From NCBI RefSeq assembly GCF_015207005.2, contig NZ_JADEXS020000001.1:2728001-2792000 (forward strand): DNA of 64,000 nt, read 5' to 3'. Positions 1 through 64,000 of this stretch are shown piece after piece. The notes under the pieces were generated by a model. It searched no databases. It was not told the origin of the DNA and saw only the letters and a list, made by a program, of their open reading frames with translations. Both the position numbers and the translations under genes were made by a program. The stretch is from Desmonostoc muscorum LEGE 12446 (GTDB lineage Bacteria > Cyanobacteriota > Cyanobacteriia > Cyanobacteriales > Nostocaceae). How positions within the stretch are numbered: the stretch's first letter is position 1; every line of letters starts with the position of its first letter.

Positions 1-100
1 CGAACCAGCCGATGTATAAGCGGTTGTTGGTGCTGGTGATCCAGTTGCAAAACCGCTCCCATACGTTGGCGCTTTCGCGGCGTTGAATGGTTGCTGTCAT
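1..100 (-). CDS. psbA: photosystem II D1 protein, N-terminal fragment
   Basis: D1 is the reaction-centre core protein of photosystem II in the thylakoid membrane; it binds P680 chlorophylls, QB and part of the Mn cluster. Only the first 33 codons lie in the window, and the rest runs off the left edge. The reading frame from the ATG at 98-100 contains the characteristic D1 N-terminus ([20 protein letters not shown], then IGWF). Cyanobacteria usually have several psbA copies with almost identical N-termini, so which isoform this is cannot be told. A good promoter lies upstream. Confidence 0.95.
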
Positions 101-138
101 TGTTTTATAAATGCGGTTGCTTATTTAGCGAATGAATT

Positions 139-193
139 AGGTAGGTTTGACTACCTTGTTACATATCTTAAATCGAATATTGAGTTTTGTAAA
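139..193 (-). promoter_or_regulatory. psbA promoter and leader hairpin
   Basis: Read on the minus strand, TTTACA (188-193) and TAAGAT (165-170) are separated by exactly 17 bases, a good sigma-70-type promoter for psbA. Just downstream, AGGTAG/CTACCT (139-144 and 151-156) forms a six-base-pair hairpin that would sit near the 5' end of the transcript. The start site itself is inferred. Confidence 0.55.
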
Positions 194-516
194 GTAATTT
201 GAGAAAAATTTTTTTCTTAGGATTTATGCACCTGCACTAGGCTGAAAAACTGGAGGGTTAGCGTAAAGTCTTATGGAAGAGGCAGAAGGGATGAGGATAT
301 GGCATGGGGTCACAAGCAAACAAGTATCAGCCTGTTCAGTGGCTCGAATTTTACGCCTCTCCTACGAGCCTATCAATTAGCCACATCTTTCTTAACAATC
401 TTGTAACGCTTGTTTTGTAGGTATCTTGAACCCTGGGGTCTGAGTAATACTTGACAAATTGGAAACCCAGATTTAATCTGACTTTCAAAAATTAGGAATT
501 ACGAATTATATTTAGT
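194..516. other. intergenic region, no gene seen
   Basis: Divergent spacer between psbA (minus) and the flavoprotein gene (plus). No coding frame, RNA gene or strong hairpin is recognised. It presumably holds the promoter of the gene starting at 517, but no convincing -35/-10 pair stands out. Confidence 0.4.
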
Positions 517-1101
517 ATGTCTCTTGCTCCTTGGCGAGGTGCGATCGCCCATGCCCTACATCGCAACCGCAGTCTTGTTTATGCTCGTTACCTGCAACTA
601 GCAACGGTACAGGCGAACGGTCACCCCGCTAATCGGACTCTAGTCTTTCGCGGCTTTCTAGAAGATACCAACCAGCTAAAATTTATCACCGATAGCCGTA
701 GCGCCAAAGCTGACCAAATACAGGAACAACCTTGGGCAGAAATTTGCTGGTACTTTCCCAATACAAGAGAACAATTCCGTATTACTGGCTGTTTGACTCT
801 GGTAGGTAATGATGATTTTCACCATGATTTACAGCCAGCACGCATTTCTATTTGGCAAGAACTCAGTGACGCGGCGCGTTTACAGTTTGCTTGGCCTCAT
901 CCTGGTAAACCTAGAGTCAAAGAAGCAGAAGCCTTTGAGCCACCAGCACCCGACCCTGTGCAACCATTACCTAATTTTTGTCTACTGCTACTCAACCCAG
1001 TGCAGGTAGACCATTTAGAATTGCGTGGTGAACCACAGAATAGAAAATTGTATCACCGCAATGAAAATCAAGAATGGTTTTGTGAAGAAATTAATCCGTG
1101 A
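517..1101 (+). CDS. pyridoxamine 5'-phosphate oxidase-like FMN-binding protein (Alr4036 type)
   Basis: A 194-residue soluble protein of the split-barrel flavoprotein fold, resembling the cyanobacterial/plant Alr4036 subgroup of PNPOx-like proteins. Visible signatures are the N-terminal strand region with NRTLVFRGF (about residues 39-47), SRSAKADQI (60-68) and a C-terminal W/L-rich part ending HLELRGEPQNRKLYHR, which matches the usual dimerisation end. Family members bind FMN; whether this one oxidises pyridoxamine phosphate or another substrate is not known. It is a single gene with its own spacer, facing the L,D-transpeptidase gene convergently. Confidence 0.8.
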   Translation: MSLAPWRGAIAHALHRNRSLVYARYLQLATVQANGHPANRTLVFRGFLEDTNQLKFITDSRSAKADQIQEQPWAEICWYFPNTREQFRITGCLTLVGNDDFHHDLQPARISIWQELSDAARLQFAWPHPGKPRVKEAEAFEPPAPDPVQPLPNFCLLLLNPVQVDHLELRGEPQNRKLYHRNENQEWFCEEINP

Positions 1102-1163
1102 ACACTAAAGACGCGCAGATGTGCTAACGTACCCATCATTTAATTATCTAAAATTGCTCTAAA

Positions 1164-1859
1164 TTAAGGAAGAATTTCAACAACTGTACCTTTTTGTACC
1201 CATTGATATAGTTCATCAACATCTTTGTTTTTTAAAGAAGGACAACCCAAAGTCCAATTGTAGCGATCGCTAATCATCTTATCTCTGCCCACAGGTACAC
1301 CGTGTATACCAAGTTCCCCTCCAATAGGAATATACCAAGGTAGCTTACCAGTAATTTTAGCTTGAAAATAGTTTCGCCAAGATTGAACATTAGGATAGTC
1401 AAGCCACAGAAACTTCGACCATTGCGGGTGGGGATAAAGGTCTTTGATTCGCAGAATACCTTCAGGAGTCTTGCTGTCACCTTCTGCTTGTTTGTCGCCT
1501 ACAGGGTTACTACCAAAAACTACTGGGTAAGACTTGAGTGGTTTTAAGTTATTGTAGACCGTTAGTCGGTGTTTAGATTTTTCAATTAAAAGAGAGATTT
1601 TCTTGTTGTTACCAGTAGTAACTAATTGCTCAAGAGATTGGTCGTAATTCAATAATTGGTTTCCAGCTAGAGGAGTATGAAGTTGTATTTCAGGTTGACA
1701 ATCTTGAAGACACAACACCTGATAAATTTGCCCCACCGGAACCATCAGCCCTAGTCGAACCAATAGCAAATAGAGTAAAGAGCCACTTATCAGCACTAGA
1801 AGAATAATTAGTATCTTCTGACGAAGCAAATGAGTTTTGCTAGGTGGCTCTTTTGTCAT
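1164..1859 (-). CDS. L,D-transpeptidase (YkuD domain), membrane-anchored
   Basis: A 231-residue protein with one N-terminal membrane segment (about residues 14-36) and a C-terminal YkuD catalytic domain. The active-site signature is visible: a histidine (about 186, IHGVPVG) followed 20 residues later by the catalytic cysteine (about 206) in NWTLGCPSL. These enzymes make 3-3 cross-links in peptidoglycan or attach proteins to it, acting outside the cytoplasmic membrane. The usual S/T-H-G-C motif reads T-L-G-C here, a known type of variation. It lies 54 bases beyond the stop of cysE on the same strand, so the two may be co-transcribed. Confidence 0.85.
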   Translation of the reverse strand: MTKEPPSKTHLLRQKILIILLVLISGSLLYLLLVRLGLMVPVGQIYQVLCLQDCQPEIQLHTPLAGNQLLNYDQSLEQLVTTGNNKKISLLIEKSKHRLTVYNNLKPLKSYPVVFGSNPVGDKQAEGDSKTPEGILRIKDLYPHPQWSKFLWLDYPNVQSWRNYFQAKITGKLPWYIPIGGELGIHGVPVGRDKMISDRYNWTLGCPSLKNKDVDELYQWVQKGTVVEILP

Positions 1860-1913
1860 TGCATTAGATTTGTCGCAGCTAAACAGAGATACACAAAAGT
1901 GCTGATTACTTTT

Positions 1914-2681
1914 TTAAATACCAGCACCATCTAGAAACTGTTGTATTGCTTTATCTCTAAGGCTACACATAGGAGCATTTTGTGATAAATCAGCTTCTTT
2001 CGAGGCTACAGAACCTACCAATACAGGAGTTTTTCCATTTGAAGAATGGGTACGCTGAAGATTTTGTATTTGTTCTTCAAGCAACTCAATCCGATTTACT
2101 AGAGCGCGAATTACTTCAGCTTCCGAGTCTGGTAAGTTATTGTGTTCTAATGGGGCAACTCTAGCTCCAGAACGATACACAATACGACCAGGTACTCCTA
2201 CCACAGTGCAGTCAGAAGGTACATCCCTGAGGACAACTGACCCAGCGCCAATACGGACATTATTGCCAATTTGGATATTTCCCAGGACTTTTGCTCCCGC
2301 ACCGACTACAACATTTTCACCCAATGTAGGATGGCGCTTGCCGCATTGTTTACCAGTACCCCCAAGGGTGACACCTTGATAAATTAGGGCATAGTCTCCC
2401 ACGATCGCAGTTTCACCAATTACTACACCCATACCGTGGTCAATGAACACACCATGCCCAATTGTTGCACCTGGGTGAATTTCAATTCCAGTCAAAAACC
2501 GAGCTAAGTGAGAAATCAGGCGCGGGATAAAGGGAAGACCAACACCATAAAGCCAGTGAGCCAGCCTGTGCAATAACAAGGCTTGCAAACCAGGGTAACA
2601 AAATAAAACTTCCAGCCAGTTACGAGCAGCCGGGTCACGTTCAAATATGATACGAAAGTCAGCACTCAGAGTAGATAGCAC
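1914..2681 (-). CDS. cysE: serine O-acetyltransferase
   Basis: Transfers acetyl from acetyl-CoA to L-serine, the first committed step of cysteine synthesis; cytoplasmic, usually hexameric. The 255-residue sequence shows the N-terminal helical part ([14 protein letters not shown]), then a left-handed beta-helix of hexapeptide repeats starting near [16 protein letters not shown], with the catalytic His/Asp region [10 protein letters not shown] and the glycine-rich loop GVTLGGTGK. The C-terminal extension after about residue 180 contains a coiled-coil-like stretch ([14 protein letters not shown]) seen in several cyanobacterial CysE proteins. Confidence 0.95.
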
Positions 2682-2815
2682 GAGATAGTACCCTCGGAAA
2701 GCACAACAAGCTACTATCCCATATTATCCTCTCAGGTGTTTATAAAAATGGGGCATTGGGTATTAGGAATGTGGGCAGCTTTTTTATAATCTCCCCACAC
2801 TCCCCCATCTCCCCA

Positions 2816-3307
2816 TCACTGCTGCTCCACTGTCAGAGTATAATCCCGCTTCATCCCAGGATTAAATGTGCCTACCCAAATCCGATAGGTGCCTTTTTTC
2901 CAGTTGCGATCGCTAACGCTAGCATCTTTAATTTTGCCAGTGTCATCGCCGCAGCGAATCGTCGTTTTATCTGGGCCTTGGATGAATAAAGTGGTATCGT
3001 TGTTATTGCTATCAACTTGTATTGTTAGCTGGGAAAAGTCATTTTCCAAAATCATCATGTGATCTGGATTGGGGTCGGCAAAACCAATACAAGCTTTTTG
3101 ATCGCGATCGCGGTTACTAATAGCAGACAAGGAGTAAGAACCACCTGTAAAGCCCTGCACTTTTCCTTGTGCTGGTTTAAAGTTGGATGAGAGATTCAAA
3201 GTACCAAAATTTGCTGTATCTGCGATCGCTGAGGTAGCTGTTAAGACGGTAAGTATGCCTAACAGCCAGCCGCCACAATACTGAAGTCGGGGGCGACAGT
3301 CTTTCAT
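2816..3307 (-). CDS. exported protein of unknown function
   Basis: A 163-residue protein with a clear Sec signal peptide (hydrophobic stretch about residues 13-26, probable cleavage after ATSAIA near residue 29). The mature part is a small beta-rich domain with two cysteines (CIGFADPNP and IRCGDD) and ends in TYRIWVGTFNPGMKRDYTLTVEQ, which resembles the C-terminal edge of pre-peptidase C-terminal (PPC)-like beta domains. It is probably periplasmic or outer-surface. The function is not recognised. It is a single gene between cysE and the DUF3352 gene, all on the minus strand. Confidence 0.7.
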   Translation of the reverse strand: MKDCRPRLQYCGGWLLGILTVLTATSAIADTANFGTLNLSSNFKPAQGKVQGFTGGSYSLSAISNRDRDQKACIGFADPNPDHMMILENDFSQLTIQVDSNNNDTTLFIQGPDKTTIRCGDDTGKIKDASVSDRNWKKGTYRIWVGTFNPGMKRDYTLTVEQQ

Positions 3308-3582
3308 AGTAGCCCTCCAACAGGCTTTTAAAATGGTAATGATATATACATATTATTGTAGTGAAAAAATTACAGTCAGATTGCAGTTTGGTGTGCCACA
3401 ATCAAATGTGACACAATTAATGACTTTGAATGCAGGCAGCTAATTGCTAGGTTGTATCTTGAGACAAACAGCAGCTAAAACTCCTCAACTGATGATTTAG
3501 ATGTAATTACCTCTGTTAGACGCAGGATTTTTTCCCCTAAAGGAAAGCCTCGACGGATGATTTGAGTTTGAAGGAAAAGAAG

Positions 3583-3620
3583 CCCCACATCTGACCCGAA
3601 GGGCAGTGTGGGATGGTTTT
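3583..3620. terminator. hairpin terminator downstream of the DUF3352 gene
   Basis: CCCCACATCTG (3583-3593) pairs with CAGTGTGGG (3604-3612). A T-run follows on the plus strand, and a T-rich CTTCTTTTCC stretch follows on the minus strand. It lies about 85 bases past the stop of the minus-strand gene at 3704-5377 and could end that transcript. The rest of the 3308-3703 spacer holds no gene. Confidence 0.5.
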
Positions 3621-3640
3621 TTGGGCGGTGACAAGTATTG

Positions 3641-3666
3641 ATTCTGTATTCTGTATTCTGTATTCT
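3641..3666. repeat. heptanucleotide tandem repeat
   Basis: ATTCTGT is repeated three times plus a partial unit, one of the short tandemly repeated repetitive (STRR/LTRR-type) tracts typical of filamentous cyanobacteria. Confidence 0.8.
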
Positions 3667-3703
3667 TCTTCAACCTTGTGTACTTTGAGTTTGCGTGAAA
3701 ATC

Positions 3704-5377
3704 TCAAGAATTATTGAGTTGGAAAAAGACGCCGCCTTTGAGTACTCCTGTGTTAGTTCCGTAACTACTGACTGTGAGCGATCGCAGGTTATTAAAAAAC
3801 GGTTTCCCTAAAACTTCCACTAACTTGAGAATTGGGATTTGACGCTCTAATAAATTCTGGCTCTTTGTCCAGTCAAGATAGATGTAGCCTTGGTTTGGTC
3901 GAGGAATCGCACCAATACTATCTTGGAACTGGGGATTATTAATTAAGGAATTGCCCTTAGTTGTGATGACTTGATCCATTGTTTCAAGATCGGAGGTGAA
4001 AATTTCGTAATTTCCTAAGGTTGTATGCGCCCCTCGCACTTTTGTCTCAATGGTGAATGATGCTCGCTCTTTGTCATTGGTTTTTTTACTAGCTGTGGTT
4101 AACTCTGTCCAAGCGGAAATTTTTTGGTTGTCTATGGACAGAGGACTGATGGTGAGTCCATTAGATGAAGCGATCGCATCTAAACGCGCTACACCTTGTT
4201 CTACATCCTGGGATTTTTCCGCGACAAAAATCCAATGGGGAGTTGTTTGTTCTTCAGGTAACAATGCTATGGCATATTCTCCCTGTACCCAACTGAAAAT
4301 ATCTTCTGGCAAATTTATCCCCCAGCGTTTTTGAGCATCGCCCAAGGGTTTTACAAATCGAGAAACCACATCTTCCTGGGAACCGTATATAGTTGCTGTT
4401 GTTTGTTTCCAGAGTTTGGCTACATCACTGTTACCCAAATTACTCAAATTTGAGCCGGAAATTGCCAAACTTGCTGATGCTGGCACATATTCCAATGCTC
4501 CTAGAGGTTTGGTTAGTGGTGAGGATGGAGAAACAATTTCTGATGAAGTCACAAAGGCGGTTTCTGCTAGCAATCCTTTGGGGTTCAACAACAGGGAAAT
4601 GATTTCACTGTTATATGTTTGTTCTGGTAGTTCTAATCCTTGCCATTTTGCCACGATGGGAAGATTCAAGAAAGCTACAGCTATACTACCTTTGGGCAGT
4701 TCTTTGGTAGCTTTTTGGTATTCGGGCGAGCTAGTCAAATTTAAATCGGGAGCTTGGACGTTATTGATAGCCTCTCGTAGTACTTTGGGATCATTAGCAA
4801 ACAACACAAAACCTTCGCCGACAACAGCACCAGCTAGATAATTTTGGATTTTATTTCCTGCGATCGCTTCCTGATTGTCATAAATCAGTTTTATGCCTTT
4901 GTATTCTTCAACATTTAAATTTGCCCCAGCTAACGCTCGTTTGGAAAATAATAACTCCACAAACTCGCGGCTTTTTTCCGGTTGCTTGGTTGCAAGTGCT
5001 AAAATATACCCTGTTTGTTGTCCATTTTCTGGATCGCGATCAATATCTAAGGTGGCGATCGCCAGTGTAATTTCGTTACCTAACCAGGGTTTAATATCTT
5101 GTTGGTAGTCTATGCCACTCTTACCCAAGAAACTAGTTTTGAGTTTAGATAGTTCTCCTTCACGCTCCAACGCCTGTAAGTTATCAGGATTTGTCAGTAA
5201 TGACACCATCACAGGGGCAAGTTTCGACACAAATATCGTTGCACCAGGTTGAGAGGTAGAAGCAGTGAGGTTAGCCGGACTTTTAGGAAAAAACCAGTAA
5301 AAGCCAGCGATCGCAATCACTAGCACTGCGATCGCACCAGCTACGATAAAACCGGTAAATGAGCGTTGTCTATTCAC
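3704..5377 (-). CDS. DUF3352 family membrane-anchored protein
   Basis: A 557-residue protein with one N-terminal membrane segment (about residues 9-29) and a long extracytoplasmic part. The opening of the mature region (SQPGATIFVSKLAPVMVSLL) and the pattern of beta strands with conserved GNE and LAVA-like stretches match the DUF3352 family, which is widespread in cyanobacteria and has no established function. There is no lipobox and no catalytic motif that I recognise. It is transcribed alone; the next gene upstream is divergent. Confidence 0.75.
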   Translation of the reverse strand: MNRQRSFTGFIVAGAIAVLVIAIAGFYWFFPKSPANLTASTSQPGATIFVSKLAPVMVSLLTNPDNLQALEREGELSKLKTSFLGKSGIDYQQDIKPWLGNEITLAIATLDIDRDPENGQQTGYILALATKQPEKSREFVELLFSKRALAGANLNVEEYKGIKLIYDNQEAIAGNKIQNYLAGAVVGEGFVLFANDPKVLREAINNVQAPDLNLTSSPEYQKATKELPKGSIAVAFLNLPIVAKWQGLELPEQTYNSEIISLLLNPKGLLAETAFVTSSEIVSPSSPLTKPLGALEYVPASASLAISGSNLSNLGNSDVAKLWKQTTATIYGSQEDVVSRFVKPLGDAQKRWGINLPEDIFSWVQGEYAIALLPEEQTTPHWIFVAEKSQDVEQGVARLDAIASSNGLTISPLSIDNQKISAWTELTTASKKTNDKERASFTIETKVRGAHTTLGNYEIFTSDLETMDQVITTKGNSLINNPQFQDSIGAIPRPNQGYIYLDWTKSQNLLERQIPILKLVEVLGKPFFNNLRSLTVSSYGTNTGVLKGGVFFQLNNS

Positions 5378-5606
5378 GTTAAACCTATTAAAAAAGACTG
5401 TTCACAGCCATTTAAGCAGAAACCCTAGCCCATTGATGAAGAGGACGCGGGGAAGGGGGGACGCAAAGTAGCAAAAAGGTAAGAATGCAAATTTCGCTAT
5501 CCCCCTGCACCTCTCCACATCCCCCGGTCTTCTTGAGAATCGATGCTCATGCCAAGATAGAGATTTTCTGTCAACATAAATAAATTACGATTGTCTACAA
5601 AAACCC

Positions 5607-5966
5607 ATGACAGAGAACTCTTTTAGTCAATCCATTGCCCATATTAGTGTAGAGGAACTGGCACAACGTCTCGCTTCATCTGATGGAAGCATACAGTTAG
5701 TAGATGTACGAGAACCACAAGAATTGGCGATCGCTAGCATTCAGGGCTTTGTCAATTTACCTCTGAGTGAATTTGCCGAATGGGGAGATCAAGTACCTAC
5801 TCTCTTCAATCCCCAAGTTGAAACCCTTGTGCTGTGTCACCACGGTATCCGTTCTGCCCAGATGTGCCAGTGGTTAATTGCTCAAGGGTTCACTAATGTG
5901 CAAAATATTTCAGGTGGTATTGATGCCTACTCTAAATTAGTAGATCCTTCAATTCCCCAGTATTAA
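5607..5966 (+). CDS. rhodanese-like sulfurtransferase, single domain
   Basis: A 119-residue single rhodanese domain. The active-site cysteine (residue 77) lies in the loop CHHGIRS, and the upstream DVREPQE and N(L)P motifs are in place. Such proteins carry sulfur as a persulfide in the cytoplasm; the real substrate is unknown. The length is normal for stand-alone rhodaneses. It is a single gene, followed by a modest hairpin (5989-6013). Confidence 0.88.
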   Translation: MTENSFSQSIAHISVEELAQRLASSDGSIQLVDVREPQELAIASIQGFVNLPLSEFAEWGDQVPTLFNPQVETLVLCHHGIRSAQMCQWLIAQGFTNVQNISGGIDAYSKLVDPSIPQY

Positions 5967-5988
5967 CTTGTAAGCTTACGAATTGCTT

Positions 5989-6017
5989 CAGATGGGACTT
6001 ACCCTTCCATCTGGCTT
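5989..6017 (+). terminator. possible terminator after the rhodanese gene
   Basis: CAGATGG (5989-5995) pairs with CCATCTG (6007-6013) and is followed by GCTTTTG. The hairpin is 22 bases past the stop. The U-tract is short, so the call is tentative. Confidence 0.4.
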
Positions 6018-6420
6018 TTGCTCTTGTGAAAACAGCTTTGAATCCATTTAGGGGTTTTCTGGTAAAGCTTGCAACTTTAGAGATTGGGCAGATGTTTGTG
6101 GAGTTTTTAAGTCCCAATATAGCAGCTATCTCCAGAATAATACGTATTCAATAATACTGTTCACAATATATAGTTGTGCAAAAATACGGTTATGAAGCTA
6201 CGAGCTTGTAGATTAAGATGGTCGCTCTCTATAGCAAAAAACGAAATTATATTTGCCGGGGAGTTTCAACCGTGTTATACGCAAACCTTAAGATTATTTA
6301 TCACAATATAATTGTATAATCTATTAAATTAATTAATTATTAATAATCTCTCTTTAAAATCAAATACCCAAATTTTTTTTCCACGTTTGATTAAAATTTG
6401 CACTCAGCAAAGCATACCCT
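6018..6420. other. AT-rich intergenic region upstream of hrcA
   Basis: This spacer is strongly AT-rich near 6290-6400. No CIRCE-type inverted repeat is seen in it, so hrcA does not look self-repressed through CIRCE here. No RNA or protein gene is recognised. Confidence 0.4.
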
Positions 6421-7497
6421 ATGGAAGTCCAGTTGACAAATCGACAACAGCATATACTTTGGGCAACGGTACGTCACTACATTGCTACAGCAGAGCCTGT
6501 TGGTTCAAAGGCTTTGGTCGATGAGTACGATTTGGGTGTTAGCTCAGCCACAATTCGCAATGTCATGGGTGTTTTAGAAAAGTCTGGGTTACTTTACCAA
6601 CCCCACACCTCTGCTGGACGAGTACCTTCAGACTCAGGTTATCGTATTTACGTTGACCAGCTAATTACACCTTCAGAAACTTTAGCCAAAGAAGTAGAGG
6701 TGACACTGCAAAAGCACCTCCACTGGGAAGATTGGAGTTTAGAAACTTTACTCCAAGGAGCTGCACAAATTTTAGCAACTTTGAGTGGCTGCATTAGCTT
6801 GATTACCATGCCCCAAACCACTACAGCGCTAGTGCGACATCTACAATTAGTGCAAATCGAAGCGGGAAAGATCATGCTGATTGTAGTGACTGATGGTTAT
6901 GAAACACATTCCAAGTTGATGGATTTGTCGCCAGTACCAGAGGAAACACAACGCGAACCAGAAGTAATAGATCGCGAGTTACAAATAGTTTCTAACTTTT
7001 TGAATAGCCACTTGCGGGGGCGGAGTCTGTTGGAATTAGCTTATCTCGACTGGAGTCAATTGGATCGAGAATTCCAACGCTACGGGGAATTTTTGAAAAA
7101 CTCAGTTGCAGAATTGACTCGTCGGACTCTTGCACCCACTGCAACGCAAATTATGGTTCGGGGTGTTGCAGAAGTTTTGCGTCAGCCGGAATTTTCCCAG
7201 CTACAGCAAGTGCAAACAATTATCCACCTGCTGGAAGAAGAACAAGACCAACTGTGGCGATTAATATTTGACGAACCAGACTTGGAAGATGTAGGTAAGC
7301 CAAAAGTAACCGTTCGCATTGGTGCAGAAAATCCTTTAGAACCGATACGCACCTGTAGCTTGATTTCTTCCACCTATCGCCGAGGCTCAATACCGGTAGG
7401 AAGCGTAGGAGTTTTGGGACCAACGCGCCTAGATTATGAAAGTGCGATCGCTGTGGTGGCTGCTGCTGCTGATTATCTCTCAGAAGCTTTCAGTTAG
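6421..7497 (+). CDS. hrcA: heat-inducible transcription repressor HrcA
   Basis: HrcA represses chaperone operons (groESL, dnaK) by binding CIRCE elements. The 358-residue protein has the N-terminal winged helix ([49 protein letters not shown], about residues 5-75), then the GAF-like and insert domains, and ends with the conserved region that includes [17 protein letters not shown] and [13 protein letters not shown]. Length and motif order are normal. It is not next to dnaK or grpE here, which is common in cyanobacteria. Confidence 0.95.
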
Positions 7498-7507
7498 GTT
7501 GCTGAAA

Positions 7508-7634
7508 TTAGGGACTTCAGGAAAATAAATTATCCCAAATTGTTTGTACATTTGTAGGGTAGCACAGCTGTGCTACCCTACGAACGCGAGTGCGTCCCGC
7601 GGGGATGGAATATTTTTTTCTTGGAAGTCCCTTA
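7508..7634. mobile_element. MITE-like element, family A copy 1
   Basis: It is bounded by imperfect inverted ends TTAGGGACTTC (7508-7518) and GAAGTCCCTTA (7624-7634) and contains a perfect 28-bp palindrome at 7554-7581. Related copies lie at 8393-8465 and 12461-12587, sharing the end GGATAATTTATTTT. It has no coding capacity. The A of the next gene's ATG is the last base of the element. Confidence 0.65.
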
Positions 7635-8311
7635 TGGTTAGAAAAATTGTCTTTGGGTTACTGTGGCTGGGATTCACTATCTATGCGTTTTTCCTCACGC
7701 CTCCTCAACAACCCGACACATTCGAGTTGATTAAAAAGCTTTCTATTGGTCAATGGCAAGGTATTAATCCCTTAGTAATAGCCCTATTCAACCTCATGGG
7801 CATTTGGCCTATCATCTATAGCGCTGTAGTGTTTATCGATGGTAGAGGGCAAAAAGTACCTGCTTGGTTATTTGCGATCGCTTCTTTTGGAGTTGGTGCT
7901 TTTGCCCTACTGCCCTATTTAGCCCTTAGGGAATCAAATCAGAAGTTTGTTGGTGAAAAGAATACTTTGTTCAAGCTCCTAGATTCCCGCGTCACTGGTT
8001 TTGCCTTAACTGTAGCTACCGTTATTCTAGTTGTCTACGGTTTAACAGCAGGAGATTGGGAAAATTTTGTCCAACAGTGGCAAACTAACCGCTTCATCCA
8101 TGTAATGAGTTTAGATTTCTGTCTACTTTGCCTACTATTTCCCACATTAGTGGCAGATGATATGGCGCGTCGTGGTTGGGTAAATCCCCAAATGATATGG
8201 ATAACAGCCTTAATACCACTATTGGGACCATTGATTTATTTATCTATCCGTCCACCTCTGCCAGAAGCAGGTACAGAAACTATACCGACTGAGCAGCCAG
8301 GGCTGAATTAA
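7634..8311 (+). CDS. integral membrane protein of unknown function
   Basis: A 225-residue membrane protein. I start it at the ATG at 7634 rather than at the longer frame from 7544, because the extra 30 codons run through a MITE palindrome and have no protein character. From the chosen start there are about five to six hydrophobic segments (for example IVFGLLWLGFTIYAFFL, LVIALFNLMGIWPIIYSAV, VPAWLFAIASFGVGAFALL). Similar proteins occur in plants and cyanobacteria, but no function is known to me. It lies downstream of hrcA in the same direction. Confidence 0.75.
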   Translation: MVRKIVFGLLWLGFTIYAFFLTPPQQPDTFELIKKLSIGQWQGINPLVIALFNLMGIWPIIYSAVVFIDGRGQKVPAWLFAIASFGVGAFALLPYLALRESNQKFVGEKNTLFKLLDSRVTGFALTVATVILVVYGLTAGDWENFVQQWQTNRFIHVMSLDFCLLCLLFPTLVADDMARRGWVNPQMIWITALIPLLGPLIYLSIRPPLPEAGTETIPTEQPGLN

Positions 8312-8314
8312 AAG

Positions 8315-8344
8315 AGAATTCAGAATTCAGAATTCAGAATTCAG
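8315..8344. repeat. heptanucleotide repeat (AGAATTC)n
   Basis: There are four tandem copies of the seven-base unit AGAATTC. Related tracts occur at 23150-23200. Confidence 0.8.
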
Positions 8345-8392
8345 CAATGCTTGAAGTGGGCGATTTAGACTAATGAAAAAAAACATCGCATC

Positions 8393-8465
8393 GTAGGGTA
8401 GCACCGCTGTGCTACCCTACAAATCTAAAAATAAATTGGATAATTTATTTTTTGGAAGTCCCTAA
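8393..8465. mobile_element. MITE-like element, family A copy 2 (partial)
   Basis: A 28-bp near-palindrome at 8393-8420 (one central substitution compared with 7554-7581) is followed by the conserved right end GGATAATTTATTTT...GGAAGTCCCTAA ending at 8465. No matching left end is seen. The rest of the 8312-8747 spacer has no recognised gene and presumably holds the nrdJ promoter. Confidence 0.6.
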
Positions 8466-8747
8466 GAGCGTCCCCGTGTCCCCGCATCAGCTAAAAATAA
8501 GTCTTTTACCGGACATGATATGACAATCAGTCTGAAGATAGAGAGAAAATTTACTCATAAAATATTTGTGATAATTAAAACTTAGTAGAATAACTCCACT
8601 TAGGAGTGGTGAATATTATATATCATGAAGTTCTGTTGCAATTAGTACGGCGTAGCGCTAGCGTAAAGTGGACAATTTGACAATCTTTAATCCTAAATCT
8701 ACTTGGCGTATAGTCATAATCTGTTCGCACGCAACAAGACTTGATTT

Positions 8748-9974
8748 ATGGTTCAGAAGCTTGAAAGAAAACGCCAGAGCGGAGGGTTTCCAGAGACTGC
8801 CCCTGCTGCTAATCCTGTATTTTTTAGAACCTATAGCCGCCGTACAAAGGCAGGGTTGAGGGAAACATGGGATGAAGTATGCGATCGCACTTTAGAAGGC
8901 TTAATCGAGTTAGGAAAACTCCGTCCAGAAGAAGTTGCCATATTAGATCGTATGCAGCGCAACCTGAAAGCCATGCCTAGTGGACGCTGGTTATGGGTTG
9001 GTGGTACAGACTGGATAACCAAACCAAAGAATTTTTCTGGGGCTTATAATTGCACCTCCACCAACCTAGAAGACTGGAGTGCCTTCGGATTAATGATGGA
9101 TTTGGCAATGATGGGCTGTGGTACTGGAGCCATGCTAGAACCACAATACATTAACCAATTGCCCCCCATCCGTAATCAGTTGAACGTCACTGTACAAGGT
9201 GAAATTGGTAGTACTGTTAAAATTGGGCGTCGTGAATATACCCAAACACGTATAGAAGGTAACAAGGTTACTATCTACGTTGGAGATAGCCGTGAAGGCT
9301 GGGTTGAATCATATCAAACCCTATTAGAACTCTCCACAGATGAACGTTTTTCAGGAAAAGTTGAAGTATTAGTTGATATCAGCGATGTCCGCAAAGCAGG
9401 AGAAACTCTCAACGGCTTTGGGGGAGTTGCTAATCCTGTGAAATTGCCAGGACTTTATCAGCGTTGTGCATCTATCTTAAATAAGGCTAAAGGGCGACAA
9501 TTAAATTCAGTTGAATGTTGTCTATTAATTGATCAAGCTGCTGTCACAATTGTTGCTGGAAATATTAGAAGAAGCGCGGGGATACGTCAGTTTATCGCTG
9601 ATGATCGCCTGGGAGCAACAGCCAAAGATAACTTATGGCAACAGGATCAACAAGGCAACTGGCGAATTGATCCAGAACGTGATGCTTTGAGAATGGCCAA
9701 CCATACCAGAGTTTTTCACCGCAAGCCAACATTAGAAGAATGTATTGATGCTGTCCGTAAACAATATTACAGTGGCGAAGGTGCAATTCAATGGGCTGGT
9801 GAAGCAGTAGCCAGAGCAAATATAGATTTGTTGCCAACACAGGCTTTAAAAGTTGATTTTTTGAATGCTTATAACCAAGGAACAGCAAAACAATGGTTGC
9901 AAGAACGCTATCCTCAGCTTGATGCTAATGAGCTAGAGCATCGCTTGGCTCGCTATGGTCTAAATCCGTGTGGT
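8748..9974 (+). CDS. nrdJ: adenosylcobalamin-dependent ribonucleoside-triphosphate reductase, exon 1
   Basis: Class II ribonucleotide reductase of the monomeric (Lactobacillus leichmannii-like) type makes deoxynucleotides using vitamin B12, without oxygen dependence. Exon 1 encodes residues 1-409. The first active-site cysteine is at residue 102 (YNCTSTNL), and the radical-bearing cysteine is residue 408 in LNPCG. The frame then meets a TGA at 9978, but the protein is not truncated: the sequence resumes exactly at EIIGSNFHC in exon 2 after a group I intron. The joined product is 766 residues. The start ATG is supported by the usual N-terminal length; there is no obvious strong ribosome site. 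Confidence 0.93.
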
Positions 9975-10260
9975 AAGTGATTTTGCCTCACGTTAAAAAC
10001 CTCGCAAAAACGGGGAAAGCTGAGATGCTAATCCCGTGGTAATCAAAGGAAGTAAAAAGCCTTTGACACCGTACAGCGTAGAGAGTGAAACTAGATTACA
10101 CCGAAAATTAGTGTCTAGAATATAATCTCTCCAAGAGTGCGGGGGCATATGTAAAAAGCACTTTTATTATTGAAGTCACATATGCAAAATGTACGCGGAG
10201 CTACTGCAAATTATCAAGCAGTAGAACTAGGGGATAAAAAGCCTCTAGGGTAACAAAATG
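9975..10260 (+). ncRNA. group I self-splicing intron in nrdJ
   Basis: This 286-nt intron has no ORF. The exon end CGTGTGGT pairs with the internal guide GCCTCACG (9985-9992), giving a P1 with a U.G pair at the 5' splice site. GATTTT (9979-9984) pairs with the first exon-2 bases GAAATC as P10, and the intron ends in G. A P7 pair GAGAG (10081-10085) with CTCTC (10127-10131) encloses a P8-like hairpin (10091-10119). Peripheral hairpins follow (for example CTACTGC/GCAGTAG at 10201-10224). Group I introns are known in cyanobacterial tRNA genes and have been reported in ribonucleotide reductase genes. The small size suggests self-splicing without a homing enzyme. Confidence 0.88.
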
Positions 10261-11334
10261 GAAATCATTGGTAGTAACTTTCACTGTAATTTGTCTGAGG
10301 TTCACCTCAATCAAATTGACCCATATAACTACAAAGAACAAGAGGAGGCTTTCACCGCTGGGGCACTATCTGTAGCAGCACTTTTAAATCACAAATTTCA
10401 AGAGCCACGTTATCAATACAGCCGTGAATTAGACCCAATTGTCGGGGTTTCTTTTACAGGTTTATTTGATTTCTTTGTTCATGCTTTTGGTGTTGATTGG
10501 CTGCGCTGGTGGGAAGCAGGAAGGCCTGCAACTCCCCAAGGATTAGCTTTTAAGCGCGAGGAAGAGAAGTATTTAAGTTTTTGGAAAGATACTGTGCATC
10601 GAGTTGTTTGGGATTATTGCGATCGCCACAATCTCAAACGCCCAAATCGCTGCACCACAGTCCAACCCAGTGGCACTAAAGCTTTATTAACTAATGCTAG
10701 TTCCGGATGGCATCCGCCCAAAGCACAAAGATTTATCCGCCGTATCACCTTCGGCAAAAATGACCCCGTAGCTTTAGCTTGTATTGACTATGGTTACAAC
10801 GTTATTCCCTCGCAATCAGACAAAGACGAACAAGGCAATTTACTCAACGATCCCTTTGATCCACGCGTCAGTGAATGGCTGGTGGAAATCCCCGTTGCTG
10901 TATCTTGGGCTGATTTACCTGGGGCAGATGAAATTGATGTTTCTAAATTTTCAGCCCTAGCTCAATTCGATTTTGTCCTCCAAGTTCAGCGTTATTATGT
11001 GAGTCACAACACATCAGCAACTCTAGAACTCCGCTCTGATGAAGTCGAGAGTCTTGGAGAGCGCATCTACGAAAGCATCCACAACGATGAAGGATATATT
11101 TCCGCAGCACTTTTAGCCCGCTTTGACGATTTGCAATCCTTCCCACGTTTGCCGTTTGAACCAATAGATAAAGCAACTTGCGATCGCTTAACTAAAGAAG
11201 TCAAAGCACGCCGCAAAACAGATGATTTCTGTGCAGTGCTAAGCCGCTACGATTTAGGCGAAATGTCAGAAGCTGGCCCTAGTGGTTGTGATTCCGATAA
11301 GTGTATGTTTCCCGATCAGCAACCAAGTTCATAA
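10261..11334 (+). CDS. nrdJ: adenosylcobalamin-dependent ribonucleoside-triphosphate reductase, exon 2
   Basis: Encodes residues 410-766 of the spliced enzyme. It opens with EIIGSNFHCNLSEV, whose cysteine (418) is the partner in the active-site disulfide. The C-terminal redox pair is CDSDKC (residues 752 and 757), with the CX4C spacing typical of the monomeric class II enzyme that is re-reduced by thioredoxin. The ATG at 10258 would give an unnatural start inside the active-site loop; it spans the last three intron bases and is not used. Downstream comes a purine-rich repeat, then an unknown small gene. Confidence 0.93.
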   Translation, partial: EIIGSNFHCNLSEVHLNQIDPYNYKEQEEAFTAGALSVAALLNHKFQEPRYQYSRELDPIVGVSFTGLFDFFVHAFGVDWLRWWEAGRPATPQGLAFKREEEKYLSFWKDTVHRVVWDYCDRHNLKRPNRCTTVQPSGTKALLTNASSGWHPPKAQRFIRRITFGKNDPVALACIDYGYNVIPSQSDKDEQGNLLNDPFDPRVSEWLVEIPVAVSWADLPGADEIDVSKFSALAQFDFVLQVQRYYVSHNTSATLELRSDEVESLGERIYESIHNDEGYISAALLARFDDLQSFPRLPFEPIDKATCDRLTKEVKARRKTDDFCAVLSRYDLGEMSEAGPSGCDSDKCMFPDQQPSS

Positions 11335-11462
11335 GGGCAGTGGGGAGTAGGGAGTGGGGAGTGGGGGGATGAGGGAGATGAGGGAGATGAGGGAGAATAA
11401 CTCCTAACTCAGCACTCCCAATACCCCATACCCCATGCCCCATGCCCCATGCCCAATGCCCT
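11335..11462. repeat. G-rich degenerate heptad repeats with complementary C-rich arm
   Basis: GGGAGTGGGGAGTG and (GATGAGGGA)n tracts at 11340-11396 are followed by CCCATGCCCCATG-type repeats at 11420-11460. Together they can fold as a long imperfect hairpin. The same pairing of repeats recurs after ggt (25905-26050) and at 48155-48270. Confidence 0.7.
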
Positions 11463-11521
11463 AACACGTTACGATTGATTAAAAAGTAATAATTTTTTAT
11501 GGCAAAGCCAGGAGACTCTTA

Positions 11522-11740
11522 ATGTTCATTGACGAATTGTCACCTATATTCAGAGAATTTACTCAGCATCCAGCTTCATTTCTTGGTGGGCTATTCTCCG
11601 GTGTGCTTCGACTCAACCTTAGAGAAGATCCCGTTAAAAGCTGGCTAGATCAGCAAACCCACTCAAGTAGCTACACTGCCAATTCAACGGAGGCACATAA
11701 CGGCAAAGCTACTGGACCTCAGCGGATTGCGATTGACTAA
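11522..11740 (+). CDS. small conserved-looking protein, function unknown
   Basis: A 72-residue protein with a good ribosome site (AGGAG about ten bases before the ATG). The N-terminal half is ordered and hydrophobic-patterned (FIDELSPIFREFTQHPASFLGGLFSGVLRLNL), and the C-terminal half is polar and probably flexible. There is no signal peptide and no motif that I recognise. It sits alone between nrdJ and the RNA-binding protein gene. Confidence 0.6.
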   Translation: MFIDELSPIFREFTQHPASFLGGLFSGVLRLNLREDPVKSWLDQQTHSSSYTANSTEAHNGKATGPQRIAID

Positions 11741-11983
11741 ATTCTTGGGGAATCACAAATCCAGTTAATCATTTTGCCAAAGCGAACCATCTCACCCCAT
11801 CTGTCAGTGTCCCTTTGTTTTTTACCTACAGGGGAATCAAAGACTGTAGGGGGGTGAGAAATATTGATTTTGTGTAATAAGAGTTTGTAAAATCTCGTAC
11901 TTTGAAAAACGTCACAATCAGTTATTATATGAGCGTATGTGTAAGTTCAGCCAATAGTACCTGATTTACTGCTCCCCTCAAAC

Positions 11984-12040
11984 ATTCACCAAGCCGTTGG
12001 TGAATCAGAGAGGAATATGCAATATTTGCAATTTTGTTAA
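11984..12040 (+). promoter_or_regulatory. leader hairpin and short upstream ORF before the RRM gene
   Basis: ATTCACCAA (11984-11992) and TTGGTGAAT (11997-12005) form a perfect nine-base-pair hairpin with a GCCG loop. Directly after it, GAGAGGAAT precedes an ATG at 12017 that opens a seven-codon ORF (M-Q-Y-L-Q-F-C, stop at 12038-12040). This lies 54 bases before the RRM gene. Cyanobacterial cold-responsive rbp genes are known to be controlled through their 5' untranslated regions; a role here is inference. The rest of the 11741-12093 spacer holds no gene. Confidence 0.4.
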
Positions 12041-12093
12041 ATCTGTTTTTCAGCTGAACTGATCGCTCTTTGTTGAAAATTACCTGATCTCAC

Positions 12094-12378
12094 ATGACTA
12101 TTTACGTTGGAAATCTTTCCTACCGCGCTACTGAAGCAGACTTAAGAGCAGTGTTTGCAGACTACGGCGAGGTCAAAAGAGTTGTTTTGCCTACTGACCG
12201 CGAAACAGGGCGACTGCGGGGCTTTGCCTTTGTTGATATGAATGAAGACGCTCAAGAGGACGCAGCCATCACAGAATTAGATGGTGCAGAATGGATGGGT
12301 CGTCAACTGAGAGTTAACAAAGCTAAACCACGAGAGGATAATCCACGAGGTAGCTGGTCAAAGAAACAAGATTTTTAA
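12094..12378 (+). CDS. RRM-domain RNA-binding protein (cyanobacterial Rbp type)
   Basis: A 94-residue protein consisting of one RNA recognition motif. RNP2 (IYVGNLSY, residues 3-10) and RNP1 (RGFAFVDM, about 43-50) are intact. The tail is short and lacks the glycine-rich region of the cold-induced RbpA proteins, so it resembles the short, RbpD/RbpG-like group. These proteins bind single-stranded RNA in the cytoplasm and some help localise thylakoid mRNAs. It is a single gene with a long leader. Confidence 0.92.
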   Translation: MTIYVGNLSYRATEADLRAVFADYGEVKRVVLPTDRETGRLRGFAFVDMNEDAQEDAAITELDGAEWMGRQLRVNKAKPREDNPRGSWSKKQDF

Positions 12379-12460
12379 TCAAACACGAGTTTCTAGTATA
12401 GCAAATTATTTCCTAGTCATGTAAGACCAAGTGGCTAAAATTGACTAGAAACAATTTAGG

Positions 12461-12587
12461 TAGGGATTTCCAAATAAAAAACATTCAACTTTTCTTGTGG
12501 GGTGGGCGTCTCGCCCGCCCGTAAGTAAGGGGAGACTTTCTGAAGCACGCCACAAGATTGGATAATTTATTTTCTGGTAATCTCTTA
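12461..12587. mobile_element. MITE-like element, family A copy 3
   Basis: The left end TAGGGATTTCCAAATAAAAAA is complementary in pattern to the right end TTGGATAATTTATTTTCTGG...CTCTTA. Its middle carries a different hairpin (GGGTGGGCG/CGCCCGCCC near 12500-12520). It shares the right-end sequence with the elements at 7508 and 8393. The remainder of the 12379-12702 spacer shows nothing else. Confidence 0.5.
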
Positions 12588-12702
12588 GGCAAGAAACAAC
12601 TTGATAGAACTACGCCCGATTAGTTGTGATCGCTTAAATATGTATCCCAACTAGTCGGCTTTTATCCAGCAAAAAATCCTATAGCCACCCTGACATGGAA
12701 AC

Positions 12703-13872
12703 ATGGAATCCCTAACCTCTCGTATGCAAGCGATACAATCGCCGATTATTCCTGTGGTTGGGGAACTAATCAAAAATTCTCCTGGAACAATCTCTTTAGG
12801 ACAAGGTGTTGTTCATTACAGTCCCCCACCTGAAGCAATAGAGTTTTTACCAAAATTCCTCGCCGATTCTGCTAATCATCTGTACAAATCAGTTGAAGGA
12901 ATTCCCCCATTGGTGACAGCACTTGCAGGAAAATTGCAAGCCTTCAATGGTATTGAAATTAATGGGGAAAACTGCATCGTCGTGACAGCGGGAAGCAATA
13001 TGGGATTTATGAATGCCATTCTTGCAATCACCAACCCAGGCGATGAAATTATTCTGAATACGCCGTACTATTTCAACCACGAAATGGCGATCGCAATGAC
13101 TGGTTGTCGTCCGGTGTTAGTAGAGACGGATGAAAATTACCAACTGCGTCCACAGGCGATCGCTCAAGCAATAACTCCTAAAACACGGGCTGTGGTGACA
13201 ATTTCACCAAATAATCCCACTGGGGTTGTCTATGGTGAAACAACCTTGCACCAGGTAAATGAAATCTGTAGGACTCACAACATTTATCACATCAGCGATG
13301 AAGCCTATGAATACTTTACCTACGATGGGGTAAAACACATCTCACCTGCTAGATTTGCTGGTAGTAGCAAGTACACCATTTCTCTCTACAGCCTTTCCAA
13401 AGCCTACGGTTTTGCAAGTTGGCGCATTGGCTACATGGTGATTCCTCAACACTTGCTTGGCGCCGTCAAAAAAGTCCAGGATACAATTTTAATTTGTCCA
13501 CCAGTAATTTCCCAATATGCAGCCTTAGGAGCATTGCAGGCAAAAGAAGAGTATTTGAAGGAAAATATTGGAGCGATTACCCAAGTACGCAAACTAGTGC
13601 TAAACTCCTTGAACCGTCTCCAAAGTTTATGTACCATTACACCCGCCAATGGCGCTTTTTATTTTTTCCTCAAAGTTCACACCCAAATGGATGCTTTTGA
13701 ATTAGTTAAAAGACTCATCGAAGAATATAAAGTAGCAGTTATTCCAGGTACAACCTTTGGTATAAATAATGGATGTTATCTGCGCGTTGCTTATGGTGCG
13801 CTACAACAAGAGACCGCAAAAGAAGGTATAGAAAGATTAGTACAAGGTTTGCAAAATATAGTTAAGAGTTAA
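12703..13872 (+). CDS. PLP-dependent aminotransferase, class I/II
   Basis: A 389-residue fold-type I aminotransferase. The PLP lysine is K233 in SLSKAYGFASWRIGY. Other signatures are GQGVVHYSPP near the N-terminus, ISPNNPTGVVY (substrate/PLP loop), the aspartate in ISDEAYEYF, and a C-terminal LRVAYG containing the arginine that binds the substrate carboxylate. It resembles the aspartate/aromatic or kynurenine-type aminotransferase subgroup; the exact substrate cannot be read from sequence. The YjbQ gene follows 49 bases downstream and may be co-transcribed. Confidence 0.9.
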   Translation: MESLTSRMQAIQSPIIPVVGELIKNSPGTISLGQGVVHYSPPPEAIEFLPKFLADSANHLYKSVEGIPPLVTALAGKLQAFNGIEINGENCIVVTAGSNMGFMNAILAITNPGDEIILNTPYYFNHEMAIAMTGCRPVLVETDENYQLRPQAIAQAITPKTRAVVTISPNNPTGVVYGETTLHQVNEICRTHNIYHISDEAYEYFTYDGVKHISPARFAGSSKYTISLYSLSKAYGFASWRIGYMVIPQHLLGAVKKVQDTILICPPVISQYAALGALQAKEEYLKENIGAITQVRKLVLNSLNRLQSLCTITPANGAFYFFLKVHTQMDAFELVKRLIEEYKVAVIPGTTFGINNGCYLRVAYGALQQETAKEGIERLVQGLQNIVKS

Positions 13873-13921
13873 TCAATATTGGATTTTAGATTTTGTTGAC
13901 AATCAAAAATTATTTGAAGAG

Positions 13922-14359
13922 ATGCCAATTATTAATAAATTAATTGAAATTCAAACTGAACCCAAAATTAATATTCATAATATAACGCCACAAATTCAAG
14001 AGTTGATTATTTCAACATCAATCAAGAATGGACAAGTTTTAGTATTTTCTCGACACACTACAACAGCTTTAGCTATCAACGAAAATGAAGTCAGATTGCT
14101 AGAAGATATAAAAGTTTTCTTGCAAAAATTAGCGCCTGAATCAGACCGCTATTTGCATAATGACTTGCATTTGAGAGATGTTCCAGAAGATGAACCGATT
14201 AATGCTCACTCTCATTTGATGGCAATGATGCTCACCACTAGTGAAATAATTCCCATTGTGGATGGTAAATTAGCTTTGGGAACCTGGCAATCTGTGTTGT
14301 TTTTTGAGTTGGATGGCCCGCGGAAAAGAACAGTATTTGTACAAATTTCTGGTGAATAA
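13922..14359 (+). CDS. YjbQ/UPF0047 family protein
   Basis: A 145-residue protein of the YjbQ family. Family landmarks are VFSRHTTTALAINENE (about residues 41-56), YLHNDLH, a conserved AHSHLMAMML and the C-terminal LGTWQSVLFFELDGPRKR. Histidines in these motifs are thought to bind a metal. Some members have weak thiamine-phosphate synthase activity, but the physiological role is unsettled. It lies close behind the aminotransferase gene in the same direction. Confidence 0.9.
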   Translation: MPIINKLIEIQTEPKINIHNITPQIQELIISTSIKNGQVLVFSRHTTTALAINENEVRLLEDIKVFLQKLAPESDRYLHNDLHLRDVPEDEPINAHSHLMAMMLTTSEIIPIVDGKLALGTWQSVLFFELDGPRKRTVFVQISGE

Positions 14360-14474
14360 TGTAACCTTATACCTACAATGCTCGCAAATTATCTCAAATC
14401 TAAGAGCATTAGGAACATGACTAAAAAATTCATCAGTTAAATAGGCTTTTTCAACATATCTTCTATCAAAGTTA

Positions 14475-15617
14475 ATGGATATTTATCAAGTTGGAATTCG
14501 TCCACTGTTGTTTAATCTGGTAAAAGCAGATCCAGAGTGGTTACACCAGCAGACAATTCGCAGTTTTAATTGGCTATTAGAAACTGGCACTTACCCGCCT
14601 GCTAGTTGGGTAAATCACCGCCTACAAAAATCTTTGTGTTTGTACGATTCACGCCTAGAACAAAATTTGTTTGGGTTAAAGTTCCCAAATCCTGTAGGTT
14701 TAGCGGCTGGGTTTGACAAGGATGGTGTTGCTGCTAGCATTTGGTCTAGCCTGGGTTTCGGTTTTGCGGAATTGGGAACTGTAACTTTTCATCCACAGCC
14801 AGGAAATCCCCGTCCCCGCTTGTTTCGCTTGCCGTTGGATAAAGCTGCTCTCAATCGGATGGGCTTTAATAATAATGGTGCAGCAGCAATGGCAGCAAGG
14901 TTAGCAGGCGAAAAGCAAGAGTTAACTCGATTAATACCCATAGGGATAAATTTGGGTAAATCTAAGATAACTCCCCTAGAAGCAGCCGCACAGGATTATC
15001 TTGATAGTTTTCGCCTACTCAAGAATTTGGGAGATTATTTTGTTGTTAATGTCTCTTCGCCAAATACACCAGGGTTAAGATCGCTCCAAGATGCTACCAT
15101 GCTCAGTGCCATCTTAGAATTATTACAAACAGAGAACACTTCACAAAAACCTATTTTTGTCAAGATAGCGCCAGATTTAGAATGGCAAGCGATCGCTGAC
15201 ATTATAACTCTTGCTAAAACTTACCAATTGGCGGGAATTATCGCTACTAACACCACTATCCGCCGTGATGGACTGAAAACCCAGGTGATTGAGCAAACTG
15301 GCAAATCACCCCAGTCAGAAGCTGGCGGAATTAGCGGTGAACCATTGCGCGATCGCTCCACTGAGGTAATTCGTTTTATTTGGCAGCAAACTCAAGGAAA
15401 AATCCCCATTATCGGCGTTGGTGGCATTTTTTCCGCAGAAGATGCCTGGGAAAAAATTATTGCTGGTGCTAGCTTAATCCAGGTTTATACAGGCTGGATT
15501 TACGAAGGTCCACTGATGGTACGCCGGATTCTTACAGGTTTGCTTTCCCATTTAGAACAAAGCGGATTAAATTCCATCAGCGAAGCTGTAGGTTTGGAAG
15601 TAAAAAGTAAAAAGTAA
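14475..15617 (+). CDS. pyrD: dihydroorotate dehydrogenase (quinone), class 2
   Basis: Oxidises dihydroorotate to orotate in pyrimidine synthesis and passes electrons to quinone at the membrane. The 380-residue length and the N-terminal helical extension (residues 1-45), which forms the quinone tunnel, indicate class 2. Visible motifs are [37 protein letters not shown] with the catalytic serine, the TNTT loop and the FMN-phosphate site [11 protein letters not shown]. It is convergent with the next gene. Confidence 0.95.
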
Positions 15618-15651
15618 AGTCTGAAGTTCTTTACTTTTGCCTTTTGCCTTC

Positions 15652-16377
15652 TTATTCTTCCTCCAGAGGGAAAAACTCTTTAGTTCTTTCCGAGTAAGAC
15701 CAGGCGATACCATCGGGGTCTCTGCTGCGACTCCACTCTGGAAATTCTGGGTCGTTACGACGTTTATAAACCGTGCTGGAATAGACATTTAGCCGCTTAG
15801 CTAGCTCAGATTGAATCAGAGAGCCAAAAACTAATTGTTTTTCCAGCGTTCCTGTTACTTGGTTATGGGTTGGCTGTGGGAGTGATTCAGTTTCTAGTTC
15901 TTCCTCCTGTGGGGTTGGTGGCGGTGGTGCTAAAAGCGATCGCGCAGTTTTGGTAACTGCTTGAGCTGGAAGTTGTCTCACAGGCTCGCTACTGTCAAGA
16001 ATATTGCCCAGAATGCTGGCAGTTATAAAGTAATAATACTGAGTTTCCTCTTCAGAATTTACGATACTAGCACCAAATTCCTGAGCTTTACTATCTAAGT
16101 AGCGTTTTGCCGTTGTTCCAGGAAAATTACCCCTGATCGCCAAGTCCATTGGCGTCAGTCTGCCCTGGTTTTCCCGAACTAACTGATGAAAAAGCGGGTT
16201 AACTCGTAGAGTCCACTGTTGCCATTGATATTCCTGCCACAGTTTGAAGGCAATTACCAGCACAATTACTGCCAGTAAAATTCTCCAGGTGGCAACCAGG
16301 AAAATAATCAAAAACGAGAGGGGCAAAAGTATAACGAGAAAAGCCTTACCGTTACCTTCTATGGATTGTTCACTCAT
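15652..16377 (-). CDS. membrane-anchored protein with C-terminal HTH-like domain
   Basis: I start this at the ATG at 16377 (241 residues); the longer reading from 16392 uses TTG. Two adjacent hydrophobic segments (about residues 13-45) form an N-terminal membrane anchor. A middle region (LTPMDLAIRGNFPGTTAKRYLDSKAQEFGA) looks like a first winged-helix fold, followed by a proline-rich linker. A C-terminal segment SELAKRLNVYSSTVYKRRND has clear helix-turn-helix character. DNA binding is inferred from this pattern only. The promoter region carries a cluster of TTTGCC/GGCAAA palindromes. Confidence 0.65.
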   Translation of the reverse strand: MSEQSIEGNGKAFLVILLPLSFLIIFLVATWRILLAVIVLVIAFKLWQEYQWQQWTLRVNPLFHQLVRENQGRLTPMDLAIRGNFPGTTAKRYLDSKAQEFGASIVNSEEETQYYYFITASILGNILDSSEPVRQLPAQAVTKTARSLLAPPPPTPQEEELETESLPQPTHNQVTGTLEKQLVFGSLIQSELAKRLNVYSSTVYKRRNDPEFPEWSRSRDPDGIAWSYSERTKEFFPLEEE

Positions 16378-16381
16378 GCTG

Positions 16382-16555
16382 ATTTTTGCCAAGTGAATTT
16401 TGGAAAATAATATTATTATCTTGGCAAAAATTTGTCCGTTTTTTTGTATAGTTTGGCAAATTTGCCGGCAAAAAGTTTATTTGCTAGGTATTATAGTCCT
16501 CTAAACCCTAGAAATTGAACGCTGTAAGTGAAAAATTAGGCAAAATTTGTTTGCC
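16382..16555. promoter_or_regulatory. cluster of TTTGCC/GGCAAA inverted repeats (candidate operators)
   Basis: ATTTTTGCCAAG (16382-16393) and CTTGGCAAAAAT (16420-16431) form a perfect 12-bp inverted repeat. The perfect palindromes GGCAAATTTGCC (16455-16466) and TTTGCCGGCAAA (16461-16472) overlap. A further GGCAAA...TTTGCC pair is at 16539-16555. The cluster lies between the HTH-like membrane protein gene (minus) and the Y-RNA array (plus), so it could control either or both. Confidence 0.55.
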
Positions 16556-16630
16556 AGATGACCAGATGAGATGAGAGTGTAGCGATCGCACCTGCGTACA
16601 CGAATACAAATAAATTAGCTTGCCAGACAC

Positions 16631-16659
16631 TTGACACATTGTATTACATGTACTACATC
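16631..16659 (+). promoter_or_regulatory. possible promoter of the Y-RNA array
   Basis: A consensus -35 TTGACA (16631-16636) is followed 17 bases later by a weak -10 TACATC (16654-16659). It lies about 50 bases before the first tRNA-like element. The -10 match is poor, so this is tentative. Confidence 0.35.
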
Positions 16660-16717
16660 AATATACAAGCTATTAAATTCAATCCAAAATTCAAAATCTC
16701 AAATCCAAAATTTTCAT

Positions 16718-16847
16718 GTGGTGGATAGCTCAGTCGATAGAGCGCCTAAATATCCTTATTCACCCCTTGCCTGCAAAGGCCGACGAATTGAGGGTTATCG
16801 CCTGCCAAGCGGGAGGTCGCGGGTTCAAATCCCGCTCCACTACACCA
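16718..16847 (+). ncRNA. tRNA-like Y RNA, copy 1
   Basis: This 130-nt element has an eight-base-pair acceptor-like stem (GTGGTGGA 16718-16725 with TCCACTAC 16836-16843), a D arm (GCTC...GAGC, 16728-16743) and a perfect TpsiC arm (16819-16835), followed by an encoded ACCA. It has no anticodon arm. In that place is a hairpin with CTTGCC (16766-16771), loop TGCAAA and GGCCGACGAA (16778-16787), then AGGGTTATCG. The CUUG/GACGAA core resembles the Ro-binding helix of Y RNAs, and a Ro60-family gene lies just downstream. tRNA-like (YrlA-type) Y RNAs are known in other bacteria; this identification is by structure and context. Confidence 0.8.
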
Positions 16848-16920
16848 AATAATTTTAGATTTTAGATTTTAGATTTTGGATTGAATCTAAAATCCAAAAT
16901 CCAAAATCCAAAATTTTCAT
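16848..16920. repeat. inter-Y-RNA spacer repeat
   Basis: GATTTTA heptads followed by complementary TAAAATC-type heptads form a self-complementary spacer. A near-identical copy lies at 17048-17120, and half a copy precedes the first element at 16675-16717. Confidence 0.75.
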
Positions 16921-17047
16921 GTGGCGGGTAGCTCAGTGGTAGAGCGCTAAACATCCTTGTTCACCCCTTGCCTGCAAAGGCCGACGAATTAGGGTTATCG
17001 ATTAGGGTTCGAGAGGTCGCGGGTTCAAATCCCGCCCCGTTACACCA
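16921..17047 (+). ncRNA. tRNA-like Y RNA, copy 2
   Basis: A 127-nt element with the same plan as copy 1 and 203 bases downstream of it. The acceptor-like stem GTGGCGGG/CCCGTTAC (16921-16928, 17036-17043) keeps eight pairs through two compensating G.U pairs, which argues for selection on structure. The D arm (16931-16945) has the GG pair of a true D loop (AGTGGTA), the TpsiC arm is perfect (17019-17035), and ACCA is encoded at 17044-17047. The Y hairpin (16968-16990) is identical to that of copy 1. There is no anticodon stem. Confidence 0.8.
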
Positions 17048-17120
17048 AATAATTTTAGATTTTAGATTTTAGATTTTGGATTGAATCTAAAATCTAAAAT
17101 CCGAAATCCAAAATTTTCAT

Positions 17121-17246
17121 GTGGCAGGTAGCTCAGTGGTAGAGCGCCGAAAAACATCCTTGTTCACACCTTGCCTGAAAAGGCCGACGAATTAGGGTTA
17201 TCGCATTTTAAGCCGGATGTCGCAAGTTCAAATCCTGCCCTGCCAC
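17121..17246 (+). ncRNA. tRNA-like Y RNA, copy 3
   Basis: A 126-nt element. The acceptor-like stem GTGGCAGG/CCTGCCAC (17121-17128, 17239-17246) is a perfect eight pairs. The D arm lies at 17131-17145, and the T arm (17222-17238) has one A.C mismatch. The Y hairpin is TTGCCTGAAAAGGCCGACGAA, with one loop change from copies 1-2 (TGCAAA becomes TGAAAA). No CCA is encoded; CTTT follows. The rsr start codon lies 37 bases downstream. Confidence 0.78.
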
Positions 17247-17255
17247 CTTTCATTT

Positions 17256-17275
17256 TTGCCTGCAAAGGCCGGGAG
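17256..17275 (+). promoter_or_regulatory. Y-hairpin copy in the rsr leader, next to the ribosome site
   Basis: TTGCCTGCAAAGGCCG (17256-17271) is identical to the hairpin tip of Y-RNA copies 1 and 2. It runs directly into GGGAG (17271-17275), the ribosome-binding site of rsr, eight bases before the ATG. Binding of Ro protein to its own mRNA is conceivable but unproved. Confidence 0.5.
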
Positions 17276-17283
17276 ATGAAGCG

Positions 17284-18885
17284 ATGAATTACAATTTTTT
17301 CACTAAAAAGAAAACAACTACACCACAAAATCAGCCAATCCCTGGACGGGAAGCCGAGATGATTCAAGGACGTTCCGGCGGTTGGATGTTTGATGCTGGT
17401 ATTTGGAAAATGCTGCGTCGTTGTCTTTTGGTTGGCACGGCAAAAAGTACTTACTATGCCGGCAAACAAGAATTAACTGAGGATTTTGTGACAGTTGTCA
17501 AACAAGCCGTTGCTGAAAATCCCAGCCGTGTGGCGGAAGAAATTCTTTATGCTAGCGATGGACGCGCCATCAATAACAGTGCGCCTATTTTAGCTTTAGT
17601 TTTGCTGTCAATGGGTGAAGCACCAGAAGCAAAACAAGCATTTGGTGAAATTTTCCCCCAAGTTGTCCGTACTGGTAGCCACTTTTACGAATGGCTAAAC
17701 TACACCAAATCTCTGCGGGGATTTGGCAAAGTGGTGCGAGAAGCTGGTAAAACTTGGCTATCACGGGAAGATGTCAAAGGTTTAGCTTATCAACTGTTGA
17801 AATATCAACAGCGTCAAGGCTTTACCCACCGAGATGCATTGCGGTTGTTCCATGTCAAACCGCCTACAGAAAATCACCGTCAACTATTTGAGTGGGTAGT
17901 TAGAGGCTGGGAAGAATTGCCAGCAGATATTCCCTCAGAAGCGTTGGCGCAAATTTGGTGGTATGAGTGGCTCAAGCGGAATCCCAGCGAAACCCATGAA
18001 GCTATTTTGCAAGGACGCCTAACCCATGAAATGGCGGCACCCGTGGGCAAAATGGACAAAGCTGCTTGGCAGTTGCTATTTCAGGAAATGCCAATCGGTG
18101 CGATGCTGCGTAACCTGGGTTCTTTGACTGAACTGGGTGTGTTGCGAACTGACGAGGGCGCCAACTTGCTGCGAGTGGAAGCAGTTCTCAACAACAAAGA
18201 ACATCTGCGTAAAGGTCGCATTCATCCGATTGATGTTTTGAAAGCACTCAAAACATATAAATCTGGTGGTAAATTAGGACGCAGCCAAAAGACTTGGAAT
18301 CCGGTTTCTCGGATTGTGGACATTTTAGAAAAGGCGGTTGAACTGTCTTTTGATGTTGTGCAACCCACAGGTAAAGTGTTCATGCACGCTGTAGACGTTT
18401 CTGGTTCTATGGGTAGCTTGGTTGCAGATATGGGACTGAGTTGTTGTGAAATTGCCACCACAATGGCACTAGTAACAGCAAAAGCAGAGAAAAACTACAT
18501 GATTCGCGGGTTTGCTAAGGAATTCCGGGAATTGAATATTACAGCCAAAGATAGTTTTAGTTCTGCGGTTCGCAAAGCTAGCAACCAAAACTTCGGCGGA
18601 ACAGATGCCTCTGTGGCTTACGACTGGATGATTAAAAACAAGTTCAAGGCAGATGTTGTTTGCTTTTGGACTGACAGTGAGTCATGGGCTGGGTATAAAC
18701 ATCCAAGTCAAGCGCTGGCGCAGTACCGCAAAAAGGTAAATCCCAAGGTCAAGGCGGTGTATGTCACCCTGACACCTTACCAGATTACCTTGGTAGATCC
18801 TGAAGATTCGCTGTCTTGGGATTTGGCGGGATTCGATCCGGGTACACCTCGCATTATCCAAATGCTGGCTACGGGTGAGTTGTAG
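17284..18885 (+). CDS. rsr: Ro60-family TROVE domain protein (Rsr)
   Basis: A 533-residue orthologue of the Ro autoantigen, a ring-shaped RNA-binding protein that holds Y RNAs on its outer surface and passes structured RNA ends through its hole. In bacteria it works with exoribonucleases such as PNPase in RNA decay and stress survival. Residues about 25-330 form the TROVE HEAT-repeat ring (SRVAEEILYASDGRAINNSA; GFTHRDALRLFHVKP). Residues 365-533 form a von Willebrand A-like domain with an intact MIDAS: DVSGS at 371-375, a threonine in GGTDAS and an aspartate in WTDSES. Y-like RNA genes flank it on both sides, which supports function. Confidence 0.95.
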   Translation: MNYNFFTKKKTTTPQNQPIPGREAEMIQGRSGGWMFDAGIWKMLRRCLLVGTAKSTYYAGKQELTEDFVTVVKQAVAENPSRVAEEILYASDGRAINNSAPILALVLLSMGEAPEAKQAFGEIFPQVVRTGSHFYEWLNYTKSLRGFGKVVREAGKTWLSREDVKGLAYQLLKYQQRQGFTHRDALRLFHVKPPTENHRQLFEWVVRGWEELPADIPSEALAQIWWYEWLKRNPSETHEAILQGRLTHEMAAPVGKMDKAAWQLLFQEMPIGAMLRNLGSLTELGVLRTDEGANLLRVEAVLNNKEHLRKGRIHPIDVLKALKTYKSGGKLGRSQKTWNPVSRIVDILEKAVELSFDVVQPTGKVFMHAVDVSGSMGSLVADMGLSCCEIATTMALVTAKAEKNYMIRGFAKEFRELNITAKDSFSSAVRKASNQNFGGTDASVAYDWMIKNKFKADVVCFWTDSESWAGYKHPSQALAQYRKKVNPKVKAVYVTLTPYQITLVDPEDSLSWDLAGFDPGTPRIIQMLATGEL

Positions 18886-18893
18886 AGATTCGT

Positions 18894-18920
18894 GGAGGAT
18901 AAAGTTTTCTTTTATCCTCC
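18894..18920 (+). terminator. hairpin after rsr
   Basis: GGAGGATAAA (18894-18903) pairs perfectly with TTTATCCTCC (18911-18920), eight bases after the rsr stop. There is no long T-run after it, so it may be a processing or stability hairpin rather than a terminator. It separates rsr from the fourth Y RNA by only nine bases. Confidence 0.5.
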
Positions 18921-18929
18921 TTACTTCAT

Positions 18930-19042
18930 GGCGGGTTACCCTTGTTCACAACTTGCCCTTTGGGGACGAAGAATTTAGGGTTATCGGTTACGTCTCCACC
19001 ATTGTGGGGATAGCGGGTTCAATTCCCGCACCCGCCTTTTTT
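18930..19042 (+). ncRNA. divergent tRNA-like Y RNA, copy 4, with built-in terminator
   Basis: Lies 45 bases after rsr. A perfect seven-pair acceptor-like stem (GGCGGGT 18930-18936 with ACCCGCC 19030-19036) is followed directly by a T-run (19037-19042), so it also acts as an intrinsic terminator. A perfect TpsiC arm (19013-19029) and a hairpin CTCCAC/GTGGGG before it are present. There is no D arm. The Y core is kept: TTGTTCACAACTTGCCC, then GGGGACGAAG, then AGGGTTATCGG. GACGAAG matches the conserved strand of bacterial Y RNAs better than the first three copies do. Confidence 0.75.
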
Positions 19043-19185
19043 ATCTCACGCAGAGGCGCAGAGGCGCAGAGAAGAAAGGGATTTAATTTTTGAATGGTCG
19101 TTTTTCTATTTCAGCGATGGGTAGGAGTAGGGTGTCTTCGATGTGCGATCGCATCTGTAAAACTTCCTAGTTACAATTATGCTAA
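19043..19185. repeat. GGCGCAGA heptad/octad repeats and spacer
   Basis: CGCAGAGGCGCAGAGGCGCAGAG at 19049-19071 is a short tandem repeat common in Nostoc-type genomes. The rest of the spacer has a HIP1 site and no gene. Confidence 0.6.
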
Positions 19186-21147
19186 TTAAGTCAAAAATAT
19201 TGCCACGAATCTAGTATAATATTTTTCATTTATTCTTAGACTATGAATTGCTTGTTTTACTTCCTCAATTTTTTGCTCAAATGACAGGTTAGGAAATATT
19301 TGTACTACTTTTTCCAAGTTTAGTTTGATTTCATCAAAAATTTCTTTACTTTGGTTATTTTTTGTAATTTGATGTAAAAATGTTCCCGTAAAATCCTGAG
19401 ATTCAGCTAAATATCGAAGTAAACTAATCATTAGTTTATCCTCTTTAACTCTCGTCGCTATCAGCAAAGCTGTTTGAAAAAAACATTGGCTTACTTTCAA
19501 ACTTCTCTGGTAATACTCAAATTCCTTGGTACTTGCTATAAAATTTCCTTCACTTTCATCAATTATTCCTAATACTTGTATATTTAATGCAAACTTATAA
19601 ATTACTAAACCTAAATTGGAATAATAATCAACATATTCAAAAACCATATTTTCGATAGCTTTAAAGAAAGGATTATCTAATACCTTTGGTTCTTGCCTTA
19701 ATTCTTCAAAACAACCTACTCCATAAAATTCCATCACATGGTAAACAACTTCTAAGGCAATAGTTTCCTGTTTACTCAGGTTTTGTTTTACGGCTGTTTC
19801 TGCATTCTCTATATTTAAATAGATTTGTTCTTGAGTATTATTAACTTCCGTAAAAGCAATTTTTGGTATAATTGTTTGGCAGTTATTAGATATTAATGTA
19901 GATAAAAATATTCCGGCTTCAGCATGAGATTTTTTCCAATCATCTGTTAATTTAAGTCTTTCTATCGCTTCTTGGCGGATAACTTCATGTGAATAGTATC
20001 CTTCACTGCTAAACTTCACTAAAGCTCTGTTTTTTAAATCCCTGATAAATCGGCGTTTATCCCGCTCATTTTGCTCATCCCAAAGTAAGCAAAAAATTCC
20101 TTCTTCAGATATAAGAGAAATATATTGATAACGGTAACACCCTAATCGACATAAAAGTTTATAGGCTTGGGCATTATCTCGTTTAATTTTATCAAACTGA
20201 CGTTTAACAAGGTTTTCTAATTTTGCATTTAATAACAAATCGTTCTTGTATTTCTGCCAATATGCACTTAAATTCCCTTTAAATTCGACATCTTTAATAT
20301 CAGCACACATAAGAGACATAGCCTCGGCATTTCCACCATACGCTTGGTTAATCTCACTAATAGCATCTATGTCTATATTGATATTATGAATTTTAAAAAA
20401 ATCTTTCCATGCATCTACTTTCAAACCTTCCAAGTGATAAAATTTAATATCCTCTGATTTTAATCTATCATCATACAGCGGCTCACGGCTTGTAATAAGT
20501 GTAATTGATTTTACACTACTATCGGCTAGAGCTTTTAATATTTCTACATAGTCGCTTTGATGTGGTTCTATGAATTCGCCACTTATAAGATATGATTCTA
20601 AGTTATTAATTAAAAAGCCGATTTTTTGAGTCTGAAGCTCACTTTTCAGTTGCTCCAGCATCTTTGGGAACTTTAGTTCGAGTATTTTTAAACCTCGACG
20701 CTCAAACCATTTTTTAGCTAACTTAGTTTTGCCTACACCACCCTCTGCCTGGATTAAGATAACTTTTGCCCCTTCGTTAACTAGTTTATCAAGGTCTGCG
20801 ATCGCTTCCTCACGCCCCAGAAAATCAGGATTTTCAGATATCGTTTTATGTTCACTGAAATTTTCTTTTTGTGGTAACTCTGAAGTATTTTGATTTAATA
20901 ACTCAGGTTTATACTTAGCAAATAGAGCGATTAATTCTGGAAGCTTTGAGCGGCGTTCGTCTGGAAATTCATTATTTAAACCAAATAACTTACAAATTTT
21001 CTCACGATGTTTTCTGACAGTTGATTTCTGAATGTGCAAAAAGTTGGCGATCGCTTCATCTTTTTCGTTAGCCAGTAGTTTCAGCAGCACCTCTCGCCGC
21101 CTTTCAGTTAAGCGATTAAATATTGCATTGAAATGTTGTTGATTCAT
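19186..21147 (-). CDS. STAND/NB-ARC-type regulator with N-terminal HTH
   Basis: I start at the ATG at 21147 (653 residues), because an HTH domain of LuxR/sigma-70 type begins just there (LTERRREVLLKLLANEKDEAIANFLHIQ, then STVRKHREKICKLFG, about residues 11-55). A P-loop NTPase follows: Walker A EGGVGKTKLAKKW, a hydrophobic Walker B strand IGFLINNLES, and ITSREP as the sensor (R) motif of NB-ARC proteins. The C-terminal 300 residues are helical and TPR-like. This architecture suits a signal-activated, oligomerising regulator. The upstream region shared with the next gene holds a palindrome. The low GC content compared with neighbours suggests an accessory gene. Confidence 0.75.
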   Translation of the reverse strand: MNQQHFNAIFNRLTERRREVLLKLLANEKDEAIANFLHIQKSTVRKHREKICKLFGLNNEFPDERRSKLPELIALFAKYKPELLNQNTSELPQKENFSEHKTISENPDFLGREEAIADLDKLVNEGAKVILIQAEGGVGKTKLAKKWFERRGLKILELKFPKMLEQLKSELQTQKIGFLINNLESYLISGEFIEPHQSDYVEILKALADSSVKSITLITSREPLYDDRLKSEDIKFYHLEGLKVDAWKDFFKIHNINIDIDAISEINQAYGGNAEAMSLMCADIKDVEFKGNLSAYWQKYKNDLLLNAKLENLVKRQFDKIKRDNAQAYKLLCRLGCYRYQYISLISEEGIFCLLWDEQNERDKRRFIRDLKNRALVKFSSEGYYSHEVIRQEAIERLKLTDDWKKSHAEAGIFLSTLISNNCQTIIPKIAFTEVNNTQEQIYLNIENAETAVKQNLSKQETIALEVVYHVMEFYGVGCFEELRQEPKVLDNPFFKAIENMVFEYVDYYSNLGLVIYKFALNIQVLGIIDESEGNFIASTKEFEYYQRSLKVSQCFFQTALLIATRVKEDKLMISLLRYLAESQDFTGTFLHQITKNNQSKEIFDEIKLNLEKVVQIFPNLSFEQKIEEVKQAIHSLRINEKYYTRFVAIFLT

Positions 21148-21170
21148 AAGTATTAACGCATCACAACCAC

Positions 21171-21233
21171 AGTACACATCTGTGTACTCTATGTAGTCAC
21201 AAAGACTCACAGCATGTGTATTACTTGTGTACT
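21171..21233. promoter_or_regulatory. palindrome between divergent genes (candidate operator)
   Basis: AGTACACA (21171-21178) and TGTGTACT (21181-21188) form an eight-base inverted repeat with a two-base centre. A third half-site TTGTGTACT lies at 21225-21233. It sits 23 bases upstream of the regulator gene's start and about 90 bases upstream of the nuclease-like gene. Confidence 0.5.
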
Positions 21234-21277
21234 AAGCTAACGCAAAAGTTGATGTAGTAATTCATCACTCACAAATT

Positions 21278-21934
21278 ATGAAATCTACTTACATCAACGG
21301 ACAATGCTACTATCAAGGCAATGATGGCGTTCTTCTTCCTGCTGTCACCACAGTTTTAAAAGCAACACAGCCGCCTGAGTCTTTAGCCGCCCTTTCCTCT
21401 TGGCGTAATAAAGTCGGCGACGCAGAGGCAAATCGAATTGCAGCTAACAGTCGTCGTCGAGGAAATGCTTTGCATCAGTTAATTAAGGAACACTTGCAAG
21501 GTTACTTACCCAAACCTGATAACAGTCTAATTCAGCCTTACTGGAATAGCGTTCAATCTGTGCTAAACCAACTTAGCGATGTTCAATTGGTTGAACAAGT
21601 TGTGCCTAACTATCAGGAACTTTACGCTGGGAAAGTTGATTTAGTTGCTCGTTACCAAGGTGTTCCCCATGTAATTGAATGGACAACAGCCGAGCAACCA
21701 AAACTGAGATTTGATAAGCTTTATGACAAGCCTTTACAAGTAGCTGCTTATACTGCTGGGATAAATCGGTATTATAGCGATCGCCTTTTCAACTCCAAAA
21801 TTCACCATGCTCTCATTGTCGTAGCTTTACCAGATGAAGAAGCAGAGATTTTTGAATTTGATCGTGCAAGGCTAATTCATGTCTGGCATCAATGGCTTAA
21901 TCGGCTGAATTTTTTCTTCATTTCTTCAGTGTAG
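21278..21934 (+). CDS. PD-(D/E)XK nuclease-like protein
   Basis: A 218-residue protein that resembles the PD-(D/E)XK exonuclease group containing MGME1/Cas4/RecB-type nucleases. Signs are RRGNALHQLIKEHLQG (helix with a conserved histidine, about residues 66-81), then GKVDLVARYQG (aspartate, about 124) and VIEWTTAEQPK (E-W-T in place of the usual E/D-x-K, with K ten residues on), and a downstream QVAAYTAGI helix matching the family's QxxxY motif. Catalysis is therefore plausible but the motif is not canonical. It is divergent from the STAND-type regulator, which may control it. Confidence 0.65.
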   Translation: MKSTYINGQCYYQGNDGVLLPAVTTVLKATQPPESLAALSSWRNKVGDAEANRIAANSRRRGNALHQLIKEHLQGYLPKPDNSLIQPYWNSVQSVLNQLSDVQLVEQVVPNYQELYAGKVDLVARYQGVPHVIEWTTAEQPKLRFDKLYDKPLQVAAYTAGINRYYSDRLFNSKIHHALIVVALPDEEAEIFEFDRARLIHVWHQWLNRLNFFFISSV

Positions 21935-22387
21935 CTGCTGCCTAAAAGTGCGATCGCATACCCGCGCACGGTAAGCGATCGCCAACATTGACCTATTGTA
22001 GAATGGGTATCTTGATCTGTTCTACAACAAAATGTAATTTAATTTAGCAATAATTGGGCGATCGCTATTGCCTACTTGGCCAAATTAGGCAATGGACATA
22101 CAAAACTAGGGAATTTTAGATTTTAGATTTTGGATTTTGGATTGAACGATCTAATACTTCAAAAATGCTCATACCTCTCCCTTTAGCAAGCCGTGTATAG
22201 CCTGCAACTCAGGCAACTTTGTTTAGCCAGGCGATCGCCAATCTAAAATTAGTGTGCAGATTTTAGTAAAATATAACTTTGCCGTAAGATAGTACAGCTG
22301 TGCTACCCTGCCAACATAGCCAACATATTTGTATCAACTTTTTGACAATCCAAAATCTAAAATCCCAAATCCAAAATTGATTGTTTC
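21935..22387. other. repeat-rich intergenic region
   Basis: Contains several HIP1 sites, GATTTTG heptads (22112-22142 and 22345-22378) and a partial copy of the GTGCTACCCT palindrome half near 22297-22310. No gene is recognised. Confidence 0.5.
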
Positions 22388-23143
22388 ATGCCGCAAAATA
22401 ACAAAATAGCTGTCGAATTCCGCGATGTCACCTTTAGCCGCAATCATCGCCCTTTGGTATCAAATCTCAATTTCACCATTTACCAAGGAGAAGCACTGAT
22501 ATTACTCGGACGCAGTGGTAGCGGCAAAACTACAACAATGAAGTTAATTAATCGCCTATTTACACCTACACAAGGCGAAGTTTTATTTGATGGTATTCCC
22601 ACAACTCAACTGGATGAAATTAAACTGCGGCGAAAAATTGGTTATGTAATTCAAGAAACTGGTTTATTTCCCCATTTTACTGTGGAACGAAATGTAGGTT
22701 TAGTTCCTTCTTTGGAAGGTTGGCAACCGAAACAAATTAAAACGCGGGTTTATGAATTGCTGCAATTAGTAGGTTTAGAACCTGCACAATTTGCAGGGCG
22801 TTACCCACACGAACTTTCAGGAGGACAACGGCAAAGAGTCGGTGTAGCCAGGGCTTTAGCAGCAGATCCGCCAGTGTTGTTGATGGATGAACCTTTTGGC
22901 GCACTCGATCCAATTACGCGGCTAGAAATTCAACAAGAGTTTCGACATTTGCAACAAGAATTAGGCAAAACAGTTGTTTTTGTCACCCACGATATTCAAG
23001 AAGCTTTTATTTTGGCGTCGAGAATTGGTTTAATGTATGGCGGAGAATTGGTAGTATTGGGGACAATAGATGAATTTATGAAGTCACAACATCCAGAAAG
23101 TCTTGCTTTTCTCGCATGTTTGCCTTCTTTGAAAAATGCTTGA
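22388..23143 (+). CDS. ABC transporter ATP-binding protein, osmoprotectant (OpuC/Yeh) type
   Basis: A 251-residue ABC ATPase with Walker A GRSGSGKTT (about residues 38-46), Q-loop VIQETGLFPHFTV, signature LSGGQRQRVGVARAL, Walker B VLLMDEPFGALD and the H-loop VFVTHD. The family assignment to quaternary amine (glycine betaine/choline) importers rests on the QETGLFPH and LDPITR motifs. There is no C-terminal CBS domain, unlike OpuCA or ProV. The permease gene follows after a 214-base spacer filled with heptad repeats. Confidence 0.88.
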   Translation: MPQNNKIAVEFRDVTFSRNHRPLVSNLNFTIYQGEALILLGRSGSGKTTTMKLINRLFTPTQGEVLFDGIPTTQLDEIKLRRKIGYVIQETGLFPHFTVERNVGLVPSLEGWQPKQIKTRVYELLQLVGLEPAQFAGRYPHELSGGQRQRVGVARALAADPPVLLMDEPFGALDPITRLEIQQEFRHLQQELGKTVVFVTHDIQEAFILASRIGLMYGGELVVLGTIDEFMKSQHPESLAFLACLPSLKNA

Positions 23144-23357
23144 TCAAGAAGAATTCAGAATTCAGGAGTCAGAATTCAGCATGAATTCGAGTACGACTCG
23201 GTGATATAGTAGCGATTTGCTGTCGTGTCCATGAGCGTCTGAATATTGGTTTAAAATCTTGCGCCTTGTGGGCGAAAAAATTTAAAAATTATTTCTTATT
23301 AAAACTCTATCCCTTTATGGGTAGAGTATTCTGAATTCTTTATTCTGACTCCTGTTT
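23144..23357. repeat. heptad-repeat spacer inside the transporter operon
   Basis: AGAATTC-type heptads at 23150-23198 and TATTCTG/GAATTCTT-type units at 23325-23350 flank a stretch without coding signal. The two transporter genes may still be co-transcribed. Confidence 0.55.
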
Positions 23358-23981
23358 ATGAAAGATTTCTTTCTTGTTAAGTACGCCCCAGAAATTCTTG
23401 AGCATACTATAGAACACTTGTTTTTAGTAGGCATTGCCATTGGAATTGCTATATTTGTAGGCATTCCATTAGGTATTTTAATTACACGTAAAACGTCTCT
23501 GCGTCAACCAATTCTCGGTATAGCGAATATTCTCCAAACTATTCCTAGTTTGGCGTTATTTGGTTTACTGATTCCCATTGCCGGAATTGGTGTATTACCT
23601 GCAATTGTGGCGTTAACTTTATATTCTTTTTTACCAATAATTCTTAACACTTACACAGGTATTACTGGTGTAGATCCAGCGATTCGGGAAGCTGGTATAG
23701 GCATGGGAATGACTGATAGACAATTATTATTACAAGTTGAAATTCCCTTGGCAATGGGAGTGATTCTGGCGGGGGTACGAGTAGCAACTGTCATTGCTGT
23801 TGGTATTGCGACTATTGCAGCGGCAATTGGGGCTGGTGGGTTAGGAGTATTTATTTTTCGTGGGATATCACTAGTCAACAGTGAATTAATTTTAGCTGGG
23901 GCTGTGCCGGCTGCGGTAATTGCATTACTGGCTGATTTTGCAATTGGCTGGATGGAGAAGAAATTAAAAATTACTAACTGA
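23358..23981 (+). CDS. ABC transporter permease, osmoprotectant (OpuC/Yeh) type
   Basis: A 207-residue inner-membrane permease with about five to six membrane segments. The coupling-helix motif EAGIGMGMTDRQLLLQVEIPLAMGVILAG matches OpuCB/ProW-type permeases (E-A-x3-G-x9-I-x-L-P form). The segment IANILQTIPSLALFGLLIP is also typical. It pairs with the ATPase at 22388. No substrate-binding protein gene or fused binding domain is found nearby, so the solute-binding component must be elsewhere or lost. Confidence 0.88.
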   Translation: MKDFFLVKYAPEILEHTIEHLFLVGIAIGIAIFVGIPLGILITRKTSLRQPILGIANILQTIPSLALFGLLIPIAGIGVLPAIVALTLYSFLPIILNTYTGITGVDPAIREAGIGMGMTDRQLLLQVEIPLAMGVILAGVRVATVIAVGIATIAAAIGAGGLGVFIFRGISLVNSELILAGAVPAAVIALLADFAIGWMEKKLKITN

Positions 23982-24013
23982 ACATTTTTGCGATTGTATC
24001 CATGACGTAGCAA

Positions 24014-24093
24014 AGACGCGATAAATCGCCGTCTCTACAAAAGATTGATTATTGTAGAGACGCGATTTATCGCGTCTGTTGCCTTAACCGAAC
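24014..24093. mobile_element. MITE-like element, family B copy 1 (one end missing)
   Basis: A 26-27-bp inverted repeat (24014-24040 against 24052-24077) built on AGACGCGATAAATCGCC, followed by the terminal sequence CCTTAACCGAAC (24082-24093). A complete copy with both ends lies at 30837-30968. It sits between the permease gene and ggt. Confidence 0.65.
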
Positions 24094-24157
24094 AAGTAGC
24101 GTATAAAATGCGCCGCTAGGCGGTAGCCTAATAAATATCAAACAAAATGGCATAAAA

Positions 24158-25906
24158 ATGCTTACTGTTGCCAAACCGAAGCGAGTTGCAATCGCCATCT
24201 TTTCTTTTAGCGTTGTTCTTTACAGCCAAGTAGCATCAGCGGCTTTTTTACCCCTACGCAGCAAAAAGGGAATGGTGGTTTCAGCCCATCCCCTAGCCAG
24301 TGAAGCGGGAATTTCCATGTTACGCAAGGGTGGTAATGCTGTAGATGCAGCGGTAGCCACAACCTTTGCTATTTCTGTGGTTGAGCCTTTTTCGGCGGGA
24401 ATTGGCGGCGGCGGATTTTTGCTGGTGCATTCTGAGAAAACTGGCGACATGAAAGCGTTAGATTTCCGCGAACGCGCCCCCCTAAAGGCTACAAGAAATA
24501 TGTATTTAGACGCAGCAGGAAAGGTGCGTCCCAATGCAAGTATTAATGGTTATTTAGCAGTGGCGACACCAGGAACGGTGGCGGGACTTTATGAAGTGCA
24601 TCGTCGCTATGGTAAGCTTTCTTGGCAAGAGGTAGTAAAACCTGCGATCGCCCTTGCTAAAGATGGCTTTATTATTGGCGATGCGTCAACTTGGCGTTCT
24701 CTGCAAACAAACCAACTTTATCAGCAACGAATTCTCAACAATCCAGCAGCGCGGGAAATCTTCACTGACAACGGCAAATTCTACAACACAGGCCACAAGC
24801 TGGTGCAGCGTGATTTGGCCCGCACTTTAACAGCAATTGCCGAAAATCCCCAAAATTTTTACACTGGAAAAATTGCCAAGGCGATCGCTGCTGATATGGC
24901 AAAAAATGGTGGTTTAATTACTCTAGAAGACTTAAAAGCCTATAAACCAATCTGGCGGACTCCAGTTTGTGGAAATTTCCGCAAAGCTAAAATTTGCTCA
25001 ATGCCTCCACCCTCATCGGGAGGCGTTCATCTATTAGAGATTTTAAATATTATTGGTGACACTGATTTGAAATCTTTGGGATGGCATCATCCCGACGCCA
25101 TACATTTAATAGTAGAAGCAATGAAGATTGCTTACAGCGATCGCTCACAATATTTAGGCGATCCAGATTTTGTTAAAGTCCCCGTACAAGAACTAACCAG
25201 TCCAGCATACGCCAAAAAACGCCGCCAAGAAATTAAAATCGATCGGGCTAGACCCTCCACCGAAGTCAAGCCAGGAAACCTCAATCCCAAATGTCTCCCC
25301 TCATCCCCCTGTCCTCGCTACGAATCTCCCGAAACCAGCCATCTTACCGTTGTCGATGAACAACGCAATGCCGTAAGTTTGACTTTCACAATTAACCTGA
25401 GTTTTGGTGCTGGTGTGGTGACACCGGGAACGGGAATTATCCTCAACAATGAGATGGATGATTTTGCGGCTGCACCAGGAGTTCCAAATGCCTTTGGTTT
25501 AATTGGTAACGACGCCAACAGCATTGCACCCCGAAAAACTCCCTTGTCTAGCATGACTCCCACAATTGTCACAGAAAATAATCGTTTCCGCATGGCCGCA
25601 GGTGCCCCTGGTGGTAGCACCATCATCACCCAAGTTTTGCAAGTCATCCTGAATGTATTGGAATACAACATGGATGTTGGTGCGGCTGTCTCGGTTCCAC
25701 GCATACATCATCAATGGCTTCCCGATGAATTGCGCGTCGAATCGTGGGGTTTAGATGCTTTGACTTTGGAAGATTTACGCCGTCGAGGACACAAAATCAA
25801 ACAAACTGCACCTTGGGGTAATAGTAACGCGATCGCACTGACAGCCGACGGAACTCTAGAAGGGGCAGCCGATCCTCGCAGCGAAGGTTCCCCAAGAGGG
25901 TGGTGA
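24158..25906 (+). CDS. ggt: gamma-glutamyltransferase
   Basis: A periplasmic glutathione-processing enzyme made as a 582-residue precursor with an N-terminal signal peptide (hydrophobic about residues 10-29). The precursor cuts itself before the catalytic threonine, here T393 in the TSHLTVVD motif, to give large and small subunits. Other conserved parts are SAHPLASEAG, GGNAVDAAVA, GIGGGGFLLV, PPPSSGGVHLLE and the small-subunit loop LSSMTPTIV...GAPGGSTI. Length and motif order are complete. It appears monocistronic. Confidence 0.95.
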   Translation: MLTVAKPKRVAIAIFSFSVVLYSQVASAAFLPLRSKKGMVVSAHPLASEAGISMLRKGGNAVDAAVATTFAISVVEPFSAGIGGGGFLLVHSEKTGDMKALDFRERAPLKATRNMYLDAAGKVRPNASINGYLAVATPGTVAGLYEVHRRYGKLSWQEVVKPAIALAKDGFIIGDASTWRSLQTNQLYQQRILNNPAAREIFTDNGKFYNTGHKLVQRDLARTLTAIAENPQNFYTGKIAKAIAADMAKNGGLITLEDLKAYKPIWRTPVCGNFRKAKICSMPPPSSGGVHLLEILNIIGDTDLKSLGWHHPDAIHLIVEAMKIAYSDRSQYLGDPDFVKVPVQELTSPAYAKKRRQEIKIDRARPSTEVKPGNLNPKCLPSSPCPRYESPETSHLTVVDEQRNAVSLTFTINLSFGAGVVTPGTGIILNNEMDDFAAAPGVPNAFGLIGNDANSIAPRKTPLSSMTPTIVTENNRFRMAAGAPGGSTIITQVLQVILNVLEYNMDVGAAVSVPRIHHQWLPDELRVESWGLDALTLEDLRRRGHKIKQTAPWGNSNAIALTADGTLEGAADPRSEGSPRGW

Positions 25907-26090
25907 GGGAGTGGGGCATTGGAAGTGTGGGGGGATGGGGAGGATGGGGGAGATGAGGGAGATGAGGGGGGAAAGATTTCTTCCCCATCCTCCCACACCT
26001 CCCACACTTCCAATGCCCCATGCCCAATGCCCCATGCCCAATTCCCCAATCCAAAATCCAAAATCCAAAATCTAAAATCCAAAATTCTTT
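25905..26090. repeat. G-rich/C-rich complementary repeats after ggt
   Basis: A G-rich arm (25905-25970, GATGAGGGA units) is followed by a C-rich arm (25980-26050) that can pair with it, and then by CCAAAATC heptads. The same architecture follows nrdJ and the gene at 47778. Confidence 0.7.
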
Positions 26091-26335
26091 GACTCTACAT
26101 AGCTACTGCTGCGAAACTCGTTTGCCCGTGCGCTAGGTACTAGTGTCCAACCTGCTTTGAGAAGTTTTTGATAAGTTGCCCAACCTTTAGAACCACCTGG
26201 TATCGGATAATCTGGGACTGCCAAATGTCCAAACGCTGTGTAGGGACGCCAGGGTTGACCGGGTTCTGTCTGCAAATACAAAATTTTTTCTCCATCGCCG
26301 CCAGACTTCGGTAACCAGCACATTTGTCCGTGCAT
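26072..26335 (-). CDS. small protein of unknown function
   Basis: An 87-residue soluble protein with a good ribosome site (AGGAG) seven bases before the ATG at 26335. A second ATG four codons in is also possible. It is rich in Trp, Gly and Pro (GQPWRPYTAFGHLAVPDYPIPGG) with no signal peptide or membrane segment. No family is recognised. The tail runs into the repeat that follows ggt. Confidence 0.55.
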   Translation of the reverse strand: MHGQMCWLPKSGGDGEKILYLQTEPGQPWRPYTAFGHLAVPDYPIPGGSKGWATYQKLLKAGWTLVPSARANEFRSSSYVESKNFGF

Positions 26336-26799
26336 TGCAAACTCCTTTACTTGTAGCTAAAAAGCATAATGGCAAACTTTTGTCAAGTCAAGCCTCGGCC
26401 TTGTGGTATAGTTTTTTGCCTAATACTTTAGACAAAATGTAATTAATTTCTATGTACTTCAGGACAATTACTTAGAAATTCATACCCATGAAGAAAGCTG
26501 CTAAGAGGATATAAAGATCAACAGCTTTCCGTCACTTTGTTTCTAGGATGAGGTTTTTCTAATATTATCCGCGCTCTTGATGATTGTATGTAACAAGAAA
26601 TACTATTTTCTGGAGGTTCGCAATTAGACTATTTATTGTTCTAGTTACATAAGGGCAGATTTTGGAAATTACTTACAGCACTTACGGCAGCTATGAGGTA
26701 CATCCCCAAATCTGAAAGCTTTGAAAGGAGAGGGCAAGGAGAAAAACTGTATTGCATAATAGCCGGAAGCGCTGTATAAAATTCAGTTGATTAAACACC
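26336..26799. other. intergenic region, no gene seen
   Basis: A 464-base AT-rich spacer upstream of both the small protein gene (minus) and the PIN gene (plus). It holds TTTTGTC/GACAAAA half-sites near 26380 and 26430 but no clear RNA gene. Confidence 0.35.
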
Positions 26800-27285
26800 A
26801 TGAGCAAACAATATAAAATCTATCTTGATGCTTGTTGTTTAAATCGTCCGTTTGATGACCAGACACAATTGCGTATTTATTTAGAAGCACAGGCAATTAT
26901 GACAATTCTGAGTCAATGTCAATCAGGAACTTGGAGACTTATCAATAGCAGTGCTTTAATTGCAGAATTAAACCAAACACCCGATTTAGAAAGACTCAAA
27001 AATGCCAAAAAATTACTCTCTATTGCTAAGATCAAAATTATTAATAGTGCCTTCATTGAAGAGAGAGCCGCTGAACTCCAAAAATTAGGATTCTCCAGCT
27101 ATGATGCCACCCACATTGCTAGCGCCGAAAGAAGTCAAGCTGATGTATTTCTCACAACAGATGACAGACTCTTCAAAAAAGCCCAAAAAAGCTCTCAATT
27201 AATTAACGTTAAGATTAATAATCCCATTCAATGGCTGACAGAAGTAATACAAGCCGAGGAAAGCAATGATGAAAACCCAAAATGA
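26800..27285 (+). CDS. PIN-domain protein, probable toxin of a toxin-antitoxin pair
   Basis: A 161-residue PIN-like ribonuclease domain. The acidic residues expected to bind metal are visible: D10 in YLDACCLNRPFDD, a glutamate in SSALIAELNQ, an aspartate in FSSYDATHIASAE and a C-terminal FLTTDDRLF. PIN toxins usually cut tRNA or mRNA. The stop overlaps the start of the next gene by 20 bases, indicating translational coupling. The toxin-first order is less common than antitoxin-first. Confidence 0.8.
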   Translation: MSKQYKIYLDACCLNRPFDDQTQLRIYLEAQAIMTILSQCQSGTWRLINSSALIAELNQTPDLERLKNAKKLLSIAKIKIINSAFIEERAAELQKLGFSSYDATHIASAERSQADVFLTTDDRLFKKAQKSSQLINVKINNPIQWLTEVIQAEESNDENPK

Positions 27286-27493
27286 AATTATCAAACAGGG
27301 CTACGATGCTTTAATCAATTCTCTGGGAGTTACCGATACTATTCGGTTTATTCAATATTTCAGTTCCGGCAAAGGAGATTACACCAAAGAACGTCATCAA
27401 TGGCTAGATGAAAAAACTTTGGCGGATGTTTTCATGGAAATGAAAACATTGCAGGAAGACGACACCAATCAATATGACGAAATTATTGAGTAG
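27266..27493 (+). CDS. small partner protein of the PIN gene, possible antitoxin
   Basis: A 75-residue acidic protein (many Asp/Glu in the C-terminal part DVFMEMKTLQEDDTNQYDEIIE) that overlaps the PIN gene by 20 bases. The N-terminal part (GYDALINSLGVTDTIRFIQYF) is helical. There is no ribbon-helix-helix or AbrB motif that I can identify, so the antitoxin role rests on position and charge. The tandem ATGATG at 27266 leaves the exact start uncertain by one codon. Confidence 0.65.
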   Translation: MMKTQNEIIKQGYDALINSLGVTDTIRFIQYFSSGKGDYTKERHQWLDEKTLADVFMEMKTLQEDDTNQYDEIIE

Positions 27494-27614
27494 CGACTTA
27501 GAGAATAATTGAATTCAGCAGATTTGATTCCTGAATTCGTTATTATGCTGCTATAAGTCGCACTCGTTCGCATTCAAGAGAAAATTGATATTTGATCGCC
27601 GATAACTTTGGTTA

Positions 27615-28211
27615 TTAGAACAGCGGAGCATACAATTTATCACCAACAATCCCGCGAATTTTCTCTACTAATTGACTGTATACAAAATCAGAGAAAACTG
27701 GTTTTGCTCCTTCTAATTGAATTGCTTGGTCTAAATCAATCCACGACTTACAGCCGCTGTATTTAGCATAATAAGCAATTTCTTGTTCTTGGGGTAGCTT
27801 ATAAGTCCGTAAGAGCAGAATATATAGGGGTTGGCGTGGTTTCCATTTGAGGCGATCGCTAATAAAATGCTCGTTCCAAATATGAAAGGGAAGTAAGCTG
27901 TTGACAATAGACTCGTCACTAACTGGCAAAATATCTGTAATTTCAGCCCAACTACCGATGCGAATTGTGTCTGGATGCCAGCCTGATGTTACTGGATAAA
28001 CATCATTGGCATACTCAGGTTTGAGCATGAAAGCTTGTTGATGTTCATAAGTAGGGTAAAGCAAAATCTGGTTGTGGGCAACTTGGAAATGTCCATTTCG
28101 TTCATGAATACCGCCTTTGCGGAGCAACATAATTGTTTTGCCAGTTTCCAAGGCATTTACGGCGACTGCCCATTCTTTGAGAGCATGAAAAGTTGTAGTC
28201 AATTCCATCAT
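27615..28211 (-). CDS. DUF1802 family protein
   Basis: A 198-residue cytoplasmic protein. The opening FHALKEWAVAVNALETGKTIMLLRKGGIHE and the later FLLYPTYEHQ-like segment (ILLYPTYEHQQ) are characteristic of the DUF1802 family, common in cyanobacteria and archaea and without known function. Length is typical. The divergent neighbour is the aldo/keto reductase gene. Confidence 0.8.
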   Translation of the reverse strand: MMELTTTFHALKEWAVAVNALETGKTIMLLRKGGIHERNGHFQVAHNQILLYPTYEHQQAFMLKPEYANDVYPVTSGWHPDTIRIGSWAEITDILPVSDESIVNSLLPFHIWNEHFISDRLKWKPRQPLYILLLRTYKLPQEQEIAYYAKYSGCKSWIDLDQAIQLEGAKPVFSDFVYSQLVEKIRGIVGDKLYAPLF

Positions 28212-28292
28212 GTCTACTGTAATTCTGATTTAATTTCAAGCTAAGACCGATAAAGTATATAACTGTCCAGGGAGATGAATTAGGAAGCAGTT

Positions 28293-29252
28293 ATGGAAAA
28301 GCGATGTCTAGGTACAACTGAAGTGCAAATCACACCCATTCTGATGGGAACTTGGCAAGCCGGTAAAAGAATGTGGGTGGGAATTGAGGATGCTGACTCC
28401 ATTAAAACAATTCGAGCAGGATTTGAAGCTGGTATCACAACAATCGATACTGCTGAAGTTTATGGTGAAGGACACTCTGAGCAAATTGTAGCTGAAGCTT
28501 TATCTGATGTGCGCGATCGCGTGGAGTATGCCACGAAAGTTTTCGCTAACCATCTAAAGTATGAACAAGTGATTCAGGCTTGTGAACGTTCCCTAACAAA
28601 CCTAAAGACTGATTACATCGACCTTTACCAAATTCATTGGCCCTCCGGCGCTTTCAATAGTGAAATAGTACCTATCGAAGAAACTATGAGCGCTCTGAAC
28701 TTGCTCAAGGAACAAGGTAAAATTCGAGCGATTGGTGTTTCCAATTTTTCTAGCGCCCAGTTGGCTCAAGCCGCGAGTTATGGACGTATTGATAGTTTAC
28801 AACCACCTTATTCTCTATTCTGGAGACAGGTAGAACAAGATGCACTGCCTTATTGTATTGAACACAACATTTCTATCCTTGCTTATTCGCCTCTAGCACA
28901 GGGATTGCTGACAGGGAAATTTGCGGCCGGTCATCAATTTGACCCAGCAGATAACCGTGCTAAAAATAAACTGTTTCAAGGCGAAAACTTTGAACTAGCT
29001 CAACAAGCACTAGAAAAATTGCGTCCTATAGCCCTCCTTCATAATTGTACCCTTGCTCAGTTAGCTTTAGCGTGGTTAATTGCTCAACCTCAAGCAAATG
29101 CCATAGCCGGGGCGCGTTATCCCCAGCAAGCCCAAGACAACGCTTTAGCCGCCCAAATTCAACTTTCTGCCGCCGAATTGGCAGAAATTGATGCCATTGG
29201 ACGTATTGTTAGCGATCGGTTTGATAACAATCCAATTATGTGGGAATTTTAA
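28293..29252 (+). CDS. aldo/keto reductase
   Basis: A 319-residue NADPH-dependent TIM-barrel oxidoreductase. The catalytic tetrad is visible: D in TIDTAEVYGEG with its tyrosine, K in EYATKVF and H in YQIHWPSG. The coenzyme region AYSPLAQGLLTG and the C-terminal NAIAGARYPQQAQDN belong to the YajO/YghZ-like group. The physiological substrate cannot be read from sequence. Confidence 0.92.
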   Translation: MEKRCLGTTEVQITPILMGTWQAGKRMWVGIEDADSIKTIRAGFEAGITTIDTAEVYGEGHSEQIVAEALSDVRDRVEYATKVFANHLKYEQVIQACERSLTNLKTDYIDLYQIHWPSGAFNSEIVPIEETMSALNLLKEQGKIRAIGVSNFSSAQLAQAASYGRIDSLQPPYSLFWRQVEQDALPYCIEHNISILAYSPLAQGLLTGKFAAGHQFDPADNRAKNKLFQGENFELAQQALEKLRPIALLHNCTLAQLALAWLIAQPQANAIAGARYPQQAQDNALAAQIQLSAAELAEIDAIGRIVSDRFDNNPIMWEF

Positions 29253-29660
29253 CAATAGAGTTTGCTTGAGTAAGCCGAACGCTCGAAGATCCCTTCAACT
29301 CTCTTAAAAACAGGGTTAGGGATCAAATCTCCACAACGAGATTGCAAAACCTAACAAAACGTCAACTTTGGTAAACTAAGGGTTGCAACTAACAAACCTA
29401 GTGATAAATTAAATAGTAGGACACCAAACAAAGCAAAACCAAACAAAAAGGGTAAATGACTTAGTGTCCCCTGTCATCAACCCAAGTAAACTTCAGCATA
29501 TCAAGATACAAGTGGCGAAAAGTCTAATTGTAGAAGACAAAGCCAAATCCTAAAACGGAAAAACGTATAAATGCGAAGTTTGCTAGTTATTCTGTCCACC
29601 TTAGTTATTAACCTTCAGTTAGTTAATTAGTTTAACAATTTGAAATCTGTAAACTCGATA
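29253..29660. other. intergenic region, candidate small-RNA territory
   Basis: Four hundred bases of non-coding DNA between the aldo/keto reductase gene and an isolated intrinsic terminator. No ORF is convincing. A transcript ending at the terminator could be a small RNA or a long 3' UTR. Confidence 0.4.
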
Positions 29661-29696
29661 AAACCTGGTCAATCCTGACCAGGTTTTTGGATTTTT
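29661..29696 (+). terminator. intrinsic terminator
   Basis: AAACCTGGTCA (29661-29671) pairs perfectly with TGACCAGGTTT (29676-29686) over an ATCC loop, followed by a T-rich tail. It lies 409 bases past the nearest upstream stop codon. Confidence 0.8.
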
Positions 29697-29731
29697 ATAA
29701 TTAGAATACTTTACCCACCTTATATATATAA

Positions 29732-29760
29732 ACAAGCCCGTATCAGTGGGCTTGTTTTGT
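29732..29760 (+). terminator. second intrinsic terminator
   Basis: ACAAGCCC (29732-29739) pairs with GGGCTTGT (29748-29755), then TTTTG. It is about 70 bases after the first terminator, with no coding frame between them. Confidence 0.75.
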
Positions 29761-30061
29761 ATACTCTAAGAGGATGTTTTAAAAGTCATGATTGATCTAT
29801 CAAATATTTTTACCCCACCCTAACCCTCCCCTTATAAAGGGGAGGGAACTAGATTTTCTATTTCCCCCCTTTATAAGCAGGGCTGTTTCATTCCATTTCA
29901 AACAGGATTTGTCAAGATGGTTAGCAAGAAAATTGTAAGTAAGCGTGACGAAGAGATGAACATTTAAGCACTGAAATATCAGTAAAATAGTTGGTTTCAT
30001 CGGCATGGTAATTTTCCACCAGGGAATAAAATAGAACAGCAACATATCCGACTGTGAGAGA
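29761..30061. other. intergenic region with CCCTCCCC-type repeat
   Basis: CCCTCCCCTTATAAAGGGGAGGG at 29824-29847 is a palindrome-like repeat, with a diverged partner near 29862-29878. It otherwise holds the upstream region of the lipoprotein-like gene. Confidence 0.5.
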
Positions 30062-30781
30062 TTGATGAAAAACTATAGCTTTTTAAAGAAAATTACTACA
30101 GCTATTATCATAGGCGCTGTTTCTTTTTCCTGTGAATCCAACGTTACCAGAAAAACCGAACAGGCAAAAGCAACTGACAAACCCAACTCACAACCAAATA
30201 TTACCTATGGCAATTTAATTATTAAAGAGCAATCGGATTATCTCATGATTCCGGTTAATCTTCCAGACCAGTCTCAAGAGAAAGAAAGTAATTTAAGTCT
30301 TTCACGTTCTTATGAAAGAAATAACAAATTATTGTATAATCTCATCTTTTATCGTAAGCAAGATGGAGAAGCTCATCTTTTATTAAATAAAAAAGCCATT
30401 ATTAACTCATTTGATTTATTAGAAATAAAAGCCGCAGACAAACCAATTACAAGAGTTTGGTTGTATAGAATTATTGACCAAGATACAAACGCAGATAAAA
30501 AAATCAACACCGAAGATGCCATTGTTGGTTATATTTCTGATTTATCGGGTAAGAATCTCCAGCAAATTACCCCAAACAACACGCAAATTATTAATTGGGT
30601 TGTTCTTCCCAGCCAAAATGCAATTTTTCTCAAAATTCTCAAAGATTCCAATAACGATAAAAAATTTACTGGAGAAGACAACACAAATTTTGTGAGGGTG
30701 AATCTAGATCAACCCAGTATTGGAACTGAAATTATTAGCGATAAGATAGAACAAGAAATTAAATCATACGTTTTTAAATAA
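30062..30781 (+). CDS. exported protein with two EF-hand-like calcium loops
   Basis: A 239-residue protein with an N-terminal signal peptide. A cysteine at about residue 24 (VSFSCES) could be a lipoprotein attachment site, although the lipobox is poor. The mature part has two calcium-loop-like motifs, DQDTNADKKINTED (about residues 139-152) and DSNNDKKFTGED (about 196-207), as in EF-hand or dockerin-type loops. No enzyme family is recognised. It is AT-rich and monocistronic, and a nested pair of MITEs follows it. Confidence 0.65.
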   Translation: MMKNYSFLKKITTAIIIGAVSFSCESNVTRKTEQAKATDKPNSQPNITYGNLIIKEQSDYLMIPVNLPDQSQEKESNLSLSRSYERNNKLLYNLIFYRKQDGEAHLLLNKKAIINSFDLLEIKAADKPITRVWLYRIIDQDTNADKKINTEDAIVGYISDLSGKNLQQITPNNTQIINWVVLPSQNAIFLKILKDSNNDKKFTGEDNTNFVRVNLDQPSIGTEIISDKIEQEIKSYVFK

Positions 30782-30806
30782 TTGAAGAAGAATACAGAAT
30801 AATCAT

Positions 30807-31068
30807 AGGACTTACCCAAGATGTGAACGAAAACCCAATACTGTTCGGTTAAGGCACTAGACGCGATAAATCGCCGTCTCTACAAAGGAATGATTATTGT
30901 AGAGACGGCGATTTATCGCGTCTTTGGAATTTAGAATTTTAATCAAAAAACCTTAACCGAACCGTATTGAACGAAAACCTTATTCTTGCGTAGCGGTAAT
31001 TCATGTAGACGCAAAGCGGCTTCCCGCAGGGTATTACCGCTACTTTCGTTATCTTTTGCGTAAGTCCT
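30807..31068. mobile_element. MITE-like element with AGGACTTAC ends, interrupted by another element
   Basis: The left end AGGACTTACCCAAG (30807) is inverted at the right end CTTTTGCGTAAGTCCT (to 31068). The AGGACTTACGCA end is a frequent repeat in Nostoc-type genomes and appears alone at 35284. The internal hairpin GTAGCGGTAAT/ATTACCGCTAC lies at 30991-31042. The element is split by the family B MITE at 30837-30968. Confidence 0.6.
30837..30968. mobile_element. MITE-like element, family B, complete copy
   Basis: Eighteen-base inverted ends AATAC(T/G)GTTCGGTTAAGG (30837-30854 and 30951-30968) surround a near-perfect 27-bp hairpin (30859-30923). It is flanked by the 11-bp direct repeat GAACGAAAACC (30825-30835 and 30969-30979), which looks like a target-site duplication. 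It has no ORF. Confidence 0.7.
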
Positions 31069-31195
31069 GAATCAATGTAGTGAGGCATAGAGAAGAGGAC
31101 ACGGGGAAAGACTTATTACAATTTGTCGCCCCATCTCCCCACTCCCCATTCCCTACTCCCTCATCCTTGAGTTACACATCTCTGTTCAACATTTA

Positions 31196-32134
31196 TCACT
31201 GGGCAATAGACAAAACCCAATCTTGTAAAAGTTGGTTTACTTTATCGGGAACTTCGTCATGGGGACAATGGCCAGCGGTTAGGAAATGTTCTGTAAGTTG
31301 AGGATAATATTGACGAAACTTTTGAGAACGTTCTCTAGCATTTATCCAAGGATCGGCTTCTCCCCATAACATTAACAAAGGACAAGTTAATTGCTTGAGT
31401 AGCACATCAACTTTTTCTCCTTGAGGCGTGCTAAAAACTGAAACAAACACATCCATTGCCCCAGGATCGTAAGCTGGACGATAAATTTCTTCTACTAATT
31501 GGTCTGTAACTGCACTCTTGTCAAGATAAACTTTTTCTAAGGTTTGGCGAATTACCCAACGTTGTCGCACGTATTGAAATAACAAAGATTGGGCTAAAGG
31601 TTGTTGAAAAATCCACTTAACCGAGTCACCCAAAAGTTTTTCTAAAGAAGAGGGTTGTTTGGGAGGCTGAATTTGGCTTTGTAAAGCTTCAGGTTCAGAT
31701 GTCGGCTGACTTTCGCTAAATGGCCCAGCACTATTGAGTAACACTAAACCAGCCGCACTATCAGGACGTTGTGCTGCAACACACAAGCTAGCATAGCCAC
31801 CAAGAGAATTACCTGCCAAGACTGCTTTTTGACCGATCGCTTCACTGATAAAATCGTGAAGTTGGTCGCGCCATAAGTCACCACTGTACTGCAATTTCGG
31901 TTTTGCCGATCGCCCAAATCCCAAAAGGTCGATCGCAAACACTTCAAAATCTTGACACAATCCCGTGATATTCTTACGCCAGTGGTCTGTGGAAGCACCA
32001 AATCCATGTACCAAAAGCAAAGGCGGACGTTGCGCTTGCTTCTCTCCCGCACGCACATAGTAAACATTGTGCCCGCGCCACTGCCAATATTTACCAGGAA
32101 TTGGGTTTGTAGAGGGGGCTGTAGTTGCCTGCAT
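31196..32134 (-). CDS. alpha/beta hydrolase
   Basis: A 312-residue soluble alpha/beta-hydrolase fold enzyme. The nucleophile elbow is GNSLGGYAS, the oxyanion region is LVHGFGASTDHW, the acid is in LWGEADPWIN and the histidine in TAGHCPHDEVP. It belongs to the broad group with cyanobacterial/plastid pheophytinase-like or haloalkane-type hydrolases. The substrate is not predictable. It is divergent from aroE. Confidence 0.88.
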   Translation of the reverse strand: MQATTAPSTNPIPGKYWQWRGHNVYYVRAGEKQAQRPPLLLVHGFGASTDHWRKNITGLCQDFEVFAIDLLGFGRSAKPKLQYSGDLWRDQLHDFISEAIGQKAVLAGNSLGGYASLCVAAQRPDSAAGLVLLNSAGPFSESQPTSEPEALQSQIQPPKQPSSLEKLLGDSVKWIFQQPLAQSLLFQYVRQRWVIRQTLEKVYLDKSAVTDQLVEEIYRPAYDPGAMDVFVSVFSTPQGEKVDVLLKQLTCPLLMLWGEADPWINARERSQKFRQYYPQLTEHFLTAGHCPHDEVPDKVNQLLQDWVLSIAQ

Positions 32135-32174
32135 GATTTAAACAAATGTGAAGTAGCTTTTAATAATTGTAGAG

Positions 32175-32291
32175 TAGGTGGAGAGTGGGGAGTGGGGAGT
32201 TAGGAGTTAGGAGTTAGGAGTTAGGAGTTATTATTCTCCCCTGTGCCCCTGTCTCTGCCTTTTTTGCCCAATGACAAATGACAAATGACTA
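32175..32291. repeat. (GGAGTTA)n and (ACAAATG)n heptad repeats
   Basis: GGAGTTA is tandemly repeated about five times (32195-32230). Closer to aroE, AATGACAAATGACAAATGACTAATGACT (32271-32296) is a second heptad tract that contains the aroE start codon. Confidence 0.8.
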
Positions 32292-33173
32292 ATGACTAAA
32301 TTAATTACAGGCAAAACTAAACTTTTAGGAGTAATCGGACATCCGGTGGAACATTCGCTGTCGCCGGTGATGCATAATGCGGCGATCGCTCATTTGGGAT
32401 TAGATTATGTTTATCTGCCGTTTCCCATAGCACCAGAAAATTTGGAGATTGCGATCGCAGGTTTCGCAGCTGTTGATATTGTGGGCTTTAGTGTGACGAT
32501 ACCTCACAAACAAGCAATCATACCCCTGCTCTCAGAAATTACCCCTGTTGCTCAAACTATCGGTGCGGTGAATACTGTTAGCCGCCAAAATCACAAATGG
32601 GTAGGCACAAACACAGATATAGAAGGATTTATCGCTCCTTTGCAGACAACATATCAACAAGATTGGAGTCAAAAAGTAGCAGTAATTTTAGGCAACGGTG
32701 GTGCAGCTAGGGCAGTTGTCGCAGGATGTCACCAACTAGGTTTTGCCAAAATTTATGTGTTGGGGCGCAATGTGCAGAAATTACAAGCATTTTGCGATAG
32801 TTGGAGTAATTCAGCTATAGAAGAGAATTTGCAAGTCGGTACATGGGATGAACTAGCAAAATTGATTCCTCAAGCTAATCTGCTGGTAAACACAACGCCC
32901 ATAGGTATGTATCCCAAGGTTGATGAGTCGCCTTTGAGCGTGGAGGAAATAGCGAATTTACCAACAGGTGCGATCGCCTACGATTTAATATATGTTCCTA
33001 AACCCACGCTATTTCTAGAGCAAGCAGAAAAACAAGGTGCAATTGCGATCGATGGATTAGAAATGCTAGTCCAACAAGGGGTAGCAGCATTAAAAATTTG
33101 GTTACAGCAGGAAAATATACCTGTAGAAGTCATGCGCCAAGCTTTACAAAATCACCTGGGTTTAGGGAGATAA
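32292..33173 (+). CDS. aroE: shikimate dehydrogenase (NADP+)
   Basis: Reduces 3-dehydroshikimate to shikimate in aromatic amino-acid synthesis. The 293-residue protein shows the shikimate-binding VEHSLSPVMHN, the catalytic lysine in VTIPHKQAI, the aspartate in GTNTDIEGF, the NADP-binding LGNGGAARAVV and the C-terminal DGLEMLVQQG. The chosen ATG lies inside a heptad repeat, so other nearby ATGs in the repeat are possible, but the distance to the first conserved motif is normal here. Confidence 0.95.
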   Translation: MTKLITGKTKLLGVIGHPVEHSLSPVMHNAAIAHLGLDYVYLPFPIAPENLEIAIAGFAAVDIVGFSVTIPHKQAIIPLLSEITPVAQTIGAVNTVSRQNHKWVGTNTDIEGFIAPLQTTYQQDWSQKVAVILGNGGAARAVVAGCHQLGFAKIYVLGRNVQKLQAFCDSWSNSAIEENLQVGTWDELAKLIPQANLLVNTTPIGMYPKVDESPLSVEEIANLPTGAIAYDLIYVPKPTLFLEQAEKQGAIAIDGLEMLVQQGVAALKIWLQQENIPVEVMRQALQNHLGLGR

Positions 33174-33276
33174 GTAATTTTAAAACTTATGACTAGACAT
33201 GATTTAACTATTGCAAGCGGTAGCATTAACGGATAAATTGTAGTTATTTTCAATTATTGTTACTGCTTTTTCATAC

Positions 33277-34488
33277 ATGTTCCTTAAACCGGAATTCCTT
33301 TTCTCATGGCTTGCATTATTACTAAGTTTGACAAGCCTATTTCTTAGCTCTTGGATTATACTTCCTGCTCCAAATATGTTTTTACTCACCCTAGCAGTGG
33401 GAGCGCCAGAAGTCAGTCCTTGGTTATTTTTATTAAATTTGCTCTCTTTATTACTTTCTTTTTTCTGCATTACTCAGCGTCAACTACAGCCTTTAGCTTG
33501 CATTGTCAGTTTAATCGGACTGCTAATTTGTGGATGGGTGCTAGTGAATATTCCACTCACTCAAATGCAGATGGCTCAAGCGATGAAACAAGAGTTAGGA
33601 GCAGATTATCTAGAAAAAATTCCAGTTCAACTAAGCACCAAAATGCAAACTCATCCCTTTAACTTAGTTAATTTCTTCCGGGGTATTGCATCAGGTAAAA
33701 CGCGCCATCAAAAAGATATTATTTTTGCTGCTCCTGGGGGAGTACCTTTAAAAATGGAAGTTTACCAACCACCGCAGGTGGGAAAATATCCAGCACTGAT
33801 AGTAATTTATGGTGGAGCTTGGCAACATGGAAATCCTAGCGCTAATCCTGAGTTTAATCAATATATTGCTCAGCAGGGATATACGGTATTTGCGATCGAC
33901 TACCGACACGCACCTCAATATCAGTTCCCAGCACAGTTAGATGACGTGCGTACAGCCCTGAATTTTATTCACAAACATGCAGCCGAATATGAAGCCGATC
34001 CAGAACGTATTGTACTTTTAGGACGTTCTGCTGGGGCACACCTAGCAATGCTAGCGGCTTATCAACCGGATGCACCGCCCATCCGTGCTGTGGTCAGCTA
34101 TTACGGGCCTGTTAATTTGACTGAGGGATACAAAACACCGCCAAGTCCCGATCCTATTAATACCCGTGCTGTTTTAAAAGCATTTCTCGGTGGTTCATTA
34201 GATGAATTACCTAATCAGTATAAAATTGCTTCACCGATAAATTACTTAACGCATCCTTTGCCGCCAACTTTATTAATTTACGGCAGGCGCGACCATTTGG
34301 TAGAAGCTCGATTTGGCAGACAGATGTATGAACGTTTACATGGCTCTGGTAACACTGCTGTTTTCCTAGAAATTCCTTGGGCAGAACACTCTTTTGATGC
34401 CGTTTTTAACGGTGTAAGCAATCAACTAGCGTTGTATCATACTGAGAGGTTTTTAGCTTGGGCGTTGAGCATTGGGAGTCTTCACTGA
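33277..34488 (+). CDS. membrane-anchored alpha/beta hydrolase (esterase/lipase-like)
   Basis: A 403-residue protein. The first 100 residues contain three hydrophobic segments (about 6-33, 37-62, 71-91), and the rest is an alpha/beta hydrolase of the BD-FAE/hormone-sensitive-lipase-like group. The oxyanion motif reads YGGAWQHG, the nucleophile GRSAGAHLA, the acid GRRDHLVEARF and the histidine AEHSFD. The catalytic part probably faces one side of the cytoplasmic membrane. The substrate is unknown. Confidence 0.85.
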   Translation: MFLKPEFLFSWLALLLSLTSLFLSSWIILPAPNMFLLTLAVGAPEVSPWLFLLNLLSLLLSFFCITQRQLQPLACIVSLIGLLICGWVLVNIPLTQMQMAQAMKQELGADYLEKIPVQLSTKMQTHPFNLVNFFRGIASGKTRHQKDIIFAAPGGVPLKMEVYQPPQVGKYPALIVIYGGAWQHGNPSANPEFNQYIAQQGYTVFAIDYRHAPQYQFPAQLDDVRTALNFIHKHAAEYEADPERIVLLGRSAGAHLAMLAAYQPDAPPIRAVVSYYGPVNLTEGYKTPPSPDPINTRAVLKAFLGGSLDELPNQYKIASPINYLTHPLPPTLLIYGRRDHLVEARFGRQMYERLHGSGNTAVFLEIPWAEHSFDAVFNGVSNQLALYHTERFLAWALSIGSLH

Positions 34489-34569
34489 TGACTGTTGACT
34501 GATAACTGTTGACTGAGAAGTTATTTTCTCCCCCTGCCTCCCCTGCTCCCCCTGCTCCCCTGCTCCCCA

Positions 34570-35202
34570 CTACTTCTGAGACCAACGCCAGTTATAGCGA
34601 TTCCATTCGTAAATTCCTTGAATTTCATACTCAGCGCCGTTGAAGAAGCGGACGACGCAATTAGTAGAGGAATTATTGCGTGGGCGTAGCCCGTCGTAGA
34701 CATCGCTAATTTCATCAACCTGAATCACAATGGATGGAAACCACTCCGGTTTACACGGCCCATCTTCTTGCACCCATTCCCATAATGCATTGCAAACTTC
34801 AATGCGATCGCCTACTTTCAACTTTAATGCATCTTCAAAATAAGAATACTTATCAAAATGGTATGACTCAACACGGTTAAGCCACTGTAAACCGTAGCGC
34901 TGGCGGATAAATTGTACTGTTCCAGAGTCATTTTCCAACAGCCAATCGTTGAGTAATTGGACTTTCCAAGTACGGTTACGTTGTTCCTCGGTCTTAACAA
35001 ACTCTAAAAATGCTTCTAACTCCTCTGGGGTAAGTTCGTCCAAAGGATTAGCAATATCTGACGCTTCAGAGTTAAAATTTCCCTGGATTTGCTCAACCAC
35101 TTGCAATAATATCTGTTTCTGTGCGTCAGTGAGAGGACAGCCTACAGCATCACAACTATTAAAGGCTGCTTGCATAGCTGTTTCAATCTCATCTGGTGTC
35201 AT
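34570..35202 (-). CDS. conserved-type protein of unknown function
   Basis: I start at the ATG at 35202 (210 residues) rather than the TTG-initiated extension to 35217. The N-terminal 80 residues are acidic and helical (LTPEELEAFLEFVKTEEQR), and the C-terminal 110 residues are beta-rich, with aromatic residues (LKVGDRIEVCNALWEWVQEDGPC; YEIQGIYEWNRYNWRWSQK) that suggest an SH3-like or tudor-like barrel. The family is not recognised. There is no signal peptide. Confidence 0.65.
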   Translation of the reverse strand: MTPDEIETAMQAAFNSCDAVGCPLTDAQKQILLQVVEQIQGNFNSEASDIANPLDELTPEELEAFLEFVKTEEQRNRTWKVQLLNDWLLENDSGTVQFIRQRYGLQWLNRVESYHFDKYSYFEDALKLKVGDRIEVCNALWEWVQEDGPCKPEWFPSIVIQVDEISDVYDGLRPRNNSSTNCVVRFFNGAEYEIQGIYEWNRYNWRWSQK

Positions 35203-35338
35203 AAAAGTTAATAGCAATCGCGGGCTTGTTTACTTAATTATTACAAAAGTTAAATTAAAGTTTCCAATTCACCTGTAGTTATTAGGACTTACGCAACTGG
35301 CATATTATTTTTAGTTCGTAGTTTACAAACGCACGTAA

Positions 35339-35515
35339 TATGGGGCTAGAGGCATTAGCGAATACTGGATTGTCGATGCAAAGTTCAAACAAATCACCCT
35401 TTGTAACTGGGTGGAAGTCCCGTATGAGGATACGGTGTTGCAGGGTACGGCGACCATTGCATCAGACGTGGTACCCAATTGGGAATTGATAGTTGAGCAG
35501 GTGTTTGTTGTTTGA
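35339..35515 (+). pseudogene. Uma2 (DUF820) endonuclease-like gene relic
   Basis: The frame from 35339 to the TGA at 35513-35515 encodes GISEYWIVDAKFKQITL, then YEDTVLQGTATIASDVVPN and WELIVEQVF, which is the C-terminal third of a Uma2-family protein. The N-terminal two thirds are gone and a stop precedes the fragment. An AGGACTTACGCA MITE end lies just upstream (35284), where the break may have happened. The rest of 35218-35610 contains TTGACTG/TTAACTG heptads. Confidence 0.75.
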
Positions 35516-35610
35516 CCGTTAACTGTTGACTGTTAACTGTTAACTGTAATTCCGTTGTAAGCTGAGGTTATCAGTTACATAATTTATTGAATAAAATTAC
35601 GGGGTCGTTT

Positions 35611-36042
35611 ATGCAGTTGCGATCGCTCACGGTCATTTTTATTTCTTGTCTCATCACTTTTCTATCGTGGGTGCTTACTCCCCCCGCTCTAGCGCTGACA
35701 CAGATTAAACTATTTGATATTTCCTATAAAGATTGTCCAGCAGAACTGGCACAAGGAGCTGTTATCAGTAGTGGTAGCGCCGCTGCCAATTGCTTCATTG
35801 TCATTGGCAAGGCAGAAAATGGTACTAAGAAAACAGTTTATGATGCAGATATTTTTGGACGCATCTATGATGCCAATAATGACTCAGTAATGCAAAACCG
35901 CACTCGTCTTGGTTCGATTGCTGAGGTACCACCAGGTCTTAGCGATTTTGAATTGAGAATTTCTGTGCCTGCAAATCAGCCTACTCCATTAAAGCTGAAG
36001 CAATTCAAGGCAGCTGGATTTAGCGCTGCGGTGCGGAAATAA
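35611..36042 (+). CDS. small exported protein of unknown function
   Basis: I start at the ATG at 35611 (143 residues), since the upstream TTG at 35587 is less likely. A Sec signal peptide is clear (hydrophobic about residues 5-22, cleavage near PPALA-L). The mature domain of about 115 residues is beta-rich with two cysteines (YKDCPAEL and AANCFIVIG) that could form a disulfide. Its pattern (YDADIFGRIYDANNDSVMQNRTRLG) resembles an immunoglobulin-like fold. The function is not known. Confidence 0.7.
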   Translation: MQLRSLTVIFISCLITFLSWVLTPPALALTQIKLFDISYKDCPAELAQGAVISSGSAAANCFIVIGKAENGTKKTVYDADIFGRIYDANNDSVMQNRTRLGSIAEVPPGLSDFELRISVPANQPTPLKLKQFKAAGFSAAVRK

Positions 36043-36193
36043 TGAAGAGTGCTGAGTGAAGAAAAAAATACTCAGCACTGAGTACTGAGTAGGATAAATT
36101 TTAAGTAGCATAGGTTTGGGCTGGTCAGCCTACACCTAAAATTCTTTAGTTGAACATCGAGCAAACTGCTAATTCTGCACTACACGAGGAAGG

Positions 36194-36451
36194 CTAGACA
36201 GGTAGACCGCCTATAAACCCACCTAGAAATTGCAGCAGTAAAATAGCTAACATTGGCGAAAAATCTATGCCGCCCAGGGGGGGAATAAATGAGCGAAATA
36301 CATTCAGATAAGGGTCAGTTATCTGGCTCAAAGCGGCAAATGGTTGGTCATACCAGTTGATTGTTGGGAACCAGGTTAAAAGAACCCGAATTAGCAACAG
36401 AAAAGTATAAATCTGCGTAAAAGTAGCAAGAGTGGTAATCAGTAATTCCAT
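36194..36451 (-). CDS. YggT family membrane protein
   Basis: An 85-residue protein with two hydrophobic segments. The YggT signature is visible: LLIRVLLTWFP...YDQPFAALSQITDPYLNVFRSFIPPLGGIDFSP. Family members are linked to membrane-protein assembly, chloroplast cytochrome b6 maturation (CCB3) and potassium homeostasis; which applies here is open. The length is normal for the single-unit form. Confidence 0.9.
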   Translation of the reverse strand: MELLITTLATFTQIYTFLLLIRVLLTWFPTINWYDQPFAALSQITDPYLNVFRSFIPPLGGIDFSPMLAILLLQFLGGFIGGLPV

Positions 36452-36578
36452 AGATAACTAGGTTTCCTACTAAGTGTCAAATGCGGTCTTATCTATTGAT
36501 TTTAATTTAGTCTATGTCATGGTGTTTGCAGGTAAAGCAGTTACCACACTTGGCACTTTTATCATGCCTAAGGAAACT

Positions 36579-36932
36579 TTAAGAATCTTTAGTGAAAGAG
36601 CGATCGCCAATTGTCTGTGGTGAGCCGCCATTCACATTCCCCAGCTGCTTTCGCACTTCATCAATTGTGGCATTTAACTGGGCAATTTTATCTTCTAGCG
36701 ATCGCCGAGCTGTTTCTATGCTCACACTCTCAGCTTCTGAGGCTTTCATTTGACGCCGCTTTGCTGCTATTCTCTTAGCTTCGGCTTGGCTATCTGTTTG
36801 TTCTATCTCTTCCTCTGCTAGCAATTCGGAATCGCGTCGAGAAGCAATCAGCGCTCCGACGACACCACCAAATACACTACCGACAAACGCCCCTGCTAAA
36901 AAACCACTGGCAAAACCATCTCGCTGACTCAT
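36579..36932 (-). CDS. small membrane-anchored coiled-coil protein
   Basis: A 117-residue protein. The N-terminal 30 residues are a glycine-rich membrane segment (GFASGFLAGAFVGSVFGGVVGALIAS), similar in style to YtxH-like proteins. A charged helical part follows, with a coiled coil (SLEDKIAQLNATIDEVRKQL, about 78-97). Homologues appear widespread in cyanobacteria, but no role is known to me. It lies between the YggT gene and upp, all on the minus strand. Confidence 0.75.
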   Translation of the reverse strand: MSQRDGFASGFLAGAFVGSVFGGVVGALIASRRDSELLAEEEIEQTDSQAEAKRIAAKRRQMKASEAESVSIETARRSLEDKIAQLNATIDEVRKQLGNVNGGSPQTIGDRSFTKDS

Positions 36933-37006
36933 ATATTTACCACCTTCAACAACCTTGCAACTCTTACAGTAGTTATGCCATGAATCTATCCTAGCTGCAT
37001 ACTAAC

Positions 37007-37657
37007 TTAAGTCCCAAAGATGCGATCGCCTGCATCTCCCAATCCCGGTACAATGTACCCCTTGCTGTTAAGTTTTTCATCAATAGTAGCGGTGTAAAGT
37101 ATTAAACCTGGATAACTAGCACTCAGCTTTTGCAAAGCTGGTGGAGCCGCCACCACACAAACAATCCGCGTTAGAGTTGGATCGACACCCCGCTGTGTCA
37201 ATTCTGCCATTGCCGCCATGATTGACCCTCCTGTTGCTAACATCGGATCGGTAATTAATACTCGTGTTTGGGGGTCAAATTTTTCTGGTAACTTGTTCAG
37301 ATAACAATGAGGTTGCAGTGTCTCTTCGTCTCGTGCCAATCCCAGATGATAAATTGATGCCAAAGGTAGTAAAGTCTGCGCTCCCTCTAGTAATCCTAGC
37401 CCCGCCCGGAGAATGGGCACTACCGCCACTGGTATCTGTGGATCGATCACAGTTGCTGGACAGGTATCCAAAGGACTCTGCACTGCTATTTCTTGGGTCG
37501 GCAACCAGTCACGTGCAGCTTCATAAGTCAGCCATCTTCCCAACTCAGTCATAGCACTGCGGAACAATACTGAAGGCGTGCCTGCATCACGGGCAACTGC
37601 CAGCCAGTGTTGTATTAGGGGATGAGGTGGTACATAAACCCGTAATTGTAGCGTCAT
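37007..37657 (-). CDS. upp: uracil phosphoribosyltransferase
   Basis: Salvages uracil to UMP using PRPP in the cytoplasm. The 216-residue sequence contains the PRPP loop ITDPMLATGGSIMAA (about residues 135-149), the early VPILRAGLGLLEGAQ and a C-terminal uracil-binding region GYIVPGLGDAGDRIFGT. Length and motif order are normal. It is transcribed on its own. Confidence 0.95.
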   Translation of the reverse strand: MTLQLRVYVPPHPLIQHWLAVARDAGTPSVLFRSAMTELGRWLTYEAARDWLPTQEIAVQSPLDTCPATVIDPQIPVAVVPILRAGLGLLEGAQTLLPLASIYHLGLARDEETLQPHCYLNKLPEKFDPQTRVLITDPMLATGGSIMAAMAELTQRGVDPTLTRIVCVVAAPPALQKLSASYPGLILYTATIDEKLNSKGYIVPGLGDAGDRIFGT

Positions 37658-38078
37658 AGCCAGAAGTCAGCGCCTTTCTATTGTACAAGAACTGAAACAC
37701 CATAATACTCTTTCCCGCATCCGCCTGACCAGACGGGGACAAGGGGATTGGGGGGGTGTGGGAGGTGTGGGAAGCTTTTTTATATTCTTCCAAGTCTCCC
37801 CACGCTCTCCCATCTCCTTAATCCTCTTGGATGACGGCTAAAATTAATCCCTCAATTTTATTGATAAAAATTTTCATTAGTAGTTGACATCAATTCTCAA
37901 GCAAGGTTATATTGTTATACAGTGTTCTCCTCTCTTTAAGGATCGGCAGACGGGATTAGCCAGCAGCAGCAGGCTTGTCCCTCTTTTTTGTGATTGGGCA
38001 TCGGGCATTGGTTATTAGTTAATATTTGGTTGACTCTAAACGAATGACAAAGGACAAATAACAAAGGACAAATAACAA
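37658..38078. other. repeat-rich spacer between upp and crtH
   Basis: GGGGGGTGTGGGAGGTGTGGGA (37749-37770) and CTCCCCACGCTCTCCC (37795-37810) form complementary arms. Before crtH, (ACAAATA/ACAAAGG) heptads run from 38044 to 38085 and include the crtH start codon. No gene is seen here. Confidence 0.55.
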
Positions 38079-39569
38079 ATGACAATTGATGCGATCGTGA
38101 TTGGGTCTGGGATTGGCGGTTTAGTAACAGCAACTCAGTTAGCAGCCAAGGGAGCGAAAGTGCTGGTACTGGAACGTTATTTGATTCCAGGTGGTAGCGC
38201 TGGTTATTTTGAACGCCAAGGCTATCGATTTGATGTTGGGGCATCAATGATTTTTGGGCTAGGGAAAAACGGCACAACCAACTTACTCACCCGCGCATTG
38301 TCAGCGGTGAATGTTAAGCAAGAGGCGATCGCAGATCCAGTGCAAATTCACTATCATCTACCCCAAGGTTTAGACCTGAAAGTTGACCGGGTTTATGAAA
38401 AATTTTTGCAAAACCTTACTGCTCATTTTCGCCATGAAGAACAAGGGATTCGTCGCTTTTATGACGAATGCCAAAAAGTATTCAACTGCCTGAATAACAT
38501 GGATTTGCTGTCACTGGAAGAACCTCGGTATCTACTGCGGGTATTTTTCCAGCATCCTTTGGCGTGTCTCGGTTTAGCTAAGTATCTGCCCCAAAATGCG
38601 GGAGATGTGGCGCGACGCTACATCAAAGACCCCCAATTATTGAAATTTATCGATATGGAGTGTTATTGCTGGTCGGTGGTTCCAGCGGACATGACCCCAA
38701 TGATTAATGCTGGGATGGTCTTTTCTGATAGGCATTACGGCGGAGTGAACTATCCCAAAGGCGGAGTCGGACAAATTGCCCAAAAACTGGTCGAAGGTCT
38801 AGAGAAGGCTGGAGGTAAGATTCAGTACCAAGCCAGGGTCACAAAAATTCTCACAGAACAGGGACGAGCGGTGGGTGTGCAACTGGCTAATGGTAAAGTA
38901 TATCGGGGTAAACGCATAGTCTCTAATGCTACACGCTGGGATACATTTCAACAATTACTACCAGCAGAACAAATACCCCATAATGAGAAAGAATGGCAAC
39001 AAAATTATCAAAAATCACCTAGCTTCTTGAGTTTACATATGGGGGTAAAACAGTCAGTTTTACCTGAGGGGACAGAGTGTCACCATATTTTGCTGGAAGA
39101 CTGGGAAAAGATGACAGCAGTGGAGGGCACAATTTTTGTTTCGATTCCCACATTGCTTGACCCAGATTTAGCTCCAAGCGGATATCATATCATTCATGCC
39201 TTTACACCTCATTGGATTGATGATTGGCAAGAACTTTCTTCGAGTGAATATCAAGCTAAGAAAGAACAGGCAGCTGGGCGAATTATTGACCGCCTAGAGA
39301 AGATTTTTCCAGGCTTAGGCGTGGGATTGGATTATTTGGAAGTGGGTACACCCCGCACCCATCGCCGCTTTTTGGGTCGTGAGGATGGTACCTATGGGCC
39401 AATTCCCCGACGCAAATTACGCGGGTTGTTGAAGATGCCCTTTAATCGCACCGCCATTCCAGGACTTTATTGTGTGGGGGATAGTACCTTTCCTGGTCAG
39501 GGGTTGAATGCAGTAGCTTTTTCTGGGTTTGCTTGCGCTCACCGCATTGCCGTAGATTTAAGATTATAA
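38079..39569 (+). CDS. crtH: prolycopene isomerase (carotene isomerase)
   Basis: Converts poly-cis-lycopene (prolycopene) to all-trans-lycopene in carotenoid synthesis, at the thylakoid membrane. The 496-residue FAD protein starts with the dinucleotide-binding motif [16 protein letters not shown] and has [20 protein letters not shown], both typical of CrtISO/CrtH. The C-terminal FAD segment is [22 protein letters not shown]. The start ATG lies within a heptad repeat; the FAD motif begins five codons later, so this start is well supported. Confidence 0.93.
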
Positions 39570-39664
39570 ATTAGGCGTAATTTACAAAATTTTTTATAGT
39601 GTGCTTTAATGGTGAGCGGCTTTTGTTCGTCCATGAAGTTTGATCGCAGGAAAAGCAATCATCA

Positions 39665-40999
39665 ATGCTCCTCACACACAAAGAAATTATTCTGAAAGCA
39701 AGCTGGGTTCTACCTAGCTTGTTAAGTTTGTTCATGTTTGGTTCCACTGTCAAAGCTGCGGCGATCGCCAATTGGCATTTCAATCGCAATAACAACCATC
39801 TGGACTTTACCACAGATGAGAATGTTCAACCCAAAATACAACTACTGGCTAACCCTACTCGTCTGGTAATTGATTTGCCTGGAGTTACACTGGGATATCC
39901 GCAGACTAGCGAACAAGTAGGGTCAGTAATTCAAGACATTCGCATCGGGCAGTTTAATGCACAGACTACCCGCATGGTAATTACCTTAGCACCCGGTTAG
40001 ACCTTCGATCTAGCAGAGGTAAAACTGCAAGAAGAATTGCCCAATCATTGGTCTGTGCAGTTACCCCAGCCGATACCACTGACTGCAACCCAGCCAAAAT
40101 CTCTAGAAATAACTGCCGCTAGTACTTCTGCAAGAGTGGGTGATTTTCTGTTTGCTGGCGTGGTTCCCATGCATTCACCGATGAAAGCATTGGAACCTCA
40201 AGTTAAAGCCTTGATGAGTCGCTACAGTTTTCTGAAAACAGGAATGTTTTTTTTAGATTTGGATACTGGCGATTATCTGGATATTGGAGGCGATCGCGTT
40301 TTCCCCGCTGCTAGTACGATTAAACTGCCAATTCTCATGGCCTTTTTCCAAGATTTAGACGCTGGTAAAGTCACCCTTGAGGAAAAGCTGACCATGCGCC
40401 GTGACTTAGTGACCAACGGTTCTGGAACTATGCAGTATGAGTCAGTTGGCAAGAAATACACGGCTTTGGAAACCATCACCAAGATGATTACCATTAGTGA
40501 CAACACCGCCACCAACATGATTATTGATCGCTTGGGTGGCGCAGCGAAACTAAATCAACGTTTCCGCAGTTGGGGACTGAGAGACACGGTAATTCGGCAT
40601 CTCTTGGCTGACTTGAGAGGAACTAACACCACCAGTTCTCAAGACATGGCCCGGGTGCTGGCTTTGTTAGTCAATAACAAGCTAGTTTCTCCACCAAGTC
40701 GGGAGTAAGCCTTAGATATTCTCCGTCACACCACAATTCACACACTGCTTCCCGCAGGTTTGGGGAAAGGTGCAGTCATCGCCAACAAAACGGGAGATAT
40801 TGGCTTTCTCATCGGCGATGCAGGATTTGTGACTATGCCTAATGGTAAGCGTTACCTGGCGGCTATCTTCGTCACACGTCCCTATAAAGACTCCAGGGGA
40901 AGAGACTTTATCCGTCAAGTTTCCCGACTAGTCTACGATTACCTGAGTCAGCCGAACCCAGTGGCAGCAGCTGATTCGCCTAATAGTGCTACAAGATAG
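39665..40999 (+). pseudogene. AMIN-domain plus class A beta-lactamase-like gene with two in-frame stops
   Basis: One reading frame runs from the ATG at 39665 to 40999 and is broken only by TAG (39998-40000) and TAA (40706-40708), with no frameshift. The first part has a signal peptide and an AMIN domain (WHFNRNNNHLDFTTDE...LVIDLPGVTLG). The second is a penicillin-binding serine hydrolase with all three motifs: SxxK (ASTIKLP), SDN (ISDNTATN) and, after the second stop, KTG (NKTGDIGFL). It is probably a recent nonsense pseudogene. Readthrough or sequencing error are alternatives. Confidence 0.8.
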
Positions 41000-41460
41000 A
41001 ATAGGCGATCACTTCTATAGCATTTGTAACGCGATCGCAGATAAATAACGATAAACATCGTTGCTCAGCCAACGGTGTTTTCAACAAAAAACGTCAGTTA
41101 TGACTTGACTCTGTTCTTAGGAGTTTTGTGTTTTACTCTACCGTCAGCCTTTTACAGGACAGGATAGTAACTATCCCTTGGATTTTAAGTTTCTCAGACT
41201 GCCTTTTGCCTGCTGCTAAGAATTCCTCCGGTTCTGCATAACCTCTAATGATTACGATACGCGATCGCAATTGCTCCGCAGGTTGGGTTGGAGGAAATAT
41301 ATATCGGGAATACCCAAACGAATTGTATGCTTGCCAATTCTCAGGGACTTACCTGCTAATGGATAAATTAAACGTACCTGATTTACTGGTAGCCGAATAT
41401 GAAGTCTAGAACTTCAGGTCAGATGAATTACACCATACCAACAGAAAATTTCTGTCGTAG
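41000..41460. other. intergenic region, no gene seen
   Basis: Contains HIP1 sites and a small hairpin (GGATAGT/ACTATCC near 41162-41178). It is the border between the beta-lactamase relic and the GHKL/Rossmann gene pair. No repeat end or tRNA is visible. Confidence 0.35.
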
Positions 41461-42432
41461 CTACATGATCATTTCCACAAAAGAAGGAAAGTATTTATAC
41501 AATTCTGCATAGCATTTAACATCCTTGAGAGGGATACAAATTCGCTTCACAGCATCGCAATCATCTGTAGGCATTTGACTATCTAGATAGTGAATTTCCT
41601 TACGTGTAAGATTGGGCACGTTTATTTCATAAGGATTATCTAATTCTGTTGCATTAAAATTCTTACTAAACTTACATTGTTCTGCCAGATTACAGTAGCT
41701 CTGTTCAAAAAGGAGCCATCCAACTGTTAGCATCCGAGAACCATCAGCATAACGAAAATCAAAAATCTGCTTATAATTAAGCTTTTCGTCTTCTGAACGT
41801 GCTGAATTAGCGTTACTAACACTTTGTTTCAGTTGATTATTAATTATTCTTTTATACAGATTTCCTAGATTCTTCCCAGTTAAATCAATCGGTTCGTGTA
41901 TGGGAATTTTTTCATTAGGAAGTCTTTCGCGTAACTTATCTTCTCTAAATTTGTTTATTTCTTTTATATCCCAACCTTCCTTTGGGGGTCGGTCTTGTTC
42001 TGCACTAGCTGTAACAATTAAAACGCTTCCAGATACTAATTTGCTTGTAAGGGTATCAATATCATCTAGAATTGTTTTTTCTAATGGGCTATCATAATCA
42101 AGCCATACAATCGATTTTTTATTCCATTCAATTGTCGGCAGAACTTCATAGGAAGCTCCATACTTGATTTCAATACACCCAAAAGGTTTATTATATTCAA
42201 AACGATCTTTAGCATTATTGTCTTTTTCTATACTTATCATATCCTCAATATGTAAGGATTTGTGAAATAGAATAAAGTCACTAAAGTAAGTTGAGCCAAA
42301 ACCTACATATCTATAATTTGTCAGTTCTCCGAACGGACTTAAGCATCGAAGAGAATCGCATATAATCTTTCTTTCAACTGCTTTTGCAGGACGAAGGCTG
42401 TAATTAATTTTTGAATAGCTACCAGCCATCAT
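41461..42432 (-). CDS. Rossmann-fold, methyltransferase-like partner of a GHKL ATPase
   Basis: A 323-residue protein. A methyltransferase-like core is suggested by YRYVGFGSTYFSDF (glycine-rich motif I, about residues 41-54), ISIEKDNNAKDRF (acidic end of the second strand) and IVWLDYDSPLEK (motif IV, D-x-D). It resembles proteins that databases tend to call putative O-methyltransferase; the activity is not established. The start lies two bases after the GHKL gene stop, and the stop-start junction TAAGGATGATG serves as its ribosome site, so the two are translationally coupled. Low GC content suggests acquisition by transfer. Confidence 0.65.
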   Translation of the reverse strand: MMAGSYSKINYSLRPAKAVERKIICDSLRCLSPFGELTNYRYVGFGSTYFSDFILFHKSLHIEDMISIEKDNNAKDRFEYNKPFGCIEIKYGASYEVLPTIEWNKKSIVWLDYDSPLEKTILDDIDTLTSKLVSGSVLIVTASAEQDRPPKEGWDIKEINKFREDKLRERLPNEKIPIHEPIDLTGKNLGNLYKRIINNQLKQSVSNANSARSEDEKLNYKQIFDFRYADGSRMLTVGWLLFEQSYCNLAEQCKFSKNFNATELDNPYEINVPNLTRKEIHYLDSQMPTDDCDAVKRICIPLKDVKCYAELYKYFPSFVEMIM

Positions 42433-42434
42433 CC

Positions 42435-43766
42435 TTATCCTTCGTTGTTTAAATAGTAATCAAAGGTTTTTTCACCGATCTCTTTATTCGATGAAACATT
42501 TAATAATTCTTTAACTAGCTCAATTTCTTCAATTGGTTTGTTATATTGTATAGTGCCACGGTTCTGACGAGGCGGTATTGCTGATTGCTCAGGAATTTGA
42601 AAGGTTGTACTTGTATCTGCTTCAAATACAGAGTGAAGTGAAGTTTGTAAATATGCTTGCTCAAGTAAACTCTCAGATATTTCACCACGCTCTACACGGC
42701 TCTTTTCATCTGCCATTTTTCTCAAGAATGTAAGAACGGGAACCGTTAGTTCAGATACTTGTTGTTTGATTGCTTTGTAGATTGGTGAGTCGTAGTCAAT
42801 CCCTGTTTTCGTCGTTGTCCAAGGCAAATAAACAGCATCATCAGACTCGAAGAAAGCGTAGCCTCTAAAAAATGCAAAATCAGCATGATATTTTGGGAAA
42901 CCACTTTTTGTACCCCAACCCATTATTTCAGTTTGGTCAGCTTCAAGAACCATACGTTCATTGCAGAATACATACCATCCACCTTCATTTAGACTTCTAT
43001 CGGATACACCAGCATACAAGCTAACCCGCACTGGTGTATCTATTTCACAACTTCCAAAGTACTTATACTCTTTTTCAAATTTTGCAACTTTAATATTGTC
43101 AGAAGTACGAAAATTAAGGGGAGTTGGACGCAGTTCCTCATTATTTATACTAATGCTTAATCCCTTTTTTAGTTTTAATGAATATGCAATTGTTAATTCT
43201 TGCCTTAATTGCGATAGGAAATTTTCTAATCCTAAGTCTTCTGACACGCTTTCATGCAATTTTTCAATTAATATTCGAGTTCCAATCTCACTGGATTCGT
43301 AATCACCAATTTCTTGAACTTCTAAAAATTCAAATGTCCATTCATTTTTCTTTTTCCATTCTTCTACATCTTCTGAGACTACAAATTTTGAGCTAGAGGT
43401 AGTTGATTCAACTGTAAATTTTCTTCCGATCTTGAAAAAAGCTCGCTTCATCCCAATTCCGAATCTTCCAATCGATTTTGGCGTTAATGCAGCATCATTT
43501 GCTCTTCCAAATTTGAAAGCATACTCCTCTGCCTCCTTTACCTCTATTCCTCCACAATTATCTTGAATTTCAAATTTTTCTTTGTTAGCTAAAATTTTTA
43601 TCCAAAGCCCTTCATAATTCTCATTACTCTGTAAATGAGTTGCGCCATCTACTGAGTTGTCAACAAGATCAATGATCGCACGAATAAGCGGTATATCTCG
43701 CACCAACATATATATGAATAAATCTTTAGTAGGTTCGGCATGAATTACCCGTTGATTACCACTCAT
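42435..43766 (-). CDS. GHKL (Hsp90/MORC-like) ATPase
   Basis: A 443-residue protein with a complete GHKL ATP-binding fold at its N-terminus: N-box IIDLVDNSVDGA (residues 31-42), G1 box IQDNCGGI (67-74) and G2 box GRFGIGMKRAFFKIG (100-114). This order matches MORC/Hsp90/MutL-like ATPases rather than histidine kinases, and no H-box is present. The middle contains a second alpha/beta domain with YVFCNERMVLEAD and KTGIDYDSP. GHKL ATPases of this style often occur in phage-defence modules. It is the first gene of a two-gene operon. Confidence 0.8.
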   Translation of the reverse strand: MSGNQRVIHAEPTKDLFIYMLVRDIPLIRAIIDLVDNSVDGATHLQSNENYEGLWIKILANKEKFEIQDNCGGIEVKEAEEYAFKFGRANDAALTPKSIGRFGIGMKRAFFKIGRKFTVESTTSSSKFVVSEDVEEWKKKNEWTFEFLEVQEIGDYESSEIGTRILIEKLHESVSEDLGLENFLSQLRQELTIAYSLKLKKGLSISINNEELRPTPLNFRTSDNIKVAKFEKEYKYFGSCEIDTPVRVSLYAGVSDRSLNEGGWYVFCNERMVLEADQTEIMGWGTKSGFPKYHADFAFFRGYAFFESDDAVYLPWTTTKTGIDYDSPIYKAIKQQVSELTVPVLTFLRKMADEKSRVERGEISESLLEQAYLQTSLHSVFEADTSTTFQIPEQSAIPPRQNRGTIQYNKPIEEIELVKELLNVSSNKEIGEKTFDYYLNNEG

Positions 43767-44008
43767 TTGATTTCACTTATTTATGAGATATGCTTTTTAT
43801 AGCCTAGTTTAGGAATAAATTTAGCTTGCGTCCATTGGCTTTTGCGCCTAACCATAAAAATAACCCCTGAGAGCGATCGCATATCTGATCAATACAAGCG
43901 TACTCTGTCAAGGGTTATTGTTCAACCGTTTTATTTATTGTTGAATCGAATTATTTATTGTTTAACCGAAGTATCTTTCCACACATCTATAAAAAGTATA
44001 AAATTATA
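43767..44008. other. spacer with imperfect inverted repeat
   Basis: AATAACCCCTGAGAG (43858-43872) is the inverse of CTCTGTCAAGGGTTATT (43903-43919) with small differences, giving a short MITE-like stem of about 60 bases that borders the GHKL operon and the glmS end. Confidence 0.4.
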
Positions 44009-45892
44009 CTATTCCACAGTTACACTTTTAGCCAGATTGCGAGGCTGATCCACATCCAAACCACGACGGGCGGCAATATGATAAGCCAACAATTGCAAAG
44101 GAACTACTGTGAGGAGGGGAGAAAGCAATTCTTCCACATGGGAGACAGGGAGTAAATCGTTAAAAATTTCCGCAGCTTCGCCATCGTTGACGGGAGTCAC
44201 GCCGATTAACCGAGAATCTCTGGCTTTGGCTTCTTGGGCATTGGAAATGACCTTTTCATACACACTACCAGGTATTGCGATCGCCACCACCGGCACTTTC
44301 GCATCTAAAAGCGCGATGGGACCGTGTTTCATCTCGCCAGCTGGATACCCTTCGGCGTGAATGTAGCTGATTTCTTTTAATTTCAACGCCCCTTCTAAAG
44401 CAATGGGAAAGTTAATTCCTCTACCTACAAAAATGAAATCTTGGGTTTCAGCAAATTCATGTGCCAGTTGTTCGCTTAAACGTTCTTGACTTTCTAATGT
44501 TGACTCAATCTCTTTAGGAATTTGTCGCAAGCCATTAATAATTTTCTCTAAAGTTTCTTTTGAAACTGTCTGACGTTGAGCGGCTAAATCTAATGCCAAT
44601 GCATAAAACGCCATCAGTTGGGCGGTAAAAGTTTTTGTCGCTGCTACCCCAATTTCAATTCCCGCTAACGTACTAATAATATGTGGCACTAGATGGCCAA
44701 GGCTGCTTTCTGGACGATTCGTAATACCTAAGAGTCGCGCTTCATATTTGGCTTCTTTGCCTTGGCGGCGTTCTTTTTCCATCGCCAAAGCTGCTAGGGT
44801 GTCAGCAGTTTCCCCTGATTGAGTGACACCAATAATCAAAGTATTGGATGTCAATGGTGATGGTGCATAGCGATACTCAGAAGCGTAATGTACTTGAGTT
44901 GAAATTCCTGCTAGTTGTTCAATTAAATATTTGCCGATTAATGCAGCGTGCCAACTTGTACCGCAAGCGACGATGTGAATTTGTTCTAAATCTGTATATA
45001 AATCTTCAGGTAAACCAAGATTAATTGGCGATCGCACATTTTCTTCTACATTATTAAAATAAGCTTCTAAACTAGCTCTCACTACCCCTGGTTGCTCATG
45101 AATTTCCTTGAGCATGAAGTGTTTGAATCCCTGTTTTTCTACCATCGTGGGATTCAAGTTGAGTAGTCGGGGTTGTTTTTTAAGCCTGTCCCCAGCAAAA
45201 TTGTAAATTTCAACGCCCAAAGGTGTCAGGCGGGCAATTTCGCCATTTTCCAAAGGTAGCACTGCACGGGTGTAAGCAACGATCGCTGGCGTGTCGGAAG
45301 CACAAAAGAATTCTCCTTGACCAAAACCAATCACCAAGGGTGCTTGTTGACGAACAACAATCAATTCATCAGGATAATCAGCACAAACCACTGCAAGTGC
45401 AAATGCTCCTTGTAGGTGGTTAACAGCTTGGCGAATTGCCTCTAGGAAAGAAGATGAGGGAGATGAGGGGGGAAAATTCTTTAAAAATTCGGCTATGAGG
45501 TGGGGGATAACTTCGGTATCCGTTTCAGAACGAAAAACGTATCCTTTGGCTTTGAGTTCTTCGCGTAACTCGCGGTAATTTTCGATAATGCCATTTTGCA
45601 CCACCGCCACTCGCATTGCGGTATCCATGTGGGGATGGGCGTTGTATTCTTCTGGCTTACCATGAGTCGCCCAGCGAGTGTGACCAATACCAATTTGGGC
45701 AGGGGTTTCAATTTGTTCCAGTTTAGAACGTAGGTTATGCAGTTTGCCCTTGGCCCGCACACAATGAACCTCACCTTCCCAAACAGTGGCGATTCCAGCG
45801 GAATCATAGCCCCTGTACTCTAGTTTTTCCAGCCCAGCCAGTAAAATGTCTGTCGCCGCTTGAGTGCCTATATATCCAACGATTCCGCACAT
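44009..45892 (-). CDS. glmS: glutamine--fructose-6-phosphate aminotransferase
   Basis: Makes glucosamine-6-phosphate from fructose-6-phosphate and glutamine, the entry to peptidoglycan and amino-sugar synthesis. The 627-residue protein begins with the catalytic cysteine (MCGIVGYIG), has the glutaminase motifs GHTRWATHG and ENYRELRE, and two SIS domains (CGTSWHAALIGKY; GRGINFPIALEGALKLKEI), ending in LAKSVTVE. An extra segment FPPSSPSSS near residue 143 is encoded by the same G-rich repeat (45452-45473) found between genes. No glmS ribozyme signature is evident in the leader. Confidence 0.95.
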   Translation of the reverse strand: MCGIVGYIGTQAATDILLAGLEKLEYRGYDSAGIATVWEGEVHCVRAKGKLHNLRSKLEQIETPAQIGIGHTRWATHGKPEEYNAHPHMDTAMRVAVVQNGIIENYRELREELKAKGYVFRSETDTEVIPHLIAEFLKNFPPSSPSSSFLEAIRQAVNHLQGAFALAVVCADYPDELIVVRQQAPLVIGFGQGEFFCASDTPAIVAYTRAVLPLENGEIARLTPLGVEIYNFAGDRLKKQPRLLNLNPTMVEKQGFKHFMLKEIHEQPGVVRASLEAYFNNVEENVRSPINLGLPEDLYTDLEQIHIVACGTSWHAALIGKYLIEQLAGISTQVHYASEYRYAPSPLTSNTLIIGVTQSGETADTLAALAMEKERRQGKEAKYEARLLGITNRPESSLGHLVPHIISTLAGIEIGVAATKTFTAQLMAFYALALDLAAQRQTVSKETLEKIINGLRQIPKEIESTLESQERLSEQLAHEFAETQDFIFVGRGINFPIALEGALKLKEISYIHAEGYPAGEMKHGPIALLDAKVPVVAIAIPGSVYEKVISNAQEAKARDSRLIGVTPVNDGEAAEIFNDLLPVSHVEELLSPLLTVVPLQLLAYHIAARRGLDVDQPRNLAKSVTVE

Positions 45893-45960
45893 TGCTCACA
45901 CCACTTTTTTTGAGGATGATTAAATCCAGTATAGTTGTTACCACAAATTGGGTGTTTTGC

Positions 45961-45990
45961 AAAGAAAAAAGGGAGTGAATTACTCCCTTT
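45961..45990 (-). terminator. intrinsic terminator on the minus strand
   Basis: AAAGGGAGT (45968-45976) pairs with ACTCCCTTT (45982-45990), and the minus strand continues with TTTTTTCTTT. It would stop transcripts coming from psaC before they reach glmS. Confidence 0.75.
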
Positions 45991-46307
45991 ACCACTAGGT
46001 ATTGTCATAGATTTTCGGTTTTTTCAGCAGATTCCCCGCTTTTGACCTGACGGTACAAGGGAGGCTGCGAGAATTTAGATAACCAGAAATTTTATCCCCA
46101 ATCTAAAACTAAGGTGGGCAGTACCCAACGCCAGTTGACGCCATCTTTGGAGACCAAAGCACTTCAATGGCTCCCCTAGAATGCTAAAGGTGCTTGCTAT
46201 TGAGACACTTTAAAGTTTTGAGTGCTGAGTTCCGAGTCCTGAGTGAAGAATCAAGAAATTGTTTTTTCAATTTACTTGTTTGTATCTCAGCACTAGGGAC
46301 TCAGCGA
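45991..46307. other. spacer between psaC hairpin and terminator
   Basis: Contains GAGTGCTGAGT/GAGTCCTGAGT heptads (46218-46245). No gene is seen. Confidence 0.4.
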
Positions 46308-46342
46308 GAACTTTGAGCGCCAGGTTCCGGCGCTCAAAGTTC
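46308..46342 (-). terminator. strong hairpin just after psaC
   Basis: GAACTTTGAGCGCC (46308-46321) pairs perfectly with GGCGCTCAAAGTTC (46329-46342) over seven bases, starting 20 bases past the psaC stop. There is no T-run on the minus strand after it, so it may protect the mRNA 3' end rather than terminate. Confidence 0.6.
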
Positions 46343-46362
46343 GGTGACTCGGCACGAGCTTT

Positions 46363-47331
<969 letters not shown>

Positions 47332-47586
47332 TCAGAGTATTTCAGAACTAGCAAACTCATCATTGTTCAGAGAAAAGTTTGTTGTAACTGTTGGCTCACT
47401 AGCTATTTCTACTAGTTTTTCTGGCGGATATTTGGCATCGTCAAATTTATCTTTTGTATACTCTTTTTCTCGGATTTCACGAGCAATACTTTCCAGTAGC
47501 CAAAGTTGTTCTTCCACAGACAAGGCACGGATGGAGCGCTCAATTTCTAGTAAATTCGGTGATATCATTTTGCTTGTAATTTCCAA
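47332..47586 (-). CDS. small acidic protein, antitoxin-like, unknown
   Basis: An 84-residue protein. The N-terminal helix pair (LLEIERSIRALSVEEQLWLLESIAREIREKE) resembles short cyanobacterial addiction-module or unknown proteins, and the C-terminal part is acidic and probably disordered. No toxin gene lies next to it, so it may be an orphan. The ATG at 47586 has a second in-frame ATG seven codons later. Confidence 0.5.
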   Translation of the reverse strand: MEITSKMISPNLLEIERSIRALSVEEQLWLLESIAREIREKEYTKDKFDDAKYPPEKLVEIASEPTVTTNFSLNNDEFASSEIL

Positions 47587-47777
47587 AAACGTGTATTTTT
47601 CAAAGCTATTATACTCAGTCTATCTGGTTAATCCAGAGCATCGCCAATTCCCCATCATTTTTCCCACGCCTATCTTTTCACAAATCAAATGAAATTGCTA
47701 TAAACAACCATAAGCCAGTTTTATGACATTTTAATTAAGTATTACTGCTCAATCAAAATGTACGGTAAGCTTGTTAC

Positions 47778-48146
47778 ATGAATTACGAAACAGCTCGGAA
47801 ACTCCTGATAGATCAGACAATCACAACCCAGGATTACCCAGATGCGCTGTTAGAGCGTATGAAATATGGGAAACCGCCAGTACCTGGTCAGATTACCTCA
47901 ATTTTGTTGGCATTGAAAGTGGTGTTTGAAGCCCTCAAAGATGCTCCCACCCTAGACCGAGAACTAGTTTTGGCGCTTTATCAGTTAAGCATCAAAGCGC
48001 AACAGCTATTTGCCGCAGGGCGTAAAGCCGGCATTGATTGGCCACCGCTATTGAAAGAAGATTTGCTACGAATTTCCTTAGGAGCTGAAAGTATCTTTTC
48101 GGGTACATGGCAAACCTTAGCTTCTGTGGGCTTGGAGAAACTCTAG
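47778..48146 (+). CDS. cyanobacterial protein of unknown function
   Basis: A 122-residue, mostly helical soluble protein (YETARKLLIDQ; LLALKVVFEALKDAPTLDRELVLALYQLSIKAQQLF) with no signal peptide, membrane segment or catalytic motif. Its codon use and length look like those of a true gene, and similar short proteins appear to be conserved in filamentous cyanobacteria. The function is not recognised. It is followed by a G-rich/C-rich repeat (48155-48270). Confidence 0.65.
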   Translation: MNYETARKLLIDQTITTQDYPDALLERMKYGKPPVPGQITSILLALKVVFEALKDAPTLDRELVLALYQLSIKAQQLFAAGRKAGIDWPPLLKEDLLRISLGAESIFSGTWQTLASVGLEKL

Positions 48147-48154
48147 AGAAGGGA

Positions 48155-48275
48155 GTGGGGAGTGGAGGGATGAGGGGGATGAGGGAGCAGGGGAGGCAGG
48201 GGGAGAAAGAATAACCAATGCCCAATGCTCAATGAATGCCCAATGCCCAATGCCCCATGCCCCATACCCAATGCT
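48155..48275. repeat. G-rich/C-rich complementary repeats
   Basis: GGGAGTGGAGGGATGAGGGGGATGAGGGAG (48155-48186) and the CCCAATGCCCCATGCC tract (48218-48272) repeat the arrangement found after nrdJ and ggt. Confidence 0.65.
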
Positions 48276-48277
48276 CA

Positions 48278-48910
48278 TTACCGAATTTGCAGTTCACTTT
48301 CCAATTTGTCTAGGTCTGTTTTGAGCAAAATCGTCATTTGGCCGGTAAAAGCTTTGCCCGTTTTGGGTTGGGCGATTTCTACCCAATATACATAGCGTGA
48401 GCCTACTCGTAATTCTCCTTTTAAAGCTTCCCGAATCGGAGTTTTGGCAAGACGTGCTGAGTTAACGGCCTTTTGGTTGGGATATTGGTACACGACTTCG
48501 GCGCGATCGTAGTCTTGATAAATTTCTAAGCCATAAATCACCCGCAACGATTCTTGCAGGCGCTCAAATGTCATACCGTTAATGGCATCATACATAGCAA
48601 TGCGTTCACTGCGAATTCTGCCACGGTCTTTGGAAAATTCCACCCTACCAGGAGGCAATACCGAAGCTTGAAAAGTGAATCGTTGAGCAGCTGTATCAGT
48701 CTTTTGCACAAACAATTGCTCCCCATTCCTGGGGCGGAGTGTGGGATGTGCTTTAATCCAAGTGCCTACCTCTTCTGTACTTTGCCCTGGTAAAGCATTA
48801 ACTTGGGAATCAAAAAGCGTTCCTGCACACAGCCAGGGCATTACAGAAAAAGGCAAAATTAAAAAGTTAAGCAGAGATTTCTTAAGCATTTTCCTATTCA
48901 GGATTTTCAT
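48278..48910 (-). CDS. exported protein of unknown function
   Basis: A 210-residue protein with a signal peptide (hydrophobic about residues 12-29, probable cleavage near QVNALPG). The mature part has STEEVGTWIKAHPTLRP and a regular alpha-beta pattern. A conserved-looking stretch RIAMYDAINGMTFERLQESL and the ending TGQMTILLKTDLDKLESELQIR have no recognised motif. Similar proteins seem common in cyanobacteria. It is probably periplasmic and monocistronic. Confidence 0.7.
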   Translation of the reverse strand: MKILNRKMLKKSLLNFLILPFSVMPWLCAGTLFDSQVNALPGQSTEEVGTWIKAHPTLRPRNGEQLFVQKTDTAAQRFTFQASVLPPGRVEFSKDRGRIRSERIAMYDAINGMTFERLQESLRVIYGLEIYQDYDRAEVVYQYPNQKAVNSARLAKTPIREALKGELRVGSRYVYWVEIAQPKTGKAFTGQMTILLKTDLDKLESELQIR

Positions 48911-49050
48911 GGAAATTTCCCCACTAGGGAATAACCATAGCTTTCCCGCTTTTGGGCAAGATTATTTCAAATGCCAACTCAATTTATACCAATTCTCCAC
49001 GAAGACCCACTAACATTATTTCTCCCTCATCTTCCCCGCTCCCCACTCCC

Positions 49051-49103
49051 AATGCGGTTCGGTTAAGGTTTTTTGATGAAAATTCTTAAAAGCAAAATCG
49101 CCC
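49051..49103. mobile_element. MITE-like element, family B end fragment
   Basis: AATGCGGTTCGGTTAAGG (49051-49068) matches the 18-bp end of the element at 30837-30968 with one change. The following bases TTTTTTGATGAAAATTCTTAAA match the complement of that element's right side. It abuts a transposase relic. Confidence 0.6.
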
Positions 49104-49271
49104 AAACTACCTAAAGTGTTAACAGCTGGTTGGGCTGTGGAAGCGATCGCTCGTCTTGGCGGATATCTTGAACATCGACATAGAACTTCTATTGGTATCC
49201 AGGTACTGTGGCGAGGTTGGTTAAAATTACACGATCTCTGTGAGGGTTTGCAGCTTGCAACAGAGACTTAA
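49104..49271 (+). pseudogene. IS4-type transposase relic (C-terminal fragment)
   Basis: A 55-codon frame ends at TAA 49269-49271 and encodes TAGWAVEAIARLGGYLEHR...TSIGIQVLWRGWLKLHDLCEG, the typical C-terminus of IS4-family transposases of Nostoc-type genomes. The N-terminal nine tenths are missing. A MITE end adjoins its left side. It stands between the exported protein gene and the giant adhesin gene, on the opposite strand. Confidence 0.8.
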
Positions 49272-49284
49272 CGGGAAAAGTCAG

Positions 49285-52200
49285 CTATCTACCACCTCCA
49301 GTTAAAGAAATAGCTGTGCTTCGATCATCTTCAGGAGCGCCTTGAGTATCACGTACACCATTGGAATTATTACCTTGCGGATCACGAGGCGAACCATTTT
49401 GGTCTTGCCATTGTGGGTCTTTCTGTGTGACTAAACCAAGTTCGCCATTAGGTTCACTTAAGGTGCGGTCAGCCCCACTCTCTTTACCCAAATCCAGCAA
49501 GAACTGCTGGACATATGGTGAGGGTTTGCGAAAAACAGTGGGTTCACCAAAGGGACTAAATGGAACCCAGTAGCTATTAAACTCACCCGACCAATCAAAC
49601 AGGCGATCGCCGCCTGTATTACCAACTAGCACATCTAGTCCACCGCCACCGAAAGCAAAGTCAGCATCAGCGAATTGAGGTGTATCAGAGTTGTTGTTCA
49701 GTCCACCAGCAGTATCGTGATTGTCATCAGCGTTGATAACATCGTCGCCCATACCACCGAAGAGGCGGTCATTTTGTGTACCACCAACTAACCAATCGTT
49801 GCCCAAATCACCAAAGATGCGGTCTTTACCATCATTCATTTTGTTCCCAGAGCTATCAGTAGCATCAAAGTTCAAGAAGAAGTTATTAATTTTCTTTAAG
49901 GGATTATTCGCATCGTAAGCTGCCAATTTTCGTGTTACTGGGTCGTAGCCTAGTGGATTAGTGTTAGTAACTGGATTACTGTTATAAAAAGCGGTTTGGG
50001 CTTCCGCACCAGAAATACCATCATCACCTGCACCACCGTGGAGGAAGTCATCTCCTAAACCACCATATATTACGTCATTACCACCTATTGACACAGCAGC
50101 TAGGTCAACTGTCTTGTTTAAGCGGCCAGTGATGAAAATCCAAGCACCTGTGAACGGGCCAGGCAGACTAATTTGAGTTTGGACATTAACAGTATTAATC
50201 CCGTAGAGGGTTTCTGTCAGTCCATTGCGGCTGGTGAATATCTTACCATCATCACCTAAGATACCGTCCTCACCTGCACCACCATAAATGCGATCGCTAC
50301 CTGTACCACCGTAGATATCGTCATCTTGACCTTCCCCAAAGATGACATCATTACCGCTCATGCCGTGGATAACATCATCACCAGATTCACCATGCAGAAT
50401 ATCACCTGTACCGGGATCGCTACTAGCGCCACCTTGGGTATAATCCAACAACTCGATAGCGCGGGGAATCACTTTTAAAGTACCGTAGAAGTCGTAGGTG
50501 AAGGTCAGGAATTGACCATTACTGCCTATCAAGCGCAGAATATTGCCGTTATCGCCTAAAATATAGTCAGCATCTTGAGCATGGCCGTTAGCAGAGGTAT
50601 CGCCTAAATCATTACGAGCAATATCCGTACCTGCACCACCGAAGATAGTATCAGCACCGTCGGGTCGTTGGCTGGGTGTAGTCAAGCTAAACAAGTTAGA
50701 ACTGCCACCAATAATGTCATCTTGACCCAAGTTACCAAAGATGCGATCGCTACCACCATTACCTTCAATATAGTCATCACCGTCAGTACCAACCCCAGCA
50801 AAATCTTCTACAGATGCGCTAGTAGTGTTAATAGAGACTGAACCGTCACCTTGAATAGTATCATCACCCAGTTGACCGAAAATTACGTCAGCTTGTGCGC
50901 CACCTGCAATGTTGTCATTGCCGAAAATGTTGGCACTTGGGGTATCGGAGTGGTCAAACAAGACAATTTGCCGTTCTTCTACACCATTGGGATTGTTTTG
51001 AGCGTTAGGGTTTACTTGGGCATTGCCGTTACCATCATAGATGACTTGACCTTTGAGGGTACGGATACGGGGACTGAGGGCATCACCACGCCGGAGGATA
51101 GAAGCATTATCACCTGCGATCGCATCATTACCAGTGCCACCATCTAATATGTCGTTACCATCGTTACCGCCAGCTACATTGTGTCCGCCAATAATGTCAT
51201 CATCACCAGCTTCACCGTAGACTGTATCATTGCCTTGACCACCAAGGGCAATATCCTTACCTACACCAGCATAAATTATGTCGTTACCACCCAGTGGATT
51301 AGCGGAGGCGTTGGTGTTGGTGGTATCGATGGAAGTAAAGGTGAATGGTTTAGTGAGGGTGGAAAGTGGTAAAAGGTTGGCGTTGACGCTGCCTTCTACC
51401 TTACCGTTGTCACCAAAGATTAAATCATTGCCATCACCAGCGTTAATTTGATCGTCACCCACACCGCCGAGAACAATATCATTCCCAGCACCGGAGTTAA
51501 CAGTATCGTTACCACCGTCCTTAGCATTGGTGGTAGTGATGCGGTCGATGTTAGTTGGGTCGTTATCAATTTCCACATAGCTGATATAGCCGTTGTCACC
51601 TAGCACTACATCATTGCTTGCGCCTGTGGTGAGGTTGTCGCTACCAAAACCACCCAGGACTATATCTTCACCACTGCCTGTAGTAATTGTGTCATTGCCG
51701 CCCAGATTGCTATCTGTGGTTTCAATGCGATTCACCTTACCAGCAGCAATTGTTACCTTACCGCTATCGCCAATTGCAATATTGTTGCCGTCACCTGCAT
51801 TGATGTTGTCACTACCATTACCACCCAGGATGATATCGCGATCGCCTCCAGTGGTAATTGTGTCGTTACCGCCAGCTGCGGGGTTAGCAGTTTCTACTTG
51901 TATGACATTGCTAGTGGTAAGTATTCTCTTTGTTCCTGATGTTTGGGTAATAATACCGTAGTCACCAACGATAATATTTTCGCCAATACCGCCGTCGATG
52001 GTGTCATCTCCAGCCGTTAATGAATCGCGGGAGCTATTAGTACTGGTATTGACATTGACGACTGTGAGTTCTCTGGTTATCGGATTCACGTTGAAACCAG
52101 AATCACCGTAAATGTGGTCATTTCCTTGTTGTCCCTCAATCTTGTCATTACCAGAACCGCCTGCTATGTGGTCGCCAGCTTGAGAACCGTAAATCGTGTC

Positions 52201-55200
52201 ATTGCCAGCACCACTGTAGATAGTCAGACCCACACTAGGCAACTGCCCAACTGGGATATTCTTAAAGAGATTGCGGGCATCAATGGTATCGTTACCTGCC
52301 AGTGCAAAAGAGTTAGCTATGGGGAACTTGAAGCGATCGCTTGCTGTACCCGCTTGGTCGAAAGGCTTCAGACCGAGATCGAGGCTTTCAACAGCCGTTG
52401 GGCTACCAGCGTACCATGCACCATCTTGGGAAGTATCGCCATAGACAACCAACGGAGAATTTGTACCGCCACCACCATTGATGATGATAGTATCGCCACC
52501 AACAATTTTCTGACCTGTATTATCTGTAATGAAAGTTCCAGTTACCGCATCAGTGAGGTAGCGGTTGCCGCCGCCGTGAACTGTGGTGATGCCGCCGTGT
52601 TTGGCAGTAGTACTCAAAGTACTGGCGATCGTCAGCTTGTCATTACCACTACCCATCAGCAGATTGAGGACTTCAAAGGTTGTTTTACCTGTTGTAGCAT
52701 CGCCGTATGTAATGCCGCCCTTAAATACATTCGGTTCGCCAAAGGCAGTTGTGCCGGAGAAGGTCAAGTCTGCTGCCATGTTGAAGCCGGATAGATTGGT
52801 GGCAGTTAGCACTCCTACTTTATCTTCCTGGCTGGAGTCGTCAAAGATGTTGAGGGTGTCGATTTGTTCGTTTTCATCTGGTTGAGCCGCGATCGCAAAT
52901 AGAGGTGCATTCGATTCCTTGGGCAAGATGACTGCAACCTTGAGCGATCTATCTGCGTTGGTCGTACCACCGATTACTTCCACAGGCCCACGTATCTTGT
53001 TCAGTAGGTGGTCTGTGACTAGGTTTTTGGTAGTGACATCGCTGGCGATATTGACGATATCGCTACCTAGTCCGCCGATGATGCGGGTGGCAACACCAGG
53101 GGCAGTGCTGATGACGAAGAACTCGTCATCTCCTTCCAAGCCATCCACTTCGACTACTTCAGCATTATTGAAGGTAGTATTGATGCCAGCGCCGGAAATA
53201 CCCTGTTCGCTGATGATAAAGGTATCGGCAAATTCTGTACCCAAAGCAACAATCTTGTCAAATCCCGTGCCGCCATCAATCGCCACTGGTGCGTTAACGT
53301 TATATTGCACTCGGTCATCACCTGCACCAGTATTGACTTGAGTATTGCCACTAGTCGATACATCACCCACAAGCGGATTGCTATTCTCATCAGCTAAGAC
53401 AAAAGCACGGATGACAAACTCATCATTGCCATCGTTACCCTGTAAGTTCAATTGTGCTTGGTTACTGTAGACCGTGAAGGCATCTTCACCTGTACCACCT
53501 TTGACGGTTGTGGCAAAGCTGTTGCCTCGGCTAAGATAACCACGAGTCGTTCTGACTGTATCGAAGACATCGCTTGCTGCTAAGTTGCCTATAGCCGTAT
53601 CGCGTTCGGTTCCGAATAATTGTCCGATTTGAAATTGGTCATTACCTGCACCGCCATCAAGGTTGGTGACAGCACTGTTGTCGTCGCTGGCGAAGTAGTC
53701 ATTACCGCCTAAACCGTTAACGTTGAGACTGCCGTTAATGTTAGCATCGTAGTTAATGCGTTGGACTTGTTGTGGGCGATCGCTTGCCAGAGAGCTTGCC
53801 GTTTGCGTCTGTGCTAGAGTGCCATGCAGTAAGGAAACTGATGCTGGCGTATCGGCAGTTTCACCAGGAATAAAGTTCATGCGACGCATTAAGAATATGT
53901 CATCAATGGCATCGTTAGCACTGCTGTCTGCACCGTTAATCGTCAGCGTATCAGCACCATCATTTTTGGCTCCCTTGTCCAGCACATTGATGATGTAGTC
54001 GCGGTAAGCTCCCTGAGAACCTGTAGTGTTGATAGTGTAAGTATCGGTGTCTGCCTGTCCATCCAAATTGAGTGTGTCGCGCTTGCCATTTCTGGATGTG
54101 GTCATTGATTGCAGTTGGTTGACGATGAACTGGTCTTCTCCGTCATCGACTCCAGAAGTCGCCGTTGCCCCACCATAAACATTGGTCTGACCGCCGAGGA
54201 AGGTTTGGTTAAAGGTGAACGTATCGTTATCGCTATTGCCGAAAATCTCAGTCTTGTCGTCAACACCAGATCCGGGCGTAATTGTCCCTCGCAGATCCAT
54301 ATTAGTGCCGACAGCCGCATCGAGATTGAGATAGTCGCCTTGGATAGTAACTGTCCTGCCGGCAACGATTTCGCTGTTGTCAGTTGTAGTAACGTTGTCA
54401 CCAACTCGGAGTTTTACAGAACCCGATGCGGCAATCCGTCCCTTGGAAATGTTTGTGCCTGTAGAGGTTTGACCATTTGCTAACAGTTTGAGGTCTTCAC
54501 CTCTTGCTGAGGTTTCATTCACCGTCAACCGCACAATGCCATCTACCGCTTCTGCTAACAGCACATTAAGGGCAGTGCTAGTCTCTGTTAAGTAGATATT
54601 ACCATCGGCTGTTGTACCGCCATCTGCCTTGGCTACTAAACGTCCTGTCGTTGAGGTATTAATTTCCAGGTCTTCCGTGCTAGTACCGATACTACCACCC
54701 AGAGCATTGAGGTCTATGTTAACAGCATCGATATTGCTATTGCTATCTTGGTTGAAGTCTAGAATCGAACCGTTGCTAGTTGTTAAAGTAGTATTGCCAG
54801 TTGAGATGACTTTATCGACATTCAAGTCGCCTGAGATTTCGGTGATGAAAATATCTTGCCCAGCCGTAGCTTTGAGCGCTCCTCGATTGGGATTAGAGGA
54901 GTCAATTTCTAGGAAATTAGAGCTAGAACCAATGCCACCTGTTTGACTTGTTAAGGTGATATTTACACCTGTAACATCACTTGCTGCATCGTTGAGAGCA
55001 TCGACAATCGAGTCAGGGGCTGTCAAGGTCACGTTGTTGAAGTAAGATTTGACTAACCCAGCCCGGAAGTCGCCAGTCTTTTCACTCAAGTTAATAGAAC
55101 CATCGGTTTCAACACTGACAGAGCCTGTTCCCAAAATGTCTACGATACCCTGGATGTTAATTGTGGGATTCAAGGCTGTCTTCGTGGCTGCATTCACAAT

Positions 55201-58200
55201 GATACTGCCACCAGCTACAAGTCCTGGATTGCCGATGAAATTGCCATTAGCATCTCTGGATTCAAAGCGATACAAGGTAGCAGCAATTACCTCTGCATTT
55301 GGGTCAAGAATAACGCCCGGATCGAGAGTTGGTGACGGTACTGAATCATCGTCAGGTCGGAAGTGATTGGTGAATACACCGCTAAAGTTATCATCACCAG
55401 GAACTTTGACAGTCACACCATTGATCGCAGTGCCAGTTTCAGAGTCTTTCAGGCTATCTTGCAGCAATAGATCGATATTGTTGCCTGCTTTAATAGAATC
55501 GACATTCACCGTAAAGTTTGTAACTGCATCGTTACGCAAACGTCCTTTCAAGTTGAGGGCAACATTCCCTTGGGCATCGGCGAAAACCTGTTCTGGACGG
55601 TCGGCACTCTCAACTAGCTCGACATTAATTCGGTTAGTTGTAGTACCAATATTTCCACCTGCTTGTGCGTCGAAGATATTCGTCCGCACTATTGCTTGTG
55701 AACCAGAGGAAAGAATATTTCCCTCTGTCTTAATCAGAGTTTTACCAATTGGATTGTCGATTAAATCGTTGAAGAGAATATCTGAGGACTTGCTGTTTTC
55801 GATATCAATTAAAGTCGGCTCGACAATGCGGCGGATATCGAATTGCAACCCTACTTTATCTTTACCACCCCTGAGATAGACAGTTGGCGAGCTGGTACTG
55901 TTGACAACATCAATCTTGTTAATTGTTAGTTGCTTAGTAGAAGCATTAGATATCTTCACTTTTCGCAAAGTGTCGCTGAAGTCGAAGGTGCTGTTACTAC
56001 CATTAATTACACCGCCGTTAGCTTCAAACAGTACCTCGCCAGCACCATCATTGTTGATATCGTCCACCGAAATGTTACCTGCGATCGCACCCGATTTCTG
56101 TCCACCATTCACGGTGACGTTAACAGCTTTGGTAATATTGCCGTTAGCATCCACTTCTAGGTCTGGGCTAGGGCCAGGTGTAATCACCACATCGGCATCC
56201 CAGGTAACATTACCTGATTTCAGCCCGCCGCTAGAATCGCTGTTGGCTGCCTCAACCAACAAGGCAAGGCGATTAATGCCCGATTTTTTGGTAAGTGGTG
56301 TTGTGGCATTGTCACGAGATCCGGCGGTAACAGTTGCGCCTGCGTCGGCATCAATATTTGTGTTAAAAGATTGGGTGATATCTCCCGGTTCTCTGGAAGG
56401 GCCGATGCCGATAAATAGGGAATTTTTGTTGTTGGCAATAGTTACGCCATTCGTTAGCGCCTGGATGTCAACTCCATAATTGCCGACAATTGTTGTATTT
56501 GTATTAGCACCGCCTTCAATGACGACATCCACATTTGAGGTAACATTTCCCTGACCGCGAGCGGTAGAAGCACCAAAGAGACCGCCACCTTTAGCTTTTG
56601 AGTTCACCGTATTGTCTAGTTTGGAAACCGTAGCCGCGATCTTAACAGTATCGGCAGTAATGCTGGCACTGTCACCCACAGTTGTCTTAGTGGTGTTAGT
56701 CGTGTTGGCGGTTGCCTCGCCCGTAATTACACCGATGACACCTCCACCATAGGCAACCGTACTTGCTTTGTTGGTATTGACGGTATCGGCAGTCAGTTTG
56801 AAGTTGCCTCCGGCGATAATTTGCACTCCATTAGCACTGATATTGCCACTGCTGTCCTCAACCCCTACAAAGGCTTTACTGGTGTTATTGAGCGTAGTTG
56901 TTACCTTGGTGATGCCAACTTTAACGACTCCCCCAGCGCGGTTGTCGCCACTACCAGTAATATTGGCATTAGAGCTAGATGCGATCGTCACGTCACCGCC
57001 AGCATTGATTAATTTGGCAGCAACATAAGCTGTCACTTTAGGCGATGCAGTTAATTCGCCTTTAGGAACTGACACTTCGACTACACCGCCAGCACCGCCT
57101 TGTACAGTAACTGAAGACTTGCCATCACCAGAAGATGGTTTAATTAAACTCAGAGGCACGCTACCAGAACCCAACAGACGATGTTCACCTTGAGGCTGAG
57201 AATTTAAATTCATATAGATGGATTGAGTTCCCGCAGCTGCTGTGAGGTCAATTCCTTCTGTGCCGATGAAGTGCAAACCTGTCAACCCGGCTGTATCTAT
57301 ATCGATCGCCGAGCCATTTGGAGTTGCCGCCAGTTTAAAGTTGTTATCATCTTGCTTAATTACGTAGTACGTAACGCCACTCTCCAGTCCGCCTAATGGT
57401 AAGTCACTGACTCTTACCAGACTGTGGGTAACGCTTGGGTCTACTCCATTGCGGGAAATTTCTATCGCTAGTCTATCGTCACCAGCAACATTAGGATCAT
57501 CTATGGCATTATCCAAAGTTGTTGCTAACTTCAGTTCATTGTCATTAACTTTGATAACGAAGTAGCGTCCGTCGTTGACAAGATTGCCGATTACCGCTCC
57601 AGTCGAGCGATACACGACCTCATCGCCTGTCACAAGTCCATGATTTTTAATCAGAATATTGTTGTTGTTAACTTCAACGCTGTTGCCCTGCTCGTTTGTT
57701 TGCGGTACGACTTCTCCATCTTGCGTCGTCACATTCACATCGACAAGTCCGCTACTAAATTTCACTGGTTCTGGCGAGCGGTAAGTAACAGCTTGTTCGT
57801 TACTGAATCCGTGATTGTTAATGTTGATAGTGTCAGTATCTTTGTTAACAGCTGTCGTCCAGAATCCAGCTAGCGGTGCGGTGGCTTCTGCTAAGGTACG
57901 CGCTAGTTTGATGGTTGTGTCGTCTATCTTGCGAACGTAGTAAGTTTGTGATTGGTCGAGTCCGCCGACAATCGGATTGCTGCTGCTACTGTACTTAACG
58001 CGATCGCCTGTCTCAAAGTTATGCGGCCCCTCAAATTTAATAATGTCCTTACTAGAATCAATGCTAGCTGCATTAAATGAGGAACCTAAGCGGATCGTAT
58101 TGTCGTTGGCATTTGCTACCAAGACGTTATATTCGCGTCCACTGACAAGACCGTTAATGGCCGAGTTACCTTGAGCATCGTAGACAACGGCATCTCCATC

Positions 58201-61200
58201 TTCTAACTTGAAGTCAAACTTGATGGTATCTGCATTCGTGTTGACATTGGCTGGCTGAATGATATCGCTGGGAGGAGTAGTGTCAACTTTGGGCGCGATC
58301 GCTTCTACAGTGACATCCCCACCCGCAATTATGCTGGAGTTGCTGCCGATATAACTGGTGACTTCAGGCGAAGCATTCACCTTGGCAACGGGAACGCCGA
58401 TATCAACAACACCGCCGCCGAAGCTCTTACCGATGGCATCTCCTTCCGCTAATTGGGAGTTTGCTCTGACGGTGACATCATGCGCTATGTTTTGGGCAGA
58501 AACGTTATTGGCGATATAAGCGGATATCTTAGGAGTAATAGTAACGGTTGCTTTCGATTCTCTGACTCCCACAATACCGCCCGATCCTGTGACTACCTGA
58601 GTCGTTGCCGTATTAGCACTAGTTGCCAGCACCTCTAGATTGTTTACCTTGACAATCTGAGTTCCGGTGCCGAGATAAGCTTGAGTAGAACCTGTCACTT
58701 GAGCATCGGCTAGCATTACACCAACTGCAACAAGACCACCAGAGCCTGCTTTTGCTTGGCTATTAATGGCAGCGTTTGAGTCGGCTTGAACCTTCACATT
58801 ACCTTTAGCAGTAATTGTCGTACTGTTAATGTACGCAGTAACGTCATTACTAAGTGTGGAATCGGCTTTGCCACCCGCACCAGAACCGCCAAAGGAGATA
58901 GATGCGGCAGTGGCAACAGCCAGAGCTTTAATACTCGATGTGGAGTCAGCACTAACAGTTACGTCACCATTAGTTGACGTAACATTACTACCGTTGATGA
59001 ACGCCGTCACGGTATTGTCGATCGCGTTCTTTGCTAGCGAAGTGCCAACTGATGCACCGATAAGTCCGATCGATAATGCGCCCGATCCCACGTCGGAATT
59101 GATTGTGGCGCTATCGATTGCCTCCAGTTTCACCGAATTTGTTGCAGTTACCGTACTGTCATCGATCACACTAGAAATTGTGTTGGTTATAGAGTTATTC
59201 GCCGACGCGCCGCCACCGGATAAGCTGCCACCACCACCGATCGCCGCTGAAGCAGTTACAGCAACTGATAGAGCCTCAATCTGGGCAGTTGAGTTGGCTG
59301 CCAATTCCACTCCACCACTCGCTGTCACAGTACTGTGAGAAATGCGAGCTTGTACGGTATTGCCAATTTCATTGTCGGCGATCGATGCCGTTACTGTTAA
59401 ACCTCCAGCCCCGATTCCACCTGCCACAGCGATGCTGCTGCCTACCGTCTTGGAACTTATATCAGAACTGTCCTTGGCGTTCAATTTCACCGAGGCTCCA
59501 GTTACCCGGCTGTCATTTTGGATAGCAGCTGCGATCGCGTTGTTAATTCTATTGTTCGCCTGGACACCTGCACCCGCCCGTGCCACGCTACCCCCACCGA
59601 TGGCAACTGATAAACTGCCTGCCAGGGACAAAGCTTTTACCGTTTCGTTAGCAGTTGCATTCAGGGCAACATCCTTGTTAGCAGTAACAAAAGAATTGTC
59701 GAGCGTCGCTTTCACTTTATTAGCGATCGTGTTTTCGGCAACTCCGGCTCCTACCGATACCGTACCACTGCCGCCACCGCCACCGGCACCGGCGAGTCCA
59801 AAGCCGCCTACATCAGCTGTAATCTTAGAGCTATCATCGGCACTGAGGATGATGCCGCCGTTTGTCGTACTGACATTATTAGCGTTGTTGCTGTTGTTAA
59901 TCAACGCTTCTACGGCGTTCTTAATCGTGTTAGTTGAGCTTGCACCCGCACCAGAACCCGCCAAACCGCCGCCTGCACCGCCTGTTACGGAGAGTGCCAC
60001 GCCTACAGCGAGGGCATCGATTTTGGCAGTAGTCGTTGCGCTCAGGTTAATGTCGCTGGAGGCAAATACTTTGGAAGTATCGATGAAGGCTTTAACCGAG
60101 TTGTTCTTGATATCTGTACCGATGGTGTTTTTGGCAAGCGAGGCGCTGACTGCTACGCTAATGCCACCACCAGCACCGCCTGCTATTGACAGCGCACCGC
60201 TACCCGCATCTGCCTTAATCGCGGAGTTGTCTGTCGCGCTCAAGTTGAGCGTGCCACCGTTAACGGTGACTTGACTGGAATTTTTAATCGATGCTTCTAT
60301 TATGTTGGCGATCGCGTTTGTGGATTGAGAACCTGCTCCCGAAGCAGTGATGCCACCACTAGCACCACCTGCAACTGCTGCTACGCCTGTAATCGTTAGG
60401 GCATTAATTTTTGCTGCCGAGTCTACCGTCAGGGAAGCAATACCAGATGTCGTCACCTTAGAATCATCAATACTGACTTTCAACGTATTGCCGATATTAT
60501 TGGTTGCCAGGGACGCGCCAACAGAAACGCCTATGCTGCCTGCTTGACCTCCAGCAACGGCGATCGCTGCTGCACCTGCTGCTGCGTCGATGCTAGAAGT
60601 ATCCTTGGCAAATAGCGTAACGGCTCCGGTAACATTGACATCCGATTGGTTCTTGATCGATGCCTCGATTGTGTTGTTAATAGTGTTATCTGATGAAGTT
60701 CCAGCTCCAGAAGCACTTAAAGTAGTTTGACCGAATGCGGCTGAAATCGATCCGGCGAGCGTTAAAGCTTCGATTTTGGCTTGAGAAGTCGCGCTTAAAT
60801 CTAAGCCACCACCTGTAGAATTAACAATCGCGTCATCAATATTTGCCGTAACTGCATTTTGAATATCGTTTTTGGCTAGTGAAGCACCAATTGTAGTTGC
60901 ACCGCTAAGTTGCTGTCCAACAGCTATGGCAATAGCAACGCCGCCAGCATCCGCTCGAATCTTAGATTCATCTTTAGCAGATAGGGTAACATTTCCACTT
61001 GCCTTTACATTTGCCTTATTTCTAATTTCCGCTTTAGTCTTGTTGCGGATTGTATTGCCAGACCCCGCACCAGCACCAGCAAACGCCCCAGCTAATTTGC
61101 TTTCCGGGGTTTTACCAGTAGGAATGTTAGCGACAAGTGTGCCACCGATGGTAACAGCTTCGATTAAAGCTAAGGAAATAGCCTCTAAATTGACATTATT

Positions 61201-64000
61201 GACTGAAGTAATTGATGTGTTATCAATGTAGGCTTGCAGGTTGTGTGCAATGTCATTTTTAGCAAACGATACGCCCAGCCCTGCATTACCTCCACTGAAA
61301 GTTGCATTACCAGCCGCCGCCAATATATAGGAATTGTCAGCGACATCAAGGGACAAATCGCTGCCAATATTGAGTCCGTTTAATTTCTTACCAGCGATAT
61401 AAGCATTTGTACCAGCCCCGGTAATTTTGTTAACCGAAACTGAGAAACTTGCTGCTCCTCCCGAACTGGCAGTGCTGGCAGCGATCGCCGCCGATACCGC
61501 CACAATATCTGCGTTAAATTTTGCCGCAACGTCTACATTTCCTGTTGTTGTGATATCGGAACCATTAATGTAAGCTTGAGTTTGGTTATTGATCAGGTTG
61601 ACACCAATGGAGGCTCCAACGCCTGCCGTACCACCATAACTTAATGCTCCGGCAACGCCTATTATTGATGACTCATCTGTTGACTCGATTTTAATGCTAC
61701 CAGCCGTAACAGAGGAATTGTTGATGTAAGCAGAGGTATCACTGTCAATCTGGTTAACAGATACCGACCCAGCTACAGCTATACTGATGCCACTCGTTCG
61801 CGCTGCACCCGATCCGCCAGCCGTAACTGTAACCATGCTGCCCGATACTTGGGCATCAAGCCTCAGCTCGCCTGACATAGTTACAACAGAATTGTCAATG
61901 TAAGCTTTTGTCTTACTGTTGATCGTATTTTGCGAATACGATCCGGCGATTCCGGCTGAACTTTTACCTCCTACAGAGATTGCCGCCGCACCAGCTACAG
62001 CAGTGATGTCGGTGTCGTTAATCGCAGATATATCGAATCCAACAGCATTATCAATCTTGGCATTACGAATGTAAGCTTCAGTAGTATCGGTAATCGTGTT
62101 GATAGAAACATCGCCAGAAATTGAGATTCCCCACTTAGCTTTTCCTGCTTCCTCTGAGGGTGCCTCAACGCCAACTGAAGGAAGTGAAACTTCTGGAACT
62201 TTTGGAGTTTCTGGACCCGTTACTGCTGCTGCCAAACTGCCACTACCAATCAAACCATTATTCAAGGCGACAATTTTAACTTTACCGCCGGCAGTTAAAG
62301 AACCCGCATCATCCGACTCTGTACCTTTATTACCAATTAATGCTTTTGTATCGCGGGTAATGTCATTAAATCCTAAAGATGCACCAACACCAACGTTGTC
62401 TGCAACTGCAATACCCCCAACAAATTTAAACAGTTGTACTTCATCTTCAGCAATCACTAACTGATTTAGATTAGTCTTGTAGGCGTTATTTTCAACAGCC
62501 AATATACCATCATCGTCTATTGTTAATTTGCCATCTTTGTTACTATCTAAACCGAGTATATATTGCTCTACTTCAACATCTAATAAATCTCGTTCTTTTG
62601 CTACAAAATAATGTTCTTTCCCTGTAGCAAGTGTTGGATTTAAGTTGATGACATTGCCAGCAAATGCGTCGGCTTTGGTGGTGGCAAGCTGAATTTTCTT
62701 AGGATCTTCCGTAGCTATCACATAGTAAGTTTCGTTATTTAACAATCCACCGACGGGATTGTTACCGCTAGTGTTGTATGTAAAAACATCTCCTGTTTTT
62801 AAGACGGGGAAAATATATTGTGGCTGCAGATAGGGAGGCCCGTACTGAGGCTCTAACGGCTCTATATGAATTGCCTTACCGTCTTGTGCGTCGGCTTTAG
62901 TTTGAGCTAGCTTGATTTTTTTAGGGTTCTTACTGTCTACGATAACATAGTAAAGTTGACCATCAGACAATCCACTAACGGGGAGAAGAATAGCAGAGGG
63001 TACGTCATATATGATCGCATCTCCAGTTTCTAAACCAAGTTCGCTTCCCACAGTGATGGTATCCGTAGCCCCATCCACATCAAATTTGGGAGAGAATGTA
63101 ATAGGACTGCGAGTTGGATATTTGTTGAATGTGATTGTTTCATCATCCCCATTGACATCGGTAGAGGGGTTAAAAGTAGCAGCATCATCCGGATATAATA
63201 ATTTTTGGAAACCGTTTTGTAGATTGTCTTGTCCAAAAGGCTGGCGAAAATCTTTATCGATTTGGATGAAACCATCTCCTGTAACAATAGTTGCTCCATC
63301 ATCAATCTGAGATATAGTGTGATTATTAACAGTAGCAATGGAAACACTGGCATTAACTGCTGCCTCTTCTGCCTTACCACCTGACTGTGTAAAAGAAATC
63401 TGTCGCTGCGCCGTGTCGCCTCTAACAAACAATGTCTCGCCGTAAACACTAGCACCTTTTTCGATCAGCGCCGTTGTATTGTTGTTGTAAACTGTCTGTA
63501 GATATGAACCTCCAACACCTTTTGCTGACTCTGTACCAAAGAAGAGAATGTCAGCGTTGCCGGACAGATCCACCGTCTCAACATCAGTTTTTGCCTGTAT
63601 CTTAACGTGCTGTTCTTCAGAGCGATAAGTTTCCTGCTGATTTATCTTCGCATTCTCATGAATAATGGCGTTGGTAGTATTGTTTAACTCAAAATAATTA
63701 CCCGAACCCGCACCGGCAAATTTATTGCCTACTGCTGCACTTTGCGCCCAAGATGAAAATAACCCATTTTGCAGACCAAAGTTGGTATTCAGTTTCTCAA
63801 TGATATCTGCAGCTCCTGTTAGCTGAAACCACTGAAGATCGTAAGGAACTCTTGTTTCAGCCGTTACGGAAAGAGACTTCTTCGCATCAACAATTGTATT
63901 GTCGCCAATAAAGGCGCTAGAGTTATTATTAAACCTGCCAATAGTAATGGCACCACTAACGGAGTTGTTGCTATTGTTGCCCGAAGAACTGGGTGTTACT
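49285..64000 (-). CDS. giant RTX/filamentous adhesin-like protein, partial (5' end outside window)
   Basis: The frame is open from the stop at 49285 to the right edge at 64000, over 4,900 residues, without any stop. It is one of the largest proteins expected in the genome. From N to C: a filamentous-adhesin-like region; modules containing LxxGxxYYVI (62.6-63.1 kb, and again at 57.2-58.3 kb); about 3.8 kb of alternating 61-62-residue beta repeats (58.3-62.1 kb); a beta-rich middle; then GGxGxDxxx RTX calcium-binding repeats (49.6-52.3 kb). The C-terminal tail includes FDWSGEFNSYWVPFSPFG. RTX repeats suggest type I secretion and a calcium-dependent fold at the cell surface. The many antisense ORFs inside it are shadows. 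Confidence 0.85.
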   Translation of the reverse strand, partial: VTPSSSGNNSNNSVSGAITIGRFNNNSSAFIGDNTIVDAKKSLSVTAETRVPYDLQWFQLTGAADIIEKLNTNFGLQNGLFSSWAQSAAVGNKFAGAGSGNYFELNNTTNAIIHENAKINQQETYRSEEQHVKIQAKTDVETVDLSGNADILFFGTESAKGVGGSYLQTVYNNNTTALIEKGASVYGETLFVRGDTAQRQISFTQSGGKAEEAAVNASVSIATVNNHTISQIDDGATIVTGDGFIQIDKDFRQPFGQDNLQNGFQKLLYPDDAATFNPSTDVNGDDETITFNKYPTRSPITFSPKFDVDGATDTITVGSELGLETGDAIIYDVPSAILLPVSGLSDGQLYYVIVDSKNPKKIKLAQTKADAQDGKAIHIEPLEPQYGPPYLQPQYIFPVLKTGDVFTYNTSGNNPVGGLLNNETYYVIATEDPKKIQLATTKADAFAGNVINLNPTLATGKEHYFVAKERDLLDVEVEQYILGLDSNKDGKLTIDDDGILAVENNAYKTNLNQLVIAEDEVQLFKFVGGIAVADNVGVGASLGFNDITRDTKALIGNKGTESDDAGSLTAGGKVKIVALNNGLIGSGSLAAAVTGPETPKVPEVSLPSVGVEAPSEEAGKAKWGISISGDVSINTITDTTEAYIRNAKIDNAVGFDISAINDTDITAVAGAAAISVGGKSSAGIAGSYSQNTINSKTKAYIDNSVVTMSGELRLDAQVSGSMVTVTAGGSGAARTSGISIAVAGSVSVNQIDSDTSAYINNSSVTAGSIKIESTDESSIIGVAGALSYGGTAGVGASIGVNLINNQTQAYINGSDITTTGNVDVAAKFNADIVAVSAAIAASTASSGGAASFSVSVNKITGAGTNAYIAGKKLNGLNIGSDLSLDVADNSYILAAAGNATFSGGNAGLGVSFAKNDIAHNLQAYIDNTSITSVNNVNLEAISLALIEAVTIGGTLVANIPTGKTPESKLAGAFAGAGAGSGNTIRNKTKAEIRNKANVKASGNVTLSAKDESKIRADAGGVAIAIAVGQQLSGATTIGASLAKNDIQNAVTANIDDAIVNSTGGGLDLSATSQAKIEALTLAGSISAAFGQTTLSASGAGTSSDNTINNTIEASIKNQSDVNVTGAVTLFAKDTSSIDAAAGAAAIAVAGGQAGSIGVSVGASLATNNIGNTLKVSIDDSKVTTSGIASLTVDSAAKINALTITGVAAVAGGASGGITASGAGSQSTNAIANIIEASIKNSSQVTVNGGTLNLSATDNSAIKADAGSGALSIAGGAGGGISVAVSASLAKNTIGTDIKNNSVKAFIDTSKVFASSDINLSATTTAKIDALAVGVALSVTGGAGGGLAGSGAGASSTNTIKNAVEALINNSNNANNVSTTNGGIILSADDSSKITADVGGFGLAGAGGGGGSGTVSVGAGVAENTIANKVKATLDNSFVTANKDVALNATANETVKALSLAGSLSVAIGGGSVARAGAGVQANNRINNAIAAAIQNDSRVTGASVKLNAKDSSDISSKTVGSSIAVAGGIGAGGLTVTASIADNEIGNTVQARISHSTVTASGGVELAANSTAQIEALSVAVTASAAIGGGGSLSGGGASANNSITNTISSVIDDSTVTATNSVKLEAIDSATINSDVGSGALSIGLIGASVGTSLAKNAIDNTVTAFINGSNVTSTNGDVTVSADSTSSIKALAVATAASISFGGSGAGGKADSTLSNDVTAYINSTTITAKGNVKVQADSNAAINSQAKAGSGGLVAVGVMLADAQVTGSTQAYLGTGTQIVKVNNLEVLATSANTATTQVVTGSGGIVGVRESKATVTITPKISAYIANNVSAQNIAHDVTVRANSQLAEGDAIGKSFGGGVVDIGVPVAKVNASPEVTSYIGSNSSIIAGGDVTVEAIAPKVDTTPPSDIIQPANVNTNADTIKFDFKLEDGDAVVYDAQGNSAINGLVSGREYNVLVANANDNTIRLGSSFNAASIDSSKDIIKFEGPHNFETGDRVKYSSSSNPIVGGLDQSQTYYVRKIDDTTIKLARTLAEATAPLAGFWTTAVNKDTDTININNHGFSNEQAVTYRSPEPVKFSSGLVDVNVTTQDGEVVPQTNEQGNSVEVNNNNILIKNHGLVTGDEVVYRSTGAVIGNLVNDGRYFVIKVNDNELKLATTLDNAIDDPNVAGDDRLAIEISRNGVDPSVTHSLVRVSDLPLGGLESGVTYYVIKQDDNNFKLAATPNGSAIDIDTAGLTGLHFIGTEGIDLTAAAGTQSIYMNLNSQPQGEHRLLGSGSVPLSLIKPSSGDGKSSVTVQGGAGGVVEVSVPKGELTASPKVTAYVAAKLINAGGDVTIASSSNANITGSGDNRAGGVVKVGITKVTTTLNNTSKAFVGVEDSSGNISANGVQIIAGGNFKLTADTVNTNKASTVAYGGGVIGVITGEATANTTNTTKTTVGDSASITADTVKIAATVSKLDNTVNSKAKGGGLFGASTARGQGNVTSNVDVVIEGGANTNTTIVGNYGVDIQALTNGVTIANNKNSLFIGIGPSREPGDITQSFNTNIDADAGATVTAGSRDNATTPLTKKSGINRLALLVEAANSDSSGGLKSGNVTWDADVVITPGPSPDLEVDANGNITKAVNVTVNGGQKSGAIAGNISVDDINNDGAGEVLFEANGGVINGSNSTFDFSDTLRKVKISNASTKQLTINKIDVVNSTSSPTVYLRGGKDKVGLQFDIRRIVEPTLIDIENSKSSDILFNDLIDNPIGKTLIKTEGNILSSGSQAIVRTNIFDAQAGGNIGTTTNRINVELVESADRPEQVFADAQGNVALNLKGRLRNDAVTNFTVNVDSIKAGNNIDLLLQDSLKDSETGTAINGVTVKVPGDDNFSGVFTNHFRPDDDSVPSPTLDPGVILDPNAEVIAATLYRFESRDANGNFIGNPGLVAGGSIIVNAATKTALNPTINIQGIVDILGTGSVSVETDGSINLSEKTGDFRAGLVKSYFNNVTLTAPDSIVDALNDAASDVTGVNITLTSQTGGIGSSSNFLEIDSSNPNRGALKATAGQDIFITEISGDLNVDKVISTGNTTLTTSNGSILDFNQDSNSNIDAVNIDLNALGGSIGTSTEDLEINTSTTGRLVAKADGGTTADGNIYLTETSTALNVLLAEAVDGIVRLTVNETSARGEDLKLLANGQTSTGTNISKGRIAASGSVKLRVGDNVTTTDNSEIVAGRTVTIQGDYLNLDAAVGTNMDLRGTITPGSGVDDKTEIFGNSDNDTFTFNQTFLGGQTNVYGGATATSGVDDGEDQFIVNQLQSMTTSRNGKRDTLNLDGQADTDTYTINTTGSQGAYRDYIINVLDKGAKNDGADTLTINGADSSANDAIDDIFLMRRMNFIPGETADTPASVSLLHGTLAQTQTASSLASDRPQQVQRINYDANINGSLNVNGLGGNDYFASDDNSAVTNLDGGAGNDQFQIGQLFGTERDTAIGNLAASDVFDTVRTTRGYLSRGNSFATTVKGGTGEDAFTVYSNQAQLNLQGNDGNDEFVIRAFVLADENSNPLVGDVSTSGNTQVNTGAGDDRVQYNVNAPVAIDGGTGFDKIVALGTEFADTFIISEQGISGAGINTTFNNAEVVEVDGLEGDDEFFVISTAPGVATRIIGGLGSDIVNIASDVTTKNLVTDHLLNKIRGPVEVIGGTTNADRSLKVAVILPKESNAPLFAIAAQPDENEQIDTLNIFDDSSQEDKVGVLTATNLSGFNMAADLTFSGTTAFGEPNVFKGGITYGDATTGKTTFEVLNLLMGSGNDKLTIASTLSTTAKHGGITTVHGGGNRYLTDAVTGTFITDNTGQKIVGGDTIIINGGGGTNSPLVVYGDTSQDGAWYAGSPTAVESLDLGLKPFDQAGTASDRFKFPIANSFALAGNDTIDARNLFKNIPVGQLPSVGLTIYSGAGNDTIYGSQAGDHIAGGSGNDKIEGQQGNDHIYGDSGFNVNPITRELTVVNVNTSTNSSRDSLTAGDDTIDGGIGENIIVGDYGIITQTSGTKRILTTSNVIQVETANPAAGGNDTITTGGDRDIILGGNGSDNINAGDGNNIAIGDSGKVTIAAGKVNRIETTDSNLGGNDTITTGSGEDIVLGGFGSDNLTTGASNDVVLGDNGYISYVEIDNDPTNIDRITTTNAKDGGNDTVNSGAGNDIVLGGVGDDQINAGDGNDLIFGDNGKVEGSVNANLLPLSTLTKPFTFTSIDTTNTNASANPLGGNDIIYAGVGKDIALGGQGNDTVYGEAGDDDIIGGHNVAGGNDGNDILDGGTGNDAIAGDNASILRRGDALSPRIRTLKGQVIYDGNGNAQVNPNAQNNPNGVEERQIVLFDHSDTPSANIFGNDNIAGGAQADVIFGQLGDDTIQGDGSVSINTTSASVEDFAGVGTDGDDYIEGNGGSDRIFGNLGQDDIIGGSSNLFSLTTPSQRPDGADTIFGGAGTDIARNDLGDTSANGHAQDADYILGDNGNILRLIGSNGQFLTFTYDFYGTLKVIPRAIELLDYTQGGASSDPGTGDILHGESGDDVIHGMSGNDVIFGEGQDDDIYGGTGSDRIYGGAGEDGILGDDGKIFTSRNGLTETLYGINTVNVQTQISLPGPFTGAWIFITGRLNKTVDLAAVSIGGNDVIYGGLGDDFLHGGAGDDGISGAEAQTAFYNSNPVTNTNPLGYDPVTRKLAAYDANNPLKKINNFFLNFDATDSSGNKMNDGKDRIFGDLGNDWLVGGTQNDRLFGGMGDDVINADDNHDTAGGLNNNSDTPQFADADFAFGGGGLDVLVGNTGGDRLFDWSGEFNSYWVPFSPFGEPTVFRKPSPYVQQFLLDLGKESGADRTLSEPNGELGLVTQKDPQWQDQNGSPRDPQGNNSNGVRDTQGAPEDDRSTAISLTGGGR
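49600..52320 (-). repeat. RTX (GGxGxDxxx) calcium-binding repeats
   Basis: Many nonapeptide copies such as GGNGSDNIN, GSGNDKIEG, GGTGNDAIAG and GGLGDDFLHG are grouped in blocks separated by 30-60-residue linkers. Such repeats fold into parallel beta-rolls upon binding calcium outside the cell. Confidence 0.9.
58300..62100 (-). repeat. alternating two-type beta-repeat array inside the giant gene
   Basis: Two related units of about 61-62 residues alternate. One has a core like NTI.N..EA.IKN...V...G.VTLSA.D.S.I.A.AG..AIAV.GG. The other is like N.I.N.V.A.IDDS.V..SG...L.A...A.I.AL...GA.S...G. The double unit is about 123 residues (about 370 bases). Confidence 0.7.

Follow-up and report, generated by a model that had tools for sequence, protein, structure and literature searches.

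The rsr locus of Desmonostoc muscorum LEGE 12446 raises the question of what is encoded by four short elements that flank this gene and resemble tRNA genes without an anticodon arm. In this work, we analyzed a window of 64,000 nucleotides containing the locus (i.e., the whole stretch of DNA examined) and computed the structure, permutation, rsr linkage, and conservation of these elements. Taken as a whole, the findings are best explained by four Rsr-associated Y RNAs, each consisting of an unpermuted tRNA body whose anticodon arm has given way to a Ro60-binding arm; together with the mechanism proposed below, we consider this explanation quite probable.

Organization of the rsr locus

The product of rsr matches the Pfam families vWA_Ro60 (4.2e-38) and TROVE (7e-18), as well as the PDB entry 2nvo_A, "Ro sixty-related protein, RSR" (E 1.1e-72). 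Three elements (E1-E3) lie upstream of rsr and one (E4) lies downstream, all on the same strand as the gene (Table 1). A sequence-only reading had described four such elements with rsr among them, and all of these were located together with the stems that it quoted. The covariance scores in Table 1 are from model R1, which was trained on 35 rows that include E1-E3; E4 is outside the training set.

Table 1. Features of the rsr locus, with positions in the window.
Feature	Position	Strand	Evidence
E1, tRNA-form Y RNA (putative)	16718..16847	+	R1 136.2 bits; fold (z -2.64); sequence
E2, tRNA-form Y RNA (putative)	16921..17047	+	R1 129.9 bits; Rfam tRNA 43.2 bits; fold (z -0.76)
E3, rsr-proximal tRNA-form Y RNA (putative)	17121..17246	+	R1 131.7 bits; fold recovers cloverleaf in part (z -1.07)
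rsr leader hairpin, UUUCAUUUUUGCCU-GCAA-AGGC-CG-GGAGAUGAAG	17248..17280	+	pattern; fold (-12.4 kcal/mol, z -1.45)
rsr, Ro60-like protein (Rsr), 533 aa	17284..18885	+	Pfam and PDB matches
E4, downstream element	18930..19036	+	R1 53.1 bits, poor 5' alignment; fold (z -3.46)

As in a tRNA, the acceptor, D, variable, and T parts of the elements stand in the usual order, except that E4 has no D arm. Unlike a tRNA, the elements lack an anticodon arm, and a Ro60-type arm of approximately 45 nt sits in its place. The 8-bp acceptor stem of E1 (16718-16725/16836-16843, GTGGTGGA/TCCACTAC) encloses a D arm, the Ro arm (approximately 16752-16795), and a T arm, and is followed by an encoded ACCA (16844-16847). 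E2 (GTGGCGGG/CCCGTTAC) and E3 (GTGGCAGG/CCTGCCAC) also form 8-bp acceptor helices within the copy; E2 ends in an encoded ACCA (17044-17047), and in E3 the CCA is not encoded and CTTT comes next. The third acceptor pair is G:U in both E1 and E2, and the T stem of E3 contains mismatches. E4 consists of an acceptor stem (GGCGGGT/ACCCGCC), the Ro arm, a hairpin resembling a variable arm, and a T arm, followed by a T run up to 19042.

Single-sequence folding produced a cloverleaf with the Ro arm for E1, E2, and E4. For E3, the acceptor, D stem, and Ro arm were recovered and the T arm was missed. The predicted stabilities of E2 and E3 are unexceptional (Table 1). Neither the window nor 23 relatives yielded a tRNA call with ARAGORN, and E2 is the only element in the window that passes the cut-off of the Rfam tRNA model (RF00005), which is passed 22 times across 18 searched loci. 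The earlier description of tRNA-like ends, a D arm in three elements, and no anticodon arm is borne out.

The AT-rich spacers between the elements are repetitive. The microRNA families returned by the Rfam scan were rejected as chance matches to these spacers, and a scan for promoters and terminators gave results at chance level.

Compensatory changes and the Ro60-site signature

In an alignment of 35 elements (A1), all eight acceptor pairs vary on both sides and 99.6% of the cells pair. Double-sided changes were found in 21 of the 31 pairs, and covariation was 0.461, compared with 0.210 (sd 0.010) after shuffling and 0.087-0.134 in slid controls. With relatives aligned, these values support the earlier proposal of selection for structure through compensating changes. 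RNAalifold recovered the acceptor, D, apical Ro, and T helices unaided; the outer Ro helix and the residual anticodon stem were not predicted from this alignment.

The A1 counts and RNAalifold also revealed the signature of a Ro60 site, in line with the bacterial consensus: a helix in which a single base bulges out ahead of CGA, and UUG opposite. This signature agrees with the Ro site that PMC4726728 describes for Y RNAs. Metazoan and Deinococcus Y RNAs have the same helix, single bulged base, and CGA/UUG signature, but the Ro arm of our elements is mounted on a tRNA body. In those other Y RNAs, the stem is formed from the RNA ends, and no tRNA body is known.

These patterns bear on two other explanations. 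Decayed tRNA-derived repeats might be expected from the character of the spacers, but the strong compensatory change contradicts decay. Moreover, the motif CTTGCC..GACGAA..AGGGTTATCG occurs four times in the 9.6-Mb genome, always at the rsr locus (the reversed pattern is absent), and the co-occurrence with Rsr and retention across loci reported below are also at odds with this explanation, to which we give practically no credence. If the elements were tRNA genes with introns, from which decoding tRNAs are made, this would account for bodies in normal order and for CCA ends on some copies. However, the residual anticodon stem flanking the Ro arm has only two pairs (A1, helix 3), such that no anticodon stem-loop would be left; the conserved part is the inserted arm; and the ARAGORN result likewise speaks against such genes, making this origin scarcely credible.

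Relationship to YrlA

YrlA (RF02553; Salmonella YrlA structure 6CU1) also adjoins rsr and combines a Ro-binding stem with a D arm, a T arm, and an acceptor-like stem. In the Rfam model of YrlA, the RNA ends make the Ro stem, a loop closes the acceptor, and the T arm precedes the D arm, whereas our elements have tRNA order, an open acceptor, and a Ro arm that is a closed hairpin. According to PMC11472068, 6CU1 shows a circular permutation with respect to tRNAs. By their predicted structure, the elements represent the circular permutant of YrlA. The likeness to YrlA suggested earlier stands for the tRNA module (D, T, and acceptor stems; no D arm in E4) joined to a Ro arm, but not for assignment to the YrlA type. 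A YrlA-model search, which had been proposed as a check, reached the gathering score of 69 in none of 386 cyanobacterial genomes, nor in the window or at the 18 loci.

The mature RNAs could instead be ordinary YrlA made across adjoining copies, with the T-arm half of one copy, the spacer, and the D-arm half of the next, and with ends in the Ro stem. The YrlA model does fit the window only across two adjoining copies (31.0 bits over copies 2-3 and 25.4 bits over copies 1-2), but with long inserts and scores far under the cut-off. All seven core acceptor pairs are present in 171 of 180 own stems and in 33 of 90 stems across neighbors; since pairing guided the choice of the 5' strand, this comparison is circular in part. 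A single upstream element is found at 9 of 77 loci, E4 is solitary, and many acceptors are followed directly by CCA (see below). We thus regard cross-copy YrlA as very improbable.

A tree of 52 Rsr proteins weakly suggests switching between the two forms. The tRNA-form (30 rows) and YrlA-form labels (13 rows, resting on matches below the cut-off, with sequence stretches read for 12 of the 13 loci, L197 being left out) need eight changes, two of them forced by starred branches, compared with 11.5 on average for shuffled labels. Nine rows are either unlabeled or show both forms, L191 has a long R1 match in addition, and L154 is a fragment with a very long branch.

Distribution among cyanobacteria and viruses

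R1 matches were found at 78 of 80 named cyanobacterial rsr loci, and all 216 matches are on the rsr strand. All 386 genomes of the phylum match R1 at E <=0.001 because ordinary tRNAs match too (up to 59.6 bits). With a line of 60 bits, chosen after the scores were seen, all 33 genomes above the line also have Rsr; conversely, such a match is present in 33 of the 39 Rsr genomes and missing from the other six. This co-occurrence, the covariation, and the Ro60-site signature support the identity of the elements as tRNA-mimicking Y RNAs of Rsr. At least four copies are present at 29 of the 80 loci, so the set of four, previously thought unusually large, is ordinary.

Alternatively, the elements may act in cis within the leader of the rsr mRNA and not exist as RNAs of their own. 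One to five upstream same-strand copies are found at 77 of 80 loci, and the leader hairpin, which pairs the Shine-Dalgarno sequence and is similar to the Ro-arm tip, is conserved as well (its pattern occurs in all 70 distinct leaders). However, a copy lies downstream of rsr at 44 of the 80 loci, two copies at L153 sit within a tRNA array that follows rsr, and encoded CCA ends are frequent. A role confined to the leader is accordingly improbable, and separate Y RNAs remain our preferred reading.

Among viruses, long R1 matches occur at 18 of 75 Rsr loci, including sequences absent from R1 (93.9, 86.3, 81 bits, and lower). Both permutants occur together at one locus. Listeria phage P100 was considered as a source of expression evidence and rejected. 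Its gp165, which we took as the Rsr-like counterpart from its size and place, belongs to DUF2828/DUF7788 according to Pfam. Within the 10.4 kb searched, the R1 matches were ordinary tRNAs apart from a single weak, short one; P100 therefore gives no expression evidence. It had been followed up because PMC12282133 suggests abundant Y RNAs next to an Rsr-like gene in its relative CKA15. Among the papers listed by our literature search, which excluded Chen 2014, Wang 2018, and the Sim reviews, neither unpermuted nor cyanobacterial Y RNAs are described.

CCA ends and likeness to host tRNAs and tmRNA

Encoded CCA ends are present in 72 of 118 non-proximal upstream elements and are mostly absent from those that are rsr-proximal or downstream. 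Among host tRNAs, 11 of 54 have an encoded CCA when counted by eye; a script count of 17 was too high, given that seven merely end so because the acceptor and discriminator spell CCA. G3:U70 is associated with CCA (Fisher p 3.5e-5 for 92 deduplicated upstream elements; 0.018 for 61 non-proximal ones), but shared ancestry is ignored in this test and G:U is about equally frequent at pair 8, so the association is just a lead. In a nearest-match comparison of 19 elements with host tRNAs, only E1 (Ala) and the D arm of L095 (Leu) gave clear results; the remaining body types were assigned by eye and are descriptions.

tmRNA has G3:U70, A73, and CCA. Our elements resemble it in the tRNA-like acceptor and T arm, the missing anticodon, and, in some cases, these three features, but show no messenger part or tag, and the Rfam tmRNA model scored 21.9 bits in the window versus a cut-off of 47.

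Proposed mechanism and significance

For transcription, processing, Rsr binding, and a tether role, we infer the following course. The cluster would be transcribed in the rsr direction, tRNA-processing enzymes would excise the elements at the acceptor stems, and Rsr would bind the closed Ro arm. In Deinococcus, a Y RNA tethers Rsr to PNPase; by analogy, the tRNA body with its free 3' end may tether Rsr to a tRNA-recognizing partner or nuclease.

A broader reading, which we consider unlikely in its entirety, would make the Ro60-binding arm a portable cassette able to take the place of the anticodon arm in various tRNAs while the tRNA ends still work. AlaRS might then, with no need for an anticodon, load alanine onto a subset with G3:U70, A73, and encoded CCA (as E1 and E2), which would produce an aminoacylated Y RNA. 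Tandem genes of this tRNA form might have given rise to YrlA once the RNA ends moved to the Ro arm, and the decoy Ro-arm hairpin over the Shine-Dalgarno sequence might let free Rsr repress its own mRNA.

ARAGORN misses genes of this kind, and Rfam either misses them or labels them tRNA. The elements would provide a counterpart of YrlA, namely, a Y RNA with a plain, open-ended tRNA body as its tRNA module, and these tRNA-framed Y RNAs appear to have relatives among other cyanobacteria as well as viral contigs. The prediction follows that Y RNAs are processed by RNase P and at their CCA ends, and testable models include Nostoc and Picosynechococcus PCC 7002, in which three R1 matches lie on the minus strand of plasmid pAQ7 (NC_010474.1, approximately 163019-163425). 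With tandem tRNA-form copies and one locus that holds both permutants, the question of how Y RNAs came to mimic tRNAs becomes testable.

Organization of the rsr locus

Residues 13-532 of the Ro60-like protein (Rsr) encoded in the window match the solved Rsr 2nvo_A (E 1.1e-72), which we take to be the Deinococcus Rsr protein. The sequence-only reading had placed four tRNA-like elements around rsr, three of them with a D arm, and this arrangement is borne out: E1-E3 lie upstream and E4 downstream, all on the same strand as rsr. E1-E3 share a layout of 8-bp acceptor, TA, D arm, short linker, a Ro60-type arm (Ro arm) replacing the anticodon arm, short variable stretch, T arm, and acceptor; ACCA is encoded at the 3' ends of E1 and E2 but not E3. 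In E4 the acceptor is 7 bp long and the D arm is missing, an additional hairpin lies 5' of the T arm, and a T run is present. When folded as single sequences, E1, E2, and E4 gave the tRNA-like form with a Ro arm, and E3 gave it only in part. The exact motif occurs four times in the 9.6-Mb genome, always at this locus.

Within the Ro arm, an apical stem (UUGCC..GGC or GGA) is followed by one unpaired base and CGA, and the outer helix consists of AUCCU/AGGGU plus GUUC/GAAU. Bacterial Ro sites have the consensus GNCGAA/CNUUG. RNAalifold recovered the UUG:CGA pairing around the unpaired base unaided, and the outer helix is absent from its prediction for our 35-element alignment. The unpaired base before CGA resembles the vertebrate Ro60 site, a helix carrying a single bulged cytidine (PMC4726728, in excerpt).

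Features in and beyond the window
Feature	Position	Strand	Remarks
E1	16718-16847	+	
Spacers between tandem elements	16848-16920, 17048-17120		AT-rich hairpins, near-identical to each other
E2	16921-17047	+	
E3	17121-17246	+	
rsr leader hairpin	17248-17280		covers Shine-Dalgarno by pairing; fold z only -1.45
rsr	17284-18885	+	533 aa; Pfam vWA_Ro60 4.2e-38, TROVE 7e-18
E4	18930-19036	+	
Protein gene	19186-21210	-	674 aa; LuxR-type (GerE) HTH match, apparent ATPase domain by eye
Large tRNA array, same genome	G000:C1:2967688-2970999		~175 kb past window end; holds 9/11 CCA-encoding tRNA genes
RF01656 matches	L155 6531-6596, 6671-6736	-	two, below cut-off, upstream of rsr without R1 elements
Viral tRNA-like genes near rsr	L165 2690-2788, L169 3092-3191		long variable arm, apparent CTA anticodon
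Viral R1 stretches	L228 2673-2810, L208 3762-3920		arm not clearly recognisable
tRNA-form element, distant relative	L153 4128-4256	-	also matches selenocysteine tRNA family, 35.1 vs cut-off 47 bits
Repeats, Listeria phage P100	L271 33200-33440		three, similar and short, ~ACAGCAATTACTA plus variants, upstream of gp165

Selection on structure and permutation relative to YrlA

The structure of the elements is under selection, as had been proposed from compensating changes in the stems. The alignment comprises 35 elements: three are from the window (with E1 two bases and E3 one base short), and 32 were picked for diversity out of 25 of the 80 named rsr loci, which are the best 80 of 169. With the structure written from one alignment row, 95.8% of 1079 cells are paired and 21 of 31 pairs show two-sided change, counts that are inflated by relatedness among the elements. 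The covariation score is 0.461, versus 0.210 (sd 0.010) for shuffles and at most 0.134 for slid controls. All eight acceptor pairs show two-sided change (99.6% of cells paired); the residual two-pair anticodon stem (91.2%) and the outer Ro helix (94.0%) are less perfect.

The sequence-only reading had likened the elements to YrlA (Rfam RF02553). The joining of a tRNA-like module to a Ro arm stands, but assignment to the YrlA type does not. YrlA is circularly permuted relative to tRNAs (structure 6CU1; PMC11472068, in excerpt), its large stem being formed by its paired 5' and 3' ends (PMC8394870, in excerpt), whereas the window elements are its unpermuted counterpart. The YrlA covariance-model search suggested by that reading gave no match above the cut-off (69 bits) in the window or in any of 386 genomes of the phylum; weaker matches (E<=0.001) occur in 54 of these genomes, and below-cut-off matches also in 6 of 14 control genomes. 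At a relaxed threshold, RF02553 matches the window only across neighbouring copies, namely the T half of E2, an 81-nt insert, and the D half of E3 (31.0 bits), and E1-E2 in the same arrangement (25.4 bits). Among 90 distinct neighbour pairs (spacer between acceptor ends: median 62 nt, range 7-300), all seven core acceptor pairs form in 171/180 own stems versus 33/90 YrlA-order pairings, a contrast somewhat inflated by the selection of own strands for pairing; RNAalifold provides the freer evidence.

Linkage to rsr

A covariance model built from the 35 elements (R1) was run on the 386 genomes with stricter filters. All 386 have matches at E<=0.001 because ordinary tRNAs match, reaching 59.6 bits. 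Above 60 bits, a line near the tRNA scores and chosen after these were known, R1 matches 33 genomes, all of them among the 39 with vWA_Ro60 above cut-off; 32 reach 74 bits or more, and the remaining one (G097, 64.7) was read by eye. Six Rsr genomes lack such a match, and five of them were examined (all but G404). G086 has a below-cut-off YrlA match adjoining rsr (47.6 bits), rsr adjoins tRNA genes in G176 and G072, with long weak R1 matches (23.3 and 20.5 bits) immediately upstream of it in G176, and no candidate element was seen in the examined sequence of G075. In G094, the nematode small-RNA family RF01656 (cut-off 38 bits) gives two below-cut-off matches upstream of rsr, at 37.4 and 31.3 bits. 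Because nematode stem-bulge RNAs are relatives of Y RNAs (PMC4726728, in excerpt), these matches and those at L155 could represent Y RNAs that lack a tRNA body.

Among the best 80 of 169 rsr loci, R1 gave 216 matches at E<=1e-8, all on the rsr strand, at 78 loci (25 of which also supplied model rows), and none at L064 and L089. A script based on a motif anchor plus arms (score >=43) found at least one element at 79 of these 80 loci, upstream elements at 77, and downstream ones at 44. At least four elements are present at 29/80 and the 3+1 pattern of the window at 18/80, so four is not the unusually large set that it had been taken for.

Viral contigs, plasmids, and distant relatives

R1 matches with E<=1e-4 and at least 115 nt were found in 18 of 75 viral contigs with Rsr, including redundant ones (L167, L168, and L211 agree in score and position, and L231 is nearly identical to L233); in L191 the match overlaps a YrlA match. 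Most of the 27 such or similar stretches read by eye have a recognisable UUG..GG-N-CGR-like arm. Those in L165 and L169 (~100 nt) have the appearance of ordinary long-armed tRNAs. RF02553 is above cut-off in none of the 50 viral Rsr records searched, and weaker matches occur in 18, several adjoining rsr with a closed acceptor.

In three distant relatives (L153, L157, and L158, one on a contig of phage-like appearance), rsr adjoins tRNA genes or arrays. L153 belongs to the same phylum but not the class of the window. Downstream of its rsr lies a YrlA-form RNA (38.4 bits, below cut-off) whose ends pair as a Ro stem, and beyond it a tRNA array with two tRNA-form elements (R1 64.7 and 44.7 bits); both permutants thus occur within one 10-kb stretch.

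Rsr matches were present in 348 phage and 62 plasmid records, of which two each were examined. Picosynechococcus PCC 7002 has three R1 matches upstream of rsr (95.5, 58.6, and 42.0 bits), a Rhizobium plasmid has none, and the phages have only weak ones (35.8 and 29.9 bits) beside below-cut-off YrlA matches. In Listeria phage P100, gp165 is a DUF2828/DUF7788 protein, and the repeats upstream are possibly the abundant RNAs reported for its relative CKA15.

3' ends and possible alanine-like identity

Among the best 80 of 169 loci, CCA is correctly placed in 72 of 118 non-proximal upstream elements (65 as ACCA), 6 of 77 rsr-proximal elements, and 1 of 45 downstream elements. By eye, 11 of 54 distinct host tRNA genes encode CCA, nine of them in one array; this count was used, as a script count (17/54) included seven false cases. 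Single tRNA genes in this host thus seldom encode CCA, which argues that the upstream elements would make use of a tRNA 3' end. A G:U stands at the third acceptor pair of 42/72 CCA-bearing versus 5/46 CCA-less non-proximal upstream elements, counts that include shared ancestry, and G:U is frequent at pair 8 as well. A third-pair G:U with A73 constitutes the alanine identity of tRNA-Ala and tmRNA. The body of E1 is closest to host tRNA-Ala.

The rsr leader hairpin

The pattern TTGYCY-N(3-5)-RGR-H-YG, composed after the leaders had been inspected, is shared by every one of the 70 distinct leaders at the best 80 of 169 loci and ends 8-19 bases 5' of the start codon (12 bases in 55/70). Random 50-nt windows drawn from these loci (elements included) contain it in 356 of 16000 cases, and shuffled leaders in 0.04%. 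In the window, the pattern is extended to form the hairpin at 17248-17280. Across 35 leaders (34 cyanobacterial loci including the window, plus the Picosynechococcus plasmid pAQ7), pairing reaches 97.1% in a six-pair core, where one pair changes on both sides, and 78.6% in a 14-pair form, where nine do. Because the hairpin is similar to the tip of the Ro arm, it is natural to infer that free Rsr may autoregulate rsr through it.

Proposed working

The kind of RNA is already known, namely the tRNA-like bacterial Y RNA; what is new is that it is unpermuted, multi-copy, and varied in its tRNA bodies. Chen 2014 reportedly identified Y RNAs close to Ro60 in more than 250 bacteria and phages, possibly with loci of this kind among them; the papers and excerpts surveyed contain no description of unpermuted multi-copy Y RNAs. 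In Deinococcus, a Y RNA serves as the tether between Rsr and PNPase (PMC4726728 and PMC8058203, in excerpt). By analogy, the Ro arm of each element would hold Rsr while the tRNA body is offered to a partner. If their ends lie at the acceptor, the elements would be cut by RNase P and RNase Z out of a transcript also carrying rsr, and this shared transcript would tie the supply of Y RNA to that of Rsr.
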